Assembly: GCF_019890615.1 (NCBI RefSeq)
Contig: NZ_JAINVZ010000003.1
Coordinates: 1 to 64,000 of the forward strand
Source of the DNA: Streptantibioticus parmotrematis
Lineage (GTDB): Bacteria > Actinomycetota > Actinomycetes > Streptomycetales > Streptomycetaceae
Direction of reading: 5' to 3'
Length of the DNA stretch: 64,000 nt
Position 1 is the stretch's first letter. Each line of letters opens with the position of its first letter. Positions 1 through 64,000 of the stretch are shown here, piece by piece. The notes beneath the pieces were generated by a model, which saw nothing but the letters and a program-made list of their open reading frames with translations, did no database searches and had not been told where the DNA came from. A program made the translations under genes and the position numbers.

Positions 1-21
1 ACCGGAAAGCGAGGAGGGACG

Positions 22-189
22 TCAGGCGGGCAGCACGACCGCCGCCCGCGGCGGCCCCCTGGAGACGATGGCGTTGGCGAGCAGCAGCACGAGCGGTGAG
101 AACAGCCGGACGGCGACCGCCCGGCCGAGCTGGAACGCGGCACGCTCCCCATAGGCCAGCCAGACACCGCAGAGCACGGCGGCCAGCAT
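22..189 (-). CDS. Small hydrophobic protein, uncharacterised (55 aa)
   Basis: I do not recognise this frame. It starts with ATG, ends in TGA, has GC-rich third positions and encodes a mostly hydrophobic peptide with two apolar stretches, roughly residues 1-12 and 28-41. It lies just downstream of the C39-like peptidase gene on the same strand. No convincing ribosome binding site is seen. A second minus-strand frame is open just upstream (about 191-248) and reads like protein, so this could be the C-terminal part of a longer gene broken by a frameshift. Function unknown. Confidence 0.3.
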   Translation of the reverse strand: MLAAVLCGVWLAYGERAAFQLGRAVAVRLFSPLVLLLANAIVSRGPPRAAVVLPA

Positions 190-248
190 GCCTCGTCCGC
201 AGCGAGCGCCACCGCGAGGTCGTCGGGACCGCCTTCGTCACCGCCCGG

Positions 249-1628
249 TCAGCACACCCCCACGTCTCGCAGCGCGTCGCGCTGGGCCGGTGAGGCGTCG
301 GTCGGCCAGTACAGGTACACCACCCCGCCCGACCCGCTCCCCACCTGGCCGTTCGCCAGGTAGCGCTTGGTGCGCAGCCAGATGTTCTCGAACTGCCGTC
401 GCTGGTAGACGTGGCGGACCGCCGCGTCGTCGGGGCTGGCGGGGTCGTTGACCACCACGTCGCCGGTCGTGGTGAATCCCGCGACGCACATCAGGTGGCC
501 CGCCGTGCTGTAGCCGGAGCCGTCGAGTTCCGAGGCCAGGAAGGACTGGGACGTTATCACCGGGATGTCCGCGGCGATCAGCCGTTCCACGTCGTTCAGG
601 GAGCGCAGCCGGGTGATGACGGCGTTCATGTCGCGGTAGCTCGCCGCGTAGGCCGCGTTGAACGGCCAGTTGCCGCAGCCCTGGTACTGGTAGTCGTAGG
701 TGTAGCGGGCGGCCTGGTCGACCTGGGGGTCGGCGTAGGAGGGGTCGACCCAGGCGAGGCCGGCCGGGGTGGGCTTGCGGCCCCAGTACTCCAGGGCCAT
801 CTGCGAGGAGGTCGGGCTGCACCACGCCTCGCCGCCGTTGTCGTACTGCGGGTACTGGCCCTTGTGGATGTCCTGCGAGTAGCACGGCACCGGCAGCCGC
901 TTGCCGAGCGCCAGCCGGGGGGTGGACGCCGGGACGGTGAAGCGGTCGGGGATGTCGGAGGCCATCGCGCCGAGCCGCCACACCACCGGGGTGAGCCGGG
1001 TGCCGGGCTTGCGGTACAGCGTCAGGCGCAGCCGGTACGCGGCCAGCCGCAGGCCGCTCGCGGGCTTGTCGACGGCGAAGGTGTCGGTGGAGATCGCGCT
1101 GCGTCCGTCGCCCTGGCCGTCCACGGAGGTGCGCCTGATGTCGCCGTCGCCCGCCGCCCAGCGGCCCATCACGTACCACGGGGTCGCGGTGCCGTCGCTG
1201 TAGGTGCCGCCCAGTTCGACCTGGATCCAGGTGCCGGCCGGAGTGTCCGCGTTCCAGGACGCGACGAGTTCGGTGGCCGGGTGCGGGAGCCCGCGTTCCG
1301 GCGAGGTCCACACCGCGTACTCCCACTCGGCGGTGGTCCCGGTGTGCGGGTCGGTGTACGAGGTCGTCCCGGCCGGGCGGTCGACGGCGACGCCGGGGCG
1401 GGATCCGGCGCGCACGGTCGTTCCGCGTCCGGCGCCGCAGCGCCAGTCGGTGTACGAGGTCCAGGCGTGGTAGTCCACGGGTGCCGCCTCCCCGGCGGTT
1501 CCGGGCGCGGTCGCCGCCCGGTCCGGGCCGGTGGCCGCGGCCGCCCGCGCCGGGACGGCCACGGCGGCGGTCGCGGCGGCGGCGAAGGCGGCGGCCAGAA
1601 CGGTGCGGCGCGGCGCGGGTCTCGTCAT
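249..1628 (-). CDS. Secreted C39-like peptidase
   Basis: This is a predicted exported cysteine peptidase of the C39-like family. The N-terminus carries a twin-arginine-type signal (RRTVLAA followed by an alanine-rich hydrophobic run and an ARA cleavage-like site), so export by Tat is likely. The peptidase part lies in the C-terminal half, with the probable catalytic cysteine C270 in AWCSPTS and the probable histidine H378 in AGHLMC, followed by a VVNDP aspartate motif. The N-terminal half is a less recognisable beta-rich region. I chose the ATG at 1628 rather than the longer frame because AAGGAG lies about 12 nt upstream and the signal peptide begins there. The substrate is unknown. C39 peptidases in ABC exporters cut double-glycine leaders, but this one has no transporter domains. 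Confidence 0.85.
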   Translation of the reverse strand: MTRPAPRRTVLAAAFAAAATAAVAVPARAAAATGPDRAATAPGTAGEAAPVDYHAWTSYTDWRCGAGRGTTVRAGSRPGVAVDRPAGTTSYTDPHTGTTAEWEYAVWTSPERGLPHPATELVASWNADTPAGTWIQVELGGTYSDGTATPWYVMGRWAAGDGDIRRTSVDGQGDGRSAISTDTFAVDKPASGLRLAAYRLRLTLYRKPGTRLTPVVWRLGAMASDIPDRFTVPASTPRLALGKRLPVPCYSQDIHKGQYPQYDNGGEAWCSPTSSQMALEYWGRKPTPAGLAWVDPSYADPQVDQAARYTYDYQYQGCGNWPFNAAYAASYRDMNAVITRLRSLNDVERLIAADIPVITSQSFLASELDGSGYSTAGHLMCVAGFTTTGDVVVNDPASPDDAAVRHVYQRRQFENIWLRTKRYLANGQVGSGSGGVVYLYWPTDASPAQRDALRDVGVC

Positions 1629-1761
1629 GGCTGGGCCCCGTCTCCTTCGTCGTCGTGCGGCCGACGCGCCGCCTTGCGGCAACTATCGCCCCTGCGCCCG
1701 CCGTTCGGAACCGTTCCCACGCGGCCCGGCGATGTTCATTGGCGCAGACCACTGGCATGGC

Positions 1762-2901
1762 TCAGCCGGGCAGCACCACCAGGTCGCGCCCGGTGACGTT
1801 GAGCCGTTCGCCGCCGTCGGCCGTGCAGACCGCGATGTCCTCGATACGGGCGCCGAACCTGCCGGGCAGGTAGATGCCGGGCTCGATGGAGAAGGCCATG
1901 CCGGGTTCCAGCGCGAGGTCGCTGCCCGCCACGATGTACGGCTCCTCGTGCGTCTCCAGGCCGATGCCGTGGCCGGTGCGGTGGATGAAGTGGTCGCCGA
2001 AGCCCGCGTCCTCGATGATGTCGCGGCCGACCGCGTCCAGTTCCTGCGCGGTGATCCCGGGCCGTACCGCCTCGGTCTGCGCCTGCTGGGCCCGTCGCAG
2101 TACGGCGTACAGCTCGCGGAAGTCGGAGTGCGGCTCGCCGACCGCGTAGGTGCGGGTGGAGTCCGAGCAGTACCCCTCCGGCGTGGTGCCGCCGATGTCG
2201 ACCACCACCGGGTCACCCGGGCGGATCACCCGGTCGGAGACCTCGTGGTGCGGGCTGGCGCCGTTGGGCCCCGATCCGACGATGACGAAGTCGCAGGTGG
2301 CGTGGCCGGCCTGGAGGATGGCGTCGGCGATGTCGCGGGCCACGTCGCGTTCGGTGCGACCGGGCTTGAGCCACTCGCCGATCCTGCGGTGCACCCGGTC
2401 GATCGCCGCCCCGGCCCGGCGCAGCGCCTCCACCTCTGCGGGGCCCTTGCGCATCCGCAGCTCCCGCAGCACCTCACCGGCGAGGGACTGTTCGGCGTCC
2501 GGCATGGCGGCCCGGAAGGCCAGCAGCTTCTCGGCCCACATGTGGTTGTCGACGGCGATCCGCTTCACGTTCCTCGGCAGCCGCTCGGCGACCACCGCGT
2601 ACGGGTCGTCGGTCTCCGCCCAGCCGATGACCTCCAGGTCGAGGTCGCCGGCCGGGGAGGCCTCGGCCGCGGGCTTCTCCAGCGCGGGCACCACCAGCAG
2701 CGGGTCGCCGTCGGCCGGGATCACCAGGCAGGTCAGGCGCTCCAGCGGATGGGCGTGGTATCCGGTCAGATAGCGCAGGTCGGCGCTGGGTGAGACGAGC
2801 AGCGCGTCGAGCCCGGCCTCGGCGGCGGCCCGGCGGGCCCGCTCGATCCGGTCGGCGGGGTAGAGGTCGGTGGCGGCTGGGGAGCCCGGGGTGTCAGTCA
2901 C
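1762..2901 (-). CDS. M24 family aminopeptidase P / Xaa-Pro peptidase
   Basis: This is a cytoplasmic metallopeptidase of the M24B (pita-bread) family, expected to cleave X-Pro peptide bonds. The N-terminal creatinase-like domain covers about residues 20-150 and the catalytic domain follows. All five expected metal ligands are visible: Asp in VVDIGG, Asp in YCSDSTRT, His in TGHGIGLE, Glu in SIEPG and Glu in ARIEDI. Length (379 aa) is normal. The GTG at 2901 is preferred because a TAACGT -10-like hexamer (2909-2914) lies 7 nt upstream, which is the geometry of a leaderless Streptomyces transcript. A second GTG at 2910 is in frame but falls inside that hexamer. It stands as its own transcription unit, divergent from the next gene. 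Confidence 0.88.
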   Translation of the reverse strand: MTDTPGSPAATDLYPADRIERARRAAAEAGLDALLVSPSADLRYLTGYHAHPLERLTCLVIPADGDPLLVVPALEKPAAEASPAGDLDLEVIGWAETDDPYAVVAERLPRNVKRIAVDNHMWAEKLLAFRAAMPDAEQSLAGEVLRELRMRKGPAEVEALRRAGAAIDRVHRRIGEWLKPGRTERDVARDIADAILQAGHATCDFVIVGSGPNGASPHHEVSDRVIRPGDPVVVDIGGTTPEGYCSDSTRTYAVGEPHSDFRELYAVLRRAQQAQTEAVRPGITAQELDAVGRDIIEDAGFGDHFIHRTGHGIGLETHEEPYIVAGSDLALEPGMAFSIEPGIYLPGRFGARIEDIAVCTADGGERLNVTGRDLVVLPG

Positions 2902-2908
2902 GACGATC

Positions 2909-2914
2909 ACGTTA
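2909..2914 (-). promoter_or_regulatory. Probable -10 element for a leaderless M24 peptidase transcript
   Basis: The minus strand reads TAACGT, then 7 nt, then the GTG start. This fits TANNNT placed so that transcription starts at the initiation codon. No good -35 is seen, so the call rests on spacing. Confidence 0.45.
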
Positions 2915-3034
2915 GACGCCCGGTGCCGCCGCGGGCGCCGGGCACGCACGAGCCGCCGCGACGCGCAGGGGGCGGCCCGGGGGCTCCGCGTCCGATGGCC
3001 GGATTCGTGCGCACGCACCGTAGGCTGGAGCGCG

Positions 3035-3652
3035 ATGGACCGGACCACGAAGGACGCCTCCCCCGAGGCGCCCACCCCGCTGCCCGCCTACGCCGCCGGG
3101 CTGCGCGCCCTCGCCCCGTCCTGCGGCCCGGTGCGGCTGGTCGCCGTCGACGGGCACGCGGGCTCGGGGAAGTCCACGTTCGCCGCACGGCTGTCCGGCG
3201 CCCTCGGCGGTGCTCCCGTGGTCCACCTCGACGACCTCGCCACCCACGACGAACCGTTCGGCTGGACGCGGTCGCTGCGCGAACGGGTGCTGGAGCCGTT
3301 GTCGCGCGGCGCGGACGCCGTCTGCCCGGTCTACGACTGGACGGCGCGCCGCTTCGGCCCGGGCCGCCCGGTGCCGTGCGCCCCGGTGGTGATCGTCGAG
3401 GGCGTGGGGGCCGGACGGGCCGCGCTCCGGCCGTTCCTGGCCAGGACGCTGTGGATGGAGATGGCCCCCGAGTCGGCCTGGGCGCGCGGCCGGCACCGCG
3501 ACGGTCCGGCGCTGCGGGAGTTCTGGGACGGCTGGATGCGGGCGGAGACCGAACACTTCGCGGCCGATCCGACACGCCCGTTCGCCGACGAGGTGGTGCG
3601 GCAGGTACCCGGCGGTCACCAGGTGCTCTCGGGGCCGATGGGCCCGCGCTGA
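3035..3652 (+). CDS. Uridine kinase-like P-loop kinase
   Basis: This 205-aa protein belongs to the P-loop kinase superfamily and resembles uridine kinases and related small-molecule kinases. A Walker A motif GHAGSGKST sits near residues 36-44, followed by an HLDDL segment typical of nucleoside kinases and a VIVEGVGAGR strand with an acidic residue. The phosphate acceptor cannot be read from sequence. The ATG at 3035 has GGAG 4 nt upstream and a TAGGCT -10-like hexamer at 3021-3026, so the mRNA leader is probably very short. It is divergent from the M24 peptidase gene; the two starts are 133 bp apart. Confidence 0.8.
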   Translation: MDRTTKDASPEAPTPLPAYAAGLRALAPSCGPVRLVAVDGHAGSGKSTFAARLSGALGGAPVVHLDDLATHDEPFGWTRSLRERVLEPLSRGADAVCPVYDWTARRFGPGRPVPCAPVVIVEGVGAGRAALRPFLARTLWMEMAPESAWARGRHRDGPALREFWDGWMRAETEHFAADPTRPFADEVVRQVPGGHQVLSGPMGPR

Positions 3653-3738
3653 GCAGCCCGGTGCCTCACGTACCGTGACGGCGCGCAGCCGGTGTGCCGC
3701 CGGACACGATTCACTCCCGGCCAGTGGCTCAACGTGGC

Positions 3739-3768
3739 TTGACCTGGGGGGCGTACAGGACTTACGTT
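3739..3768 (+). promoter_or_regulatory. Vegetative-type promoter, TTGACC-N18-TACGTT
   Basis: A TTGACC -35 (3739-3744) and a TACGTT -10 (3763-3768) are 18 bp apart, close to the main sigma factor consensus of Streptomyces. Transcription would start near 3775. It is too far from the next gene (start 4135) and is followed at once by a terminator-like hairpin. Confidence 0.6.
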
Positions 3769-3774
3769 CTCAAT

Positions 3775-3850
3775 GCGCGGTCCGTCACGGATCGCCCCGA
3801 GCACGAAGCCCCCGGTTGTTCCCCCGTGACCGGGGGCTTCGTCCTGTTCC
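3775..3850 (+). ncRNA. Candidate small RNA with C-rich loop and terminator hairpin
   Basis: The predicted transcript is about 70-80 nt. Its 5' part can fold a short stem (CCGT with ACGG). Its 3' part is a perfect 12-bp stem, GAAGCCCCCGGT (3805-3816) with ACCGGGGGCTTC (3829-3840), closing a 12-nt loop that contains five consecutive C, and a pyrimidine-rich tail follows. C-rich loops in bacterial small RNAs often pair with G-rich ribosome binding sites, so a regulatory role is conceivable. No open reading frame is evident. I could not match it to a named RNA family, and the ends are estimates. Confidence 0.45.
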
Positions 3851-4134
3851 GGGCGGACGGGTATTTCCGTTTCGCCGGATAACGCCCTCCGGCGGTCCTC
3901 ACCCTCCGTCACGATGTCGCGGAAGCCGGTGCACAGGCCGGTTCCTGGCCCGTTCCGCCGCCGGGCGGTGCGCCTCCCCCTCCCAGGCGCCAACACCGCA
4001 GGTACGATGCCCAAGGGAGCGCGGCAGGTTGTCACGGCGGTCGCTCCGGCGCCAACTTCCGTACGGAGAGCCGCTGTTCGGCCCCGGCCGGAGCGCGGCG
4101 GCAGGCCACCGGGGGCACGGTAGTGGGGGACCTG

Positions 4135-6084
4135 ATGGACTTCGGCACTGAGGCGGTACCCCCGCAGGGCGGGGCTGGCTCCGGCGCCCCCGCCGACCTG
4201 GCGTGGCTGCGCGGCGTGGACGCCTACACGGTCGGCGCGTACGCGCAGGCGGAGGAGGAGTTCCGGGCGGCGGTGCGGCTGGACCCGGGCATGGCCGACG
4301 CCTGGCTCGGGCTGCACGCGCTGCGCGCCGACACCTCGACGGCGCTGCTGCGGATGTACCGGCACCGGGACCGCTTCGGCGAGCAGCGGCGCCGCTATCT
4401 GCGCGCCCTCAACTCCTGGTACTGGCTGGGGTGGTGGGTGCAGCCGGTGCTGGAGACCCCGCGCGACCTGCTGCTGGCGCACGCCTCGCACTGGCTGGAC
4501 GGCCGGCACGTGGCCGACCTCGACCGGGCGCTGGCGGACTGTCCCCCGGTGGACACCGATCCGCAGGTGCGCTTCCTGCACGCGTGTCGCGCGTACCTGG
4601 TCAAGGACTGGGAGCAGCTGATACGCCACGCGGAACCGCTGCTGGAGGACCCGGTGCTCGGCATAGAGGCGGGGCTGTTCGGCGGGATGGCCCGGGTGCG
4701 GCTGGAGATGTGCGGGCAGGCGGAACCCCTGCTGGCCACCGCGCTGATGCGCTGCCGCAGCGAGCAGCCGCAGCGCAAGGAGCTGCGGTACTGGCTGGCC
4801 CGCGCCTACGAGGGCACCGGACGCACCGCGGCCGCCCTGCCGCTGTACCGGGCGGTGCACCGGGTGGACCCGGCGTTCATGGACACCGCCGCGCGGCTGG
4901 CCGCGATCACGGAGGCCGAGGACGGGCTGCACGAGTCGCAGGACCTGGCCGCGATCTCCCTGCCCGGCTACGGGCAGACCGCCCCGGACGGCCTGCCGGA
5001 CACCGACCCCGGCGCGCCGTGCGACTCCCCCGGCGAGATCGGCGGGCCGGGCGGGCCCGGCGAGACGGCGGGCGAGGGCGGGGACGCGGCGGGGGGCCCG
5101 GGCGGTGCGGTGACCGGGTCGGCGCCGGTGGACGACGCCGGAGCGCGGCGCAAGGCACTGCTGCCGGTCTCCCCCATCACGCCGCCGGGCGTGCCGCTGG
5201 GCACCGCCGATCCCGCGCTGCTGGCCGACGCGCTGGCCGAGCTGGAGCGGATGGTGGGGCTGGAGCCGGTGAAACGGCAGGTCAAGGCGTTGTCGGCGCA
5301 GCTGAGGATGGCCCGGTTGCGAGCCGGCCAGGGCCTACCGGTGCAGCCGCCGAAGCGGCACTTCGTCTTCTCCGGCCCGTCCGGCACCGGCAAGACCACG
5401 GTCGCCCGCATCCTCGGCCGGGTCTTCTACGCGCTCGGGCTGCTCGGCGGCGACCACCTGGTGGAGGCCCAACGCGCCGATCTGGTGGGCGAGTTCCTGG
5501 GCCAGACCGCGGTGAAGGCCAACGAGCTGATCGACTCGGCGCTGGGCGGCGTGCTCTTCGTCGACGAGGCGTACAGCCTGTCCAACTCCGGCTACGGCAA
5601 GGGCGACGCGTACGGCGACGAGGCGTTGCAGGTGCTGCTCAAACGGGCCGAGGACAACCGGGACCGCCTGGTGGTGATCCTCGCCGGGTACCCGGAGGGC
5701 ATGGACCGGCTGCTGGCGGCCAACCCGGGGCTCGGCTCGCGGTTCACCACCCGGGTGGACTTCCCCAGCTACCGCCCGCTGGAACTGACCCGCATCGGCG
5801 AGGTACTGGCGGCCGACGGCGGCGACCACTGGGACGAGGAGGCGCTGGAGGAGCTGCGCAGCATCAGCGGACACGTCGTCGCCCAGGAGTGGATAGACGA
5901 GCTGGGCAACGGCCGCTTCCTGCGGACGCTGTACGAGAAGAGCTGCGCCTACCGCGACCTGAGGCTGTCGGCGTACACCGGCGCCCCGACCCGCGAGGAC
6001 CTGTCCACCCTGCGGCTGGCGGACCTGATGCAGGCCTACGGTGAGGTGCTCTCCGGCCGCGGTCCGGGGCAGCCGCCGCAGTGA
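4135..6084 (+). CDS. TPR-AAA+ ATPase (CbxX/CfqX, EccA-like)
   Basis: This 649-aa cytoplasmic protein joins an N-terminal tetratricopeptide-like helical region (about residues 10-270), a Gly/Ala/Pro-rich linker (about 290-345) and a C-terminal AAA+ ATPase of the CbxX/CfqX type. Walker A GPSGTGKTT is near residues 414-422 and Walker B VLFVDEA near 473-479. The domain order is that of EccA ATPases of type VII secretion, but no ESX component, WXG100 protein or EccC is nearby, so that role is not supported here. The ATG at 4135 has GGGGGA about 5 nt upstream. A GTG four codons earlier (4123) is possible but lacks a ribosome binding site. The 3' end faces the CNNM pair. Confidence 0.85.
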   Translation: MDFGTEAVPPQGGAGSGAPADLAWLRGVDAYTVGAYAQAEEEFRAAVRLDPGMADAWLGLHALRADTSTALLRMYRHRDRFGEQRRRYLRALNSWYWLGWWVQPVLETPRDLLLAHASHWLDGRHVADLDRALADCPPVDTDPQVRFLHACRAYLVKDWEQLIRHAEPLLEDPVLGIEAGLFGGMARVRLEMCGQAEPLLATALMRCRSEQPQRKELRYWLARAYEGTGRTAAALPLYRAVHRVDPAFMDTAARLAAITEAEDGLHESQDLAAISLPGYGQTAPDGLPDTDPGAPCDSPGEIGGPGGPGETAGEGGDAAGGPGGAVTGSAPVDDAGARRKALLPVSPITPPGVPLGTADPALLADALAELERMVGLEPVKRQVKALSAQLRMARLRAGQGLPVQPPKRHFVFSGPSGTGKTTVARILGRVFYALGLLGGDHLVEAQRADLVGEFLGQTAVKANELIDSALGGVLFVDEAYSLSNSGYGKGDAYGDEALQVLLKRAEDNRDRLVVILAGYPEGMDRLLAANPGLGSRFTTRVDFPSYRPLELTRIGEVLAADGGDHWDEEALEELRSISGHVVAQEWIDELGNGRFLRTLYEKSCAYRDLRLSAYTGAPTREDLSTLRLADLMQAYGEVLSGRGPGQPPQ

Positions 6085-6118
6085 CGGTCGCCCCGGTCCG
6101 CTCCGGTCCCCGGCGGGG

Positions 6119-7219
6119 TCAGCCCGCCAGCGCCCGCGACTGGGCGCCGGAGCGGGGGCCGGGCGCGGCGTGGCCCGCGGCGTCCCGGTGGGCGGGGTCG
6201 CGCACCTCCCCGACCAGCATCTCCAGCACGTCCTCCAGCGCGACCAGGCCCAGCACCTCACCGTCCGCGTCGGCGACCGCCGCCAGATGGGAGGCGGCCC
6301 GGCGCATCGCGGTGAGCGCGTCGTCCAGCGGCAGCTCGGCCTTGAGCGTGGTCATCGGGCGCCACAGCCTGCGCGGCACCGGCCGGTCGCCCTCGTCGTT
6401 CTCGGCCGGTTCCAGGACGTCCTTGACGTGCAGGTAGCCCAGGAAGCCCCCGTCGGGCCCGGCGACCGGGAAGCGGGAGTAGCCGGTGGAGACGGTCAGC
6501 TCCTCGACCTGGTGCGGGGTGACCTCGGGGCCGACGGTGACCAGTTCGCCGGGGCGCAGCAGCACGTCGGTGACCGGGCGGCTGCCCAGCTCCAGCGCGT
6601 CGGACAGGCGCTCCTGCTCGGCCCGGTCGAGCAGGCCCGCCTGCCCGGAGTCCTCCACCAGGTAGGTGAGCTGCTCGCTGGTGTAGACGGCCTCGATCTC
6701 GTCCCTCGGCTCGACCCGGAAGATCCGCAGCACCAGCCGGGCGCAGGCGCTCAGCACCACGATGACCGGCCGGAAGACGCGGGCGCAGCCGACCAGGCCG
6801 GGGCCCAGCCACAGCGCCGCCTTCTCCGGGGAGGCCATCGCGAGGTTCTTCGGCACCAGCTCTCCGACCACCAGGTGGAAGAAGATCACCACGGCGAGCG
6901 CGACGACGTAGCCGATCGGGTGGACCAGCTCGCCGGGCACGCGCAGCGCGGAGAAGACCGGCTCCAGCAGACGGGAGACGGTCGGCTCGGCGACGGCACC
7001 GAGGGTCAGCGAGCAGACGGTCACGCCGAACTGCGCGGCGGCCATCATCCGCGGCAGGTTCTCCAGGCCGTGCAGCACGGTGCGGGCCCGGCGCTGGTCC
7101 GCGGCGAGCGGTTCGATCTGGCTGCGGCGCACCGAGACCATGGCGAACTCGGCGCCGACGAAGAAGCCGTTGCCGAGGACCAGCAGCGCCGCGAAGAACA
7201 GTTGCAGCACACTCGTCAT
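6119..7219 (-). CDS. CNNM/CorC-like membrane protein with CBS pair (short form)
   Basis: This 366-aa protein has an N-terminal CNNM (DUF21) transmembrane domain over about residues 1-190, starting with a hydrophobic helix that contains LVLGNGFFVGAEFA, then a CBS-domain pair ending near residue 340. The C-terminal CorC/HlyC transporter-associated domain of the longer partner is absent. Related proteins are implicated in magnesium or other divalent-cation homeostasis; the old label is hemolysin-like. Its ATG overlaps the stop of the upstream longer homologue by 4 nt, so the two are probably co-translated and may form a heterodimer. Ion specificity cannot be judged. Confidence 0.87.
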   Translation of the reverse strand: MTSVLQLFFAALLVLGNGFFVGAEFAMVSVRRSQIEPLAADQRRARTVLHGLENLPRMMAAAQFGVTVCSLTLGAVAEPTVSRLLEPVFSALRVPGELVHPIGYVVALAVVIFFHLVVGELVPKNLAMASPEKAALWLGPGLVGCARVFRPVIVVLSACARLVLRIFRVEPRDEIEAVYTSEQLTYLVEDSGQAGLLDRAEQERLSDALELGSRPVTDVLLRPGELVTVGPEVTPHQVEELTVSTGYSRFPVAGPDGGFLGYLHVKDVLEPAENDEGDRPVPRRLWRPMTTLKAELPLDDALTAMRRAASHLAAVADADGEVLGLVALEDVLEMLVGEVRDPAHRDAAGHAAPGPRSGAQSRALAG

Positions 7220-8541
7220 GACCGCTCCTCGCGCCCCGCGCCCACGCGCGTCAGCCGGATGCGTTCGGCCCGGTGGTGGCCGACCTCCAGCACCTCGATC
7301 CGCCAGCCGGGCAGCTCGGTCACGTCACCGGCCTGCGGGATGCGTCCCAGCAGGTCGGCGACGAGCCCGGCCACCGTCTCGTACGGGCCTTCCGGTGCCT
7401 CCAGGCCGATCCTGGCCAGGATGTCGGTGCGACAGGCACCGTCGGCGTCCCACGCCGGGTGGCCGTCCTGCGCCGGTGCCTGGGCCAGCTCGGGCGTGTC
7501 GGCGTCGGCGTCGTCGTGCTCGTCGCGGACCTCGCCGACGAGTTCCTCGACGATGTCCTCCAGGGTGACCACCCCCGCCGTGCCGCCGTACTCGTCCACG
7601 ACCACGGCGATCGGCTGCTCGCTGCGCAGCTGCTCCAGCAGCGGCTGCACCGGCAGCGTCTCGGGGACCAGGAGCGGCGCCACCGCGATCCGGCCCACCG
7701 GGGTGCGGTCACGCAGGTGCTTGGGCACCGACAGCGCATCTTTGAGGTGGACCATGCCGACCACCTCGTCGAGCCGCTCGCGGTAGACCGGGAAGCGGGA
7801 CAGGCCGGTGGCCCGGGTCAAATTGAGCACGTCGGCCGCGGTGGTGGTGTCCTCCAGGGCGCTGACCTTGACGCGGGCGGTCATCACCGACTGCGCGGTC
7901 AGCTCGCCCAGGCCCGCGGTGCGCACGAACAGGTCCGCGGTGTCCTGCTCGATGGCTCCGGCCAGGGCGGAGTGCCGGGCCAGCGAGACCAGCTCGCCCG
8001 GGGTGCGGGCGGAAGCCAGTTCGTCGGTGGGCTCCACGCCCAGCGCGCGGACCAGGCGGTTGGCGGAGGCGTTGAGCAGTTCGATGACCGGGCGGAACAG
8101 GCGGCTGAAGGCGCGCTGCGGTCCGGCCACCATGCGGGCGACCGCCAGCGGCCGGGAGACCGCCCAGTTCTTGGGCACCAGCTCGCCGATGACCATCTGC
8201 ACGCTGGAGGCCAGGACCATGCCGAGCACCACGGCGACGCCGGACGCGGCCTCGCCCAGGCCGATGGCGGTGAGCGGGCCGGTGAGCAGGTGGGAGAGGG
8301 CCGGCTCGGCGAGCATGCCGACCACCAGCGAGGTGATGGTGATGCCCAGCTGGGAGCCGGAGAGCTGGAAGGAGAGCCGGCGCAGGGCGGCGACGACGCC
8401 GCGGGCCCGGCGGTCACCGGCCGCGGCGGCCCGTTCGGCCTCGGGCCGGTCGACGGTCACCAGACCGAACTCGGCGGCGACGAAGAAGCCGTTGGCCAGG
8501 ATGAGCAGGAGTGCCGCGCCGAGCAGCAGAAGGGAACTCAT
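7216..8541 (-). CDS. CNNM/CorC-like membrane protein with CBS pair and CorC domain (long form)
   Basis: This 441-aa protein has the full architecture: a CNNM transmembrane domain (about residues 1-195, with ILANGFFVAAEF in the first helix), two CBS motifs (about 205-335, including VVVDEYGGTAGVVTLEDI) and a C-terminal CorC/HlyC domain (about 345-430). It probably takes part in divalent-cation transport or efflux at the cell membrane. It is the promoter-proximal member of a coupled pair. A 23-codon open frame ends on its start codon with an ATGA overlap (see 8538-8609), so its translation may depend on that leader. The family is well known; the substrate is not. Confidence 0.88.
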   Translation of the reverse strand: MSSLLLLGAALLLILANGFFVAAEFGLVTVDRPEAERAAAAGDRRARGVVAALRRLSFQLSGSQLGITITSLVVGMLAEPALSHLLTGPLTAIGLGEAASGVAVVLGMVLASSVQMVIGELVPKNWAVSRPLAVARMVAGPQRAFSRLFRPVIELLNASANRLVRALGVEPTDELASARTPGELVSLARHSALAGAIEQDTADLFVRTAGLGELTAQSVMTARVKVSALEDTTTAADVLNLTRATGLSRFPVYRERLDEVVGMVHLKDALSVPKHLRDRTPVGRIAVAPLLVPETLPVQPLLEQLRSEQPIAVVVDEYGGTAGVVTLEDIVEELVGEVRDEHDDADADTPELAQAPAQDGHPAWDADGACRTDILARIGLEAPEGPYETVAGLVADLLGRIPQAGDVTELPGWRIEVLEVGHHRAERIRLTRVGAGREERS

Positions 8542-8609
8542 GCCGCCACCACCGCGCGCGGGGCGCTTCGGTCGGGGGCGGCGCAGGTACTACAGGACGA
8601 TTCGTCCAT
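8538..8609 (-). CDS. Candidate leader peptide / uORF (23 aa, two Cys)
   Basis: A 23-codon frame beginning MDESSCSTC starts with ATG at 8609 and its TGA overlaps the ATG of the long CNNM gene. GAGGAG lies about 16 nt upstream of its ATG, rather far but the only purine-rich site. The CNNM gene itself shows no separate ribosome binding site, so re-initiation after this frame is a plausible way to start it. The two cysteine codons near the N-terminus recall short actinobacterial cysteine-containing leader peptides, but nothing here proves a regulatory role. Confidence 0.35.
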   Translation of the reverse strand: MDESSCSTCAAPDRSAPRAVVAA

Positions 8610-8794
8610 CGCCGGAAAAGTGTCACTCCTCGGATCGTTCCGGTTCCCCGCGAGCCGCGCTCGGGGCGCGGCTCGTACACGGCGGGGGCGGGCGCACCGG
8701 CGCCTCGCTCTTCCAGAGTAGTCAAGCCATGCCCTGCGGCGGGAGTCACGACGGGCCGCCGCCGCGCCGGATTCCACCCGCGGTGGCGGACCGG

Positions 8795-9295
8795 TTACGC
8801 GGCGTCCGCGGGACCGGTGCCCAGCGCGTCGGCGAGTGCGCGCAGCCTGCGCGCGTCGCTGACCGCCTGCTGGCGGGCGATACCGGGCTGGATGCCCATC
8901 GCCGCCAGGCTGGTGCCGTCGGCGAGGTCGAGGTAGACCCACGGGTCACCGGCCCGCAGGTTGACGCGCAGCACCTCAGCCCACGCCAGCCGGCGCACCG
9001 TGGTGAGGTTCACCACCGTGACGCCGTCCCGGGTGGCGACCACCTTCGGGCGGCTGAGCAGCGCCAGCACGGCGAAGATGATCAGCCCGGTGCCGATCAT
9101 GGTGGCCCGGTCCGCCGCGGCCCAGGGCGCGGGCATGGCCAGCGCGACGGTGGCGAAGGTGATCAGCATGACGCTGCCCACCGTGAGCAGCACCACCCGG
9201 GTGCGCACCGGGCGGAAGGTCACCGGCAGCGCGGTCGGTTCGTCGGGTGCGGGCATGTCGGCGGTCTTCCCGGTACGGGACGCGGCGGAGGTCAT
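8795..9295 (-). CDS. PH domain-containing membrane protein
   Basis: This 166-aa protein has two hydrophobic segments (about residues 33-55 and 62-82) followed by a short bacterial PH-like domain (about 85-140, including a GVTVVNL strand). Such proteins are common in Streptomyces next to hisG and their function is unknown. A role at the inner face of the membrane is inferred from topology only. A 12-bp hairpin separates it from hisG upstream, so it may be reached mainly by readthrough or by its own promoter. Confidence 0.78.
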   Translation of the reverse strand: MTSAASRTGKTADMPAPDEPTALPVTFRPVRTRVVLLTVGSVMLITFATVALAMPAPWAAADRATMIGTGLIIFAVLALLSRPKVVATRDGVTVVNLTTVRRLAWAEVLRVNLRAGDPWVYLDLADGTSLAAMGIQPGIARQQAVSDARRLRALADALGTGPADAA

Positions 9296-9352
9296 GGTGG
9301 GCGCTTCGCAGGAGTTCGGAGGGCGGGTGGAACGGGACGGGCGCGGGCCGGT

Positions 9353-9381
9353 GGCGGCCCCGGCACGACGCCGGGGCCGCC
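9353..9381 (-). terminator. Hairpin after hisG
   Basis: A perfect 12-bp stem (9353-9364 with 9370-9381) closes a 5-nt loop just after the hisG stop. There is no T run, which is usual in Streptomyces. It probably ends hisE-hisG transcripts. Confidence 0.6.
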
Positions 9382-9386
9382 CGGGG

Positions 9387-10235
9387 TCACAGGCGGCAGG
9401 CGTGGATGCCGGTGGTCAGGATGGCACGGGCGCCCAGCTCGTAGAGGTCGTCCATGATCCGCTGGGCCTCGCGGGACGGGACCATGGAGCGCACGGCGAC
9501 CCAGCCCTCGTGGTGCAGCGGGGAGATGGTGGGCGACTCCAGGCCCGGGGTGAGCGCCACGGCCTTCTCGACCTTCTCGGCGCGGATGTCGTAGTCCATC
9601 ATCACGTAGCGCCGGGCGACCAGGACGCCCTGCATGCGGCGCAGGAACTGCTGGACCTTCGGCTCGTCCTGGGGCGCGCCGACACGGCGGATGACGACCG
9701 CCTCGGACTCCAGGATCGGCTCGCCGATGATCTCCAGGCCCGCGTTGCGCAGGGTGGTGCCGGTCTCCACGACGTCCGCGATGACCTCGGCGACGCCGAG
9801 CTGGATCGCGGTCTCGACGGCGCCGTCGAGGTGGACCACGGAGGCGTCCACGCCGTTGTCGGCGAGGTGCTTCTCCACCAGCCCGGCGAAGGAGGTGGCG
9901 ATCGTCATGCCGCCGAACTCCTTGACGCCGGTGGCCGTCCCCGGCCGGGTGGCGTAGCGGAACGTGGAGGCGGCGAAGCCCAGTTGGAGGATCTCCTCCG
10001 CCTGCGCCCCGGAGTCCAGCAGCAGGTCGCGGCCGGTGATGCCGATGTCGAGACGGCCGGAGCCGACGTAGACGGCGATGTCCCTGGGGCGCAGGAAGAA
10101 GAACTCCACCTGGTTGTCGGAGTCGACCAGGACCAGTTCGCGGCGGTCCTTGCGCTGCCGGTAGCCGGCCTCATGCAGCATCGCCGACGCAGGCTCGGAC
10201 AGTGAACCCTTGTTGGGGACGGCGATGCGCAGCAT
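9387..10235 (-). CDS. hisG: ATP phosphoribosyltransferase, long form
   Basis: HisG joins ATP and PRPP to give N1-(5-phosphoribosyl)-ATP, the first and feedback-controlled step of histidine synthesis. The protein begins MLRIAVPNKGSL, the family's typical start. At 282 aa it is the long type, with a C-terminal ACT-like regulatory domain (about residues 210-282) that binds histidine, so it should not need HisZ. A DIGITGRD motif lies in the catalytic part. AAGGA lies about 10 nt before the ATG. It is 57 nt downstream of hisE; the other his genes are not in this window. Confidence 0.97.
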   Translation of the reverse strand: MLRIAVPNKGSLSEPASAMLHEAGYRQRKDRRELVLVDSDNQVEFFFLRPRDIAVYVGSGRLDIGITGRDLLLDSGAQAEEILQLGFAASTFRYATRPGTATGVKEFGGMTIATSFAGLVEKHLADNGVDASVVHLDGAVETAIQLGVAEVIADVVETGTTLRNAGLEIIGEPILESEAVVIRRVGAPQDEPKVQQFLRRMQGVLVARRYVMMDYDIRAEKVEKAVALTPGLESPTISPLHHEGWVAVRSMVPSREAQRIMDDLYELGARAILTTGIHACRL

Positions 10236-10292
10236 GGAGCGGTTTCCTTTACGACTCGTTGATCACGGAACGTACGGACGCACTACGGACGG

Positions 10293-10565
10293 TCACAGGT
10301 GAGCGTATACGTCGTCGAGGGAGATCCCCCGCGCGACCATCATCACCTGAACGTGGTACAGGAGTTGGGAGATCTCCTCGGCGGTGGCGTCGGCGCCCTC
10401 GTACTCGGCGGCCATCCACACCTCGGCGGCCTCCTCGACCACCTTCTTGCCGATGGCATGGACGCCCTTGCCCACCAGCTCCGCGGTGCGGGAGGTGGCG
10501 GAGTCGCCCGAGGCGGCCTTGTCCTTCAGCTCGGCGAAGAGCTGCTCGAATGTCTTGTTCGCCAT
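10293..10565 (-). CDS. hisE: Phosphoribosyl-ATP pyrophosphatase
   Basis: HisE removes pyrophosphate from phosphoribosyl-ATP, the second step of histidine synthesis. The 90-aa protein is the free-standing actinobacterial form, not fused to HisI. It shows the all-alpha MazG-like signature [10 protein letters not shown], with acidic residues that bind magnesium, and a helical C-terminus. AGGA lies just before the ATG. A TAGAGT hexamer at 10575-10580 could be its own -10 element, which would separate hisEG from the riboflavin genes upstream. Confidence 0.96.
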
Positions 10566-10574
10566 GGTGGTCCT

Positions 10575-10580
10575 ACTCTA
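10575..10580 (-). promoter_or_regulatory. Possible -10 element for hisE-hisG
   Basis: TAGAGT on the minus strand fits TANNNT and is preceded 17 bp upstream by CTGAGC, a weak -35. It would give a very short leader before the hisE ATG at 10565. Confidence 0.35.
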
Positions 10581-10599
10581 CGTGCTCGGACCGCCGCGC

Positions 10600-11085
10600 T
10601 CAGCGCCAGGGCTCGGACACGGACCGCAGGATCGCCGCCGTGGCGAGCGCCGCGGTGACCGCCTCGTGGCCCTTGTCCTCCGACGAGCCGGGCAGCCCGG
10701 CACGCTCCAGCGCCTGCGCCTCGGTGTCGCAGGTCAGCACGCCGAAGCCGACGGGCACCCCGGTCTCCACCGAGACCTGGGTGAGCCCCGCGGTGACGCC
10801 CTGGCAGACGTAGTCGAAGTGCGGGGTGCCGCCGCGGATGACCACGCCGAGGGCGACGATGGCCTCGTAGCCGCGGGAGGCCAGCGCCTTGGCGACGACC
10901 GGTAGTTCGAAGCTGCCCGGCACCCGCAGCAGGGTCGGCTCGTCGATGCCCAGTTCGCGCAGCGCCCGCAGCGCGCCGTCGACCAGGCCGTCCATGACCT
11001 GCTGGTGCCACTGCGCGGCGATCACCGCGACCCGCAGGTCACTGCAGCTCTTCACGGTCAACTCGGGGGCGCCCTTACCGCTCAC
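10600..11085 (-). CDS. ribH: 6,7-dimethyl-8-ribityllumazine synthase
   Basis: RibH condenses 5-amino-6-ribitylaminouracil with 3,4-dihydroxybutanone 4-phosphate, the penultimate riboflavin step, usually as a large icosahedral assembly. Typical motifs are [23 protein letters not shown] and GVLTCDT. Length (161 aa) is normal. The GTG start at 11085 is supported by GAGGAG about 5 nt upstream. It is the last gene of the rib operon and is separated from ribBA by 87 nt containing an 8-bp tandem repeat. hisE follows after 34 nt. Confidence 0.97.
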
Positions 11086-11094
11086 GTCTCTCCT

Positions 11095-11130
11095 CGGTGC
11101 TTCGGTGCTTCGGTGCTGTCGTCGGTGCTT
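11095..11130 (-). repeat. 8-bp tandem repeat between ribBA and ribH
   Basis: On the plus strand CGGTGCTT occurs at 11095, 11103 and (last base changed) 11111 in tandem, and again at 11123 after 4 nt. On the mRNA these are AAGCACCG units in the leader of ribH. They may be slippage products; a role is not evident. Confidence 0.7.
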
Positions 11131-11172
11131 CGCGTTGGTGCTGGTGGTGGTCGGTGCAGTCTGTCGTACCGG

Positions 11173-12471
11173 TCACTGGTTGCCGCAGGCGCCCGTGGGG
11201 CCGCCGTCCAGCCAGGGCAGGTCGTGGCCCATGCGGTCCCGCTTGGTGCGCAGGTAGCGCAGGTTGTGCTCACCGGCCTGGACCGGCATCGGCTCGCGGC
11301 CCTCCACCCGCAGTCCGTGCCGGACCAGGGCGTCCACCTTGTCGGGGTTGTTGGTCATCAGCCGCACCGAGCGCACCCCGAGGTCGGCGAGGATGCGCGC
11401 CCCTGCGCCGTAGTCGCGCGAGTCGGCGGGCAGGCCGAGTTCCAGGTTGGCGTCGAGCGTGTCGCGCCCGCGTTCCTGGAGTTCGTACGCGCGCAGCTTG
11501 TGCAGCAGGCCGATGCCGCGGCCCTCGTGCCCGCGCAGGTAGATCACCACACCGCGGCCCTCGGTGGCCACGCGTTCCAGCGACGCCTGCAACTGCGGGC
11601 CGCAGTCGCAGCGCAGCGAGCCGAAGACGTCGCCGGTCAGGCACTCGGAGTGCACCCGCACCAGCACGTCCTCGCCGTCGCCGATGTCCCCGGTGGCGAG
11701 CGCGATGTGCTCCACGCCGTCCACCGTGCTGCGGTAGCCGTAGGCGCGGAAGTCGCCGAAGGCGGTGGGCAGCCGGGTGACGGCCTCGCGGCGCACCGTC
11801 GGCTCGCTGGTCTCGCGGTAGGCGATCAGGTCCTCGATGGAGATGATCGTCAGGCCGTGCTTGCGGGCGAACGGGACGAGTTCGGGCAGCCGCGCCATGG
11901 TGCCGTCCTCGTTGGCGATCTCGCAGATCGCGGCGGCCGGGCGCAGTCCGGCGAGCCGGGCGAGGTCGACACCGGCCTCGGTGTGCCCGTTGCGGGTGAG
12001 GACACCGCCGGGGCGGGCGCGCAGCGGGAAGACGTGGCCGGGGCGCACGAAGTCGCCGGGGGCGCTCGCCGGGTCGGCGAGCATCCGCAGGGTCAGCGCG
12101 CGGTCGGCGGCGGAGATGCCGGTGCTGGTGCCACGCGCGGGGGCGGCGTCGACGCTGACGGTGAAGGCGGTGGTCATCGACTCGGTGTTGCGGGCGACCA
12201 TCTGCGGCAGGTCGAGCCGCTCCAGCGTGTCGGCCTCCATCGGGGCGCAGATCAGGCCGCGGCACTCGGTCATCATGAAGGCGACCAGTTCGGGGGTGGC
12301 GAGTTCGGCGGCGAAGATCAGGTCGCCCTCGTTCTCCCGGTTCTCGTCGTCCACCACGACGACCGGGCGGCCGGCGGCGATGTCGGCGACGGCCTGCTCC
12401 ACGGAGTCGAGCAGCGGGGTGCCGTCGCCCCTTGAGTCCTCGGGGTCGTACCAGGTCGGCGCGGTCGTCAT
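11173..12471 (-). CDS. ribBA: Bifunctional DHBP synthase / GTP cyclohydrolase II
   Basis: This 432-aa fusion supplies both precursors of riboflavin. The N-terminal RibB half (about residues 20-220) makes 3,4-dihydroxybutanone 4-phosphate from ribulose 5-phosphate and carries [10 protein letters not shown] and [10 protein letters not shown]. The C-terminal RibA half (about 225-425) opens GTP and carries the zinc cysteines in SECLTGD and LRCDCGPQ plus [12 protein letters not shown]. Both halves look intact. The ATG at 12471 overlaps the ribM stop by 4 nt and has AAGGAG about 8 nt upstream. In other actinomycetes this gene also follows ribM. Confidence 0.97.
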
Positions 12472-13121
12472 GCCGGCGCTCCTTCCAGGGCTCCCGCGTC
12501 CGGGCGGGAGGTTCGGGTCCGCAGCCACCAGGCCCGCAGGCCGAGCAGGACCAGGACGAAGTAGATGACGTAGACCAGGGCGGAGAACTTCAGGTCGCTG
12601 CTCCAGGCGAGCGGCACGCCGACCAGGTCGACGGCGAGCCAGGCGAACCAGAACTCGACCCAGCCGCGGGCCATGGCGACCATCGCGGCGAGGGTGCCGA
12701 CGAAGATGTACGCGTCCGGCCAGGGATTCCACGACAGCGACGGGAAGAGGGTGAACAGCCCGACGACGGCGAGGGTGCCGACCGCCGTGCCGCCGACCAG
12801 CCAGCCGCGTTCGCGCCAGGTGGCGAAGCGCACCTCGACCTGTCCGGACTCGCGCCGGCCGCGGCGCCACTGGATCCAGCCCCAGGCGGCGACCACGACG
12901 ACGAGCAGCTGTTTGCCGACGCCGCCGGTCAGGTGGGCCGACCAGTAGGCGATCACCAGCACGGCGCCGGACAGGAGTTGGACCGGCCAGGCCAGCAGCG
13001 CGCGGCGCCAGCCGAGCGCGAGCCCGGCCAGGCCCAGCAGGTTGCCGGTCATGTCGGCCCACTTGACGTGTTCGCCGAAGACGGAGAACGCGACGCTGTT
13101 GAGCGAGTCGAGGGAACTCAC
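12468..13121 (-). CDS. ribM: Riboflavin transporter RibM (PnuC family)
   Basis: This 217-aa integral membrane protein of the PnuC/nicotinamide mononucleotide transporter family has about seven hydrophobic segments, with tryptophan-rich motifs such as [10 protein letters not shown] and [10 protein letters not shown] PnuC homologue in the same place, between the riboflavin synthase gene and ribBA, is the characterised riboflavin/roseoflavin transporter RibM of Streptomyces davaonensis. Membership of an FMN-controlled operon supports flavin rather than NMN as substrate. GTG start; it overlaps the ribE stop and the ribBA start by 4 nt each, implying tight coupling. Confidence 0.88.
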
Positions 13122-13762
13122 CGCCCGGCCTCCGTCCCGGGGGTCAGCGGGGCGGGCGCTCCGGCGCCGGGCGCGCGGTCGCCGAGCAGCCGCTCGACGT
13201 ACTTGGCGAGCACGTCGACCTCCAGGTTGACCGGGTCGCCGGGCTGCTTGATGCCGAGGGTGGTGAGCGCGAGGGTGGTCGGGATGAGGCTGACGGTGAA
13301 GTAGTCGTCGGCGGCGTCCACGACGGTGAGGCTGATGCCGTCGACCGTGATGGAGCCCTTCTCGACCACGTACCGCGAAAGCTCCTGCGGCAGGCCGACC
13401 TTGACGATCTCCCAGTGCTCGCCGGGGACGCGCTCCAGCACGGTGCCGGTGCCGTCCACGTGGCCCTGGACGAGGTGGCCGCCGAGCCTGCCGCCGAGCG
13501 CCATCGGCCGCTCCAGGTTGACCCGGGTGCCGACGTCCAGCGCGCCGAGGCTGGAGCGCTTGAGGGTCTCGGCCATCACGTCGGCGGTGAAGGCGCCGTC
13601 GGCGGTGTCGACCACGGTGAGGCAGACCCCGTTGACGGCGATCGAGTCGCCGTGCTCGGCGTCCTCGGTCACCAGCGGGCCGCGCAGGGTGAACCGGCAG
13701 GAGTCACCGAGGTTCTCGACGGCGGTGACCTCACCCAGCTCTTCGACGATTCCGGTGAACAC
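13118..13762 (-). CDS. ribE: Riboflavin synthase, alpha chain
   Basis: The enzyme converts two molecules of 6,7-dimethyl-8-ribityllumazine into riboflavin and 5-amino-6-ribitylaminouracil. The two internally homologous barrels are visible: one starts FTGIVEELG and contains VNGVCLTVV, the second contains VDGISLTVV. The 214-aa length fits, with a short Ala/Pro-rich tail. Its GTG directly follows the TGA of ribD, and its stop overlaps ribM by 4 nt. The symbol ribC is also used for this enzyme. Confidence 0.96.
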
Positions 13763-14863
13763 TCAGTTCTCCTCAGTGCGGCGGGGATACGCGGTGACGC
13801 GCAGATCGGGGCCGAGCGTGGCGGTGGCGGCCACGTCGAGCCGCAACGCCCGCGCGATGGTGGTGATTCCGGCGTCGGCGAGGACCGCGGGTCCCGCGCC
13901 GAGCAGGGCGGGGGCGAGATAGCCGGTGACCTTGTCGACGGCGTCCGCCGCGACGAAGGCACCGGCGAGGGTGGGGCCGCCTTCCAGCAGCACCGAGCGC
14001 ACGCCGCGTTCGTACAGCGCGGCCAGCAGCGCGGGCACGTCCAGCCCGCGTCCGCTCGCGGCTCTGGGCAGCCGTACGACGTCGGCCCGTCCCTTCAGGT
14101 GGTCGGCGTCGGTGTCGTCGGCGACCGCGATCAGGGTGGGCGCGGCGTCGTCCAGCACGCGGGCGGCGGGCGCGACGGTGGCGTGGGTGTCGAGGACGAC
14201 GCGCAGCGGCTGGGTGACGTCGCCGTCCAGGCCGCGTACGGCGAGCTGCGGGTCGTCGGCGCGCAGGGTGCCGGAGCCGACGAGCACGGCGTCGGACTCG
14301 GCGCGCAGCCGGTGGACGTCGGCGCGGGCCGGTCCCGAGGTGATCCAGCGGCTGGTGCCGTCGGCGGCGGCGCTCCTGCCGTCCAGCGTGGCGGCGTACT
14401 TCCAGTGCACGAAGGGGCGGCCGAGGCGGATCGCGGTCAGCCACGCCTCGTTGCCGCGCGCGGACTCGGCCTCGAGCAGCCCGCTTTCGGTGTCGATCCC
14501 GGCGGCGCGCAGGGTGGCGGCGCCGCCCGCGGCCGAGGGGTTGGGGTCACTGACGGCGTGCACGACGCGGGCGATCCCGGCGTCGACGAGCGCCTGGGCG
14601 CACGGGCCGGTGCGGCCGGTGTGGTTGCAGGGCTCCAGGGTGACGACGGCGGTGCCGCCGCGGGCCCGCTCGCCCGCCTCGCGCAGCGCGTGGATCTCGG
14701 CGTGCGGTCCCCCGGCCCGGCGGTGCCATCCCTCGCCGACGACCCGGCCGTTGACGTCGAGGACGACGCAGCCGACGACCGGGTTGGGGCTGGTGGAGCC
14801 GAGGCCGCGGGCGGCGAGCGCGATCGCGCGCCGCATCGCGTCGGTTTCCTCGGGGGTGGCCAC
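13763..14863 (-). CDS. ribD: Bifunctional deaminase/reductase of riboflavin synthesis
   Basis: RibD deaminates and then reduces the pyrimidine product of GTP cyclohydrolase II. The N-terminal deaminase (about residues 1-145) has zinc-binding HAEIHAL and PCNHTGRTGPC. The C-terminal reductase (about 150-366) has KYAATLDGRSAA and an NADPH-binding LLEGGPTLAG. At 366 aa it is complete. The GTG at 14863 has AGGAGG about 6 nt upstream. It is the first gene of the operon and lies about 155 nt downstream of the FMN riboswitch, so its expression should fall when FMN is plentiful. Confidence 0.96.
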   Translation of the reverse strand: MATPEETDAMRRAIALAARGLGSTSPNPVVGCVVLDVNGRVVGEGWHRRAGGPHAEIHALREAGERARGGTAVVTLEPCNHTGRTGPCAQALVDAGIARVVHAVSDPNPSAAGGAATLRAAGIDTESGLLEAESARGNEAWLTAIRLGRPFVHWKYAATLDGRSAAADGTSRWITSGPARADVHRLRAESDAVLVGSGTLRADDPQLAVRGLDGDVTQPLRVVLDTHATVAPAARVLDDAAPTLIAVADDTDADHLKGRADVVRLPRAASGRGLDVPALLAALYERGVRSVLLEGGPTLAGAFVAADAVDKVTGYLAPALLGAGPAVLADAGITTIARALRLDVAATATLGPDLRVTAYPRRTEEN

Positions 14864-15435
14864 CGGGTCCTCCTGCCTCTTCGGGCACGGACTCCGGGGC
14901 GATAGGGGAATGCCACGGGACGCTTCGCACGGGGAACGCCGGGACGGCCGAGGAACGTCGCGTACGGCGGGGAGCCGGTGGCGACGACCGCTCGGGGCGG
15001 CGTACCCGTGAGGTCCCGCCGCGCACTGCCTCCCATCCGGACTTTAACCGTCGGTCCAGGAATTTCACCTGGTCAACCGGCCGCTGGCAGCGGACGGGTC
15101 GCGGACTGTAACCGCCGGTTCGGACTTTCACCGACCCCGGAGTGCGCCAAACGTCACTGGTACGTCTTCAGTCTGCCACGGACGGCGCAACCCATGCGGC
15201 CGGACCCTTGTGGCCTGGGTCACATGAGCACGACAAGTCAGGATGTTTCGGCGCTTGTCCCGGCGCGCCCCGGCCGGACTCCAGCGCGGCGCGCCGGGCC
15301 CGCGAGGCGCGGGCCGGTCGACGGCCGTCGCGGAGCGCCGAACTACGATGTCGGGCGGTTCATCCCGCGAAGATCCGGATCGTCCCCGCGGGAGGGCCGC
15401 CGACACCGACCGACGAAGGACACGGAGCACCACGA
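14864..15435. other. Divergent control region between ribD and the uracil permease gene
   Basis: This 572-nt stretch holds the ribD leader with its riboswitch and the promoter region of the permease gene. Between aptamer and ribD (14864-15020) I see GC-rich sequence with possible hairpins but no clear terminator. A TACGAT hexamer at 15344-15349 may be the -10 for the permease gene. I could not place the ribD promoter with confidence. No additional gene is supported. Confidence 0.6.
15021..15147 (-). promoter_or_regulatory. FMN riboswitch (RFN element)
   Basis: The minus strand carries the RFN consensus in order: CGGTGAAAGTCCG, then CGGCGGTTACAGTCCGCGA, the paired CCAGGTGAAATTCCTGG arm, then AAAGTCCGGATGGGAGGCAG. 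The outer P1 helix is closed by perfect 7-bp pairing of 15141-15147 with 15021-15027. It sits in the leader of ribD. FMN binding to this class turns off downstream genes; whether by termination or by hiding the ribosome binding site is not clear, since no T-rich terminator is evident between the aptamer and ribD. Confidence 0.95.
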
Positions 15436-16827
15436 ATGGGCCTGGGCGTGCGCTGGACCCTCCACGGCGACGGGCGCACCCCCGCCCCCGGCGCGGTCGT
15501 CAGACCCGACGAGCGGCTGAGCTGGCCCCGCACGGTGGGCCTGGGCGCCCAGCACGTGGTGGCGATGTTCGGGGCGTCGTTCGTGGCGCCGGTCCTGATG
15601 GGACTCAACCCGAACCTGGCGATCATGATGTCGGGCGTCGCGACGATGATCTTCCTGCTGGCGACGCGCGGCCGGGTGCCCAGCTACCTCGGCTCCAGCC
15701 TGTCGTTCGTCGGGGTGGCGGCGGTCATCCGCGCCCAGGGCGGCGGCACGGCGGCGGTGACCGGCGCGATCCTGGTGGTCGGAGCGGTGCTGTTCGCGGC
15801 GGGTCTCGCGGTGCGGCGGTTCGGCGCCCGGGTCGTCCACGCGGTGATGCCCCCGGTGGTGACCGGCGCGGTGGTCATGCTGATCGGCTTCAACCTGGCG
15901 CCGGTGACGGCGACCACGTACTGGCCGCAGGACCAGTGGACGGCGCTGCTGACCATGCTGGTGACCGCGCTGGCCATCATCGGGCTGCGCGGCTTCTGGT
16001 CGCGTATCGCGATCTTCCTCGGGCTGGTCTTCGGCTACGCGATCTCCTGGCTCTTCGACCGCGTCTTCGGCCGCATCCACTCGGTGGACGGCTCGGGCCA
16101 CGTGACGTCCCACTGGCGGCTGGACCTGTCGGGCGTGGGCAGGGCGCACTGGGTCGGGCTGCCGCCGCTGCACGGGCCCGCCTTCCACTGGTCGGCGGTG
16201 CTGGTGGCGCTGCCGGTGGTGATCGCGCTCATCGCGGAGAACGCGGGCCACGTCAAGGCCGTCGGCGAGATGACCGGCGATCCGCTGGACGACAGCCTGG
16301 GCACGGCGATCGCGGCGGACGGCGCGGCGACGGTGCTCTCCACCTCGTTCGGGGGCCCCGCGACCACGACGTACTCCGAGAACATCGGGGTGATGGCGGC
16401 GACCCGCGTCTACTCCACCGCCGCCTACTGGGCGGCCGCGTGCTTCGCCCTGCTGTTCGGCCTGTGCCCGAAGTTCGGCGCGATCGTCGCGGCGGTCCCC
16501 GGCGGCGTGCTCGGCGGCATCACGGTGATCCTCTACGGCATGATCGGCCTGCTGGGCGCGCAGATCTGGACGCACAACCGGGTGGACCTGCGCAATCCGC
16601 TGCACCTGGTGCCGGTCGCGGCGGGCGTCATCATCGGCATCGGCGGGGTGGGCCTGCGCATCAGCGGCGACTTCGAGCTGAGCGGCATCGCGCTGGGCAC
16701 GATCGTCGTCCTCGTCGGCTACCACGGCCTGCGGCTCCTGGCCCCGGCCCACATGAAGCGGCCCGTCGGCGAACCACTGCTGGACGAGGGCACGTCCGGG
16801 TACGACGAGGGCCCGGCCGAGGGCTGA
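15436..16827 (+). CDS. Uracil permease, NCS2 family
   Basis: This 463-aa polytopic membrane protein of the nucleobase/ascorbate NCS2 family probably imports uracil with protons. It has about 12-14 hydrophobic segments. The family's two functional acidic sites are visible in IAENAGHVKAVGEMTG and in GGPATTTYSENIGV, the latter typical of uracil (UraA/PyrP) members rather than xanthine/urate ones. The ATG at 15436 has GGAG 8 nt upstream; the longer frame to 15142 runs through the riboswitch region and is unlikely. It is divergent from the rib operon and stands alone. Confidence 0.88.
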   Translation: MGLGVRWTLHGDGRTPAPGAVVRPDERLSWPRTVGLGAQHVVAMFGASFVAPVLMGLNPNLAIMMSGVATMIFLLATRGRVPSYLGSSLSFVGVAAVIRAQGGGTAAVTGAILVVGAVLFAAGLAVRRFGARVVHAVMPPVVTGAVVMLIGFNLAPVTATTYWPQDQWTALLTMLVTALAIIGLRGFWSRIAIFLGLVFGYAISWLFDRVFGRIHSVDGSGHVTSHWRLDLSGVGRAHWVGLPPLHGPAFHWSAVLVALPVVIALIAENAGHVKAVGEMTGDPLDDSLGTAIAADGAATVLSTSFGGPATTTYSENIGVMAATRVYSTAAYWAAACFALLFGLCPKFGAIVAAVPGGVLGGITVILYGMIGLLGAQIWTHNRVDLRNPLHLVPVAAGVIIGIGGVGLRISGDFELSGIALGTIVVLVGYHGLRLLAPAHMKRPVGEPLLDEGTSGYDEGPAEG

Positions 16828-16844
16828 CGGCCCCGCGTCGGGCC

Positions 16845-16907
16845 CGGCGCGGATCGCTCGTCGTCCGGCGCGGATCGCGGATCGTCCGGCGCGGATCGCT
16901 CGTTGTG
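16845..16907 (+). repeat. Three 21-bp tandem repeats
   Basis: Three near-identical 21-bp units begin at 16845, 16866 and 16887, each starting CGGCGCGGATCGC. They lie just after the uracil permease stop and before the DUF5995 gene. They are noncoding and probably arose by slippage; an effect on termination is possible. Confidence 0.8.
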
Positions 16908-16963
16908 GGGACGCGGCGTCGCGTCGTCGTGGCGGGGTACCCCGGCGCTGCCAGTCTTGCGCC

Positions 16964-17719
16964 ATGACTTCCGTGGACGCCGTGGTGGCGCGGATGACCG
17001 CGCTGTCGGCGCGACTACCCCCGCACGACGGGGTCGCGGTGTTCAACGCGGTGTACCTGTCGGTGACGCGCGAGCTGAACGGGCGCCTGGGAAGCGGCTT
17101 CTTCCCGCACCCGGGCCGCACCGCCGAGCTTGGCGCCCGGTTCGCGGCGCGCTATCTGCTGGCCGTCGAGGCGGAGGAGGCCGGGAGCCGTCCGCCCGAC
17201 TGCTGGCGCCCGCTGTTCCGGCTGCGCCACCACCGCGACGTCCGCCCGACGCAGTTCGCGCTGGCCGGGATCAACGCCCACGTGGGGCACGACCTGCCGC
17301 TCGCGGTGCTGGACACCTGCGTGGCGCTCGGGGTCGAACCGCCCGCGCTGGAGACCGACTTCGAGCGGGTCGGCGACGTGCTGGAGGCGATCGAGGAGCG
17401 GGTCCGCGAGGAGCTGATGCCGGGGCCTGACCTGCTGGAGCTGGCCGATCCGCTGACCCATCTGCTGGGCTCGTGGAGCCTGGAGCGGGCCAGGGACGCG
17501 GCCTGGTCGACGGCGGGCCTGCTGTGGCGGCTGCGCGAACTCCCCGTGGTGTACGAGGAGTTCGCGCGGCGTCTGGACGCGGGCGTGGGCCTGGTGGGCC
17601 GCTGCCTGCTGACCCCGTTGCCGTACGGACCGGACCGGGGGCCGGTCGTCCCCGGGCGGCTGCCGTATCCGATCTCCCGTCAGTCCTCCGGGAGTTCGAC
17701 CGGGGCGATCTCGTCGTAG
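16964..17719 (+). CDS. DUF5995 family protein
   Basis: This 251-aa protein belongs to a family of unknown function found in Streptomyces and relatives. Recognisable segments are FNAVYLSVTREL near the N-terminus and a histidine-rich core RLRHHRDV followed by LAGINAHVGHDL, suggestive of a metal or haem site, though that is speculation. The protein is helical with no signal peptide. A CAGTCT hexamer at 16952-16957 is 6 nt from the ATG, so the transcript could be leaderless. Its last 40 nt overlap the 3' end of the convergent davB-like gene. Confidence 0.72.
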   Translation: MTSVDAVVARMTALSARLPPHDGVAVFNAVYLSVTRELNGRLGSGFFPHPGRTAELGARFAARYLLAVEAEEAGSRPPDCWRPLFRLRHHRDVRPTQFALAGINAHVGHDLPLAVLDTCVALGVEPPALETDFERVGDVLEAIEERVREELMPGPDLLELADPLTHLLGSWSLERARDAAWSTAGLLWRLRELPVVYEEFARRLDAGVGLVGRCLLTPLPYGPDRGPVVPGRLPYPISRQSSGSSTGAISS

Positions 17720-19380
17720 ACGTCGCCGGGGCCGGGGTTGGACGGGTCGGTGGCGCCGCCGAGGTGGTGCATGACGCCCCACACGGCGTTGAGCGCGGTC
17801 TGCACGGCGCCCTCGGCCCAGCCCGCGGTCCAGGAGATGTCGTCGCCGGCGAGGAAGATGCCGCGCTTGTCCTGCGGCAGCCGGTCCTGCATGAAGTGGG
17901 TGAACAGCCGCCGCTGGTAGCGGTAGTGGCCCGGCAGATTGGCCTTGAACGCGCCCATGAAGTAGGGCTCGTCCTCCCAGGAGATGGTGACCGGGTTGCC
18001 GATGACGTGCTTGCGGATGTCGACCTTGGGATAGATCTCGCCGAGCGACTTGAGCATGACCTCCAGCCGCTCGTTGGGGCTCAGCGGCAGCCACTTGAGG
18101 CTGTCGTCGCACCACGTGTACGACAGGCAGATCACGGCGGGCTTGTCCGGGCCGTCGTCCAGCAGGTAGGTGCCGCGGGTCATGCGGTCGGTGAGCGTCA
18201 TGCTCATGGTGTCGCGCCCGGTCTCCGGGTCCGGGTCCAGCCAGAACGGCCGGTCCACGGGCACGAAGAGCTTGGAGGACTCCATGTAGTGGGTGCGCTC
18301 GATGGCCGTCCAGTGGTCGATCGGGAAGAGCGCGTCGTCGCAGTCGATCTTCGACAGCAGCATCCAGCTCTGCGCGGTGAACACGACCGCCTTGTACGAG
18401 CGGATGTCGCCGGAGGCGTCGGTGACGGTGGTGCGGTTGCCCGCGGTGCGGTGCAGCCGGGTCACCGCCGGGCGCGGGGTGCCGCCGTGCAGCGAGGCGA
18501 GCGAGGTGCCGGGCGCCCAGTGCACCAGCTTGGCGGGTTCCTCCTCCCACAGCCGCAGCGGCAGTTGCTGGCTGCCGCCGACGATGCCGCGGTGGTCGTC
18601 GTCCGCGCCGGTGTAGACGACGCGCAGGATCTCCAGGATGGAGTTGGGGAAGTCGGTGTCCCAGCCGCCGGTGCCGAAGCCGACCTGGCCGAAGATCTCC
18701 CGGTGGCGGAAGCTCTTGAAGGACGGGGAGTCGCACAGGAAGCCGTAGAAGGTCTGGTTGTCGAGCCGGTCGACCAGCTCCGCCCAGATCTCGCGGATCG
18801 TGGCCACGTCGCGCTCACGGATGGCGCGCTGCATCTCGGAGAAGCGGGCGCCGTCCTCCAGGCAGGCGTTCCAGGCGTCCATCACCTGGTGGTAGACCGC
18901 GGGCAGGTCGTCCAGGGTGCGGGCGTAGTGCGACTCGCCCTTGAGGTCGACGACCGTCGAGGGGGTCTCGGGCGCCAGCGGGTTGGGGAACGCCTTGGTG
19001 GTCAGGCCCACCCGGTCCACGTAGTGCTGGAACGCGGTCGAGCACGGCGGGAAGCGCATCGCGCCCATCTCGGCGGTCAGGCTCTCGTCGCAGCCGTCGA
19101 AGCCCTCGGTGCGCAGCCGTCCGCCGATCCGGTCGGCCTCGTAGACGACGGGCTTGAGGCCCATCTTCATCAGCTCGTACGCGGCGACGATGCCGGACAG
19201 GCCGCCGCCGATGACCGCCACCTCGGTGCCGTGCTCGGTCGCCGGGACGGAGCCGAGCCCGGCCGGGTGGGCCAGGTAGTCGTCGTAGGCGTAGGGGAAG
19301 TCCGGGCCGAACATGGTGACCGGCCGGGCCACGGGCTGCTCCTGCTCGTCGTGGACGGCGGTGGGCACGGTGGAGGTCAT
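17680..19380 (-). CDS. davB: FAD-dependent amino-acid 2-monooxygenase, DavB (lysine)-like
   Basis: This 566-aa flavoprotein of the amine-oxidase superfamily is predicted to decarboxylate and oxygenate an L-amino acid to the amide one carbon shorter. An FGPDFPYAYDD start, the FAD dinucleotide motif VAVIGGGLSGI (about residues 54-64), AEMGAMRFP and the C-terminal FAD motif IFLAGDDISWTAGWAEGAVQ match, from memory, the whole length of Pseudomonas DavB, which turns lysine into 5-aminovaleramide. The upstream gene encodes a DavA-like amidase that would take the next step. Tryptophan and phenylalanine 2-monooxygenases are in the same family, so the substrate is inferred. The ATG at 19380 has AAGGAG about 11 nt upstream. 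Convergent 40-nt overlap with the DUF5995 gene. Confidence 0.78.
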   Translation of the reverse strand: MTSTVPTAVHDEQEQPVARPVTMFGPDFPYAYDDYLAHPAGLGSVPATEHGTEVAVIGGGLSGIVAAYELMKMGLKPVVYEADRIGGRLRTEGFDGCDESLTAEMGAMRFPPCSTAFQHYVDRVGLTTKAFPNPLAPETPSTVVDLKGESHYARTLDDLPAVYHQVMDAWNACLEDGARFSEMQRAIRERDVATIREIWAELVDRLDNQTFYGFLCDSPSFKSFRHREIFGQVGFGTGGWDTDFPNSILEILRVVYTGADDDHRGIVGGSQQLPLRLWEEEPAKLVHWAPGTSLASLHGGTPRPAVTRLHRTAGNRTTVTDASGDIRSYKAVVFTAQSWMLLSKIDCDDALFPIDHWTAIERTHYMESSKLFVPVDRPFWLDPDPETGRDTMSMTLTDRMTRGTYLLDDGPDKPAVICLSYTWCDDSLKWLPLSPNERLEVMLKSLGEIYPKVDIRKHVIGNPVTISWEDEPYFMGAFKANLPGHYRYQRRLFTHFMQDRLPQDKRGIFLAGDDISWTAGWAEGAVQTALNAVWGVMHHLGGATDPSNPGPGDVYDEIAPVELPED

Positions 19381-19462
19381 GGGCGTGGTTCTCCTTGGAG
19401 CGGGCGGTACGTGAAGGCGCGGCGGCGGACCGGGACCGGGCGGCGGGACTCCGGCCAGGGGC

Positions 19463-20266
19463 TCAGGTGAGCGGCCCGTACAGCTCCGGGCGGCGGTCGA
19501 GCAGGTAGGGCAGTTCCTCGCGGGAGGCGGCGAGCAGGGCCGGGTCGACGTCGGCGAGGACCAGGTCCTCCCCGGTCCCGGCACGCGCCCGTACGACGCC
19601 ATCGGGACCGGCGAGGCAGCTGAGCCCGGTGAAGTGGAACTCGCCCTCGGCGCCGCAGCGGTTGGCGTAGGCCACGTACAGCTGGCTTTCGTACGCGCGG
19701 GCCGGGACGAGGGTCTGGGGGACGAACTCGAAGGGACGCATCAGGGCGGTGGGCACGACCAGCAGGTCGGTGCCGGCCAGCGCGTGCGCCCGCACGGTCT
19801 CGGGGAACTCGACGTCGTAGCAGATCAGCAGGCCCACGATGAGCCCGCCGAGGTCGGCCTGGACGACGGCGGTGTCGCCCGCGGTGAAGTGGGCGGCCTC
19901 GAAGTCGCCGAACAGGTGGGTCTTGCGGTAGTCGGCGAGGACGGCACCGTCCGGGCCGGTCAGCCGCACCGAGTTGAAGACCGCGTCGCCCGCGCGCTCG
20001 GGGTAGCCGTGGGCGATGGCGATCCGGTGCGCGGCGGCGATCTCGCGGACCCGGTGGGCGGAGGGGCCGTCGGCGGTCTCGGCGCGGTCGGCCACCGCGT
20101 CGCCGATCGCGTAGCCGGTGAGGTACATCTCGGCGGTGACCAGCAGTCCGGCTCCCCCGGCGGCGGCACGGCGGGCGGCGTCGTCCAGCGCGGCGAGGCT
20201 GTCGGCGGCGGACGCCGGAACGCCCGCGGGGCCCTGGTACAGCGCGATGCGCAGCGGCGGCGTCAT
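19463..20266 (-). CDS. davA: Nitrilase-family amidase, DavA (5-aminovaleramidase)-like
   Basis: This 267-aa carbon-nitrogen hydrolase has the Glu-Lys-Cys catalytic set at E46 (TAEMYLTGY), K115 (YRKTHLFG) and C149 (LLICYDVEFPE). Its start RIALYQGP and overall length match DavA-type amidases, which hydrolyse 5-aminovaleramide to 5-aminovalerate and ammonia. Its place immediately before a DavB-like monooxygenase and after an Lrp/AsnC regulator supports an amino-acid degradation role. GAGG lies 5 nt before the ATG. Direct repeats in the upstream gap are probable regulator sites. If the monooxygenase acts on an aromatic amino acid, this enzyme would hydrolyse the matching arylacetamide instead. 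Confidence 0.78.
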   Translation of the reverse strand: MTPPLRIALYQGPAGVPASAADSLAALDDAARRAAAGGAGLLVTAEMYLTGYAIGDAVADRAETADGPSAHRVREIAAAHRIAIAHGYPERAGDAVFNSVRLTGPDGAVLADYRKTHLFGDFEAAHFTAGDTAVVQADLGGLIVGLLICYDVEFPETVRAHALAGTDLLVVPTALMRPFEFVPQTLVPARAYESQLYVAYANRCGAEGEFHFTGLSCLAGPDGVVRARAGTGEDLVLADVDPALLAASREELPYLLDRRPELYGPLT

Positions 20267-20367
20267 GGAACCTCGTCATGTCGAATGCCGGTCGGTGGAG
20301 CGGGATCGATACGACGGTACGGGCGCGCACCGGACGCCAACAAGGCCGTCCCGTTGCGCGTGGACGG

Positions 20368-20411
20368 GCGATTCGTTGCGTCTTCACCCACTGGAGCGGC
20401 GATTCGTTGCG
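20368..20411 (-). repeat. Two perfect 13-bp direct repeats, 31 bp apart
   Basis: GCGATTCGTTGCG occurs at 20368-20380 and 20399-20411, exactly 31 bp apart (about three helical turns), and a partial copy CGTTGCG lies at 20352-20358. They sit in the gap between the Lrp/AsnC gene and davA. The phasing suggests a protein binding on one DNA face, most simply the neighbouring regulator. Confidence 0.6.
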
Positions 20412-20451
20412 CGCGGGCGGAACGCGAGCTGTCGACAGCCCGACGAAGCGG

Positions 20452-20907
20452 TTACGCGGGCGCGCCCGCGCCGTACCTGCGCAGCAGCGGGGACAGGACC
20501 AGGACGGACTTGGTGCGCTCGACGAAGGGCTCGCCCGCGATCCGTTCCAGGACGCGTTCGAAGTGCCGCACGTCCTCGGCGTAGATCTGCACCACGGCGT
20601 CGGCCTCGCCGGTCACCGTGGACGCGGCCGCCACCTCCGGGTAGCGCTCCAGGCCGCGCTTGATCGCCTCGGGCGAGGTCTTGTGGCGGCAGTAGATCTC
20701 GACGAACGCCTCCGTCTCCCAGCCGAGCGCGGCGGGGTCGACGCGGACGGTGAAGCCGGTGATCGCGCCGGTGGCCAGCAGCCGGTCGACGCGGCGTTTG
20801 ACGGCGGGGGCGGACAGCCCGACCTCGGCGCCGATGTCCGCGTAGGAGCGGCGGGCGTCCTCGGCGAGGGCGTGCACGATGCGTTCGTCGAGATCGTTCA
20901 GGGACAC
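20452..20907 (-). CDS. Lrp/AsnC family transcriptional regulator
   Basis: This 151-aa regulator has an N-terminal helix-turn-helix (about residues 1-55, SYADIGAEVGLSAPAVKRRV) and a C-terminal RAM/ACT-like ligand-binding domain (about 65-140) that usually senses an amino acid and drives octamer assembly. It lies 10 nt after the permease gene and before davA-davB, so it most likely controls this operon in response to the transported amino acid. GTG start; the ribosome binding site is weak, consistent with coupling to the permease stop. Whether it activates or represses cannot be told. Confidence 0.9.
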   Translation of the reverse strand: MSLNDLDERIVHALAEDARRSYADIGAEVGLSAPAVKRRVDRLLATGAITGFTVRVDPAALGWETEAFVEIYCRHKTSPEAIKRGLERYPEVAAASTVTGEADAVVQIYAEDVRHFERVLERIAGEPFVERTKSVLVLSPLLRRYGAGAPA

Positions 20908-20917
20908 GGCGGGCGGT

Positions 20918-22435
20918 TCACTTCTCCGGTTCGGGGCGGGCGAGCCGGGAGCGGCGCAGCCCGTAGGCGAAGTAGATCACGAGGCCCACGGCCATCCATC
21001 CGCAGAACACCATCCAGGTGGTGAACTCCAGGCTCGTCATCATCCACAGGCACAGCCCGAAGCCGATCAGCGGCGTGACCGGGCTGAACGGCGTGCGGAA
21101 CGACCGCTTCAGCTCAGGCCGCCTGCGGCGCAGCACCAGCACGGCGAGGTTGACCAGCGCGAACGCGAACAGAGTGCCGATGCTGGTCGCGTCGGCGAGC
21201 TGGCCGAGCGGCACGACGGCGGCCAGCACCCCGCAGAACAGCGAGACGATCACGGTGTTGGCGCGCGGCACGCCGGTGCGGGCGTGGACGGTGGAGAAGA
21301 CCTTGGGCATCAGGCCGTCGCGGGACATCGCGAACAGGATGCGGGTCTGCCCGTACAGCACGGTCAGCACGACGCTGGCGATCGCGACGACCGCACCGAG
21401 GGCCAGCAGCACGGCCCAGAAGCCCTGTCCCGTGACCTGCTGCATGATCGTGGAGAGCGTGGCGTCGACGTCGCCGAACGCCTTCCACGGCATCGCGCCG
21501 ACCGCGACGAGCGCGACCAGGCAGTACAGCACGGTGACGATCAGCAGCGAGAGCATGATGGCGCGCGGCAGGTCGCGCTGCGGGTTCTTCGCCTCCTCAC
21601 CGGCCGTGGAGGCGGCGTCGAAGCCGATGTAGGAGAAGAACAGGGTGGCGCCCGCCGCGCTGACCCCGCCGACGCCCAGCGGCATGAAGGGCGCGTAGTT
21701 GCCGGACTTGATGCCGGTGAAGGCGACCGCGCAGAACAGCAGCAGGGAGACGATCTTCACCGCGACCATGACGGTGTTGGCCCGGGCGCTCTCCTTGGCG
21801 CCGCCGAGCAGGAAGCCCATGGCGAGCAGCACGACCAGCAGCGCGGGGACGTTGACGATGCCGCCGCCGCCCGGCGGGGCGGACAGCGCGGCGGGCAGGG
21901 TGACGCCGAGGGTGCCGTGCAGCAGTTCGTTGAGGTACTGGCCCCAGCCGACCGCGACCGCGGCGACCGAGACGCCGTACTCCAGGATCAGGCACCAGCC
22001 GCAGATCCAGGCGACCAGCTCGCCGAGGGTGGCGTACGCGTAGGAGTAGGAGGATCCGGCGACCGGGATGGTGCCGGCCAGTTCCGCGTAGGACAGGGCG
22101 GAGAACAGCGCGGTGAAGCCCGCGATGACGAAGGAGATCACGACGGCGGGCCCGGCCTTGGGGACCGCCTCGCCGAGCACCACGAAGATGCCGGTGCCGA
22201 GGGTGGCGCCGATGCTGATCATGGTGAGCTGCCACATGCCCAGCGAGCGCCGCAGCGTGCCACCGGTGCCGGTGCCGCCCTCGGCGACCAGCCGCTCGAC
22301 GGGCTTGCGGCGGGCCAGCGCGGCGCCCAGGCCCGCGCGGGCCGGTGCGGCGGGTGCCGTCGCCTGCTTCGCCGGCCGCGTGCCGGTATTCACCACTGAC
22401 CTCCATCGGGATGCGGACGCGGTCTGCATACTCAT
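20918..22435 (-). CDS. APC-family (CAT-like) amino-acid permease
   Basis: This 505-aa membrane protein has about 12-13 hydrophobic segments after an unusually long, Ala/Arg-rich cytoplasmic N-terminus (about 60 residues). The first helix motif SIGATLGTGIFVVLG and the later SYIGFDAASTAGEEAKNPQRD are typical of the cationic amino-acid transporter branch of the APC superfamily. That fits lysine or arginine import for the catabolic genes downstream. The start at 22435 lies 2 nt from a perfect palindrome; the nearby ATG two codons later is an alternative. It is probably the first gene of the permease-lrp-davA-davB operon. Confidence 0.85.
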   Translation of the reverse strand: MSMQTASASRWRSVVNTGTRPAKQATAPAAPARAGLGAALARRKPVERLVAEGGTGTGGTLRRSLGMWQLTMISIGATLGTGIFVVLGEAVPKAGPAVVISFVIAGFTALFSALSYAELAGTIPVAGSSYSYAYATLGELVAWICGWCLILEYGVSVAAVAVGWGQYLNELLHGTLGVTLPAALSAPPGGGGIVNVPALLVVLLAMGFLLGGAKESARANTVMVAVKIVSLLLFCAVAFTGIKSGNYAPFMPLGVGGVSAAGATLFFSYIGFDAASTAGEEAKNPQRDLPRAIMLSLLIVTVLYCLVALVAVGAMPWKAFGDVDATLSTIMQQVTGQGFWAVLLALGAVVAIASVVLTVLYGQTRILFAMSRDGLMPKVFSTVHARTGVPRANTVIVSLFCGVLAAVVPLGQLADATSIGTLFAFALVNLAVLVLRRRRPELKRSFRTPFSPVTPLIGFGLCLWMMTSLEFTTWMVFCGWMAVGLVIYFAYGLRRSRLARPEPEK

Positions 22436-22437
22436 GC

Positions 22438-22477
22438 GGAACCGCAGGTACCTATGCTAAACGGTACCTGCGGTTCC
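22438..22477 (-). promoter_or_regulatory. Perfect 15-bp inverted repeat over the permease promoter or terminator
   Basis: Arms 22438-22452 and 22463-22477 are exact inverted repeats around a 10-nt centre. On the minus strand the centre contains TAGCAT, a TANNNT -10 candidate, and the permease ATG follows 2 nt after the second arm. It could therefore be a repressor operator placed on the promoter. The alternative is a factor-independent terminator for guaB1, whose stop is 55 nt upstream, but there is no T run. Confidence 0.6.
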
Positions 22478-22531
22478 CTGCCCGTATGAGGTTGTGGCCT
22501 GCGTCTCAGAGGGCGGACACCCTCTGCTGCC

Positions 22532-24115
<1,584 letters not shown>

Positions 24116-24193
24116 TCACGACGGAGAGACAATCGAAGCAGGCGTCCTCCGGCCAGACGTGACCGGCCGGGCCCTCGGACCCCGGGAGGGGAT

Positions 24194-25096
24194 ATGAACC
24201 GCACGCGCTTTGCCCCGGACCGGGGGCTGTCCAGTCGCATGGTCGTCACCATGTTTCTCATCGGCCTGCTCTACGTGGTCTTCGTGGGCGCGCTCCTCGC
24301 GCTGCTGCGCGGCGCCTGGCCGATCATCCTGATCATCGCGGGCGGCCTGTTCATCGCGCAGTTCTGGTTCAGCGACAAGATCGCCGCGTTCAGCATGGGC
24401 GCCCGGGAGGTCACTCCTGAGGAGTTCCCGCAGCTGCACGGCGTCGTCGACCGGCTCTGCGCGCTGGCCGACATGCCCAAGCCGCGGGTCGCGGTCGCCG
24501 ACAGCGACGTGCCCAACGCCTTCGCCACCGGCCGCAACGCCGACAAGGCCATCGTCTGCGCCACCACCGGCCTGCTGCGCCGGCTGGAGCCGGAGGAGCT
24601 GGAGGGCGTGCTCGCCCACGAGCTGTCCCACGTGGCGCACAAGGACGTCGCGGTCATGACGATCGCCTCGTTCCTCGGCGTGCTGGCCGGGATCATCACC
24701 CGCATCGGTCTGTGGGGCGGCTTCCGCTCCCGGGGCAACAACCAGAACGCGGCCATCGTCGCCCTGCTGATCCCACTGGTCAGCGCGGTGGTCTACGCGA
24801 TCAGCTTCCTGCTGACCCGGATGCTGTCGCGGTACCGCGAGCTGTCCGCCGACCGCTCGGCCGCCCAGCTGACCGGCCGCCCGTCCGCGCTGGCCTCGGC
24901 GCTGACCAAGGTGAGCGGCACGATGGCCCGCATCCCGACGGAGGACCTGCGCAAGGCGGAGCCGTTCAACGCCTTCTACTTCGCGCCGGCCATCGCCTCC
25001 AAGGAGAGCCTGTCCAACCTGCTGTCCACCCACCCGACGCTGGAGCAGCGCCTGGAGCAGCTGGGCCGGATCTCCACCGAACTGAACGAGGCCTGA
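24194..25096 (+). CDS. htpX: Zinc metalloprotease HtpX
   Basis: HtpX is a membrane-embedded M48 protease that degrades misfolded membrane proteins. The 300-aa protein has N-terminal transmembrane segments (about residues 15-60), the zinc motif HELSH at 142-146 with the catalytic glutamate, and two further hydrophobic segments (about 155-215) followed by an ELSADRSA segment carrying the third ligand. The ATG has GGGAGGGG just upstream. The next gene encodes a PspAB-like protein, a common actinobacterial pairing that suggests a role in envelope stress. It is divergent from guaB1. Confidence 0.95.
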   Translation: MNRTRFAPDRGLSSRMVVTMFLIGLLYVVFVGALLALLRGAWPIILIIAGGLFIAQFWFSDKIAAFSMGAREVTPEEFPQLHGVVDRLCALADMPKPRVAVADSDVPNAFATGRNADKAIVCATTGLLRRLEPEELEGVLAHELSHVAHKDVAVMTIASFLGVLAGIITRIGLWGGFRSRGNNQNAAIVALLIPLVSAVVYAISFLLTRMLSRYRELSADRSAAQLTGRPSALASALTKVSGTMARIPTEDLRKAEPFNAFYFAPAIASKESLSNLLSTHPTLEQRLEQLGRISTELNEA

Positions 25097-25115
25097 GCCC
25101 CGGTCCACCGCCTCG

Positions 25116-25143
25116 CGGCCCGGGTCCTGGGGTACCCGGGCCG
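25116..25143 (+). terminator. Hairpin after htpX
   Basis: A 10-bp GC stem (25116-25125 with 25134-25143) closes an 8-nt loop about 20 nt after the htpX stop. There is no T run. It may reduce readthrough into pspAB, which has its own ribosome binding site. Confidence 0.5.
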
Positions 25144-25277
25144 GGGCGTGCCGGCGTCGTCGTGGCACCGGCGCCCTGGGCGCCTTCGCCCGGCGGCCGA
25201 CCGCCCCGCCGCTTCCGCGGTCCCTCCCGCCCTTCCCCGTCTCGCCGTCCCCCTCGTTCGCCAAGGAGCTACCGCCC

Positions 25278-25862
25278 GTGGGATTCCTCGACACCCTGCT
25301 CGGTCGCAGCAAGCCGGTACGTCCCGACCTCGACCAGCTCTTCGGACTGCCCTCGGCCGCGGTGACCCTCCAGGCCGCCGCCGGGTTCCAGCCCACCGGT
25401 GAGGGCTCGGTGTGTTTCGCGGCCGTCGAGGGCGGCGCCTTCGCCCAGGCCCGGGAGGAGGTGCAGGGGCTGCTGGACGCGGACGTGGAGACCGGCGGGA
25501 TCCCGGTGGAGTTCCACCAGGACGACTACCACTACACCTGGCTGCTCTCCCGGCACACCCCGGACGACGTGGCGGGCCTCGTCAACGACCTGCACGCGGT
25601 CAACACCATCCTCCAGGACGGCGGCTTCGGCCCGCAGTTGCTGTGTTCGCTGGTGGGATTCCGCAACGCCGAGGGGCAGTCGCTGGCGCTGGTCTACCTC
25701 TACAAGCGCGGCACGTTCTACCCGTTCGCGCCACGCCCGGGCGAGAAGCGGGACAACGCGCTGGAGTTGCAGATCAAGGCGATGGTCGCCAACGACCTGC
25801 GGGTGGAGGACGACCTGAGCCGCTGGTTCCCGGTGTGGGGAGCCCCGGGCATCGCGGACTGA
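25278..25862 (+). CDS. pspAB: PspA-associated protein PspAB
   Basis: This 194-aa soluble protein resembles the actinobacterial PspAB family, named for its association with PspA phage-shock proteins. It begins MGFLDTLLGRSK and contains the conserved YHYTWLLSRH and LYKRGTFYPFAP segments; no catalytic motif is apparent. Its position after htpX supports an envelope-stress function, although pspA itself is not in the window. The GTG at 25278 has AAGGAG about 9 nt upstream. Biochemical role unknown. Confidence 0.82.
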   Translation: MGFLDTLLGRSKPVRPDLDQLFGLPSAAVTLQAAAGFQPTGEGSVCFAAVEGGAFAQAREEVQGLLDADVETGGIPVEFHQDDYHYTWLLSRHTPDDVAGLVNDLHAVNTILQDGGFGPQLLCSLVGFRNAEGQSLALVYLYKRGTFYPFAPRPGEKRDNALELQIKAMVANDLRVEDDLSRWFPVWGAPGIAD

Positions 25863-25954
25863 CGGCCGGTGCACCCGCCGGCAAACTGACTGACGCCCCG
25901 TCAACCACCTCACGCGGCAAGCCTTTTGAAGCCCTGTCAGGTCGGCACGGGGTC

Positions 25955-26971
25955 CTAGGCCTCGCCCGGGTCCGCGCGGTCCAGGGCCGGACGGGAGCCC
26001 GGGGACTGCTGGTCGAGCAGGTGGTCGGCGGCCGCGGTGTCGGTGACCAGGCTGGTGACCAGGCCGGAGCGCAGCACCGCGCCGACCGCGTTGGCCTTGC
26101 GGATGCCACCCGCGATGGCGACCACCTCGGGCACCGCGCGCAGCCGGTCGGCGTCCACGGTGATGCAGCGCTCGCGCAGGTCGCGGCCGACGCGGCGGCC
26201 CTCGGCGTCGAAGAGGTGGGAGGACATCTCGGCGGCCACGCCCAGGTCCGCGTAGTGCTTGCGCTCGGCGTCGGACAGCGCGTCGTACACCGTCGAGACC
26301 CGCGGTTCCCACGAGCCGATGGAGACCACCGCGACGGTGACCTTGTCGAAGTAGCCCATGGCCGCGGCGATCCCGGTCTGCTGGCGCAGCGCGGCGGCGG
26401 TCGCCGCGTCGGGCAGCACCATCGGCGCGTACAACGGGTGTGCCTCCCCGCCGGAGACGGCGGCGGCCCGGCGCACCGCCTCGACCGAGCCGCGTTCCGC
26501 GGTCCCGGCGTCGTACACGCCGGTCAACTGCACGACGGTGCACGGCGGGAGGCGGTCCAGCGCGTTCGCCATGGTGATGATGGAACGGCCCCAGGCCAGC
26601 CCCAGCACGTCGCCCTCGGTGACCAGCTCGCCGAGCAGTCCGGCGGCGACCGCGCCGAGGTTCTCCGGGTCCGGGGAGTCCTGGTCCTGGTCGGCGGGGG
26701 ACTCCACCACGACGGCGTGTCTCAGCCCGTAGCGGGCGCGCAGCGCGTCGGAACGCTCGGCGTCGAGTTCGGCGGGGACGCGGATCTCGATGCGGACCAG
26801 ATCACGCTCCAGCGCCGATTCCAGGACCCGGGCCACCTTGAAGCGGCTGACGCCGAACTCCTCGGCGATCTGGATCTTGGACTTGCCTTCCAGATAGAAC
26901 CGGCGGGCCATCGCTGCCGCCTGCACCATCTCGGCGGGGCCCATGCGGACCGGTGAGCGGCCAGTGGTCAC
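25955..26971 (-). CDS. SorC/DeoR-type sugar-binding transcriptional regulator
   Basis: This 338-aa regulator has an N-terminal helix-turn-helix (about residues 10-55, KSKIQIAEEFGVSRFKVARV) and a C-terminal sugar-phosphate-binding domain (about 70-325) related to sugar-phosphate isomerases. Such proteins control carbohydrate or nucleoside catabolic genes in response to a phosphorylated sugar. The GTG at 26971 has GGGGAGGG about 5 nt upstream. rpe lies upstream on the same strand, but no operon partner reveals the ligand. The upstream gap contains TTGCC and TTGCA half-site-like sequences near 27020-27042 that might be its operator. Confidence 0.85.
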   Translation of the reverse strand: MTTGRSPVRMGPAEMVQAAAMARRFYLEGKSKIQIAEEFGVSRFKVARVLESALERDLVRIEIRVPAELDAERSDALRARYGLRHAVVVESPADQDQDSPDPENLGAVAAGLLGELVTEGDVLGLAWGRSIITMANALDRLPPCTVVQLTGVYDAGTAERGSVEAVRRAAAVSGGEAHPLYAPMVLPDAATAAALRQQTGIAAAMGYFDKVTVAVVSIGSWEPRVSTVYDALSDAERKHYADLGVAAEMSSHLFDAEGRRVGRDLRERCITVDADRLRAVPEVVAIAGGIRKANAVGAVLRSGLVTSLVTDTAAADHLLDQQSPGSRPALDRADPGEA

Positions 26972-27199
26972 GTCACCCTCCCCTGGGGGTCCCCCTGCGG
27001 GCACAGGGGGCTCATCTGATTGCCAACACGCTCATTCTTGCAGATTACGCGGCGTCCTGACCGGTACGACGATGACTACTTCCCGGTCTTTCGCTCCGCC
27101 GCCCTCCTCAACATACGGGAACGGCGCCTCCCCGGCTCGGGCCCGCGAGCCCGCTTACCCGGCTGTGCCCCCGTGCGCCGTCCGCTGTTCAGCGAGGGT

Positions 27200-27886
27200 T
27201 CAGTGACCGCAGGCCCAGGGGGCCGAGGCCGCCGCGGACTCCGCCTGGGCGCGCAGCCCGCGCACCGCCTCGGCCGGATCACCGGCTCCGTAGACGGCGG
27301 ATCCGGCCACGAAGACGTCCGCCCCGGCCTCGGCGCAGCGCTCGATGGTGGACTGCGAGACGCCGCCGTCCACCTGGAGCCACAGGTCCAGTCCGTGCTT
27401 GGCGATCAGCTGCCGGGTGCGGCGGATCTTGGGGAGCATGATGTCGAGGAAGGACTGGCCGCCGAAGCCCGGCTCGACCGTCATCACCAGAAGCATGTCG
27501 AGCTCCGGCAGCAGGTCCTCGTACGGCTCGATCGGGGTGGCCGGGCGCAGGGCCATCGCCGCACGCGCGCCCTTCGCGCGGATCTCCCGGGCCAGCTTCA
27601 CCGGCGCGGCCGCCGCCTCGGCGTGGAAGGTGACGGATCCGGCGCCCGCCTCCACGTATTGCGGGGCCCAGCGGTCCGGGTCCTCGATCATCAGGTGGCA
27701 GTCGAGCGGGGTGCCGGTGGCCTTGCGCAGCGACTCCACGACGGGCACGCCGAGCGTCAGGTTGGGCACGAAGTGGTTGTCCATCACGTCGACGTGGAGC
27801 CAGTCGGCCCCGGAGACGGCCTCCGCCTCCTCGGCGAGCCGGGCGAAGTCGGCGGACAGGATGCTCGGGTTGATCTGCGCGCGCAT
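27200..27886 (-). CDS. rpe: Ribulose-phosphate 3-epimerase
   Basis: Rpe interconverts ribulose 5-phosphate and xylulose 5-phosphate in the pentose phosphate pathway. The 228-aa TIM-barrel protein shows [30 protein letters not shown] and QVDGGV, which include the metal-binding and acid/base residues. The ATG at 27886 is preferred: CATACT at 27893-27898 lies 6 nt upstream, giving a leaderless transcript, and the conserved N-terminus starts here. It follows rsmB by 71 nt. Confidence 0.96.
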
Positions 27887-27892
27887 GCGCCC

Positions 27893-27898
27893 AGTATG
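27893..27898 (-). promoter_or_regulatory. Possible -10 element for a leaderless rpe transcript
   Basis: The minus strand reads CATACT, then 6 nt, then the rpe ATG. No ribosome binding site precedes the ATG, which fits leaderless translation. Confidence 0.4.
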
Positions 27899-27957
27899 GC
27901 GGGTCGAACGCCCCGCCGAGGAAACGGGGGCGGCGGGATGGGCGCCGCCCCCGCCGG

Positions 27958-29412
27958 TCACGCGGTGCGCCGCAGCAGCGCCAGGTACATCGCGTCGGTG
28001 CCGTGCAGATGCGGCCACAACTGCACGTCCGGGCCGTCACCCAGCTCCGGCACGCCGTCCATCGTGGGGCGGGCGTCGAGGAACTCGGCGGTGATGTCCG
28101 CGCCGGGCCGGGCCAGCACGTCGTCCACCACGGCCCGGGTCTCGGCCGGGTGCGGCGAGCAGGTCGCGTAGCCGACCACCCCGCCGACGCGGACCGACCG
28201 CAGCGCGGAACGCAGCAGCTCCCGCTGGAGCGGCGCGAACCCCGGCACGTCCTGCGGGCGCCGCCGCCAGCGCGCCTCGGGCCTGCGCCGCAGCGCGCCG
28301 AGCCCGGTGCACGGCACGTCCACCAGCACCCGGTCGAACGCGCCCTCCCGCCAGGCCGGACGCGTGCCGTCGGCGGTGACGACCTGGTACGGGCCCGGGT
28401 TGCCGTCCAGCGCGCGGGCGACCAGCCGGGCGCGGTGCGGCTGCTTCTCGGCGGCGACCAGGGCCGCGCCGCGCTGCGCCGCCAGCGCCGCGAGCAGCGC
28501 CGCCTTGCCACCGGGACCGGCGCAGCCGTCCAGCCAGAGCCGGTCGGGGCCCTCCAGCGGCGCGCCGGCCAGCGCGAGGGCGACCAGCTGACTGCCCTCG
28601 TCCTGGACTCCGGCGCGGCCGTCGCGTACCGCCTCCAGCGCGGCCGGGTCGCCGCCGTCCGCCATCCGCAGCGCGTACGGCGACCAGCGGCCCGGCTCCG
28701 CCTCCTCGCCCACCTCGGCGGCGAGTTCGGCGGGGGCGCAGCGTCCTGGACGGGCCACGAGCGTCACCTCGGGGCGCTCGTTGTCGGCCGCGAGCAGGTC
28801 CTCGATGCCCTGCCTGCCGCCGCCGAGCGCGTCCCACAGCGCGGAGACCACCCAGCGGGGGTGCGAGTGGACGACCGCGAGGTGTTCCTCGGGGTCCTCG
28901 TCGTACGGCGGCGCCACCCGGTCCAGCCAGCCGTCGAGGTCATCGGCGGCGATCTTGCGCAGCACCGCGTTGACGAAGCGGGAGCGCCCGTCGCCGACGA
29001 CCGCGCGGGCCAGCTCGACGGTGGCGGAGACCGCGGCGTGCGGCGGGATGCGGGTGCCCAGCAACTGGTGCGCGCCGAGGGTCAGCACGTCGAGGACCGG
29101 CGGGTCGACCTCGCCCAGCGGACGGTCGACGCAGGAGGCGATCACCGCGTCGTAGGTGCCCTGGCGGCGCAGGGTGCCGTAGACGAGTTCGGTGGCGAGC
29201 GCCGCGTCCCGGCGGTCGAAGTCCCCGGCGCGCTCGGCGTCCCGCAGCAGCGCGGGCAGCACGAGGTTGGCGTACGCGTCCCGCTCGTCCACCGCGCGCA
29301 GCGCGTCGTAGGCGAGCTTGCGGACCGGGTCGGGCGCGGGCTTGCGGTAGGGCTTGCGCTGCGGCGTGCCGTGCGGCCTGGCCTGCGGACGGCGGCGGGG
29401 GTGGTCGTTCAA
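27958..29412 (-). CDS. rsmB: 16S rRNA (cytosine-967-C5)-methyltransferase
   Basis: RsmB (Sun/Fmu) methylates C967 of 16S rRNA using S-adenosylmethionine. The protein has a basic N-terminal tail, a NusB-like RNA-binding domain (about residues 30-165) and a Rossmann methyltransferase domain (about 215-480). The two cysteines of the mechanism are seen in DVPCTGLG and [10 protein letters not shown], and the SAM motif in [11 protein letters not shown] chose the TTG at 29412 (484 aa) because GGAG lies about 9 nt upstream; the longer frame to 29514 would run into fmt. It follows fmt and precedes rpe, the usual actinobacterial order. Confidence 0.92.
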
Positions 29413-29494
29413 GGAAAGGTGCTCCGGAAGAGGATCGGCGGTGGCGCGAGCCGCCTCGCGTCGTGCGGCCGCCCTGCGCCACCAGCGTACGGCG

Positions 29495-30433
29495 TCACTC
29501 CCCCAGGCGATCACCGGAGGCCAGCCGGACCCCGCGGGCCCAGTCCGCCGCGCGCATGCGCTTCTTGCCCTGCGGCTGGACTTCGGTCAGCTCGACGGGG
29601 TGCGAGCCGGTGCCGACGTGCACCGCGTTCTTGCCCACGGCCAGCTCACCGGGGGCGAGGCCCAGGTCCGCCCGGTCGGCGGCGAGGGTGACGGGGGCGA
29701 GCTTGAGGCGTTCGCCGTGCAACAGCGTCCAGGCACCGGGCGCCGGGGTGCAGCCGCGCACCACCCGGTCGACGCGCAGCGCGGGGGCCTCCCAGTCGAC
29801 CCGGGCGTCGTCCACCGTGATCTTCGGGGCGAGGGTGATGCCGTCGGCGGGCTGGGGGCGGGCGACCAGGCTGCCGTCCTCGATGCCGTCCATCGTGGCC
29901 ACCAGGAGTCCCGCGCCGCTGTGCGAGAGCCGTTCCAGCAGGTCGCCGCTGGTGTCGCGGGGACGCACCGTCTCGGTGGTGACCCCGTAGACCGGGCCGG
30001 AGTCCAGGTCCTGTTCGATGAGGAAGGTCGCCGCGCCGGTCACCTCGTCACCGGCCAGCACCGCGTGCTGAACGGGGGCCGCGCCGCGCCAGGCGGGCAG
30101 CAGCGAGAAGTGCAGGTTGACCCAGCCGCGCGCGGGGATCTCCAGCGCCGCCTTGGGCAGCAGGGCGCCGTAGGCGACGACCGGGCAGCAGTCCGGGGCG
30201 ATCTCGCGCAGCCGGGCGAGGAAGTCCTCCTCCTTCGGGCGGCCCGGCTTGAGCACCTCGATCCCGGCCTCCTCGGCCCGCTGGGCCACCGGACTCGCCA
30301 CCAGCCTGCGGCCCCGCCCGGCGGGCGCGTCGGGCCGGGTGACCACCGCGGCGACCTCGTGCCGGTCGGACGCCAGCAGCGCGTCCAGGGCGGGAACGGC
30401 GACCTCGGGGGTACCGGCGAAGACGAGCCTCAT
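29495..30433 (-). CDS. fmt: Methionyl-tRNA formyltransferase
   Basis: Fmt formylates initiator Met-tRNA using 10-formyltetrahydrofolate. The 312-aa protein has the N-terminal formyltransferase domain ([16 protein letters not shown] start) with catalytic Asn and His in NLHFSLLP and Asp in QDLDSGP, plus the C-terminal tRNA-binding barrel from about residue 205. The usual proline after the catalytic histidine is phenylalanine here, a small variation. It lies between def and rsmB, so formylation and deformylation genes are adjacent. Confidence 0.96.
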
Positions 30434-30547
30434 CGTGGGTGGGATGCCTTTCGGGAACGGTGGATTGGCGAGCCGGGCAGTCGGCGGGGGTCGGCAGGTC
30501 GGACGGTCAGGGAACCGGGCGGGGAGCTGGGGCGGCGACCAGCGGTC

Positions 30548-31093
30548 TCACAGGGCTCGTCCGAAGGTGCTGTGCGGGGAGTCCTTGACCTGGAGCGGTG
30601 CCTCGCCCGCCCATTCCGCCTCGCGTATCGCCCGCAGCGCGGCCTCGCGCTGCTCGGGGTCGAGGCGGTCGATGAAGATGATGCCGTCGAGGTGGTCGGT
30701 CTCGTGCTGGACGCAGCGGGCCAGCAGTTCGGTGCCCTCGACGACGACCGGGTCGCCGTACATGGTGAAGCCCCGGGCGACCACGCCGTGGGCGCGCTTG
30801 CAGTCGTAGCGCAGGCCCGGCAGCGACAGGCAGCCCTCGGGGCCGTCCTGCTCCTCGTCGGTGAGGGTGAGGTCCGGGTTGACCAGGTGGCCCAGCTCGC
30901 CGTTGACCCGGTAGGTGAACACCCTCAGCGACACCCCGAGTTGGGGCGCGGCGAGACCGGCGCCGGGGGCGTCGACCATGGTGTCGGTGAGGTCCTTGAC
31001 GAGGGTGCGCAGTTCCTTGTCGAAGACGGTCACCGGCTGGGCCTTCATGCGCAGCACCGGATCGCCGAACAGCCGGATCGGCAGGACGGACAC
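30548..31093 (-). CDS. def: Peptide deformylase
   Basis: The enzyme removes the formyl group from new polypeptides. The three family motifs are intact: GAGLAAPQLG, EGCLSLPG (metal-binding Cys) and QHETDHLDG (two His ligands and the catalytic Glu). At 181 aa from the GTG at 31093 the length is normal; AGGAG lies about 8 nt upstream. The longer frame adds ten residues without a ribosome binding site. A TAGACT -10 at 31163-31168 may drive it. It heads the def-fmt-rsmB-rpe group. Confidence 0.95.
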   Translation of the reverse strand: MSVLPIRLFGDPVLRMKAQPVTVFDKELRTLVKDLTDTMVDAPGAGLAAPQLGVSLRVFTYRVNGELGHLVNPDLTLTDEEQDGPEGCLSLPGLRYDCKRAHGVVARGFTMYGDPVVVEGTELLARCVQHETDHLDGIIFIDRLDPEQREAALRAIREAEWAGEAPLQVKDSPHSTFGRAL

Positions 31094-31443
31094 GGGCGGA
31101 CTCCTGTCGACGGGCGACGGCACGGAAGGAACGGAGGAACGAGGGAACGGAGAATCGGCCCAAGTCTATGTCCCGCCCGGCGTGTCCAGGGGCGCGGGCG
31201 AGCCGTCCAGGGGCTCGAACAGCGCGTTCCCCGCCCACCGGTCACGACCGGCTCGTCCCGGGGGCGTACGAAGCCGTGCGCGCCTCCTGGCCGCCCCGGT
31301 ACGCCCCTGGTGCGTGACCCCACGGGCGGCTGGCGCGTTGGTCAAGAGAGATTGACCGGACGGGTCGCCCGGCGGCCCGTCGTCTCCTGGACCCTCAGGT
31401 TTCCGTACACACTCACAGCATCGCCGGTTCGAGAGGCTTGTTC
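31094..31443. other. 350-nt divergent region between def and an HTH-like gene
   Basis: This region holds the def leader, which has a purine-rich low-complexity stretch (31124-31153, GGAACGGAG twice) and the TAGACT -10. Further right is an inverted repeat GGTCAA-N6-TTGACC at 31340-31357, which could be an operator or -35 for the plus-strand gene at 31444. No gene is supported. Confidence 0.5.
31163..31168 (-). promoter_or_regulatory. Probable -10 element upstream of def
   Basis: The minus strand reads TAGACT, the Streptomyces consensus -10. A TGGACA lies only 14 bp upstream, too close for a good -35. The leader to the GTG at 31093 would be about 65 nt. Confidence 0.45.
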
Positions 31444-31929
31444 ATGGCCGACCACGCAACCCACGACGCCCAGGCACGGGCCAGCCTGCACCTGCTGGTG
31501 CGGGACATCGAGCGGGTCCGCCGGCAGGTGGACGCACTGCGTACCCTCACCGCGCAACTGGGCAATGTGTATCGCCCCAGGCGCAGCGGGCCTGCCGCGG
31601 GATTCGTCGTCTACGGGCGCGCCCCCGCGCCGACCGTCCGCCTGGCCCAGGAACTGCGGGACAGCGTCGAGACCCTGGTGACCGCCGCCGTCGACTTCGA
31701 CCGGTCGCTCGGCTTCTCGTGGGACGCGGTGGGCTCCGCCCTCGGTGTGACGAAGCAGGCGGTGCACCGGCGTTACGGGACGCGCCGGGCCACCGCGCCG
31801 GGGGCGCAGGAGGAGGCGCCGCGCGGCACGGTCCCGGCGGCCCGCACGATGCCGATGGGACCGCAGCCCGCGCCGGGAGTGCGCGACGACGCCTTCCCCG
31901 GGGCGCTGCCGGGGCCGCGCAACGGCTGA
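31444..31929 (+). CDS. Putative DNA-binding protein with HTH-like segment
   Basis: I do not recognise a named family. The 161-aa protein has a helical N-terminal half with heptad-like leucines (about residues 12-40), then [21 protein letters not shown] near residues 95-115, which reads like a sigma-factor-type helix-turn-helix. A Pro/Ala-rich disordered tail follows. It is probably a small cytoplasmic DNA-binding protein. The ATG at 31444 lacks a good ribosome binding site (GAGAGG about 8 nt upstream). It stands alone between def and priA. Confidence 0.65.
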
Positions 31930-32083
31930 CGCGAGCCGACAGGCCGCACGACGGCTGACAGGACCGGGTCCGGCCCGCGCCCGAACGATCCACCCCCGCA
32001 CGCGCCGCGTTCCGCACCGCCGCCCGCCACGCCGACAGGTCGGGCGCCGGAGCGGACGCGAGCGCCGGGTGCGCGCCCCCCGA

Positions 32084-32123
32084 TGACAACCACCGACAAC
32101 TGCTGACAACCGCTGACAACCGC
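32084..32123 (+). repeat. Four 10-bp direct repeats (TGACAACCGC type)
   Basis: TGACAAC or CGACAAC occurs at 32084, 32094, 32104 and 32114, exactly 10 bp apart, in the gap between the converging genes at 31444 and priA. The last two units are identical (TGACAACCGC). One-helical-turn spacing is compatible with protein binding, but slippage is an equally simple origin. Confidence 0.75.
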
Positions 32124-32135
32124 GCGTCCGCCGCG

Positions 32136-34295
32136 TCACCCGATGTCGGGCGGGTCGATCCGTACCCGCACCGGATCCGTCTGCCGGCGGGCCGTGCGCG
32201 CGATCTGGGCCGTCTTCAGCGCCGCCGCCAGCGCGCCCCCGTTGCCCGGGCGCACCCGCAGCAGTACCCGGTCCCACCGCTCCCCCGGCGGCGGGTCGCC
32301 GGCCCGCCGGGGCCTGCCGGGCGGCGCCTCGGGCAGCGGCACCGGGCCCAACACGTCCGTGTCGTCCGGCAGTTCCGCGGTCTCCAGCAGGTCCGCCACC
32401 GCGGCGGGGAGCCCGGTCAGCGAGGCCATCCGGGAGACCGGGGGGAAGCCCAGCTCGGCCCGGTCGGCGAGTTCGCGCGCCGCGTGCCCGGCCGGGTCCC
32501 AGCGCACCAGGGCCTGCACCGGCCGCAGCGTGGGCTCGGCGAGCGCCACCACGGTGCCGCCTTCGTGCCCGGGCCGGACGAGCGCGGAGGCCAGCAGCCA
32601 GCGGCGCAGCGCCTCCTCACCGGCCCGCAGGTCGGGACGGCCCAGCAGCGCCCAGCCGTCGAGCAGCAGCGCCGCCGCGTATCCGGGGCCGTCCGCCACC
32701 GGTTCGGCGCCCGGCGTGGAGATCACCAGGGCGGGCCGGTCCGGCACCCGGGTGAGGACCGCGTCCCGCCCGGAGGTGCGCACCGGGACGGCGGGGAAGG
32801 CGCGGCCGAGTTCGTCGGCGGTGCGCCGGGCGCCGACCACCTGCGCGCGCAGCCGCGTACCGCCGCAACTCCCGCAGTTCCAGGCCGCCTCGGGCCTGCC
32901 GCACCAGCCGCAGTGCAACGTGCCGCCGCCCTCGCGCGGCGCGTCCGCCAGCTCCAGCGGTCCGGCGCAGTGCGCGCAGCGCGCGGGTTCCCGGCAGCGC
33001 TCGCAGGCCAGCCGGGGCACGTAGCCGCGCCGGGGCACCTGCACCAGCACCGGCCCGTGCTGGAGGGCGTCGCGGGTGACCTGCCAGGCCAGCGACGGCA
33101 GCCGGGCCGCGCGCGCGGCGGCGTCCCGTGCCTGGTCGCCGTCGCCCACCGTCCGGATCAACGGCGCGGCCTCGCGGACCCGTTCACGGTCGGCGGTCAG
33201 GGGCGCGGCCCAGCGGCGCTCCAGCAGTTGGGCGCCCTCGACGGTCATCGCGTGGCCGCCGAGCAGGAATCCGGCGCCCTCGTCGGCGGCGCGCAGCAGC
33301 AGCACGTCACGGGCGTGCGGCTGCGGGGCGTGCGGTTCGGCGTGGCTGGAGTCGCCGTCGTCCCACAGCGCGGCGAGTCCGAGGTCGCGGACGGGGGCGA
33401 AGACGGCGGCGCGGGTGCCGACGACGGCGCGCACGGTGCCGCGGTTGACGGCGAGCCAGCGGCGGTAGCGCTCCTCGGGGCCGCTGTCCGCGGTGAGCAC
33501 GACGTGGTGGCCCTCCCCCAGCAACGCGGTCAGGGCGGCGTCGGCCCGGGCGACCGCCCGGCCATCCGGCAGCACGGCGAGCGCGCCACGGCCCGATGCG
33601 AGGGTGGCGGCCATCGCGCGGGCCAGCTCGTCGGGCCAGCCCGGCCCGGGCAGCGCGGTCCACACCGCGCGCGGCGACCCGCCCCCGGCCAGGGCCTCCA
33701 GGTAGCCGGGGCCGGTGGGGTACCGCGTCCAGCCGCCGGGCGCGGGCGGCGCGGGAACGGGCGGCGGCTCGCCGGGCGCCGCGTTCTCCGGCCGGACCCG
33801 GCGCGGTGGCACCGCCAGTTGCACGACGTCGGCGAGCGCCCCGGCGTAGCGGTCGGCCACCGCCCGGCACAGCCGCAGCAGCGCGGTCCCCAACACCGGC
33901 TCAGGGGACAGCACTTGGGCGAGCGGGGCGAGCGGGCCCGGGTAGTCGCTGGACGGCAACCGCTCGATCACGAAGCCGTCGTGCAGCTCACCGCCCTCCC
34001 GGCGCCCCTTGACCACCCGCGCCCCGAACCGCACCCGCACCCGCACGCCCGGCTGCGCCTGCTCGTCCATCGCCTCGGGCACGGCGTAGTCGAAGTACTG
34101 GTCGAGGTGGAGCAGCCCCTTGTCGACCAGCACCCGGGCCACCGGCAGCTCAGGCGCCAGCGCCACCCCCCGCCAGCTGCGCGGCTTGGCCCGCGGCTGC
34201 TTGGCCTTGCGCACCTCTTCCCGGATGAGCGCGAGCTGCTCCCCCCCGGCCCCCGCCCCCGGGGCACCCGGCGCTTCGTCGTCCTCGCTGCTCAC
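32136..34295 (-). CDS. priA: PriA-like primosomal protein N', helicase motifs degenerate
   Basis: This 719-aa protein aligns with PriA, the replication-restart initiator, over its N-terminal DNA-binding domain (about residues 45-150), helicase core and zinc region. The zinc cysteines are present in ERCREPARCAHC, CGWCG and CGSCGG. The Walker A GSGKT of active PriA is absent and the DEEH box is replaced by WDDGDSSHAE, so ATP-driven unwinding is unlikely. This loss is a known feature of actinobacterial PriA, which probably keeps the loading role only. GTG start with AGGA about 9 nt upstream. It follows metK, separated by a terminator. Confidence 0.9.
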   Translation of the reverse strand: MSSEDDEAPGAPGAGAGGEQLALIREEVRKAKQPRAKPRSWRGVALAPELPVARVLVDKGLLHLDQYFDYAVPEAMDEQAQPGVRVRVRFGARVVKGRREGGELHDGFVIERLPSSDYPGPLAPLAQVLSPEPVLGTALLRLCRAVADRYAGALADVVQLAVPPRRVRPENAAPGEPPPVPAPPAPGGWTRYPTGPGYLEALAGGGSPRAVWTALPGPGWPDELARAMAATLASGRGALAVLPDGRAVARADAALTALLGEGHHVVLTADSGPEERYRRWLAVNRGTVRAVVGTRAAVFAPVRDLGLAALWDDGDSSHAEPHAPQPHARDVLLLRAADEGAGFLLGGHAMTVEGAQLLERRWAAPLTADRERVREAAPLIRTVGDGDQARDAAARAARLPSLAWQVTRDALQHGPVLVQVPRRGYVPRLACERCREPARCAHCAGPLELADAPREGGGTLHCGWCGRPEAAWNCGSCGGTRLRAQVVGARRTADELGRAFPAVPVRTSGRDAVLTRVPDRPALVISTPGAEPVADGPGYAAALLLDGWALLGRPDLRAGEEALRRWLLASALVRPGHEGGTVVALAEPTLRPVQALVRWDPAGHAARELADRAELGFPPVSRMASLTGLPAAVADLLETAELPDDTDVLGPVPLPEAPPGRPRRAGDPPPGERWDRVLLRVRPGNGGALAAALKTAQIARTARRQTDPVRVRIDPPDIG

Positions 34296-34359
34296 AACGC
34301 CATTCCTACCAGAGGGGTCGGACAGTAACGGGCGCGTGGGGAGCCGTTCCGGGGAACGC

Positions 34360-34396
34360 CCGGGGCCCGGACGGCTGGTCGCCGTCCGGGCCCCGG
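34360..34396 (-). terminator. Terminator hairpin after metK
   Basis: A perfect 16-bp GC stem (34360-34375 with 34381-34396) closes a 5-nt loop about 30 nt downstream of the metK stop. It separates metK from priA. Confidence 0.75.
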
Positions 34397-34424
34397 AAGG
34401 TGGTGCGTGGTGCGGGCGCGCCCC

Positions 34425-35633
34425 CTACAGCCCCGCTGCCGCGCGCAGGGCGTCGACGCGGTCGGTGCGCTCCCAGGTGAAGTCGGGGAGTTCGCGGCCG
34501 AAGTGGCCGTACGCGGAGGTCTGGGCGTAGATCGGGCGCAGCAGGTCCAGGTCGCGGATGATGGCGGCCGGGCGCAGGTCGAAGACCTGGGAGATGGCCT
34601 GCTCGATCTTCTCGACGTCCGCCTTGGCGGTGCCGAAGGTCTCCACGAACAGGCCGACCGGCTCGGCCTTGCCGATCGCGTACGCGACCTGCACCTCGCA
34701 GCGGGAGGCGAGGCCCGCGGCGACCACGTTCTTGGCGACCCAGCGCATCGCGTAGGCGGCCGAACGGTCGACCTTGGACGGGTCCTTGCCGGAGAAGGCG
34801 CCACCGCCGTGGCGGGCCATGCCACCGTAGGTGTCGATGATGATCTTGCGGCCGGTGAGGCCGGCGTCGCCCATCGGGCCGCCGATCTCGAAGCGGCCGG
34901 TCGGGTTGACCAGCAGCCGGTAGCCGTCGGTGTCGATCTTGATGCCCTCGTCCAGCAGCGCCTTCAGCTCCGGCTCCACCACGAACTCGCGGATGTCCGG
35001 GGCCAGCAGGGAGTCCAGGTCGATGTCGGAGGCGTGCTGCGAGGAGACGACCACGGTGTCGAGGCGGACCGCCTTGTCGCCGTCGTACTCGATGGTGACC
35101 TGGGTCTTGCCGTCGGGACGCAGGTAGGGGATCGTGCCGTTCTTGCGGACGTCGGTGAGCCGCTTGGACAGCCGGTGCGCCAGCGTGATCGGCAGCGGCA
35201 TGAACTCGGGCGTCTCGTCGCACGCGTAGCCGAACATCAGGCCCTGGTCGCCCGCGCCCTGCCGGTCCAGCTCGTCCTCATCGCCCTCGACCCGGGACTC
35301 GTACGCCGTGTCGACACCCTGCGCGATGTCGGGGGACTGCGAACCGATGGACACCGACACACCACAGGAGGCGCCGTCGAAGCCCTTCTTGGAGCTGTCG
35401 TACCCGATCCCGAGGATGGTGTTGCGGACCAGGGTCGCCACGTCGGCGTAGCCCTTGGTCGTCACCTCTCCGGCGACGTGCACAAGACCGGTCGTGATCA
35501 GCGTCTCCACGGCGACCCGGGAGGTCGGGTCCTCCTTCAGGAGCGCGTCGAGAATGGTGTCGCTGATCTGGTCAGCGATCTTGTCGGGGTGACCCTCGGT
35601 CACGGACTCCGAGGTGAACAGGCGGCGAGACAC
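34425..35633 (-). CDS. metK: S-adenosylmethionine synthetase
   Basis: MetK makes S-adenosylmethionine from methionine and ATP in the cytoplasm. The 402-aa protein begins with [16 protein letters not shown] and contains [12 protein letters not shown] and [19 protein letters not shown], the ATP and methionine binding loops. The GTG at 35633 has GGGAG about 5 nt upstream. The leader of about 70 nt shows no SAM riboswitch consensus. It is flanked by a terminator downstream and a repeat-rich gap upstream, so it is probably monocistronic. Confidence 0.97.
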
Positions 35634-35711
35634 ATCGCTCCCTGGGGTTGCAGCGGCTGCTGGCTGATAGGAGAAGTCCGCATGCGGGGCTGCGCCCGTC
35701 GGACCACGGCC

Positions 35712-35717
35712 AGTTTA
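35712..35717 (-). promoter_or_regulatory. Possible -10 element for metK
   Basis: The minus strand reads TAAACT (TANNNT) about 80 nt before the metK GTG. A recognisable -35 is lacking. Confidence 0.35.
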
Positions 35718-35864
35718 ACGGTCGTGTCGAGCGGACGGACACCGCGTCTCGGTCCGTGGATGGCTCCATGGACCCGATGACCTGCGTCTCCCGCTCGAAC
35801 ACTACGACGATACGCCTTTCACCGTACGGAAACGGGGGTATTCGCCCGGTCAGGCGTGCCGCAT

Positions 35865-35982
35865 GCCGCACCCGATCGCGACGGCGCGCCGCACCCGATG
35901 CGCGACGGCACGCCGCACTCATTCGGCGACGGTGTGCCGCACCGATGCGTGATCGCGCCCCGTACCCGATGCGCGATCACGC
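35865..35982 (+). repeat. Five degenerate 23-24 bp tandem repeats
   Basis: Units begin at 35865, 35888, 35912, 35936 and 35959; most start GCCGCACCCGAT and contain GCGACGG or GCGATC. They lie just downstream of the coaBC stop. A 24-bp period equals eight codons, so each frame shows a repeating octapeptide, but no start or ribosome binding site supports a gene. Confidence 0.75.
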
Positions 35983-36032
35983 GCCGCGTGCGGCGCATGT
36001 CTCCGGTCCGTGCCGCACCCCCGGCCGAACGG

Positions 36033-37238
36033 TCACCAGCGCCGGGCAACCAGGTCCCACACCACGTCGGCCAGGGCTTCCTTGGGTCCGTACGGCACGG
36101 GCGTCTCGGTGCCGTCGGCGGCGAGCACCACGGCCTCGTTCTCCTCCGAGCCGAAGGTCCTGCGCTCCCCCACCTCGTTGACGACCAGCAGGTCGCAGCC
36201 CTTGCGGGCGAGCTTGGCGCGGCCGTTGGCGAGCACGTCGTCGGTCTCGGCCGCGAAGCCCACGACGACCTGCCCGGCATGGGGGCGGTCGGCGGCCAGC
36301 TCGGCCAGCACGTCGGGGTTGCGGACCAGCTCGACGGGGGCGGGCTCCTGGCCCTCCCGCTTCTTGATCTTGCCGGCGGCGTAGGTGGCGGGCCGGAAGT
36401 CGGCCACCGCGGCGGCCATGACCACGGCGTCCGCGTCCGAGGCGGCCTTGAGCACCGCCTCGCGCAGCTGGACGGCGGTGCCCACGCGGACCACGTCGGC
36501 GCCCGCCGGGTCGGCCAGGTCGGTGTTGGCGGCCACCAGCGTGACCCGGGCGCCCCGGGCGACGGCGGTCCGGGCGAGGGCGTAGCCCTGCTTGCCGGAG
36601 GAGCGGTTGCCGAGGAAGCGCACCGGGTCCAGCGGTTCGCGGGTGCCGCCCGCGCTGACCACGACGTGCCGCCCGGCGAGGTCGGCGCTCCCGCCCTCGG
36701 CACCCCGGGCCAGCACGCGGCGGCAGACCTCGAAGATCTCGGCGGGGTCGGGCAGCCGCCCCTTGCCGGTGTCGACGCCGGTCAGGCGGCCCACCGCGGG
36801 CTCGATGACGACCGCGCCACGGCGGCGCAGGGTGGCGACGTTCTCCCGGGTGGCGGGGTTCTCCCACATCTCGGTGTGCATGGCGGGCGCGAAGACGACC
36901 GGACAGCGTGCGGTGAGCAGCGTGTTGGTCAGCAGGTCGTCGGCGAGGCCGTGGGCGGCGCGGGCCAGGGTGTCGGCGGTGGCGGGGGCGACGACGACCA
37001 GGTCGGCGGCCTGCCCGATCCGCACGTGCGGCACCTCGTGGACGTCGTCCCACACCTGCGGGGAGACGGGGTTGCCGGACAGCGCCGACCAGGTGGGCTC
37101 GCCGACGAAGCGCAGGGCGGAGGCGGTGGGCACCACGCGCACGTCGTGACCGGACTCGGTCAGCCGCCGCAGCAGCTCGCACGCCTTGTACGCGGCAATG
37201 CCGCCGCTCACCCCCAGGACGACCTTCGGCCTGTCCAT
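36033..37238 (-). CDS. coaBC: Bifunctional phosphopantothenoylcysteine synthetase/decarboxylase
   Basis: CoaBC (Dfp) carries out two steps of coenzyme A synthesis. The N-terminal flavin-dependent decarboxylase CoaC (about residues 1-185) shows GVSGGIAAYKA, HVRIGQAADL with the catalytic His, and PAMHTEMWENPAT. The C-terminal synthetase CoaB (about 190-400) shows VSAGGTREPLDPVRFLGN and SSGKQGYALA. At 401 aa it is complete. The ATG at 37238 has GGGGAG about 6 nt upstream. A strong terminator separates it from rpoZ. Confidence 0.95.
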   Translation of the reverse strand: MDRPKVVLGVSGGIAAYKACELLRRLTESGHDVRVVPTASALRFVGEPTWSALSGNPVSPQVWDDVHEVPHVRIGQAADLVVVAPATADTLARAAHGLADDLLTNTLLTARCPVVFAPAMHTEMWENPATRENVATLRRRGAVVIEPAVGRLTGVDTGKGRLPDPAEIFEVCRRVLARGAEGGSADLAGRHVVVSAGGTREPLDPVRFLGNRSSGKQGYALARTAVARGARVTLVAANTDLADPAGADVVRVGTAVQLREAVLKAASDADAVVMAAAVADFRPATYAAGKIKKREGQEPAPVELVRNPDVLAELAADRPHAGQVVVGFAAETDDVLANGRAKLARKGCDLLVVNEVGERRTFGSEENEAVVLAADGTETPVPYGPKEALADVVWDLVARRW

Positions 37239-37309
37239 CGCCTCTCCCCACTGTCGCGTCACTGTCGCGTCGCCGGTGTGATCCGGCGGGACCGTACCGT
37301 TCCATGACA

Positions 37310-37349
37310 CACCACGGGCCCGGCGGTGGTGGCCGCCGGGCCCGTGGTG
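37310..37349 (-). terminator. Terminator hairpin between rpoZ and coaBC
   Basis: A perfect 17-bp GC-rich stem (37310-37326 with 37333-37349) closes a 6-nt loop about 80 nt after the rpoZ stop. It should end gmk-rpoZ transcripts, leaving coaBC to its own promoter. Confidence 0.8.
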
Positions 37350-37428
37350 GTGATGCCTTCGCGTGCGCGCGAAGCGCCGTCCGCGTCGCCCTGACGGGCT
37401 GATTACCGCGCGGATTTACTGGGCCGAT

Positions 37429-37698
37429 TTACTGGGCCGACTCGACGGCCTCGGAGGTCAGCAGGCCCGCGTTGATCTCGCGCAGCGCGATCGACAGCGG
37501 CTTCTCGTGCACGTGGGTGTCCACGAGCGGGCCGACGTACTCCAGCAGGCCTTCGCCGAGCTGGGAGTAGTAGGCGTTGATCTGCCGCGCGCGCTTGGCC
37601 GCGTAGATCACGAGGCTGTACTTCGAGTCGGTGGCCTCGAGCAGCTCGTCGATCGGCGGGTTGATGATGCCCTCGGGCGTGGTGATGGAAGAGGACAC
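37429..37698 (-). CDS. rpoZ: RNA polymerase omega subunit
   Basis: The omega subunit assists folding and assembly of RNA polymerase by binding the beta-prime subunit. The 89-aa protein has the actinobacterial form with [20 protein letters not shown], the RARQIN motif and [11 protein letters not shown] near the C-terminus. GTG start with a modest AAGG about 8 nt upstream. It follows gmk by 61 nt, the order seen widely in bacteria. Confidence 0.97.
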
Positions 37699-37759
37699 GC
37701 TCTGCCTTTCGCTGCTGGGGTTGACTGGACTGCCGCGGGAAACGCGGAACGCGGTTCCG

Positions 37760-38353
37760 TCAGCTGTCCACCATCAAGGCTAGCAGCTCACGCGCCACGT
37801 CCTCGACGGAGGTGTTGACCAGGGTGGTGTCGAACTCCGACTCGGCGGCCAGTTCGGTACGGGCCACCGTCAGACGCCGTTCGATCACCTCGGGCGACTC
37901 GGTGCCGCGGCCTGTGAGCCGGCGCACCAGCTCGTCCCAGCTGGGCGGCGCGAGGAAGACCAGCCGGGCCTCGGGCATCGACTGGCGGACCAGCCGGGCG
38001 CCCTGCAGGTCGATCTCCAGCAGCACCGGCACACCCTGCGCGAGGTGGTCGGCCACCGCCTGCCGGGGGGTGCCGTAGCGGTTGCCCGCGAACTCGGCCC
38101 ACTCCAGCAACTCACCGTTGGCGATCAGCTTGTCGAAGACGTCGTCGTCGACGAAGTGGTACTGCACGCCGTCCCGCTCGCCCGGCCGGGGCTTGCGGGT
38201 GGTCGCGGAGACCGACAGCCAGATCTCCGGATGAACGGTGCGCAGATGAGCGACGACCGTGCTCTTGCCGACCCCGGAGGGGCCGGAGAGCACGGTCAGC
38301 CGCGGACGTACGTCCGGGGGTACGGGGGACGTCCCCCGGGAGTGTGCAGCCAT
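37760..38353 (-). CDS. gmk: Guanylate kinase
   Basis: Gmk phosphorylates GMP to GDP. The 197-aa protein has Walker [12 protein letters not shown] (about residues 22-32), the GMP-binding [14 protein letters not shown] segment and the lid. The ATG at 38353 has no close ribosome binding site but a GATAAT hexamer (38360-38365) lies 6 nt upstream, so it may be translated from a leaderless mRNA. Confidence 0.96.
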
Positions 38354-38359
38354 GGAGCG

Positions 38360-38365
38360 ATTATC
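38360..38365 (-). promoter_or_regulatory. Possible -10 element for a leaderless gmk transcript
   Basis: The minus strand reads GATAAT, 6 nt before the gmk ATG. It matches five of six positions of TATAAT; no strong -35 is seen. Confidence 0.45.
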
Positions 38366-38401
38366 CCGGTTCTCCGCCCAGGCGGAAAACGGCGACGGCC
38401 G

Positions 38402-38725
38402 TCAGGCGGCGCCGCCGCCGAACTCCCGCTCCAGGGAGGCGATCTGGTTGGAACCGAGACCGCGCACGCGGCGGCTCTCGGAGATCCCGAGCCGCTCCAT
38501 GATCTGCTTGGCGCGGACCTTGCCGACGCCCGGCAGGGACTCCAGCAGGGCGGAGACCTTCATCTTGCCGATGACCTCATTCTCCTGGCCCGACTTGATG
38601 ACCTCGTGGAGGGAGGCGCCGGAGTGCTTGAGACGATTCTTGACCTCGGCGCGCTCCCGGCGAGCCGCGGCGGCCTTCTCGAGCGCGGCAGCGCGCTGTT
38701 CAGGGGTAAGGGGCGGAAGAGCCAC
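38402..38725 (-). CDS. mihF: Actinobacterial integration host factor
   Basis: This is the nucleoid-associated protein called mIHF in mycobacteria and sIHF in Streptomyces. It bends DNA and influences supercoiling and secondary metabolism. The 107-aa protein begins with ALPPLTPEQRAAAL and has a long basic helix followed by the helix-two-turn-helix DNA-binding part, LESLPGVGKVRAKQIMERLG. GTG start with GAGGTGA about 7 nt upstream. A good promoter (38835-38863) and a leader hairpin precede it, so it is expressed separately from pyrF. Confidence 0.96.
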   Translation of the reverse strand: MALPPLTPEQRAAALEKAAAARRERAEVKNRLKHSGASLHEVIKSGQENEVIGKMKVSALLESLPGVGKVRAKQIMERLGISESRRVRGLGSNQIASLEREFGGGAA

Positions 38726-38778
38726 GCCTACGTCACCTCGGATGTAGAACTGTCGGATACTGACCGGTGTGGAACCTA

Positions 38779-38809
38779 GTTGCTCCGCACTCGCAGAGCA
38801 ACGAGCAAC
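38779..38809 (-). promoter_or_regulatory. Leader hairpin of mihF with repeated arm
   Basis: GTTGCTC (38779-38785) can pair with either of two tandem GAGCAAC copies (38796-38802 and 38803-38809). The element lies in the mRNA leader of mihF. The two alternative pairings suggest a switch or simply a duplicated arm; no T run follows. Confidence 0.5.
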
Positions 38810-38834
38810 GCGCTTACGTGCGTTCTCCTGTCGG

Positions 38835-38863
38835 AGACTAGCGGGCGAACCCGCTCCCGTCAG
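38835..38863 (-). promoter_or_regulatory. Promoter of mihF, CTGACG-N17-TAGTCT
   Basis: The minus strand reads CTGACG (38858-38863), 17 bp, then TAGTCT (38835-38840), close to the main sigma consensus. Transcription would start near 38828, giving a leader of about 100 nt that contains the hairpin. Confidence 0.65.
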
Positions 38864-38951
38864 CGAGAACAGACGAAAAGTCCTGGTCAGACTCGATTCC
38901 CTGACGATCTGAGGTCACTTTTCGGACATAAGTGACGCCAGTCGCGGCCGG

Positions 38952-39796
38952 TCAGGCCTCGACGACCGCCCGGACGTCCTCCACGATCCGGGCCGCGGCG
39001 GCCGTCAGCGCCGTGACGTCAGGGCCGTGGCGCAGGACGTCGCGGCTGACGCTCGGCAGCACGTTGGGCAGCGCGGCGCCGAAGACCACCGGCAGATCGG
39101 CCGGGGTCGCGCCCTGCGCCCCGATGCCGGGGGCGAGCAGCGGCCCGCCGGTGTCGAGGTCGATGCCCGCCGCGGCGATCGTGTCGCCCAGGGTCGCGCC
39201 GACCACCGCGCCGAACGAGCCCATCGGCCGCTCCCCCGCGTTCTCGGCGCGCAGGTGGCCCAGGACGGATCCCGCGACCGTGGTGCCGTCCGGGCGCAGG
39301 GCGTGCTGGACCTCGGCGCCCTCCGGGTTGGAGGTGAGCGCCAGCGCGAAGATCCCGCAGCCGGACTCCCGGGCCGCCTCGACGGCCGGGCGCAGCGACC
39401 CGTAGCCGAGGTAGGGGCTGACGGTGACCGCGTCGGAGAACAGCGGGCTCGCCGGGTCCAGGTAGGTCGCGGCGTACGCGGCCATGGTGGAGCCGATGTC
39501 GCCGCGCTTGGCGTCCATCAGCACCAGGGCGCCGGCCGCGCGGGCCTCGGCGACCGTGCGCTCCAGCACGGCGATGCCGCGCGAGCCGAACCGCTCGTAG
39601 AACGCGGACTGCGGCTTGAGCACCGCGATCCGACCGGCCAGCGCCTCGACGGCGGTCAGCGAGAAGCGTTCGAGGCCGTCGGGGGTGTCGTCCAGGCCCC
39701 AGGCGGCCAGCAGGGAGGCGTGCGGGTCGATGCCGACGCACAGCGGCCCGCGGGTGTCCATGGCGCGGCGCAGCCGGGCACCGAAGCTCTCCGTCG

Positions 39797-39800
<4 letters not shown>
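38952..39800 (-). CDS. pyrF: Orotidine 5'-phosphate decarboxylase, type 2
   Basis: PyrF makes UMP from OMP, the last step of de novo synthesis. The 282-aa protein is the longer type 2 form, with LCVGIDPHASLL, LKPQSAFYERFG and the catalytic LMDAKRGDIGST. The GTG at 39800 overlaps the pyrD stop by 4 nt. The much longer frame in register upstream is an artefact. It is the last gene of the pyr operon. Confidence 0.96.
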
Positions 39801-40909
<1,109 letters not shown>

Positions 40910-41005
40910 AAGGGACTCTCCACGGCAGGGTGCGGCCAAGGCGGGACGGGCGAGGGGCGAGCCGGGCGGCGGGGGCGGCGCGGCGGGCCGCCGGGCTCAC
41001 GCGGA

Positions 41006-41028
41006 GGGGACACCGCTTCGGTGTCCCC
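41006..41028 (-). terminator. Hairpin between carB and pyrD
   Basis: A perfect 9-bp stem (41006-41014 with 41020-41028) with loop GCTTC lies just after the carB stop. It could partly terminate or stabilise the upstream pyr message. The 130-nt gap is the longest inside the operon. Confidence 0.5.
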
Positions 41029-41039
41029 CTCGCGTCGCG

Positions 41040-44343
<3,304 letters not shown>

Positions 44344-44351
<8 letters not shown>

Positions 44352-45477
44352 GCTGGCCCTCCATCAGGGTCACGAAGCGGTCGAAGAGGTAGGCCGCGTC
44401 ATGCGGGCCCGCCGCCGCCTCGGGGTGGTACTGGACGCTGAACGCGGGCTTGTCGAGCAGCCGCAGCCCCTCGACCACGTCGTCGTTGAGGCAGACGTGG
44501 GAGACCTCGGCGCGGCCGTAGGGCGTGTCGCTGACCCGGTCGAGCGGCGCGTCGACGGCGAAGCCGTGGTTGTGGGCGGTGACCTCGACCTTGCCGGTGG
44601 AGCGGTCCTGCACCGGCTGGTTGATGCCGCGGTGGCCGTACTTGAGCTTGTACGTGCCGAAGCCCAGGGCGCGGCCCAGCAGCTGGTTGCCGAAGCAGAT
44701 GCCGAACAGCGGGGTGCCGCGCTCCAGCACCGCCTGGATGACGGTCAGGTCGGCGGTGGCCGGGTCGCCGGGGCCGTTGGACAGGAAGACGCCGTCCGGG
44801 GCGACCGCGTAGACGTCCTCGGCGGTCGCGGTGGCGGGCAGGACGTGCACCTCGATGCCGCGCTCGGCCATGCGGTGCGGGGTCATGCCCTTGATGCCGA
44901 GGTCGAGGGCGGCCACGGTGTACTTCTTCTCGCCGATCGCCGGGACGACGTACGCCTCGGCGGTGGCGACCTCGCGCGACAGGTCGGCGCCGGTCATCTC
45001 GGGGGCCTGGCGGACCCGCTCCAGCAGGGCCGCGTCGTCGGCGACCGCGTCGCCGGAGAAGATCCCGACGCGCATGGCGCCGCGCTCGCGCAGGTGGCGG
45101 GTGAGGGCGCGGGTGTCGACGCCCTGGATGCCGACGACGCCCTGGGCGGCCAGCTCCTCGTCGAGGGTGCGCACCGAACGCCAGTTGGACGGCACCCGGG
45201 CGGGGTCGCGGACCACGTAGCCGGAGACCCAGATGCGCTTCGACTCCGGGTCCTCGTCGTTGACGCCGGTGTTGCCGACGTGCGGCGCGGTCATCACGAC
45301 GACCTGGCGGTGGTAGGAGGGGTCGGTCAGGGTCTCCTGGTAGCCGGTCATGCCGGTGGAGAACACCGCTTCGCCGAAGGTCTCCCCCACCGCCCCGTAG
45401 GCGCGGCCGCGGAAGGCGCGGCCGTCCTCCAGGACGAGTACGGCGGGGGTGCGGTCCCCCCTGGTGGAGGTGGTCAT
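44344..45477 (-). CDS. carA: Carbamoyl-phosphate synthase, small subunit
   Basis: CarA is the glutaminase subunit that feeds ammonia to CarB. The 377-aa protein has an N-terminal CPSase domain (about residues 1-150) and a class I glutamine amidotransferase domain with the nucleophile in [11 protein letters not shown] and the His/Glu pair in QYHPEA. The ATG at 45477 overlaps the stop of the membrane-protein gene upstream by 4 nt. Confidence 0.97.
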
Positions 45478-46037
45478 CGTGCGCCTTCCCTCGTGGTGTT
45501 CAGGTTGTTGACGGCCTCGACCCACGCGGGGTGCTCGGCGGGGTGTTCGGAGCGGAAGCCGGAGTCGATCACTCGGTCGCCGTGGCTCCAGGTGATGACC
45601 AGCAGGCCGCCCTCGGGGACCACCTTGCCCGCGATGCCCTTGTCGAGGCGGGCGCCGCGCAGTGCGGCGGACGGGATGAAGAAGTCGGTGGCGGCCGGAC
45701 GGCGTACCACCACGCCCTGTTCGGTCAGGGTCAGGTCGACCAGGCTGCGGGTGCCCAGGCCCCGGGCGGCGATCCGGTCCAGCCAGTCACCGGCGGTGGT
45801 GCTGGCGTGGTAGCGGCCGGACAGCTCGGCGACGGGCGTGCCCGGGTCGGCCGGGATCGCGGGCAGCTCCGGCAGGTCGGACTGGCGGGCGGCGCGCTTG
45901 CGCCAGGCCCGCCACATCAGCCAGTAGACGAGCGCGACCAGCACGACGAAGACGGCGAGCCATTCCAGCCGTCCGCTCAGGTCGGTGATCTTCGCCGAGT
46001 GCTTCGCCTCGGCCAGCAGCAGTGTGGTTGCGTTCAC
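45474..46037 (-). CDS. Single-pass membrane protein with PH-like domain, pyr operon
   Basis: This 187-aa protein has one transmembrane segment near the N-terminus (about residues 25-45, [17 protein letters not shown]) followed by basic residues, then a PH-like beta domain (about 75-175). The long part should face the cytoplasm. Its function is unknown, but it overlaps both pyrC and carA by 4 nt, so it is co-expressed with pyrimidine synthesis. From memory, Streptomyces relatives keep a gene here. It could anchor or regulate the enzymes, but there is no direct evidence. Confidence 0.8.
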
Positions 46038-47323
46038 GTGAGCTTCCCGTCCATGACCGTCGCCTTGCCCCGCAGGAAGGTGGCGGTCACCCGGCCCGGC
46101 AGCTCGAGACCCTCGTACGGGGTGTTGCGGCTGCGGGAGGCGAAGCCGGCGGGGTTCACCACCCCACGGTATGCCGGATCGACCAGCGTCAGGTTGGCGG
46201 GCTCGCCCGCCGCGACGGGACGGCCGTGACCGGCGAGGCGGCCGATGGCGGCCGGGCGCAGCGACATGCGGTCGGCGACGCCCGCCCAGTCCAGCAGGCC
46301 GGTGTCGACCATGGTGTGCTGCACCACGGCCAGCGCGGTCTCCAGGCCCACCATGCCCATGGCGGCGGCGCCCCACTCGCAGTCCTTGTCCTCGTGCGGG
46401 TGCGGGGCGTGGTCGGTGGCGACGCAGTCGATGGTGCCGTCGGCCAGCGCCTCGCGCAGCGCCATCACGTCGGCCTCGGTGCGCAGCGGCGGGTTGACCT
46501 TGTAGACCGGGTTGTAGGTGCGCACCAGTTCGTCGGTGAGCAGCAGGTGGTGCGGGGTGACCTCGGCGGTGACGTTCCAGCCCTTGGACTTGGCCCAGCG
46601 CACGATCTCCACCGAGCCTGCGGTCGACAGGTGGCAGATGTGCACGCGGGAGCCGACGTGCGCGGCGAGCAACACGTCGCGGGCGATGATCGACTCCTCG
46701 GCGACCGCGGGCCAGCCGCGCAGGCCCAGTTCGCCGGAGACCGCGCCCTCGTTCATCTGGGCGCCCTCGGTCAGCCGGGGCTCCTGGGCGTGCTGGGCGA
46801 CGACGCCGTCGAAGGCCTTCACGTACTCCAGGGCGCGGCGCATGATGACCGCGTCGTCCACGCACTTGCCGTCGTCGGAGAAGACCCGTACGGCGGCGGC
46901 GGACTCGGCCATGGCGCCCAGTTCGGCGAGCTTGTTTCCCTCCAGGCCGACGGTGACGGCGCCGACCGGCTGCACGTCGCAGTAGCCGGACTCGCGGCCG
47001 AGCCGCCAGACCTGCTCGACGACGCCGGCGGTGTCGGCGACGGGGAAGGTGTTGGCCATGGCGTGCACGGCGGTGTAGCCGCCGACGGCGGCGGCGCGGG
47101 TGCCGGTCAGCACGGTCTCGGAGTCCTCGCGGCCCGGCTCGCGCAGGTGGGTGTGGAGGTCGACCAGGCCCGGCAGCGCGACCAGGCCCTCGGCCTCGAC
47201 CACCGTCGAGCCCTCGGGGGCGGTCAGGCCGGCGCCGACGGCGGCGACGGTCTCCCCGTCGATCAGGACGTCCGTCGGCTCACCGCCGAGGAGCTTCGCG
47301 CCGCGGATCAGGGTGGTACTCAT
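46034..47323 (-). CDS. pyrC: Dihydroorotase, class I
   Basis: PyrC cyclises carbamoyl aspartate to dihydroorotate. The 429-aa amidohydrolase shows zinc ligands in [22 protein letters not shown] and CVATDHAPH, with the long class I form typical of pyr operons. ATG start; it overlaps pyrB by 4 nt upstream and the membrane-protein gene by 4 nt downstream. Confidence 0.97.
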
Positions 47324-48345
47324 GCTTGCTTGGTCTCCTCGGTGCGGGGGGTGGCGGTGGCGACGGCGGGCTCGTTGCCGCCCAGCAGCAGGTAGAGCAC
47401 GGCCATGCGGACGCTGACGCCGTTGGCGACCTGCTCGACGACGGTGCAGCGGCCGGAGTCGGCGACCTCGGCGGTGATCTCCATGCCGCGGTTCATCGGG
47501 CCGGGGTGCATCACGATGGCGTGCTCGGGCAGGGCGGCCATCCGGGCGCCGTCCAGGCCGTAGCGGCGGGCGTACTCGCGCTCGGTGGGGAAGAAGGCGG
47601 CGTTCATCCGCTCGCTCTGCACCCGCAGCATCATCACGGCGTCGGACTTGGCGAGCACCGCGTCGAGGTCGTAACTCACCTCGCAGGGCCAGGACTCGAC
47701 CCCGATCGGCAGCAGGGTGGGCGGCGCGACGAGGGTGACGTGGGCGCCCAGGGTGCCCAGCAGCGCGACGTTGGAGCGGGCGACGCGGCTGTGCAGGACG
47801 TCGCCGACGATGGTGATGCGGCGGCCTTCGAGGTCGCGCCCGGTGCCGTCGCCGGGGCCGCGGTGGAAGGTCGGGCCGCCGTCGGGGGCGCCGGCCAGGT
47901 GGCGGCGCATGGTGAAGGCGTCCAGCAGGGCCTGGGTGGGGTGTTCGTGGGTGCCGTCGCCCGCGTTGACCACCGAGCCGCCGATCCAGCCGGAGGTGGC
48001 GAGGCGGTGCGGGGCGCCGGAGGCGTGGTGGCGGATCACGACGGCGTCGGCGCCCATCGCCTCCAGGGTGAGCGCGGTGTCCTTGAGGGACTCGCCCTTG
48101 GAGACCGAGGAGCCCTTGGCGGAGAAGTTGATCACGTCCGCGGACAGCCGCTTCGCGGCGGCCTCGAACGAGATGCGGGTGCGGGTCGAGTCCTCGAAGA
48201 AGAGGTTGACGACCGTGCGGCCGCGCAGGGTGGGGAGTTTCTTGATCGGCCGGTCGGCGACCCGGGCCATCTCCTCGGCGGTGTCGAGGACCAGCAGGGC
48301 GTCGTCACGGGTGAGGTCGGCGGCCGAGATGAGGTGACGCTTCAT
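47320..48345 (-). CDS. pyrB: Aspartate carbamoyltransferase catalytic subunit
   Basis: PyrB condenses carbamoyl phosphate with aspartate. The 341-aa protein has the carbamoyl-phosphate loop [13 protein letters not shown] and [10 protein letters not shown]. It has no regulatory-subunit partner (pyrI) here, as expected for an operon controlled by PyrR. GGAG lies about 11 nt before the ATG. It follows pyrR by 90 nt. Confidence 0.97.
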
Positions 48346-48435
48346 CAGATATGACTCCGGATGGGTACGAAGCGGTGGCAGGGAGCGGCTGGTCGCGGGC
48401 GCGCAGGGGTGAGCGGACCCGCGGGCGGACGGGCC

Positions 48436-49029
<594 letters not shown>

Positions 49030-49113
49030 CCTTAAAGGACGTCTGGGTTACGCGCTCCACCGTACCAGGCCTGGTCGGAGGGGCCGCCGGGGGCCTTGCG
49101 TGGCCCGTTCGGC

Positions 49114-49143
49114 TTGACGAAGCCAAATTACGCTGCGTAACCT
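49114..49143 (+). promoter_or_regulatory. bldD promoter, TTGACG-N18-TAACCT
   Basis: A TTGACG -35 (49114-49119) and a TAACCT -10 (49138-49143) are 18 bp apart, so transcription should start near 49150, about 30 nt before bldD. The BldD operator overlaps the -10 and start site. Confidence 0.75.
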
Positions 49144-49156
49144 CACAGTGAGTTAC
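49137..49156 (+). promoter_or_regulatory. BldD operator (autoregulatory site)
   Basis: GTAACCTCACAGTGAGTTAC is a near-perfect 20-bp palindrome that contains the TCAC and AGTGA half-sites of BldD. It covers the -10 and +1 of the bldD promoter, where BldD with cyclic-di-GMP would repress its own gene. Confidence 0.75.
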
Positions 49157-49179
49157 CACGTGTCCATCCGGGGAGCCTT

Positions 49180-49680
49180 ATGTCCAGCGATTACGCCAAA
49201 CAGCTCGGAGCCAAGCTCCGGGCCATCCGCACGCAGCAGGGTCTCTCCCTCCACGGTGTCGAGGAGAAGTCCCAGGGCCGCTGGAAGGCGGTCGTCGTCG
49301 GCAGTTACGAGCGTGGCGACCGCGCGGTGACCGTGCAGCGGCTCGCCGAGCTGGCGGACTTCTACGGTGTCCCCGTGCAGGAGCTGCTGCCCGGTACCGC
49401 GCCCGGTGGCGCCGCCGAGCCGCCGCCGAAGCTCGTCCTCGACCTCGAGCGGCTCTCCCAGGTGCCGTCGGAGAAGGCCGGGCCGTTGCAGCGTTACGCG
49501 GCGACGATCCAGAGCCAGCGCGGCGACTACAACGGCAAGGTGCTGTCGATCCGCCAGGACGACCTGCGCACCCTCGCCGTGATCTACGACCAGTCGCCCT
49601 CGGTCCTCACCGAGCAGCTCATCGGCTGGGGCGTCCTGGACGCCGACGCGCGCCGCGCGGTCCAGCACGACGAGGTCTGA
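49180..49680 (+). CDS. bldD: Developmental master regulator BldD
   Basis: BldD represses sporulation and antibiotic genes during vegetative growth when bound to a cyclic-di-GMP tetramer. The 166-aa protein has an N-terminal XRE-type helix-turn-helix (about residues 8-72) and a C-terminal domain with the ligand signature RGD at 114-116 and RQDD at 125-128, the same numbering as in S. coelicolor. Both halves look functional. GGGGAG lies about 5 nt before the ATG. It is controlled by its own operator and ends at a long terminator shared with nusB. Confidence 0.98.
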   Translation: MSSDYAKQLGAKLRAIRTQQGLSLHGVEEKSQGRWKAVVVGSYERGDRAVTVQRLAELADFYGVPVQELLPGTAPGGAAEPPPKLVLDLERLSQVPSEKAGPLQRYAATIQSQRGDYNGKVLSIRQDDLRTLAVIYDQSPSVLTEQLIGWGVLDADARRAVQHDEV

Positions 49681-49759
49681 TCCGAGCGGACCGGGCCAGC
49701 CTTCGACGCTGCGGCGCAGAAACGTCCCAGCTCAGGCGGCACACGGGCATATGACGCCG

Positions 49760-49804
49760 CAAGGGGTGGGCCCCGGAGCACATCGCTCCGGGGCCCACCC
49801 CTTG
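49760..49804. terminator. Bidirectional terminator between bldD and nusB (20-bp stem)
   Basis: A perfect 20-bp GC-rich stem (49760-49779 with 49785-49804) closes a 5-nt loop. It lies between converging genes and should work in both directions. Confidence 0.85.
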
Positions 49805-49836
49805 GTCGTCTCCCGGCCGCGGAGGCCGGAACAGCA

Positions 49837-49871
49837 GGACGCGGCCGGGTGACGTGCACCCGGCCGCGTCC
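49837..49871. terminator. Second hairpin between bldD and nusB (15-bp stem)
   Basis: A perfect 15-bp stem (49837-49851 with 49857-49871) closes a 5-nt loop and lies 20 nt from the nusB stop. It is probably the primary nusB terminator. Confidence 0.75.
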
Positions 49872-49890
49872 GCGCGGTCCTGGAGGGCCC

Positions 49891-50355
49891 TCAGGCGCCC
49901 TCGGGAGCCTGCGCGCCGTCCTGGCGGTCCGAGCGGGCCAGGGTGGGCTTGAGGTCCTTCAGACGGGCCAGCAGGCCGTTGACGAAGGCGGGCGACTCGT
50001 CGGTGGAGAACTCCTTGACGAGCTGCACGGCCTCGTCGAGCACGACGGCGTCCGGGATCTCGTCCTCCCAGACCAGCTCGTAGGTGCCCAGCCGCAGCAC
50101 GTTGCGGTCCACGACCGGCATCCGGTCCAGGGTCCAGCCGACCGCGTAGGTGGAGATCAGCTCGTCGACCCGGGCGGCGTGGGCCTCGTAGCCCTCGACC
50201 AGGCGCATCGTGTACTCGGTCACCGGCGGCTGCCGGTCGTCGGTCCGCCCGAGCCGGATCCAGTCCGCCATGACGGTCACCGGCTTGGCACCGCGCTGGT
50301 CCGCCTCGAAGAGGATCTGGAAGGCACGCTTGCGGGCCTTGGTACGAGCGGCCAC
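49891..50355 (-). CDS. nusB: Transcription antitermination factor NusB
   Basis: NusB joins the NusA-NusE-NusG complex on boxA RNA and aids rRNA transcription. The 154-aa all-helical protein has the family start RTKARKRAFQILFEAD and the conserved ETKRR-like helices with VDRNVLRLGTYELVW and DAVVLDEAVQLVKEFS. GTG start. It begins 2 nt after the efp stop, so the two are co-transcribed. Confidence 0.97.
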   Translation of the reverse strand: MAARTKARKRAFQILFEADQRGAKPVTVMADWIRLGRTDDRQPPVTEYTMRLVEGYEAHAARVDELISTYAVGWTLDRMPVVDRNVLRLGTYELVWEDEIPDAVVLDEAVQLVKEFSTDESPAFVNGLLARLKDLKPTLARSDRQDGAQAPEGA

Positions 50356-50357
50356 GG

Positions 50358-50924
50358 TTAGCTGTTCACCCGGCCGAGGTAGTCACCCGTGCGGGTGTCG
50401 ACCTTGATCTTCTCACCGGTGGTGATGAACAGCGGCACCTGGATCTCGTAGCCGGTCTCCAGGGTGGCGGGCTTGCTGCCACCGGTGGAGCGGTCGCCCT
50501 GCAGGCCCGGTTCCGTGTGCTGGATGGTCAGCTCGACGGCGGCCGGGAGCTCGACGTACAGGACCGAGCCCTCGTGCGTCGCCACGACGGCCTCGAAGCC
50601 TTCCAGCAGGAAGTTGGCGGCGTCGCCGACGGACTTGCGGTCGACGTGGATCTGGTCGTAGGTGTCCATGTCCATGAAGACGAAGTACTCGCCGTCCATG
50701 TACGAGAACTGCATGCCGCGCTTGTCGACGGTGGCCGACTCGACCTTCACGCCCGCGTTGAAGGTCTTGTCGACGACCTTCCCGGAGAGCACGTTCTTGA
50801 GCTTCGTACGGACGAAGGCCGGGCCCTTGCCGGGCTTGACGTGCTGGAACTCGACGACGGACCACAGCTGGTCACCGTCGAGCTTGAGCACCATGCCGTT
50901 CTTGAGGTCGTTCGTGGATGCCAC
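50358..50924 (-). CDS. efp: Translation elongation factor P
   Basis: EF-P relieves ribosome stalling at polyproline stretches. The 188-aa protein has the three-barrel fold. The tip loop reads PGKGP with Lys33, the palindromic loop of the actinobacterial subfamily whose lysine works without modification, and no lysine-modifying gene (epmA-like) is seen nearby. The GTG at 50924 has AGGAG about 12 nt upstream. The longer frame to 50972 is not supported. Confidence 0.97.
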
Positions 50925-50996
50925 GGTTGCGGAATCTCCTGAGAAAGTGCTGCATCGGACCGAAGGAGACACGCTACCGCGTACGGCGTCCGCCGC

Positions 50997-52103
50997 TCAC
51001 AGCGCGAGCAGCTCCTTGGTCGTGATGGTGAGTAGCTCGGGCCCGCCGTCCGCCGAGGGACGCACGACGAGTGTGTCGTCGATCCTGACTCCGCCCCGGC
51101 CCGGGAAGTGGACCCCCGGCTCGACGGTGACCGGCACACAAGCGTCCAGTTTACCCATGGCCGACGGGGTCAGACGCGGGTCCTCACCGATTTCGAGGCC
51201 CACGCCGTGTCCGGTGCACGCCTGGGCCGCCTCCGCGTGCCCCGCCCGCTCCAGCACCTGCCGGGCCGCCCGGTCCACGTCGCGGCAGGCCACACCGGGG
51301 GCCAGCGCCTCCCGCCCGGCCCGCTGCGCCTCGAAGACCAGGTCGTACAGCTCGATCTGCCAGGCGGCGGGCGCGGTGCCGATGACGAACGTGCGGCCGA
51401 CCTCGCAGCGGTAGCCGCGGTAGCAGGCGCCCAGGCAGACGCTGAGGAAGTCGCCCTCCTCGACCCTGCGGTCGGTCGGCACGTGGCGAGCGGCGCCGGA
51501 GTTCGGTCCGGTGCCGACACAGGTGGGGAACGCCGGGCCGTCGGCGCCGTGGTCGGCCAGACGGCGCTCCAGCTCCAGGGCGAGGTGGCGCTCGGTGCGG
51601 CCGACGAGGATGGACTCCAGCAGCTCGCCGAGGGCCTGGTCGGTGATCTCGGCGGCGATCCGCAGGCAGGCGATCTCGTCGTCGTCCTTGATCAGCCGCA
51701 GCTGCTCCACCGCCTGGCCGAGGTCGGCGAGGCGGATGCCGGGGGTCACCGAGGAGATCGCGCGGTGCCGGGCGACGGTGAGGTGGTGCTCCTCGACGGC
51801 GAGGCCGTCCGCGCCCAGCTCGCCCACCAGGTCGGCGGCGGCCACCGCCGTGTCGCCGTCCACGCACTCCACCACGACCCGGCGCAGGTCGCCGGGCGGT
51901 GTGCCCTCGCCGGGCTCGACGGTGCCGGGGCGCGGGTGGACCAGCACGTCCTGGCGGGGGGTGAGCAGCAACGCGGCTCCCGGTGGGGCCCAGCCGGCCA
52001 GGTAGCGGATGTTGGCGGGCCGGGTGACCAGCGCGGCGGCGGTCCCGGAGGCCGCGCAGCGCTCGCGCAGACGCGTCCGGCGGGAAGCGTGCACCTCGGA
52101 CAT
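50997..52103 (-). CDS. M24-family (PepQ-position) protein with altered active site
   Basis: This 368-aa protein has the creatinase-like N-domain and the pita-bread C-domain of M24 peptidases and occupies the pepQ position next to efp-nusB. Several canonical residues are changed: the first metal Asp is C223 (SVCLGA), the Ser-Asp of the second is C233-E234, the second histidine of the HGxGxxxHE motif is G306, and the last Glu is D342 (RIDDT). H299 and E328 are kept. It may be inactive as a metallopeptidase or act on another substrate, as creatinase does without metals. ATG start; efp follows after 72 nt. Confidence 0.82.
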   Translation of the reverse strand: MSEVHASRRTRLRERCAASGTAAALVTRPANIRYLAGWAPPGAALLLTPRQDVLVHPRPGTVEPGEGTPPGDLRRVVVECVDGDTAVAAADLVGELGADGLAVEEHHLTVARHRAISSVTPGIRLADLGQAVEQLRLIKDDDEIACLRIAAEITDQALGELLESILVGRTERHLALELERRLADHGADGPAFPTCVGTGPNSGAARHVPTDRRVEEGDFLSVCLGACYRGYRCEVGRTFVIGTAPAAWQIELYDLVFEAQRAGREALAPGVACRDVDRAARQVLERAGHAEAAQACTGHGVGLEIGEDPRLTPSAMGKLDACVPVTVEPGVHFPGRGGVRIDDTLVVRPSADGGPELLTITTKELLAL

Positions 52104-52211
52104 GTGCCGAGCCTACGTCGGCGGCCCGGCGCCTACCTCCGGGCGGGTCCGGACGGGTCGCGTACCGGCCACCGCGCGCCGCGGGGACGGGGGCGGCGCG
52201 GCCGGGCGGGG

Positions 52212-53021
52212 CTAGCGGGCTCCGGCGAGGGTGCGGGCGACGACCTGGTCGAGCGCCTGCGCGGTGGCGGAGACGTCGAGGTGGGAGTTGTCGATGATCG
52301 GCAGGCCCGAGCCGTACCAGCCCGCCATGCGGCCGTGGATGCGGGCCACCTCCTCGTCGGTCAGCCTCCGGTTGCCGGAGCGCTCGGCGTTGCGGGCGAG
52401 GACGATCTCCAGGCCGGGCAGCAGGACCACCGGAAGCAGTCCGGGGCCGACGTGCCGCTTCCAGCCGCCGAGGCCCACCACCGGACGGTCGGGGAAGACG
52501 GCGTCGTCGATGATGCAGGAGATCCCGTTGGCCAGGAAATTGCGGGCGGAGAAGCCGCAGGTGCGGCGGGCCAGCCGGTACTGCGCCTCGGAGTGGTCGT
52601 TCCACCCCGACTGCGGGTCGGCGAAGCCGGAGCGCACCCATTCGCGCACGTCGTCCAGGCTGATGTGGGCGGTCGGCACGCCGCGGTGGTCGGCCCAGTG
52701 CCGGGCCACCGTCGTCTTGCCCGCACCGGCCGGGCCGATCAGCAGCACGGCGACCGGGGCCGGCGGCGCGGTGGGCTGCGGCGGCGCCGGGGCGGGAGCG
52801 GGCACCGGGGCGCCGGGCGGCATCGGGAAGTGCCCGGTGACCGCGGGCGGCGGCGGGACGGCGGCCTGCGGGGGCAGCTGCGGGCCCGGAGCGGGATACG
52901 TGCCGGGGGCCGGGGGCACGGGCGGGCCCCCGGGACCGGCGGCAGAAGGCGCCCATCCTGCTGCGGCGGGCTGCGGGGCGCCGTGAGGCGGTGACTGCGG
53001 CACCCCCGCGGCATGCTGCAT
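52212..53021 (-). CDS. P-loop kinase-like protein with Pro-rich N-terminus
   Basis: This 269-aa protein has a proline/alanine-rich, probably disordered N-terminus (residues 1-90) and a P-loop domain (about 90-265) with Walker A LLIGPAGAGKTTVARH and an ISLDD strand, resembling small kinases of the AAA_33/zeta-like group. A DNSHLDVS segment near the end fits that fold. The substrate is unknown. The ATG has GGAG about 5 nt upstream. Four 11-bp direct repeats lie immediately upstream. It stands between aroQ (terminator between) and the M24-like gene. Confidence 0.8.
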   Translation of the reverse strand: MQHAAGVPQSPPHGAPQPAAAGWAPSAAGPGGPPVPPAPGTYPAPGPQLPPQAAVPPPPAVTGHFPMPPGAPVPAPAPAPPQPTAPPAPVAVLLIGPAGAGKTTVARHWADHRGVPTAHISLDDVREWVRSGFADPQSGWNDHSEAQYRLARRTCGFSARNFLANGISCIIDDAVFPDRPVVGLGGWKRHVGPGLLPVVLLPGLEIVLARNAERSGNRRLTDEEVARIHGRMAGWYGSGLPIIDNSHLDVSATAQALDQVVARTLAGAR

Positions 53022-53037
53022 CTCGGCTCCGTCCCTA

Positions 53038-53077
53038 CCGGTCGCACGCCGGTCGTCTGCCGGTCGTACGCCGGTCG
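53038..53077 (-). repeat. Four phased 11-bp direct repeats (CCGGTCG)
   Basis: CCGGTCG begins at 53038, 53049, 53060 and 53071, an exact 11-bp period, directly upstream of the P-loop kinase-like gene. An additional TGTCAC-N10-GTGACA palindrome lies at 53083-53104. Together these look like regulator sites in the promoter or leader. Confidence 0.65.
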
Positions 53078-53129
53078 TTCGGTGTCACTGACGTGCCGGT
53101 GACAGCCCGTCGACACCGAACCGTACCGT

Positions 53130-53159
53130 CCCCGGCCGGTGTTGTGTGAACGGCCGGGG
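53130..53159 (-). terminator. Hairpin after aroQ
   Basis: A 9-bp stem (CCCCGGCCG, 53130-53138, with 53151-53159) closes a 12-nt loop 14 nt after the aroQ stop. It probably ends the aro operon. Confidence 0.6.
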
Positions 53160-53173
53160 GCGGTGTGGCGGCG

Positions 53174-56422
<3,249 letters not shown>

Positions 56423-56551
56423 CGGTGCTTCCTCTCTCCTGCGCCCGTCGGAAGTTCTCGCCCCGATCCTCCCACGTGCGGGCCGCGGGACGGGCATCCG
56501 TCCAGCCGGCGGGACGGAACGCGAGACCGTCCCGAACGCCAAGCCCCCTGG

Positions 56552-57442
56552 TCAGCGGGCGGCGAGCGCGGCCTCACCGGCGGCGCGCATCGCGGCCAGT
56601 GGCGCCTGCGCCCGGCCGGTCATCAGCTCGACCTGGAGCACCGCCTGGTGGACGAGCAGGTCGAGCCCGCCCAGCAGCACGCCCCCGCGCGCCGACCAGG
56701 CGGCCGCGAGCGGGGTCGGCCACGGCTCGTAGAGCACGTCGAACAACGCGCCGGGCCGGGCCGGGACGGCGGCCGCGAGGTGGTCGGTGGCACCGGCCGG
56801 GGTCGTGGAGACGACCAGCGGCTCGGCCAGGGCGTCGGCGGCCGAGGCCCAGTCGGCGGTGACGACGGGAACGCCCAGCCGCTCGCCCCAGCCGCGCATC
56901 TCGGCCGCCCGGGCGGGCCCGCGCACGTAGGCGGTGACCCGCTCGGCGCCCATCGCGGCCAGCGCGGCGAGTGCCGAGGAGGCGGTGGCCCCGGCGCCCA
57001 GGACGGCCGCGGTCCCGACGCGTTCCACACCGCGTTCGCGCAGCGCGGCGACCAGGCCGGGGATGTCGGTGTTCTCGCCGGTGCGGCGGCCGTCGGGGCC
57101 GAACACGACGGTGTTGACGGCCTCCACGCCGGAGGCGGTCGCGCTGATCCCGTCCAGCAGCGGGATGACCGCGCGCTTGAGCGGCATGGTCAGCGACAGC
57201 CCGGCCCAGCGCGCCCCGCCTGCCTCCTGGTCCTTCGCGATCCGTTCGAGGAACGCGGGCAGCGCGGCCTCGTCGACCTCGTGGCGCCCGTAGTCCCAGC
57301 CGGTCAGGCCGAGTGCCGCGTAGGCGGCACGGTGCAGCACCGGGGAGAGGGAGTGCGCGATGGGTGAGCCGAGGACCGCGGCCCGGTGGGTGATCGGGGC
57401 GGGACCGCTGTCCGGTCCGCCGGTGACGAGGGGGTCGCGCAT
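56552..57442 (-). CDS. aroE: Shikimate dehydrogenase (NADP-dependent)
   Basis: AroE reduces 3-dehydroshikimate to shikimate. The 296-aa protein has the substrate motif PIAHSLSPVLHR, the catalytic Lys in SLTMPLK, Asp in GENTDIPGLV, and the dinucleotide loop VLGAGATASSA. The ATG overlaps the mltG stop by 1 nt (TGATG). Its sequence is more divergent than E. coli AroE, as usual for the actinobacterial form. Confidence 0.94.
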   Translation of the reverse strand: MRDPLVTGGPDSGPAPITHRAAVLGSPIAHSLSPVLHRAAYAALGLTGWDYGRHEVDEAALPAFLERIAKDQEAGGARWAGLSLTMPLKRAVIPLLDGISATASGVEAVNTVVFGPDGRRTGENTDIPGLVAALRERGVERVGTAAVLGAGATASSALAALAAMGAERVTAYVRGPARAAEMRGWGERLGVPVVTADWASAADALAEPLVVSTTPAGATDHLAAAVPARPGALFDVLYEPWPTPLAAAWSARGGVLLGGLDLLVHQAVLQVELMTGRAQAPLAAMRAAGEAALAAR

Positions 57443-59262
57443 CAGCCGCCGTGCTCCCGCTGGTACTCGTTGAAGGCCTGGACGTTCTGCGCCTGCACCG
57501 TGGCGCTGTCGGTGAACCGGGTGTCGCCGGGCTTGACCGTCACGAAGTACAGCCAGTCGCCGGGGGCCGGGTTCAGCGCGGCCTGGATCGCCTCCTGGCC
57601 GGGGTTGTCGATCGGGCCGGGCGGCAGTCCCTTGTGCAGGTAGGTGTTGTACGGGGACTGGAACTGGGTGTCGGCCGTGGTGGTGTTCAGGGTCGAGCGG
57701 CCCTTGGCGTAGTTGATCGTGGAGTCGAAGCCCAGCGCCATGTTCTGCTGGAGCCGGTTGTAGATGACCCGGGAGACCTTGCCGAAGTCGCCCTGCTGCT
57801 GGGCCTCGGCCTGGATCAGGCTCGCGATCACGATGACCTGGTACGGGGACTTGCCGACCTTGGCGGCCTGCGCCTGGAGGTTGTCGGCCGCGTACTGCGA
57901 CTCGGCCTGCTGGACCATCTGCTTGAGGACGTCGCCGGGCTTGCCGCCCTTGCCGACGCTGTAGCGGGTCGGGTACAGGAAGCCCTCGGGGTTGCCGTCC
58001 TGCACGTAGGAGGGCAGGCCCAGGTCGGTGTTCTTCGCGGCGGTGGCGGTGCTGCCGGCGGCGAGCCCGAGCCGCTTGTCGAGGGCGTCGTAGACCTGGG
58101 TGGCGCGCCAGCCCTCGGGAATGATCAGGGCGCTCTGGGCGCTGGGGTCGAGCATCATCGTGACGGCGGCGGCGGCCGACATCTGCTTGCGCAGTTCGTA
58201 GATGCCGCCCTGGATGCTGGAGCCCTGCGGGTTGGCGGCGGCGGCCTTGGTGAAGGCGTCCACGCTGCGCACCACGCCCTCGGTCTTGAGGATGTTGCCG
58301 ATCTGGGCGAGCGTCGCGTGCTCGGGGACCTGCACCTGGACGGTGCCGCTGCCCTGGCCCGCGTAGTCCGGCGGGGCGGCGAAGTGGCCCTCGTAGTACC
58401 GGTACCCGAGGTAGCCGCCGCCGGAGAGCAGGCCGCCGATGGCGATCAGGGCGACCAGGCAGGCGCAGCCGCTGCGTCGTTTGGGACGTTTCTTCTCGCC
58501 GCGTCTGCCCCGCCGGGGCAGCGCGTCGTCGTCCTCGTCAGCGGCCCGGTCGTCTTCGAAGTCGTCGTCGGCGTCGGCGAGGCCGGCGAGGTCGGTGTCG
58601 CGGCGCTTGCGGGGCTTGTCGGTGCCGAGCGAGCCACCGGTGAAGAACGGATGGGTCTCCGGCTCGTCGGCGCCCTCGTCGAACGGGTTCCACTCGGCCG
58701 TGGTGTCCGCGGCGGGCGGCGGGGCCGTCCGGGTCTGCGGCTGGACCTGCGGGAACGGCTGCGTCTGCTGGAACTGCTGGGCCTGCGGGAACTGCTCTAC
58801 TTGCGGGAACTGCTGTGTCTGCTGGGCCTGTTGTGACTGCTCGGGCCGGGTGAACGCGGCGTTCTGGTCGTAGTGGCCGGGCGGCGGCTGGTTGCCGTAC
58901 GGGTCGGCGGGCGGGCCGACGGTCGTGCCGTACTGCCCGTACTGGCCGTCCGGGTAGGGGACTTGCGGGTCCCAGCCGTAGGCCTGCGGGGCAGTGGCGT
59001 ACTGCTGCGAGGCCGGGTACTGCTGCCCCGCGGGGTACTGCTGGCCGCCGTCCCACTGCTGCTGGGGGTACTGCTGCTCCGCGTACTGCGGCTGGTACTG
59101 CTGCTGCGGATACGACTCGGGCGGGTAGCCCTGCTGCCCGTAGGCGTCCCAGGCGGGGTCCTGCTGGTGCTCCCAGCCCGGGTCGCCGTAGAGCGGATCG
59201 TCCGGGTGCCATGGTTCGGGATGCCACGGCTGCGAACCGTGGCCCTGCCCGTAGTCGGTCAT
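57442..59262 (-). CDS. mltG: Endolytic murein transglycosylase MltG with long cytoplasmic tail
   Basis: MltG cleaves new glycan strands in the membrane-proximal peptidoglycan. The 606-aa protein has an unusual 260-residue N-terminal cytoplasmic region rich in Q, P, Y and G (repeats of QFPQ type at about 150-175), an acidic-then-basic linker, one transmembrane segment (about 265-289), a LysM-like part and the YceG domain with the catalytic Glu486 in ASLIQAEA. E. coli MltG is only about 340 aa. ATG start. The gene lies between ruvX and aroE, an order common in actinobacteria. Confidence 0.94.
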   Translation of the reverse strand: MTDYGQGHGSQPWHPEPWHPDDPLYGDPGWEHQQDPAWDAYGQQGYPPESYPQQQYQPQYAEQQYPQQQWDGGQQYPAGQQYPASQQYATAPQAYGWDPQVPYPDGQYGQYGTTVGPPADPYGNQPPPGHYDQNAAFTRPEQSQQAQQTQQFPQVEQFPQAQQFQQTQPFPQVQPQTRTAPPPAADTTAEWNPFDEGADEPETHPFFTGGSLGTDKPRKRRDTDLAGLADADDDFEDDRAADEDDDALPRRGRRGEKKRPKRRSGCACLVALIAIGGLLSGGGYLGYRYYEGHFAAPPDYAGQGSGTVQVQVPEHATLAQIGNILKTEGVVRSVDAFTKAAAANPQGSSIQGGIYELRKQMSAAAAVTMMLDPSAQSALIIPEGWRATQVYDALDKRLGLAAGSTATAAKNTDLGLPSYVQDGNPEGFLYPTRYSVGKGGKPGDVLKQMVQQAESQYAADNLQAQAAKVGKSPYQVIVIASLIQAEAQQQGDFGKVSRVIYNRLQQNMALGFDSTINYAKGRSTLNTTTADTQFQSPYNTYLHKGLPPGPIDNPGQEAIQAALNPAPGDWLYFVTVKPGDTRFTDSATVQAQNVQAFNEYQREHGG

Positions 59263-59355
59263 GGCTCTCCTGAGTACGCGGGGCGATACGTGTCCGCGTC
59301 CGGTCGGGGCGGGTGGTGACCCGGTCGTCCGGCGCGGAACGTCACCGTACCGCGA

Positions 59356-59820
59356 TCAGGTGGCGGCCCGGACGCTCTCGCCGGGGGGATCTCCCGACAC
59401 GCGTTCGGTTTCCAGGGCGCTCTGGAGGATGACCACGGCCGCCGCCTGGTCGATGAACGCCCTGCCCTTGCGGGACTTCACGCCCGAGGCGCGCATGCCC
59501 TGGGCGGCTGTCACGGTGGACATCCGCTCGTCGACCAGGCGGACCGGGACCGGCTGGATGAGTTTCGCCACATCGGCCGCGAAGGTACGGACCTTGGCCG
59601 CCGCCGGGCCCTCGCCACCGTTCAGCGAACGGGGCAGGCCGACGACGACCTCGATCGGTTCGTACTCGTCGACGATGGCCGCGATGCGGCGACGGGCCGC
59701 CGGGGCGTCCTTGCCGGGGACGGTCTCCACCGGGGTGGCCAGCACCCCGTCGGGGTCGCAGCTGGCGACCCCGATGCGGGCGTCCCCGACGTCCACCGCG
59801 ATCCGTCTGCCGCGTCGCAT
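59356..59820 (-). CDS. ruvX: Holliday-junction resolvase-like nuclease RuvX/YqgF
   Basis: This 154-aa RNase H-like protein is implicated in pre-16S rRNA 5' end maturation and possibly DNA resolution. Motifs are AVDVGDARIGVA with the first catalytic Asp, VVGLPRSLNG, VRLVDERMSTVTA with Glu, and IDQAAAVVILQ with Asp. It lies 11 nt after alaS, the usual partner, and upstream of mltG. Confidence 0.95.
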   Translation of the reverse strand: MRRGRRIAVDVGDARIGVASCDPDGVLATPVETVPGKDAPAARRRIAAIVDEYEPIEVVVGLPRSLNGGEGPAAAKVRTFAADVAKLIQPVPVRLVDERMSTVTAAQGMRASGVKSRKGRAFIDQAAAVVILQSALETERVSGDPPGESVRAAT

Positions 59821-59831
59821 CGTTACTCCCG

Positions 59832-62501
59832 TCAGGCCTTCTCGGCGACGAGACGGCGCACGGCCTCGACGGCCTCGGCGACCGCGGCCGGGTTGCTGCC
59901 GCCGCCCTGGGCCACGTCGTCCTTGCCGCCGCCACCGCCACCGAGGGTCTTGGCTGCGGTGCGGACCAACTCACCGGCCTTGATGCCGCGTTCGCGGGCG
60001 GCCTCGTTGGTGGCGATGACGGTGAGCGGGCGGCCGTTCGCCACCGTGAACAGGGCGACCACGGCCGGGCGGCCGCCCCCGACGCGCTGGCGCACGTCCA
60101 GGACGAGCTTGCGCAGGTCGTCGGCGCCGGTGCCCTCCGGGACGCTGCCGGTGACCAGGGCGACGCCCTTGACGTCCTCGGCGCCCTCGGCGAGACCACC
60201 GGCGGCGGCGAGCACCTTCTCGGCACGGAAGCGCTCGATCTCCTTCTCGGCGTCGCGCAGCTTGGTCAGCACGCCGGAGATCTTGTCGGGCAGTTCCTCG
60301 GGGCGGCCCTTGACCAGGTCGGTCAGCTGCGAGACGAGGGTGTGCTCGCGGGCCAGGAACCTGTAGGCGTCCACGCCGACCAGGGCCTCGACGCGGCGCA
60401 CGCCGGAGCCGATGGACGACTCGCCGAGCAGCTTGACCAGGCCCAGCTGCGCGGTGTTGTGGACGTGGGTGCCGCCGCACAGCTCCTTGGAGAAGTCGCC
60501 GATGGTGACGACGCGCACCCGCTCGCCGTACTTCTCGCCGAACTCGGCGATGGCGCCCTGCTTCTTGGCGTCGGCCATGCTCATCACCTCGGCGGTGACG
60601 TCGAGTTCGCGGGCGAGGACCTCGTTGATCTTCTGCTCGACGTCGGTCAGCACCGTGCCGGGGACGGCGGCGGGCGAACCGAAGTCGAAGCGGAAGCGGC
60701 CCGGGGAGTTCTCGGAACCGGCCTGCGCGGCGGTCGGCCCGAGGGCGTCGCGCAGCGCCTGGTGGGTGAGGTGGGTGGCGGAGTGGGCGCGGGCGATGGC
60801 CCGGCGGCGCACCAGGTCGATGGCGGCGTGCGCGGCGGAGCCCAGGGCGATCTCGCCGACCTGGACGACGCCCTTGTGCACGCTGACGCCCGGCACCGGC
60901 TGCTGGACGTCGCGGACCTCGACCACGGCGCCGCTGTCGGTGCGGATGCGGCCGGTGTCGGCGAGCTGGCCGCCGCCCTCGGCGTAGAACGGGGTGCGGT
61001 CGAGGACGACCTCGACCTCGTCGCCCTCGGTGGCGGCGGGCGAGGGCACGCCGTCGACCAGCAGGCCGACCACGGTGGCCTCACCGTTGTTCTCGGTGTA
61101 GCCGGTGAAGACGGTGGTGCCGGAGGTGTCGGCGACCTCGCGGTAGGCGGACAGGTCGGCGTGGCCCTGCTTCTTGGCCTTGGCGTCGGCCTTGGCGCGC
61201 TCCCGCTGCTCCTTCATCAGGCGGCGGAAGCCCTCCTCGTCCACGGACAGGCCCTGCTCGGAGGCCATCTCCAGGGTGAGGTCGATGGGGAAGCCCCAGG
61301 TGTCGTGGAGCAGGAACGCCTTCTCGCCGGGCAGGACGGCGGAGCCCGCGGCCCTGGTCTCGGTGACGGCGGTGTCGAGGATGTTGGTGCCGGCCTTGAG
61401 GGTCTTGAGGAAGGCGGCCTCCTCGGCGAGCGCGACGGTCTCGATGCGCTTGCGGTCCTCGACCAGCTCCGGGTACTGCTCGCCCATGGTGCGGACGACG
61501 ACGTCCACCAGGTCGCCGACGACCGGCTGGGTGGAGCCGAGCAGCCGCATGTTGCGGATGGCGCGGCGCATGATGCGGCGCAGCACGTAGCCACGGCCCT
61601 CGTTGCCGGGGGTGACGCCGTCGCCGATGAGCATCACGGAGGTGCGCAGGTGGTCGGCGACCACGCGCAGCGACACGTCGGAGCCGCGGTCGGCGCCGTA
61701 GGCGACACCGGTCAACTCGGTGGCCTTGTCGATGACGACGCGCAGGGTGTCGGTCTCGTACATGTTGTGGACGCCCTGGAGGATCATCGCCAGGCGTTCC
61801 AGGCCGAGACCGGTGTCGATGTTCTTGGCGGGCAGGTCGCCGAGGATCTCGAAGTCGTCCTTGCCGAAGCCCGGGCCGCGCTCGTACTGCATGAAGACCA
61901 GGTTCCAGATCTCCACGTAGCGCTCGTCGTTGACGGCCGGGCCGCCCTCGGCGCCGAACTCCGGACCGCGGTCGTAGTTGATCTCCGAGCAGGGGCCGCA
62001 GGGTCCGGGGACGCCCATGGACCAGAAGTTGTCCTTCTTGCCCAGCCGCTGGATGCGCTCGGCCGGGACGCCGACGACGTCACGCCAGAGGGTCTCGGCC
62101 TCGTCGTCGTCCTGGTAGACGGTGATCCACAGCTTCTCGGGCTCCAGGCCGTAGCCGCCCTGGTCCTGGGGCAGGGTGAGCAGCTCCCAGGCGAACTTGA
62201 CGGCGCCTTCCTTGAAGTAGTCGCCGAACGAGAAGTTGCCGCACATCTGGAAGAACGTGCCGTGCCGGGTGGTCTTGCCGACCTCTTCGATGTCCGGGGT
62301 GCGCACGCACTTCTGCACGCTCGTGGCGCGCGGGAAGGGCGGCTTGACCTCACCGAGGAAGTAGGGCTTGAACGGCACCATGCCCGCGGGGACCAGCAGC
62401 AGCGTCGGGTCGTCCGCGATCAGGGACGCGGACGGCACGACCGTGTGCCCGCGCTCCTCGAAGAAGCGCAGCCAGCGCCTGCGGATTTCTGCCGACTCCA
62501 T
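59832..62501 (-). CDS. alaS: Alanyl-tRNA synthetase
   Basis: AlaRS charges tRNA-Ala. The 889-aa protein has the catalytic core ([14 protein letters not shown] start; class II motifs in about 1-250), the tRNA-recognition region, the editing domain with zinc ligands in HSATHL and CGGTHV, and the C-terminal C-Ala domain ending in a Gly-rich GGGGGGKDD, typical of alaS. The ATG at 62501 overlaps the upstream gene's stop by 1 nt. The longer upstream frame is not coding. Confidence 0.98.
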
Positions 62502-62851
62502 CAGTGGCCTTCTTTCTGCTGGTGATCCTGCGGGTGGACCCGTGAACGCACGTGGCCCCGGTAGGTGATCTGCGGGCGGTTGACGGGCAGCACGGCCCGG
62601 TGCGGTGCGGGCTCCGGCCCGGGCTGGTCGTCCACACCCAGGATGCCGCCGAGTTCGGCTTCGCGCTCGGTCATTCCGGCGCGCACGTCGATCGCGAACT
62701 GCCGCGCCCGGCCGCCGAGTTCGAGCGCCCGGTCGGCGGCGGTGGCCGCGAGGCTGTCGGGGCTGAGGCGGCGCACCGCCCGGTTGACCTTGGTGGTGGC
62801 CCACACACCGGTCGAGACACCGGCGACGAACCAGAACAAGCGGCGGAACAT
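62501..62851 (-). CDS. DUF6167 family small membrane protein
   Basis: This 116-aa protein has one N-terminal hydrophobic segment (about residues 5-20, [14 protein letters not shown]) followed by a charged helical part and a disordered tail. It lies between the DUF948 gene and alaS in a conserved actinobacterial order. Its function is unknown. The ATG at 62851 is 6 nt after the DUF948 stop, and its stop overlaps the alaS start by 1 nt. Confidence 0.82.
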
Positions 62852-62857
62852 CGGGGA

Positions 62858-63319
62858 TCAGCCCTTCCCTCGAGTGCGGCGGCGGGCGCCCGGCAGCGCG
62901 GCGCCCACGATCACCGTACGGCGCGCGGCGCGGGCCCTGGCGCGCCGGTCGGCCTTGGCGTCCTTGCGGTCCTGCGCCTGCAGGCCGACGGCGCGGCGCA
63001 CGCCGTAGCCGAACGCGGCGACCTTGACCAGCGGGCCGCCGAAGGTGGAGGCGACGGTGGTGGACAGCGCGGAGGCGTTGGCCGTGACCTCCTGGACATC
63101 GGCGGTGATGGTGTCGACGCGGTCGAGCTGGGTGTGCGCGGCGCGCACCGCCGCGGTGGCCTCGCCGAGCAGCGGCACGGCCTGCTCGGTGACGCCGGCG
63201 ACCAGCTCGGTGGCCTGCCGCAGGGTCTGCGCGAGCCGGACCAGCACCACGGCCAGGAACGACACCAGGATGGCCCAGAAGACGGCCACGATGAGGCCGG
63301 CCACCTCTCCACCGGACAC
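62858..63319 (-). CDS. DUF948 family membrane protein
   Basis: This 153-aa protein has an N-terminal transmembrane helix (about residues 5-28, [20 protein letters not shown]) and a long heptad-rich helix typical of DUF948, followed by a basic tail. Such proteins may be cell-envelope or stress related; the role is unknown. The GTG at 63319 has GAGGAG about 7 nt upstream and places the transmembrane helix at the N-terminus; a longer ORF adds 23 residues without support. It follows rpsD across a terminator. Confidence 0.82.
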
Positions 63320-63482
63320 TGCGGGCTCCTCGAAGTTCACGACGGTCGGCGGGCCGCTCGCGTACACCGGTCCGGACCCGGGGGCCACGGGACACGCGGG
63401 CGCGGGCGGCAGGGTTCCGACCCTATCGCGCCCGGGGCCGGTGCTCGTACCGAGTTCGGGGGTGACGCGCGGGCGGGAAACG

Positions 63483-63520
63483 CCGCAGCGCCGCGCGTAC
63501 TCGACGGCGCGGCGCTGCGG
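63483..63520 (-). terminator. Terminator hairpin after rpsD
   Basis: A perfect 14-bp stem (63483-63496 with 63507-63520) closes a 10-nt loop about 30 nt downstream of the rpsD stop. Confidence 0.75.
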
Positions 63521-63549
63521 GGAGGTGCCGGGGACGGTCCGGGAGGACG

Positions 63550-64000
63550 TCAGCGGGCGTAGTACTCGACGACGAGCTGCTCGTCGCAGATCACCGGGAT
63601 CTCGCGGCGGTTGGGGTCGCGGTCCAGGCGGAACGCCAGGGCGTCCAGGTTGACCTGGAGGTACTTCGGGGTCTCGCCCTCTCCCGCCCAGCCGCCGGCC
63701 TTGGCGACCTGGAACGGGGTCTTGGCGCGGGAGCGCTCGCGGACCTGCACCACGTCGTCCGGGCGGACCCGGAAGGACGGGCGGTCGACCTTGCGGCCGT
63801 TGACCTCGATGTGACCGTGGACGACCATCTGCCGGGCCTGGTAGATGGTGCGGGCCAGGCCGGACCGCAGGACGAGCGCGTCCAGACGGCGCTCAAGCTC
63901 GATGATCAGCGCATCGCCGGTCTTGCCTTCGACCTTCCGAGCGCGGTCGTAGGCACGGCGCATCTGCGTCTCGCTGATGTCGTACTGGGCGCGCAGACGC
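63550..64000 (-). CDS. rpsD: 30S ribosomal protein S4 (partial, N-terminus beyond window)
   Basis: The frame runs off the right edge at 64000, reading [13 protein letters not shown] before the internal ATG at 63963. The visible 149 codons carry the S4 RNA-binding domain ([29 protein letters not shown]) and end in EYYAR, the normal C-terminus. S4 binds 16S rRNA early in assembly. About 50 N-terminal residues are missing. Confidence 0.97.

Follow-up and report, generated by a model that had tools for sequence, protein, structure and literature searches.

A widely conserved small RNA with a near-invariant C-rich loop upstream of an AAA-ATPase gene in Streptomycetaceae, very probably the orthologue of scr1434

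Does the interval between two genes near the start of a Streptantibioticus parmotrematis contig encode a small RNA, and if so, which RNA is it and what might it do? The window, that is, the whole stretch of DNA analysed here, comprises 64,000 nt (contig NZ_JAINVZ010000003.1, positions 1 to 64,000, forward strand). The initial annotation had proposed for 3739-3850 a small RNA with a strong promoter, a perfect 12-bp hairpin with CCCCC in the loop and no ORF, and had suggested that the loop could target G-rich ribosome binding sites. The features of the locus are as follows.

3035..3652, + strand: P-loop kinase-like gene (weak AAA_33 match, below the cut-off)
3739..3744, + strand: -35 element TTGACC (read directly; conserved)
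3763..3768, + strand: -10 element TACGTT (spacing of 18 from the -35 element)
3773..3847, + strand: predicted small RNA of about 75 nt (start at 3772-3775 placed from the -10 element, end placed from the terminator)
3777..3795, + strand: 5' hairpin, 8 pairs in the window (predicted fold; sequence variable)
3803..3842, + strand: 3' terminator hairpin, 15 pairs (arms 3803-3817 with 3828-3842; covariation)
3818..3827, + strand: near-invariant loop GTTCCCCCGT, the proposed target-binding part (exact in 171 of 177 loci)
4001..4010, + strand: GGTACGATGC, probable -10 region of the AAA gene's own promoter (conserved GGTA-N1-2-ATG)
4123..6084, + strand: EccA/SpoVK-like AAA-ATPase gene (Pfam T7SS_EccA1_N and AAA above the cut-off)

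The promoter hexamers were read as first described, TTGACC at 3739-3744 and TACGTT at 3763-3768 with a spacing of 18. TTGACC was located within 130 nt upstream of the RNA in 168 of 171 hairpin-bearing loci; the other three are enlarged forms, two of which (L223 and L224) have a readable TTGACC further upstream, while the sequence of the third (L220) begins inside the promoter. The spacing between the two elements was 18 in 167 of the 168 loci and 17 in one, and the -10 element was TACGTT in 156, TAAGTT in five, TAGGTT in five, TACCTT in one and TAATGT in one. As loci L032-L147 were retrieved by an exact -10-region pattern containing TACGTT, promoter identity in them is partly the result of selection, and the independent evidence comes from the loci found otherwise. 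The promoter first called strong is conserved across the family, but it does not stand out by consensus: the -10 element in the window fits TANNNT only, and a strict E. coli-type promoter scan of positions 1-10000 listed none. An inverted repeat, CCGAGT-N5-8-ACTCGG, ends just 5' of the -35 element in 49 of the 168 loci when sought with a simple pattern. Many Streptomyces loci (e.g. L007) have it no more than 30 bases ahead of the -35 element; it is not clearly present in the window, and is possibly an activator site.

The terminal hairpin is present and longer than the 12 perfect pairs first noted, as 15 pairs are formed, the innermost being U-G. Its loop is a decanucleotide, GUUCCCCCGU in RNA form, and holds the five C originally reported. 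Among the six of 177 loci without the exact loop, L181 has GTTCCCCCGC, three (L213, L214 and L221) are without the element and two (L142 and L217) end within it; the count of 177 leaves out L227-L230, which were inspected apart and in which the element is absent. The 171 exact loci are not equivalent to independent genomes, as some share a genome (e.g. L003 and L046), and the pair counts used distinct sequences only. Conservation of structure among relatives, the check named in the initial annotation, was borne out by covarying hairpins across the family. In 20 distinct hairpins with the exact loop, 280 of 280 pair cells (14 pairs counted) were standard pairs, against a shuffled mean of 65.7% and 36.8-50.7% in slid versions. 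Double-sided changes were carried by 93 cells and occurred in 13 of the 14 stem pairs, and the divergent copies together change every stem pair. As a hairpin was admitted to this set if its loop was exact and adjoined by no fewer than 7 consecutive pairs, loop invariance inside the set is given by construction and the loop-proximal pairs are partly conditioned by the filter; the outer seven pairs are unconditioned. Independent evidence for the loop was obtained from L177-L189, found with a whole-RNA model, of which 12 of 13 were exact and L181 was one base off, and from loci fetched with the AAA gene as bait, of which 14 were exact, seven were without the element and one was cut by the contig end. 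The 23 other occurrences of the core GTTCCCCCG, one of which is L181, had only 0-2 pairs around them. In the sequences compared, the stem drifts while its pairing is kept and the loop is near-invariant.

A second, smaller hairpin was found beside the noted one, at 3777-3795, with the loop UCA, which is not C-rich. In 55 sequences chosen for diversity, 93.5% of the 5'-helix cells were paired and three of the five 5'-helix pairs counted had double-sided changes; the 24 double-change cells of both helices were reached by none of 500 shuffles, although a tally of three doubly changed pairs was attained in 138 of them. The minimum free energy of 3774-3850 was -45.5 kcal/mol, whereas shuffled sequences averaged -28.5 and none of 200 was as stable (z -5.45), and covariance model R1, whose alignment includes the window sequence, matched 3772-3847 with 80.9 bits. 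There is no T run after the hairpin, and it was not among the two terminator-like sites found in 1-10000, where 1.0 was expected from shuffles; one of those two sites, 3843-3861, lies directly behind it. As the promoter and terminator scans were both negative for this unit, both signals rest on conservation and not on consensus score.

Two departures from the common form were observed. In divergent genera (L178, L179, L183, L184, L188, L189 and similar loci), the 5' loop reads GTTGA and is followed by CAAC; pairing between the two could create a pseudoknot or an alternative hairpin. In one sub-lineage (L220, L223 and L224), the RNA is enlarged: an extra hairpin is present and the terminal stem reaches about 30 pairs. 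The extra hairpin of L223 and L224 contains the core GTTCCCCCG as well and folds with a CCCCC loop.

The statement that the unit has no ORF does not hold to the letter, as an 18-codon frame runs from the ATG at 3773 to a TGA at the loop end; the frame is not conserved, however. A leaderless small protein gene of 18 codons starting at 3773 would account for the ATG being placed where a leaderless start is expected, near which an ATG was found in 148 of 168 loci (the further 20 have none there), and for the 18 codons kept in 73 of the 148. Against it, the frames end at many points, with 47 of the 148 loci showing no stop in the stretch read and 28 ending at other lengths, the loop takes every reading frame with respect to the ATG (frame 0/1/2 in 75/21/52 loci), and the observed base changes and indels follow pairing and not codons. 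The small-protein reading was therefore rejected on frame, though 73 of 148 loci keep the length, and we consider it hardly credible.

Both flanking genes lie on the same strand as the RNA. The kinase-like gene was upstream in 157 of the 162 loci with room for it, and the AAA gene, whose NCBIfam matches to EccA, SpoVK and CbbX are below the cut-off, was downstream in all 159 loci with room, 14 of which had been fetched with the AAA gene as bait. This constant order and the overlap of the ATG-to-TGA frame with the terminator in the window would fit an RNA that is the leader or attenuator of the AAA gene, transcription from TTGACC/TACGTT entering the gene unless stopped by the hairpin. However, the AAA gene is preceded by a separate conserved promoter-like element (region of GGTACGATG), GGTA-N1-2-ATG, which was recognised in 157 of 173 stretches, among them L213, L214 and L221, where the small RNA is absent; the element was not found in the other 16 of the 173 stretches, mostly from divergent genera. 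As it resembles the -10 region of the AAA gene's own promoter, the RNA is probably not the leader of that gene. The distance from the loop to the AAA gene, which ranges from 112 to 550 nt, and the lack of conservation of the short frame also speak against attenuation, which we regard as improbable. The comparisons support instead a free-standing small RNA: it has a conserved promoter of its own and covarying hairpins, its short frame is not maintained, and the AAA gene has a conserved promoter-like element to itself.

The distribution of this RNA was examined with a 161-base query. Of the 394 genomes searched in the window's family, 344 had a match at E <= 0.01, a number that includes weak non-gene matches in at least G097 and probably G011. 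G097 has a match at E 0.0096, yet its AAA locus is without such a hairpin, and G011 has a match at E 0.0046, yet nothing was found in it with R1 and it has no AAA gene. Several genomes without a match to the DNA query do carry the gene. The query hit one place in its own genome, and the other genome of the genus matched with 99% identity; as for paralogues in the own genome, a 28.9-bit match was the opposite strand of the same hairpin and nothing else exceeded 16.5 bits. In an alignment of 30 loci, the promoter was near-invariant, the terminal hairpin almost unchanged and the 5' hairpin variable. Twenty-six selected family genomes that the DNA search had missed or barely reached were searched with a covariance model of the RNA; 21 had a match with E up to 0.1, and in 13 of these 21 the best match (L177-L189) adjoins the AAA gene, while the other places examined (L190-L202) do not.

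The AAA-gene bait was applied to 24 genomes, chosen mostly as missed or weakly matched by the first search; 22 had the gene, with the exact-loop hairpin in 14, its absence in seven and one locus cut by the contig end. Absence of the RNA from seven of the 21 testable genomes of that set indicates that it is dispensable in some lineages. The loci where the AAA gene is conserved and the RNA absent are L213, L214, L221 and L227-L230, and include all three examined genomes of genus g2.

Outside the family, R1 found nothing above 42.5 bits in 296 genomes of the class, and the hairpin-only model R2 found at most 41.2 bits in 394, though weak homologues may have been missed because no more than 16 first-look candidates were scored in each genome and the filters were strict. 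At six of the best outside-family places, tblastn found no AAA gene within 4.5-5 kb. Matching genomes of the same family scored at least 69.7 bits with R1, except G097 (28.4 bits, not the gene), and G115 gave no match; with R2, the sample included 40 genomes of the family, 38 of which were matched, G097 and G115 being the exceptions.

The gene order allowed the RNA to be compared with a published one. Counted from the RNA, the order in the window is AAA, CNNM, CNNM, bPH_6, hisG, hisE, ribH, ribBA, pnuC, ribE, ribD and an FMN riboswitch, the two CNNM genes encoding CNNM/CBS proteins. SCO1443 of S. coelicolor is described as riboflavin synthase behind an FMN riboswitch (PMC4681348), and the AAA gene corresponds by gene order to SCO1434: it stands nine genes before ribE, and nine numbers likewise separate SCO1434 from SCO1443. 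In the window, ribD lies between ribE and the riboswitch, a gene unmentioned in that account of S. coelicolor (PMC4681348). In the account of Moody et al. 2013 (PMC3765725), sRNAs are named after the right-hand flanking gene, and scr1434/sar6912/svr1031 is a highly expressed sRNA, detected by RNA-seq and Northern blotting in three Streptomyces species, which peaks in aerial hyphae formation and sporulation and forms a stem-loop of great stability, its loop rich in C. The RNA of the window thus agrees with scr1434 in its place left of SCO1434, assuming no gene gain or loss over nine genes, in its very stable hairpin with a C-rich loop, and in the type of conservation, the published RNA being conserved in three divergent Streptomyces. 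By this agreement in gene order and form, the RNA is very probably the orthologue of scr1434/sar6912/svr1031, and its expression was very probably already reported in 2013. In that paper the RNA is treated as an independent sRNA (Moody 2013, PMC3765725), a further point against a leader of the AAA gene.

A search of the literature library under the three names gave no paper besides Moody 2013, and none on function. Another RNA described there, scr5583/sar2652/svr5279, shares with it abundance, conservation in Streptomyces and a terminal loop rich in C, but belongs to another locus judging by its name (PMC3765725). The small-RNA stretch itself reached the threshold of no Rfam family; elsewhere in the window, an FMN riboswitch (15019-15149, - strand) and a Streptomyces-metK RNA (35638-35752, - strand) scored above theirs.

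Among the nine Rfam matches to the stretch, all sub-threshold, 6C RNA (RF01066) ranked first by bits and extended over the whole 6C length (E 0.29); mir-1990, P37 and anti-hemB had better E-values and fewer bits. A divergent copy of 6C would explain this rank and the shared layout, as both are small actinobacterial RNAs with two hairpins, the terminator bearing a C-rich loop. In S. coelicolor, an increase of 6C at sporulation has also been reported. However, membership of 6C was rejected at 25.3 bits against a gathering cut-off of 47. 6C has two stem-loops each with at least 6 C in the loop, whereas the loops here are UCA, not C-rich, in the 5' hairpin and GUUCCCCCGU with 5 C, so that there is one C-rich loop, with its five C in a fixed context. 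Nor is this RNA the best 6C candidate of its genome, as C18:42382-42457 scores 43.4 bits (itself below 47) and has two runs of at least 7 C. Matches to 6C at E <= 0.01 were present in 101 of 101 family genomes searched, each better than this RNA and 71 of them over the cut-off, and the place of 6C differs from that of this RNA in 27 of the 101 genomes, compared by eye. As an identity, 6C is therefore largely refuted and very improbable; the two RNAs coexist, and are alike in design, not demonstrably in descent.

What the RNA does was approached through its loop, whose near-invariance supports it as the working part. We favour, with a probability of roughly 0.62, a trans-acting antisense RNA, very probably the scr1434 orthologue, whose C-rich loop binds G-rich ribosome-binding sites. 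An RNA of about 75 nt would be transcribed from its own housekeeping-type promoter and be ended by the very stable hairpin, the stem serving as both scaffold and terminator. The loop GUUCCCCCGU would then be presented to pair with G-rich ribosome-binding regions of mRNAs (ACGGGGGAAC; GGGGGAAC-type sites), and such pairing would block translation, as is thought for the C-rich loops of 6C RNA and of S. aureus RNAIII. RNAIII is a much longer RNA from another phylum. The likeness lies in its C-rich loops, which target mRNAs (mentioned in PMC3765725). Loop targeting of G-rich ribosome-binding sites is plausible, and both the antisense mechanism and its targets are inferred. In Streptomyces, the discussion in PMC3765725 leaves C-loop targeting open, the DNA being so G+C-rich, and the statement in a 2009 paper that Streptomyces has no identifiable Hfq homologue counts against the antisense reading.

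The loop may otherwise be a binding site for a protein that recognises GUUCCCCCGU on a stem and is titrated or guided by the RNA. A near-invariant 10-nt loop on a freely drifting stem is what a protein ligand would lead one to expect, and the core is repeated in the extra hairpin of two relatives. We know of no protein recognising GUUCCCCCGU on a stem, which we count against this reading. The complement of the loop, ACGGGGGAAC, looks like a ribosome-binding site, and the C-rich loops of 6C in M. tuberculosis are reported to mediate mRNA binding without chaperones; an RNA target is therefore favoured, and a protein ligand appears unlikely.

A search for targets of the proposed antisense RNA in Shine-Dalgarno regions, as the initial annotation had advised, provided leads but no fair control, and the targets are unproven. 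ACGGGGGAAC occurred 16 times in the own genome, including once in the gene itself, and the backward control occurred 7 times; this control is unfair for Shine-Dalgarno sequences, and no enrichment is claimed. Ten of the 15 exact sites outside the gene had no frame of at least 60 codons starting close behind. ACGGGGGAAC-N2-12-ATG was found in 140 of 150 family genomes, some matches being the gene's own opposite strand, and G-rich sites in this position may be no more than Shine-Dalgarno sequences. Thirty target loci of a longer list were examined, and three recurrent protein groups (at least 4, 2 and 2 members) were recognised among them, one member of each group being identified. The exact complement lies 2-3 nt before the ATG of an orthologous TIGR03767 metallophosphoesterase gene in at least four genomes of one genus, where the bases between the site and the ATG differ, 3 nt before a DUF4097 gene in at least two genomes, and 4 nt before the ATG of a frame containing DUF5999 in at least two other genomes. 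The TIGR03767 metallophosphoesterase and DUF4097 genes are candidate targets, to be taken as leads.

We also put forward, tentatively, that Streptomycetaceae possess in this RNA a second, 6C-independent C-loop antisense regulator, the regulon of which would be the mRNAs with ACGGGGGAAC over the ribosome-binding site, switched in aerial growth and sporulation, with G-rich tracts such as C34:233149-233245 as possible sponges. With covariation across the family and a loop that is near-invariant, what was an anonymous transcript now provides a precise, testable hypothesis on RNA control of development in antibiotic producers, set in a genus stated by the 2009 paper to have no identifiable Hfq homologue.

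The tract C34:233149-233245 (L241 1465-1565) of the own genome is G-rich, with three exact copies of ACGGGGGAAC and several near copies, and could be a sponge or just a repeat. It is flanked by two short frames whose translations end in DNWQNG and DNWASG, and the longer frame before it looks, in our judgement, like a TPR-type regulator. One of the copies extends to a 14-nt perfect complement of the RNA loop and stem top.
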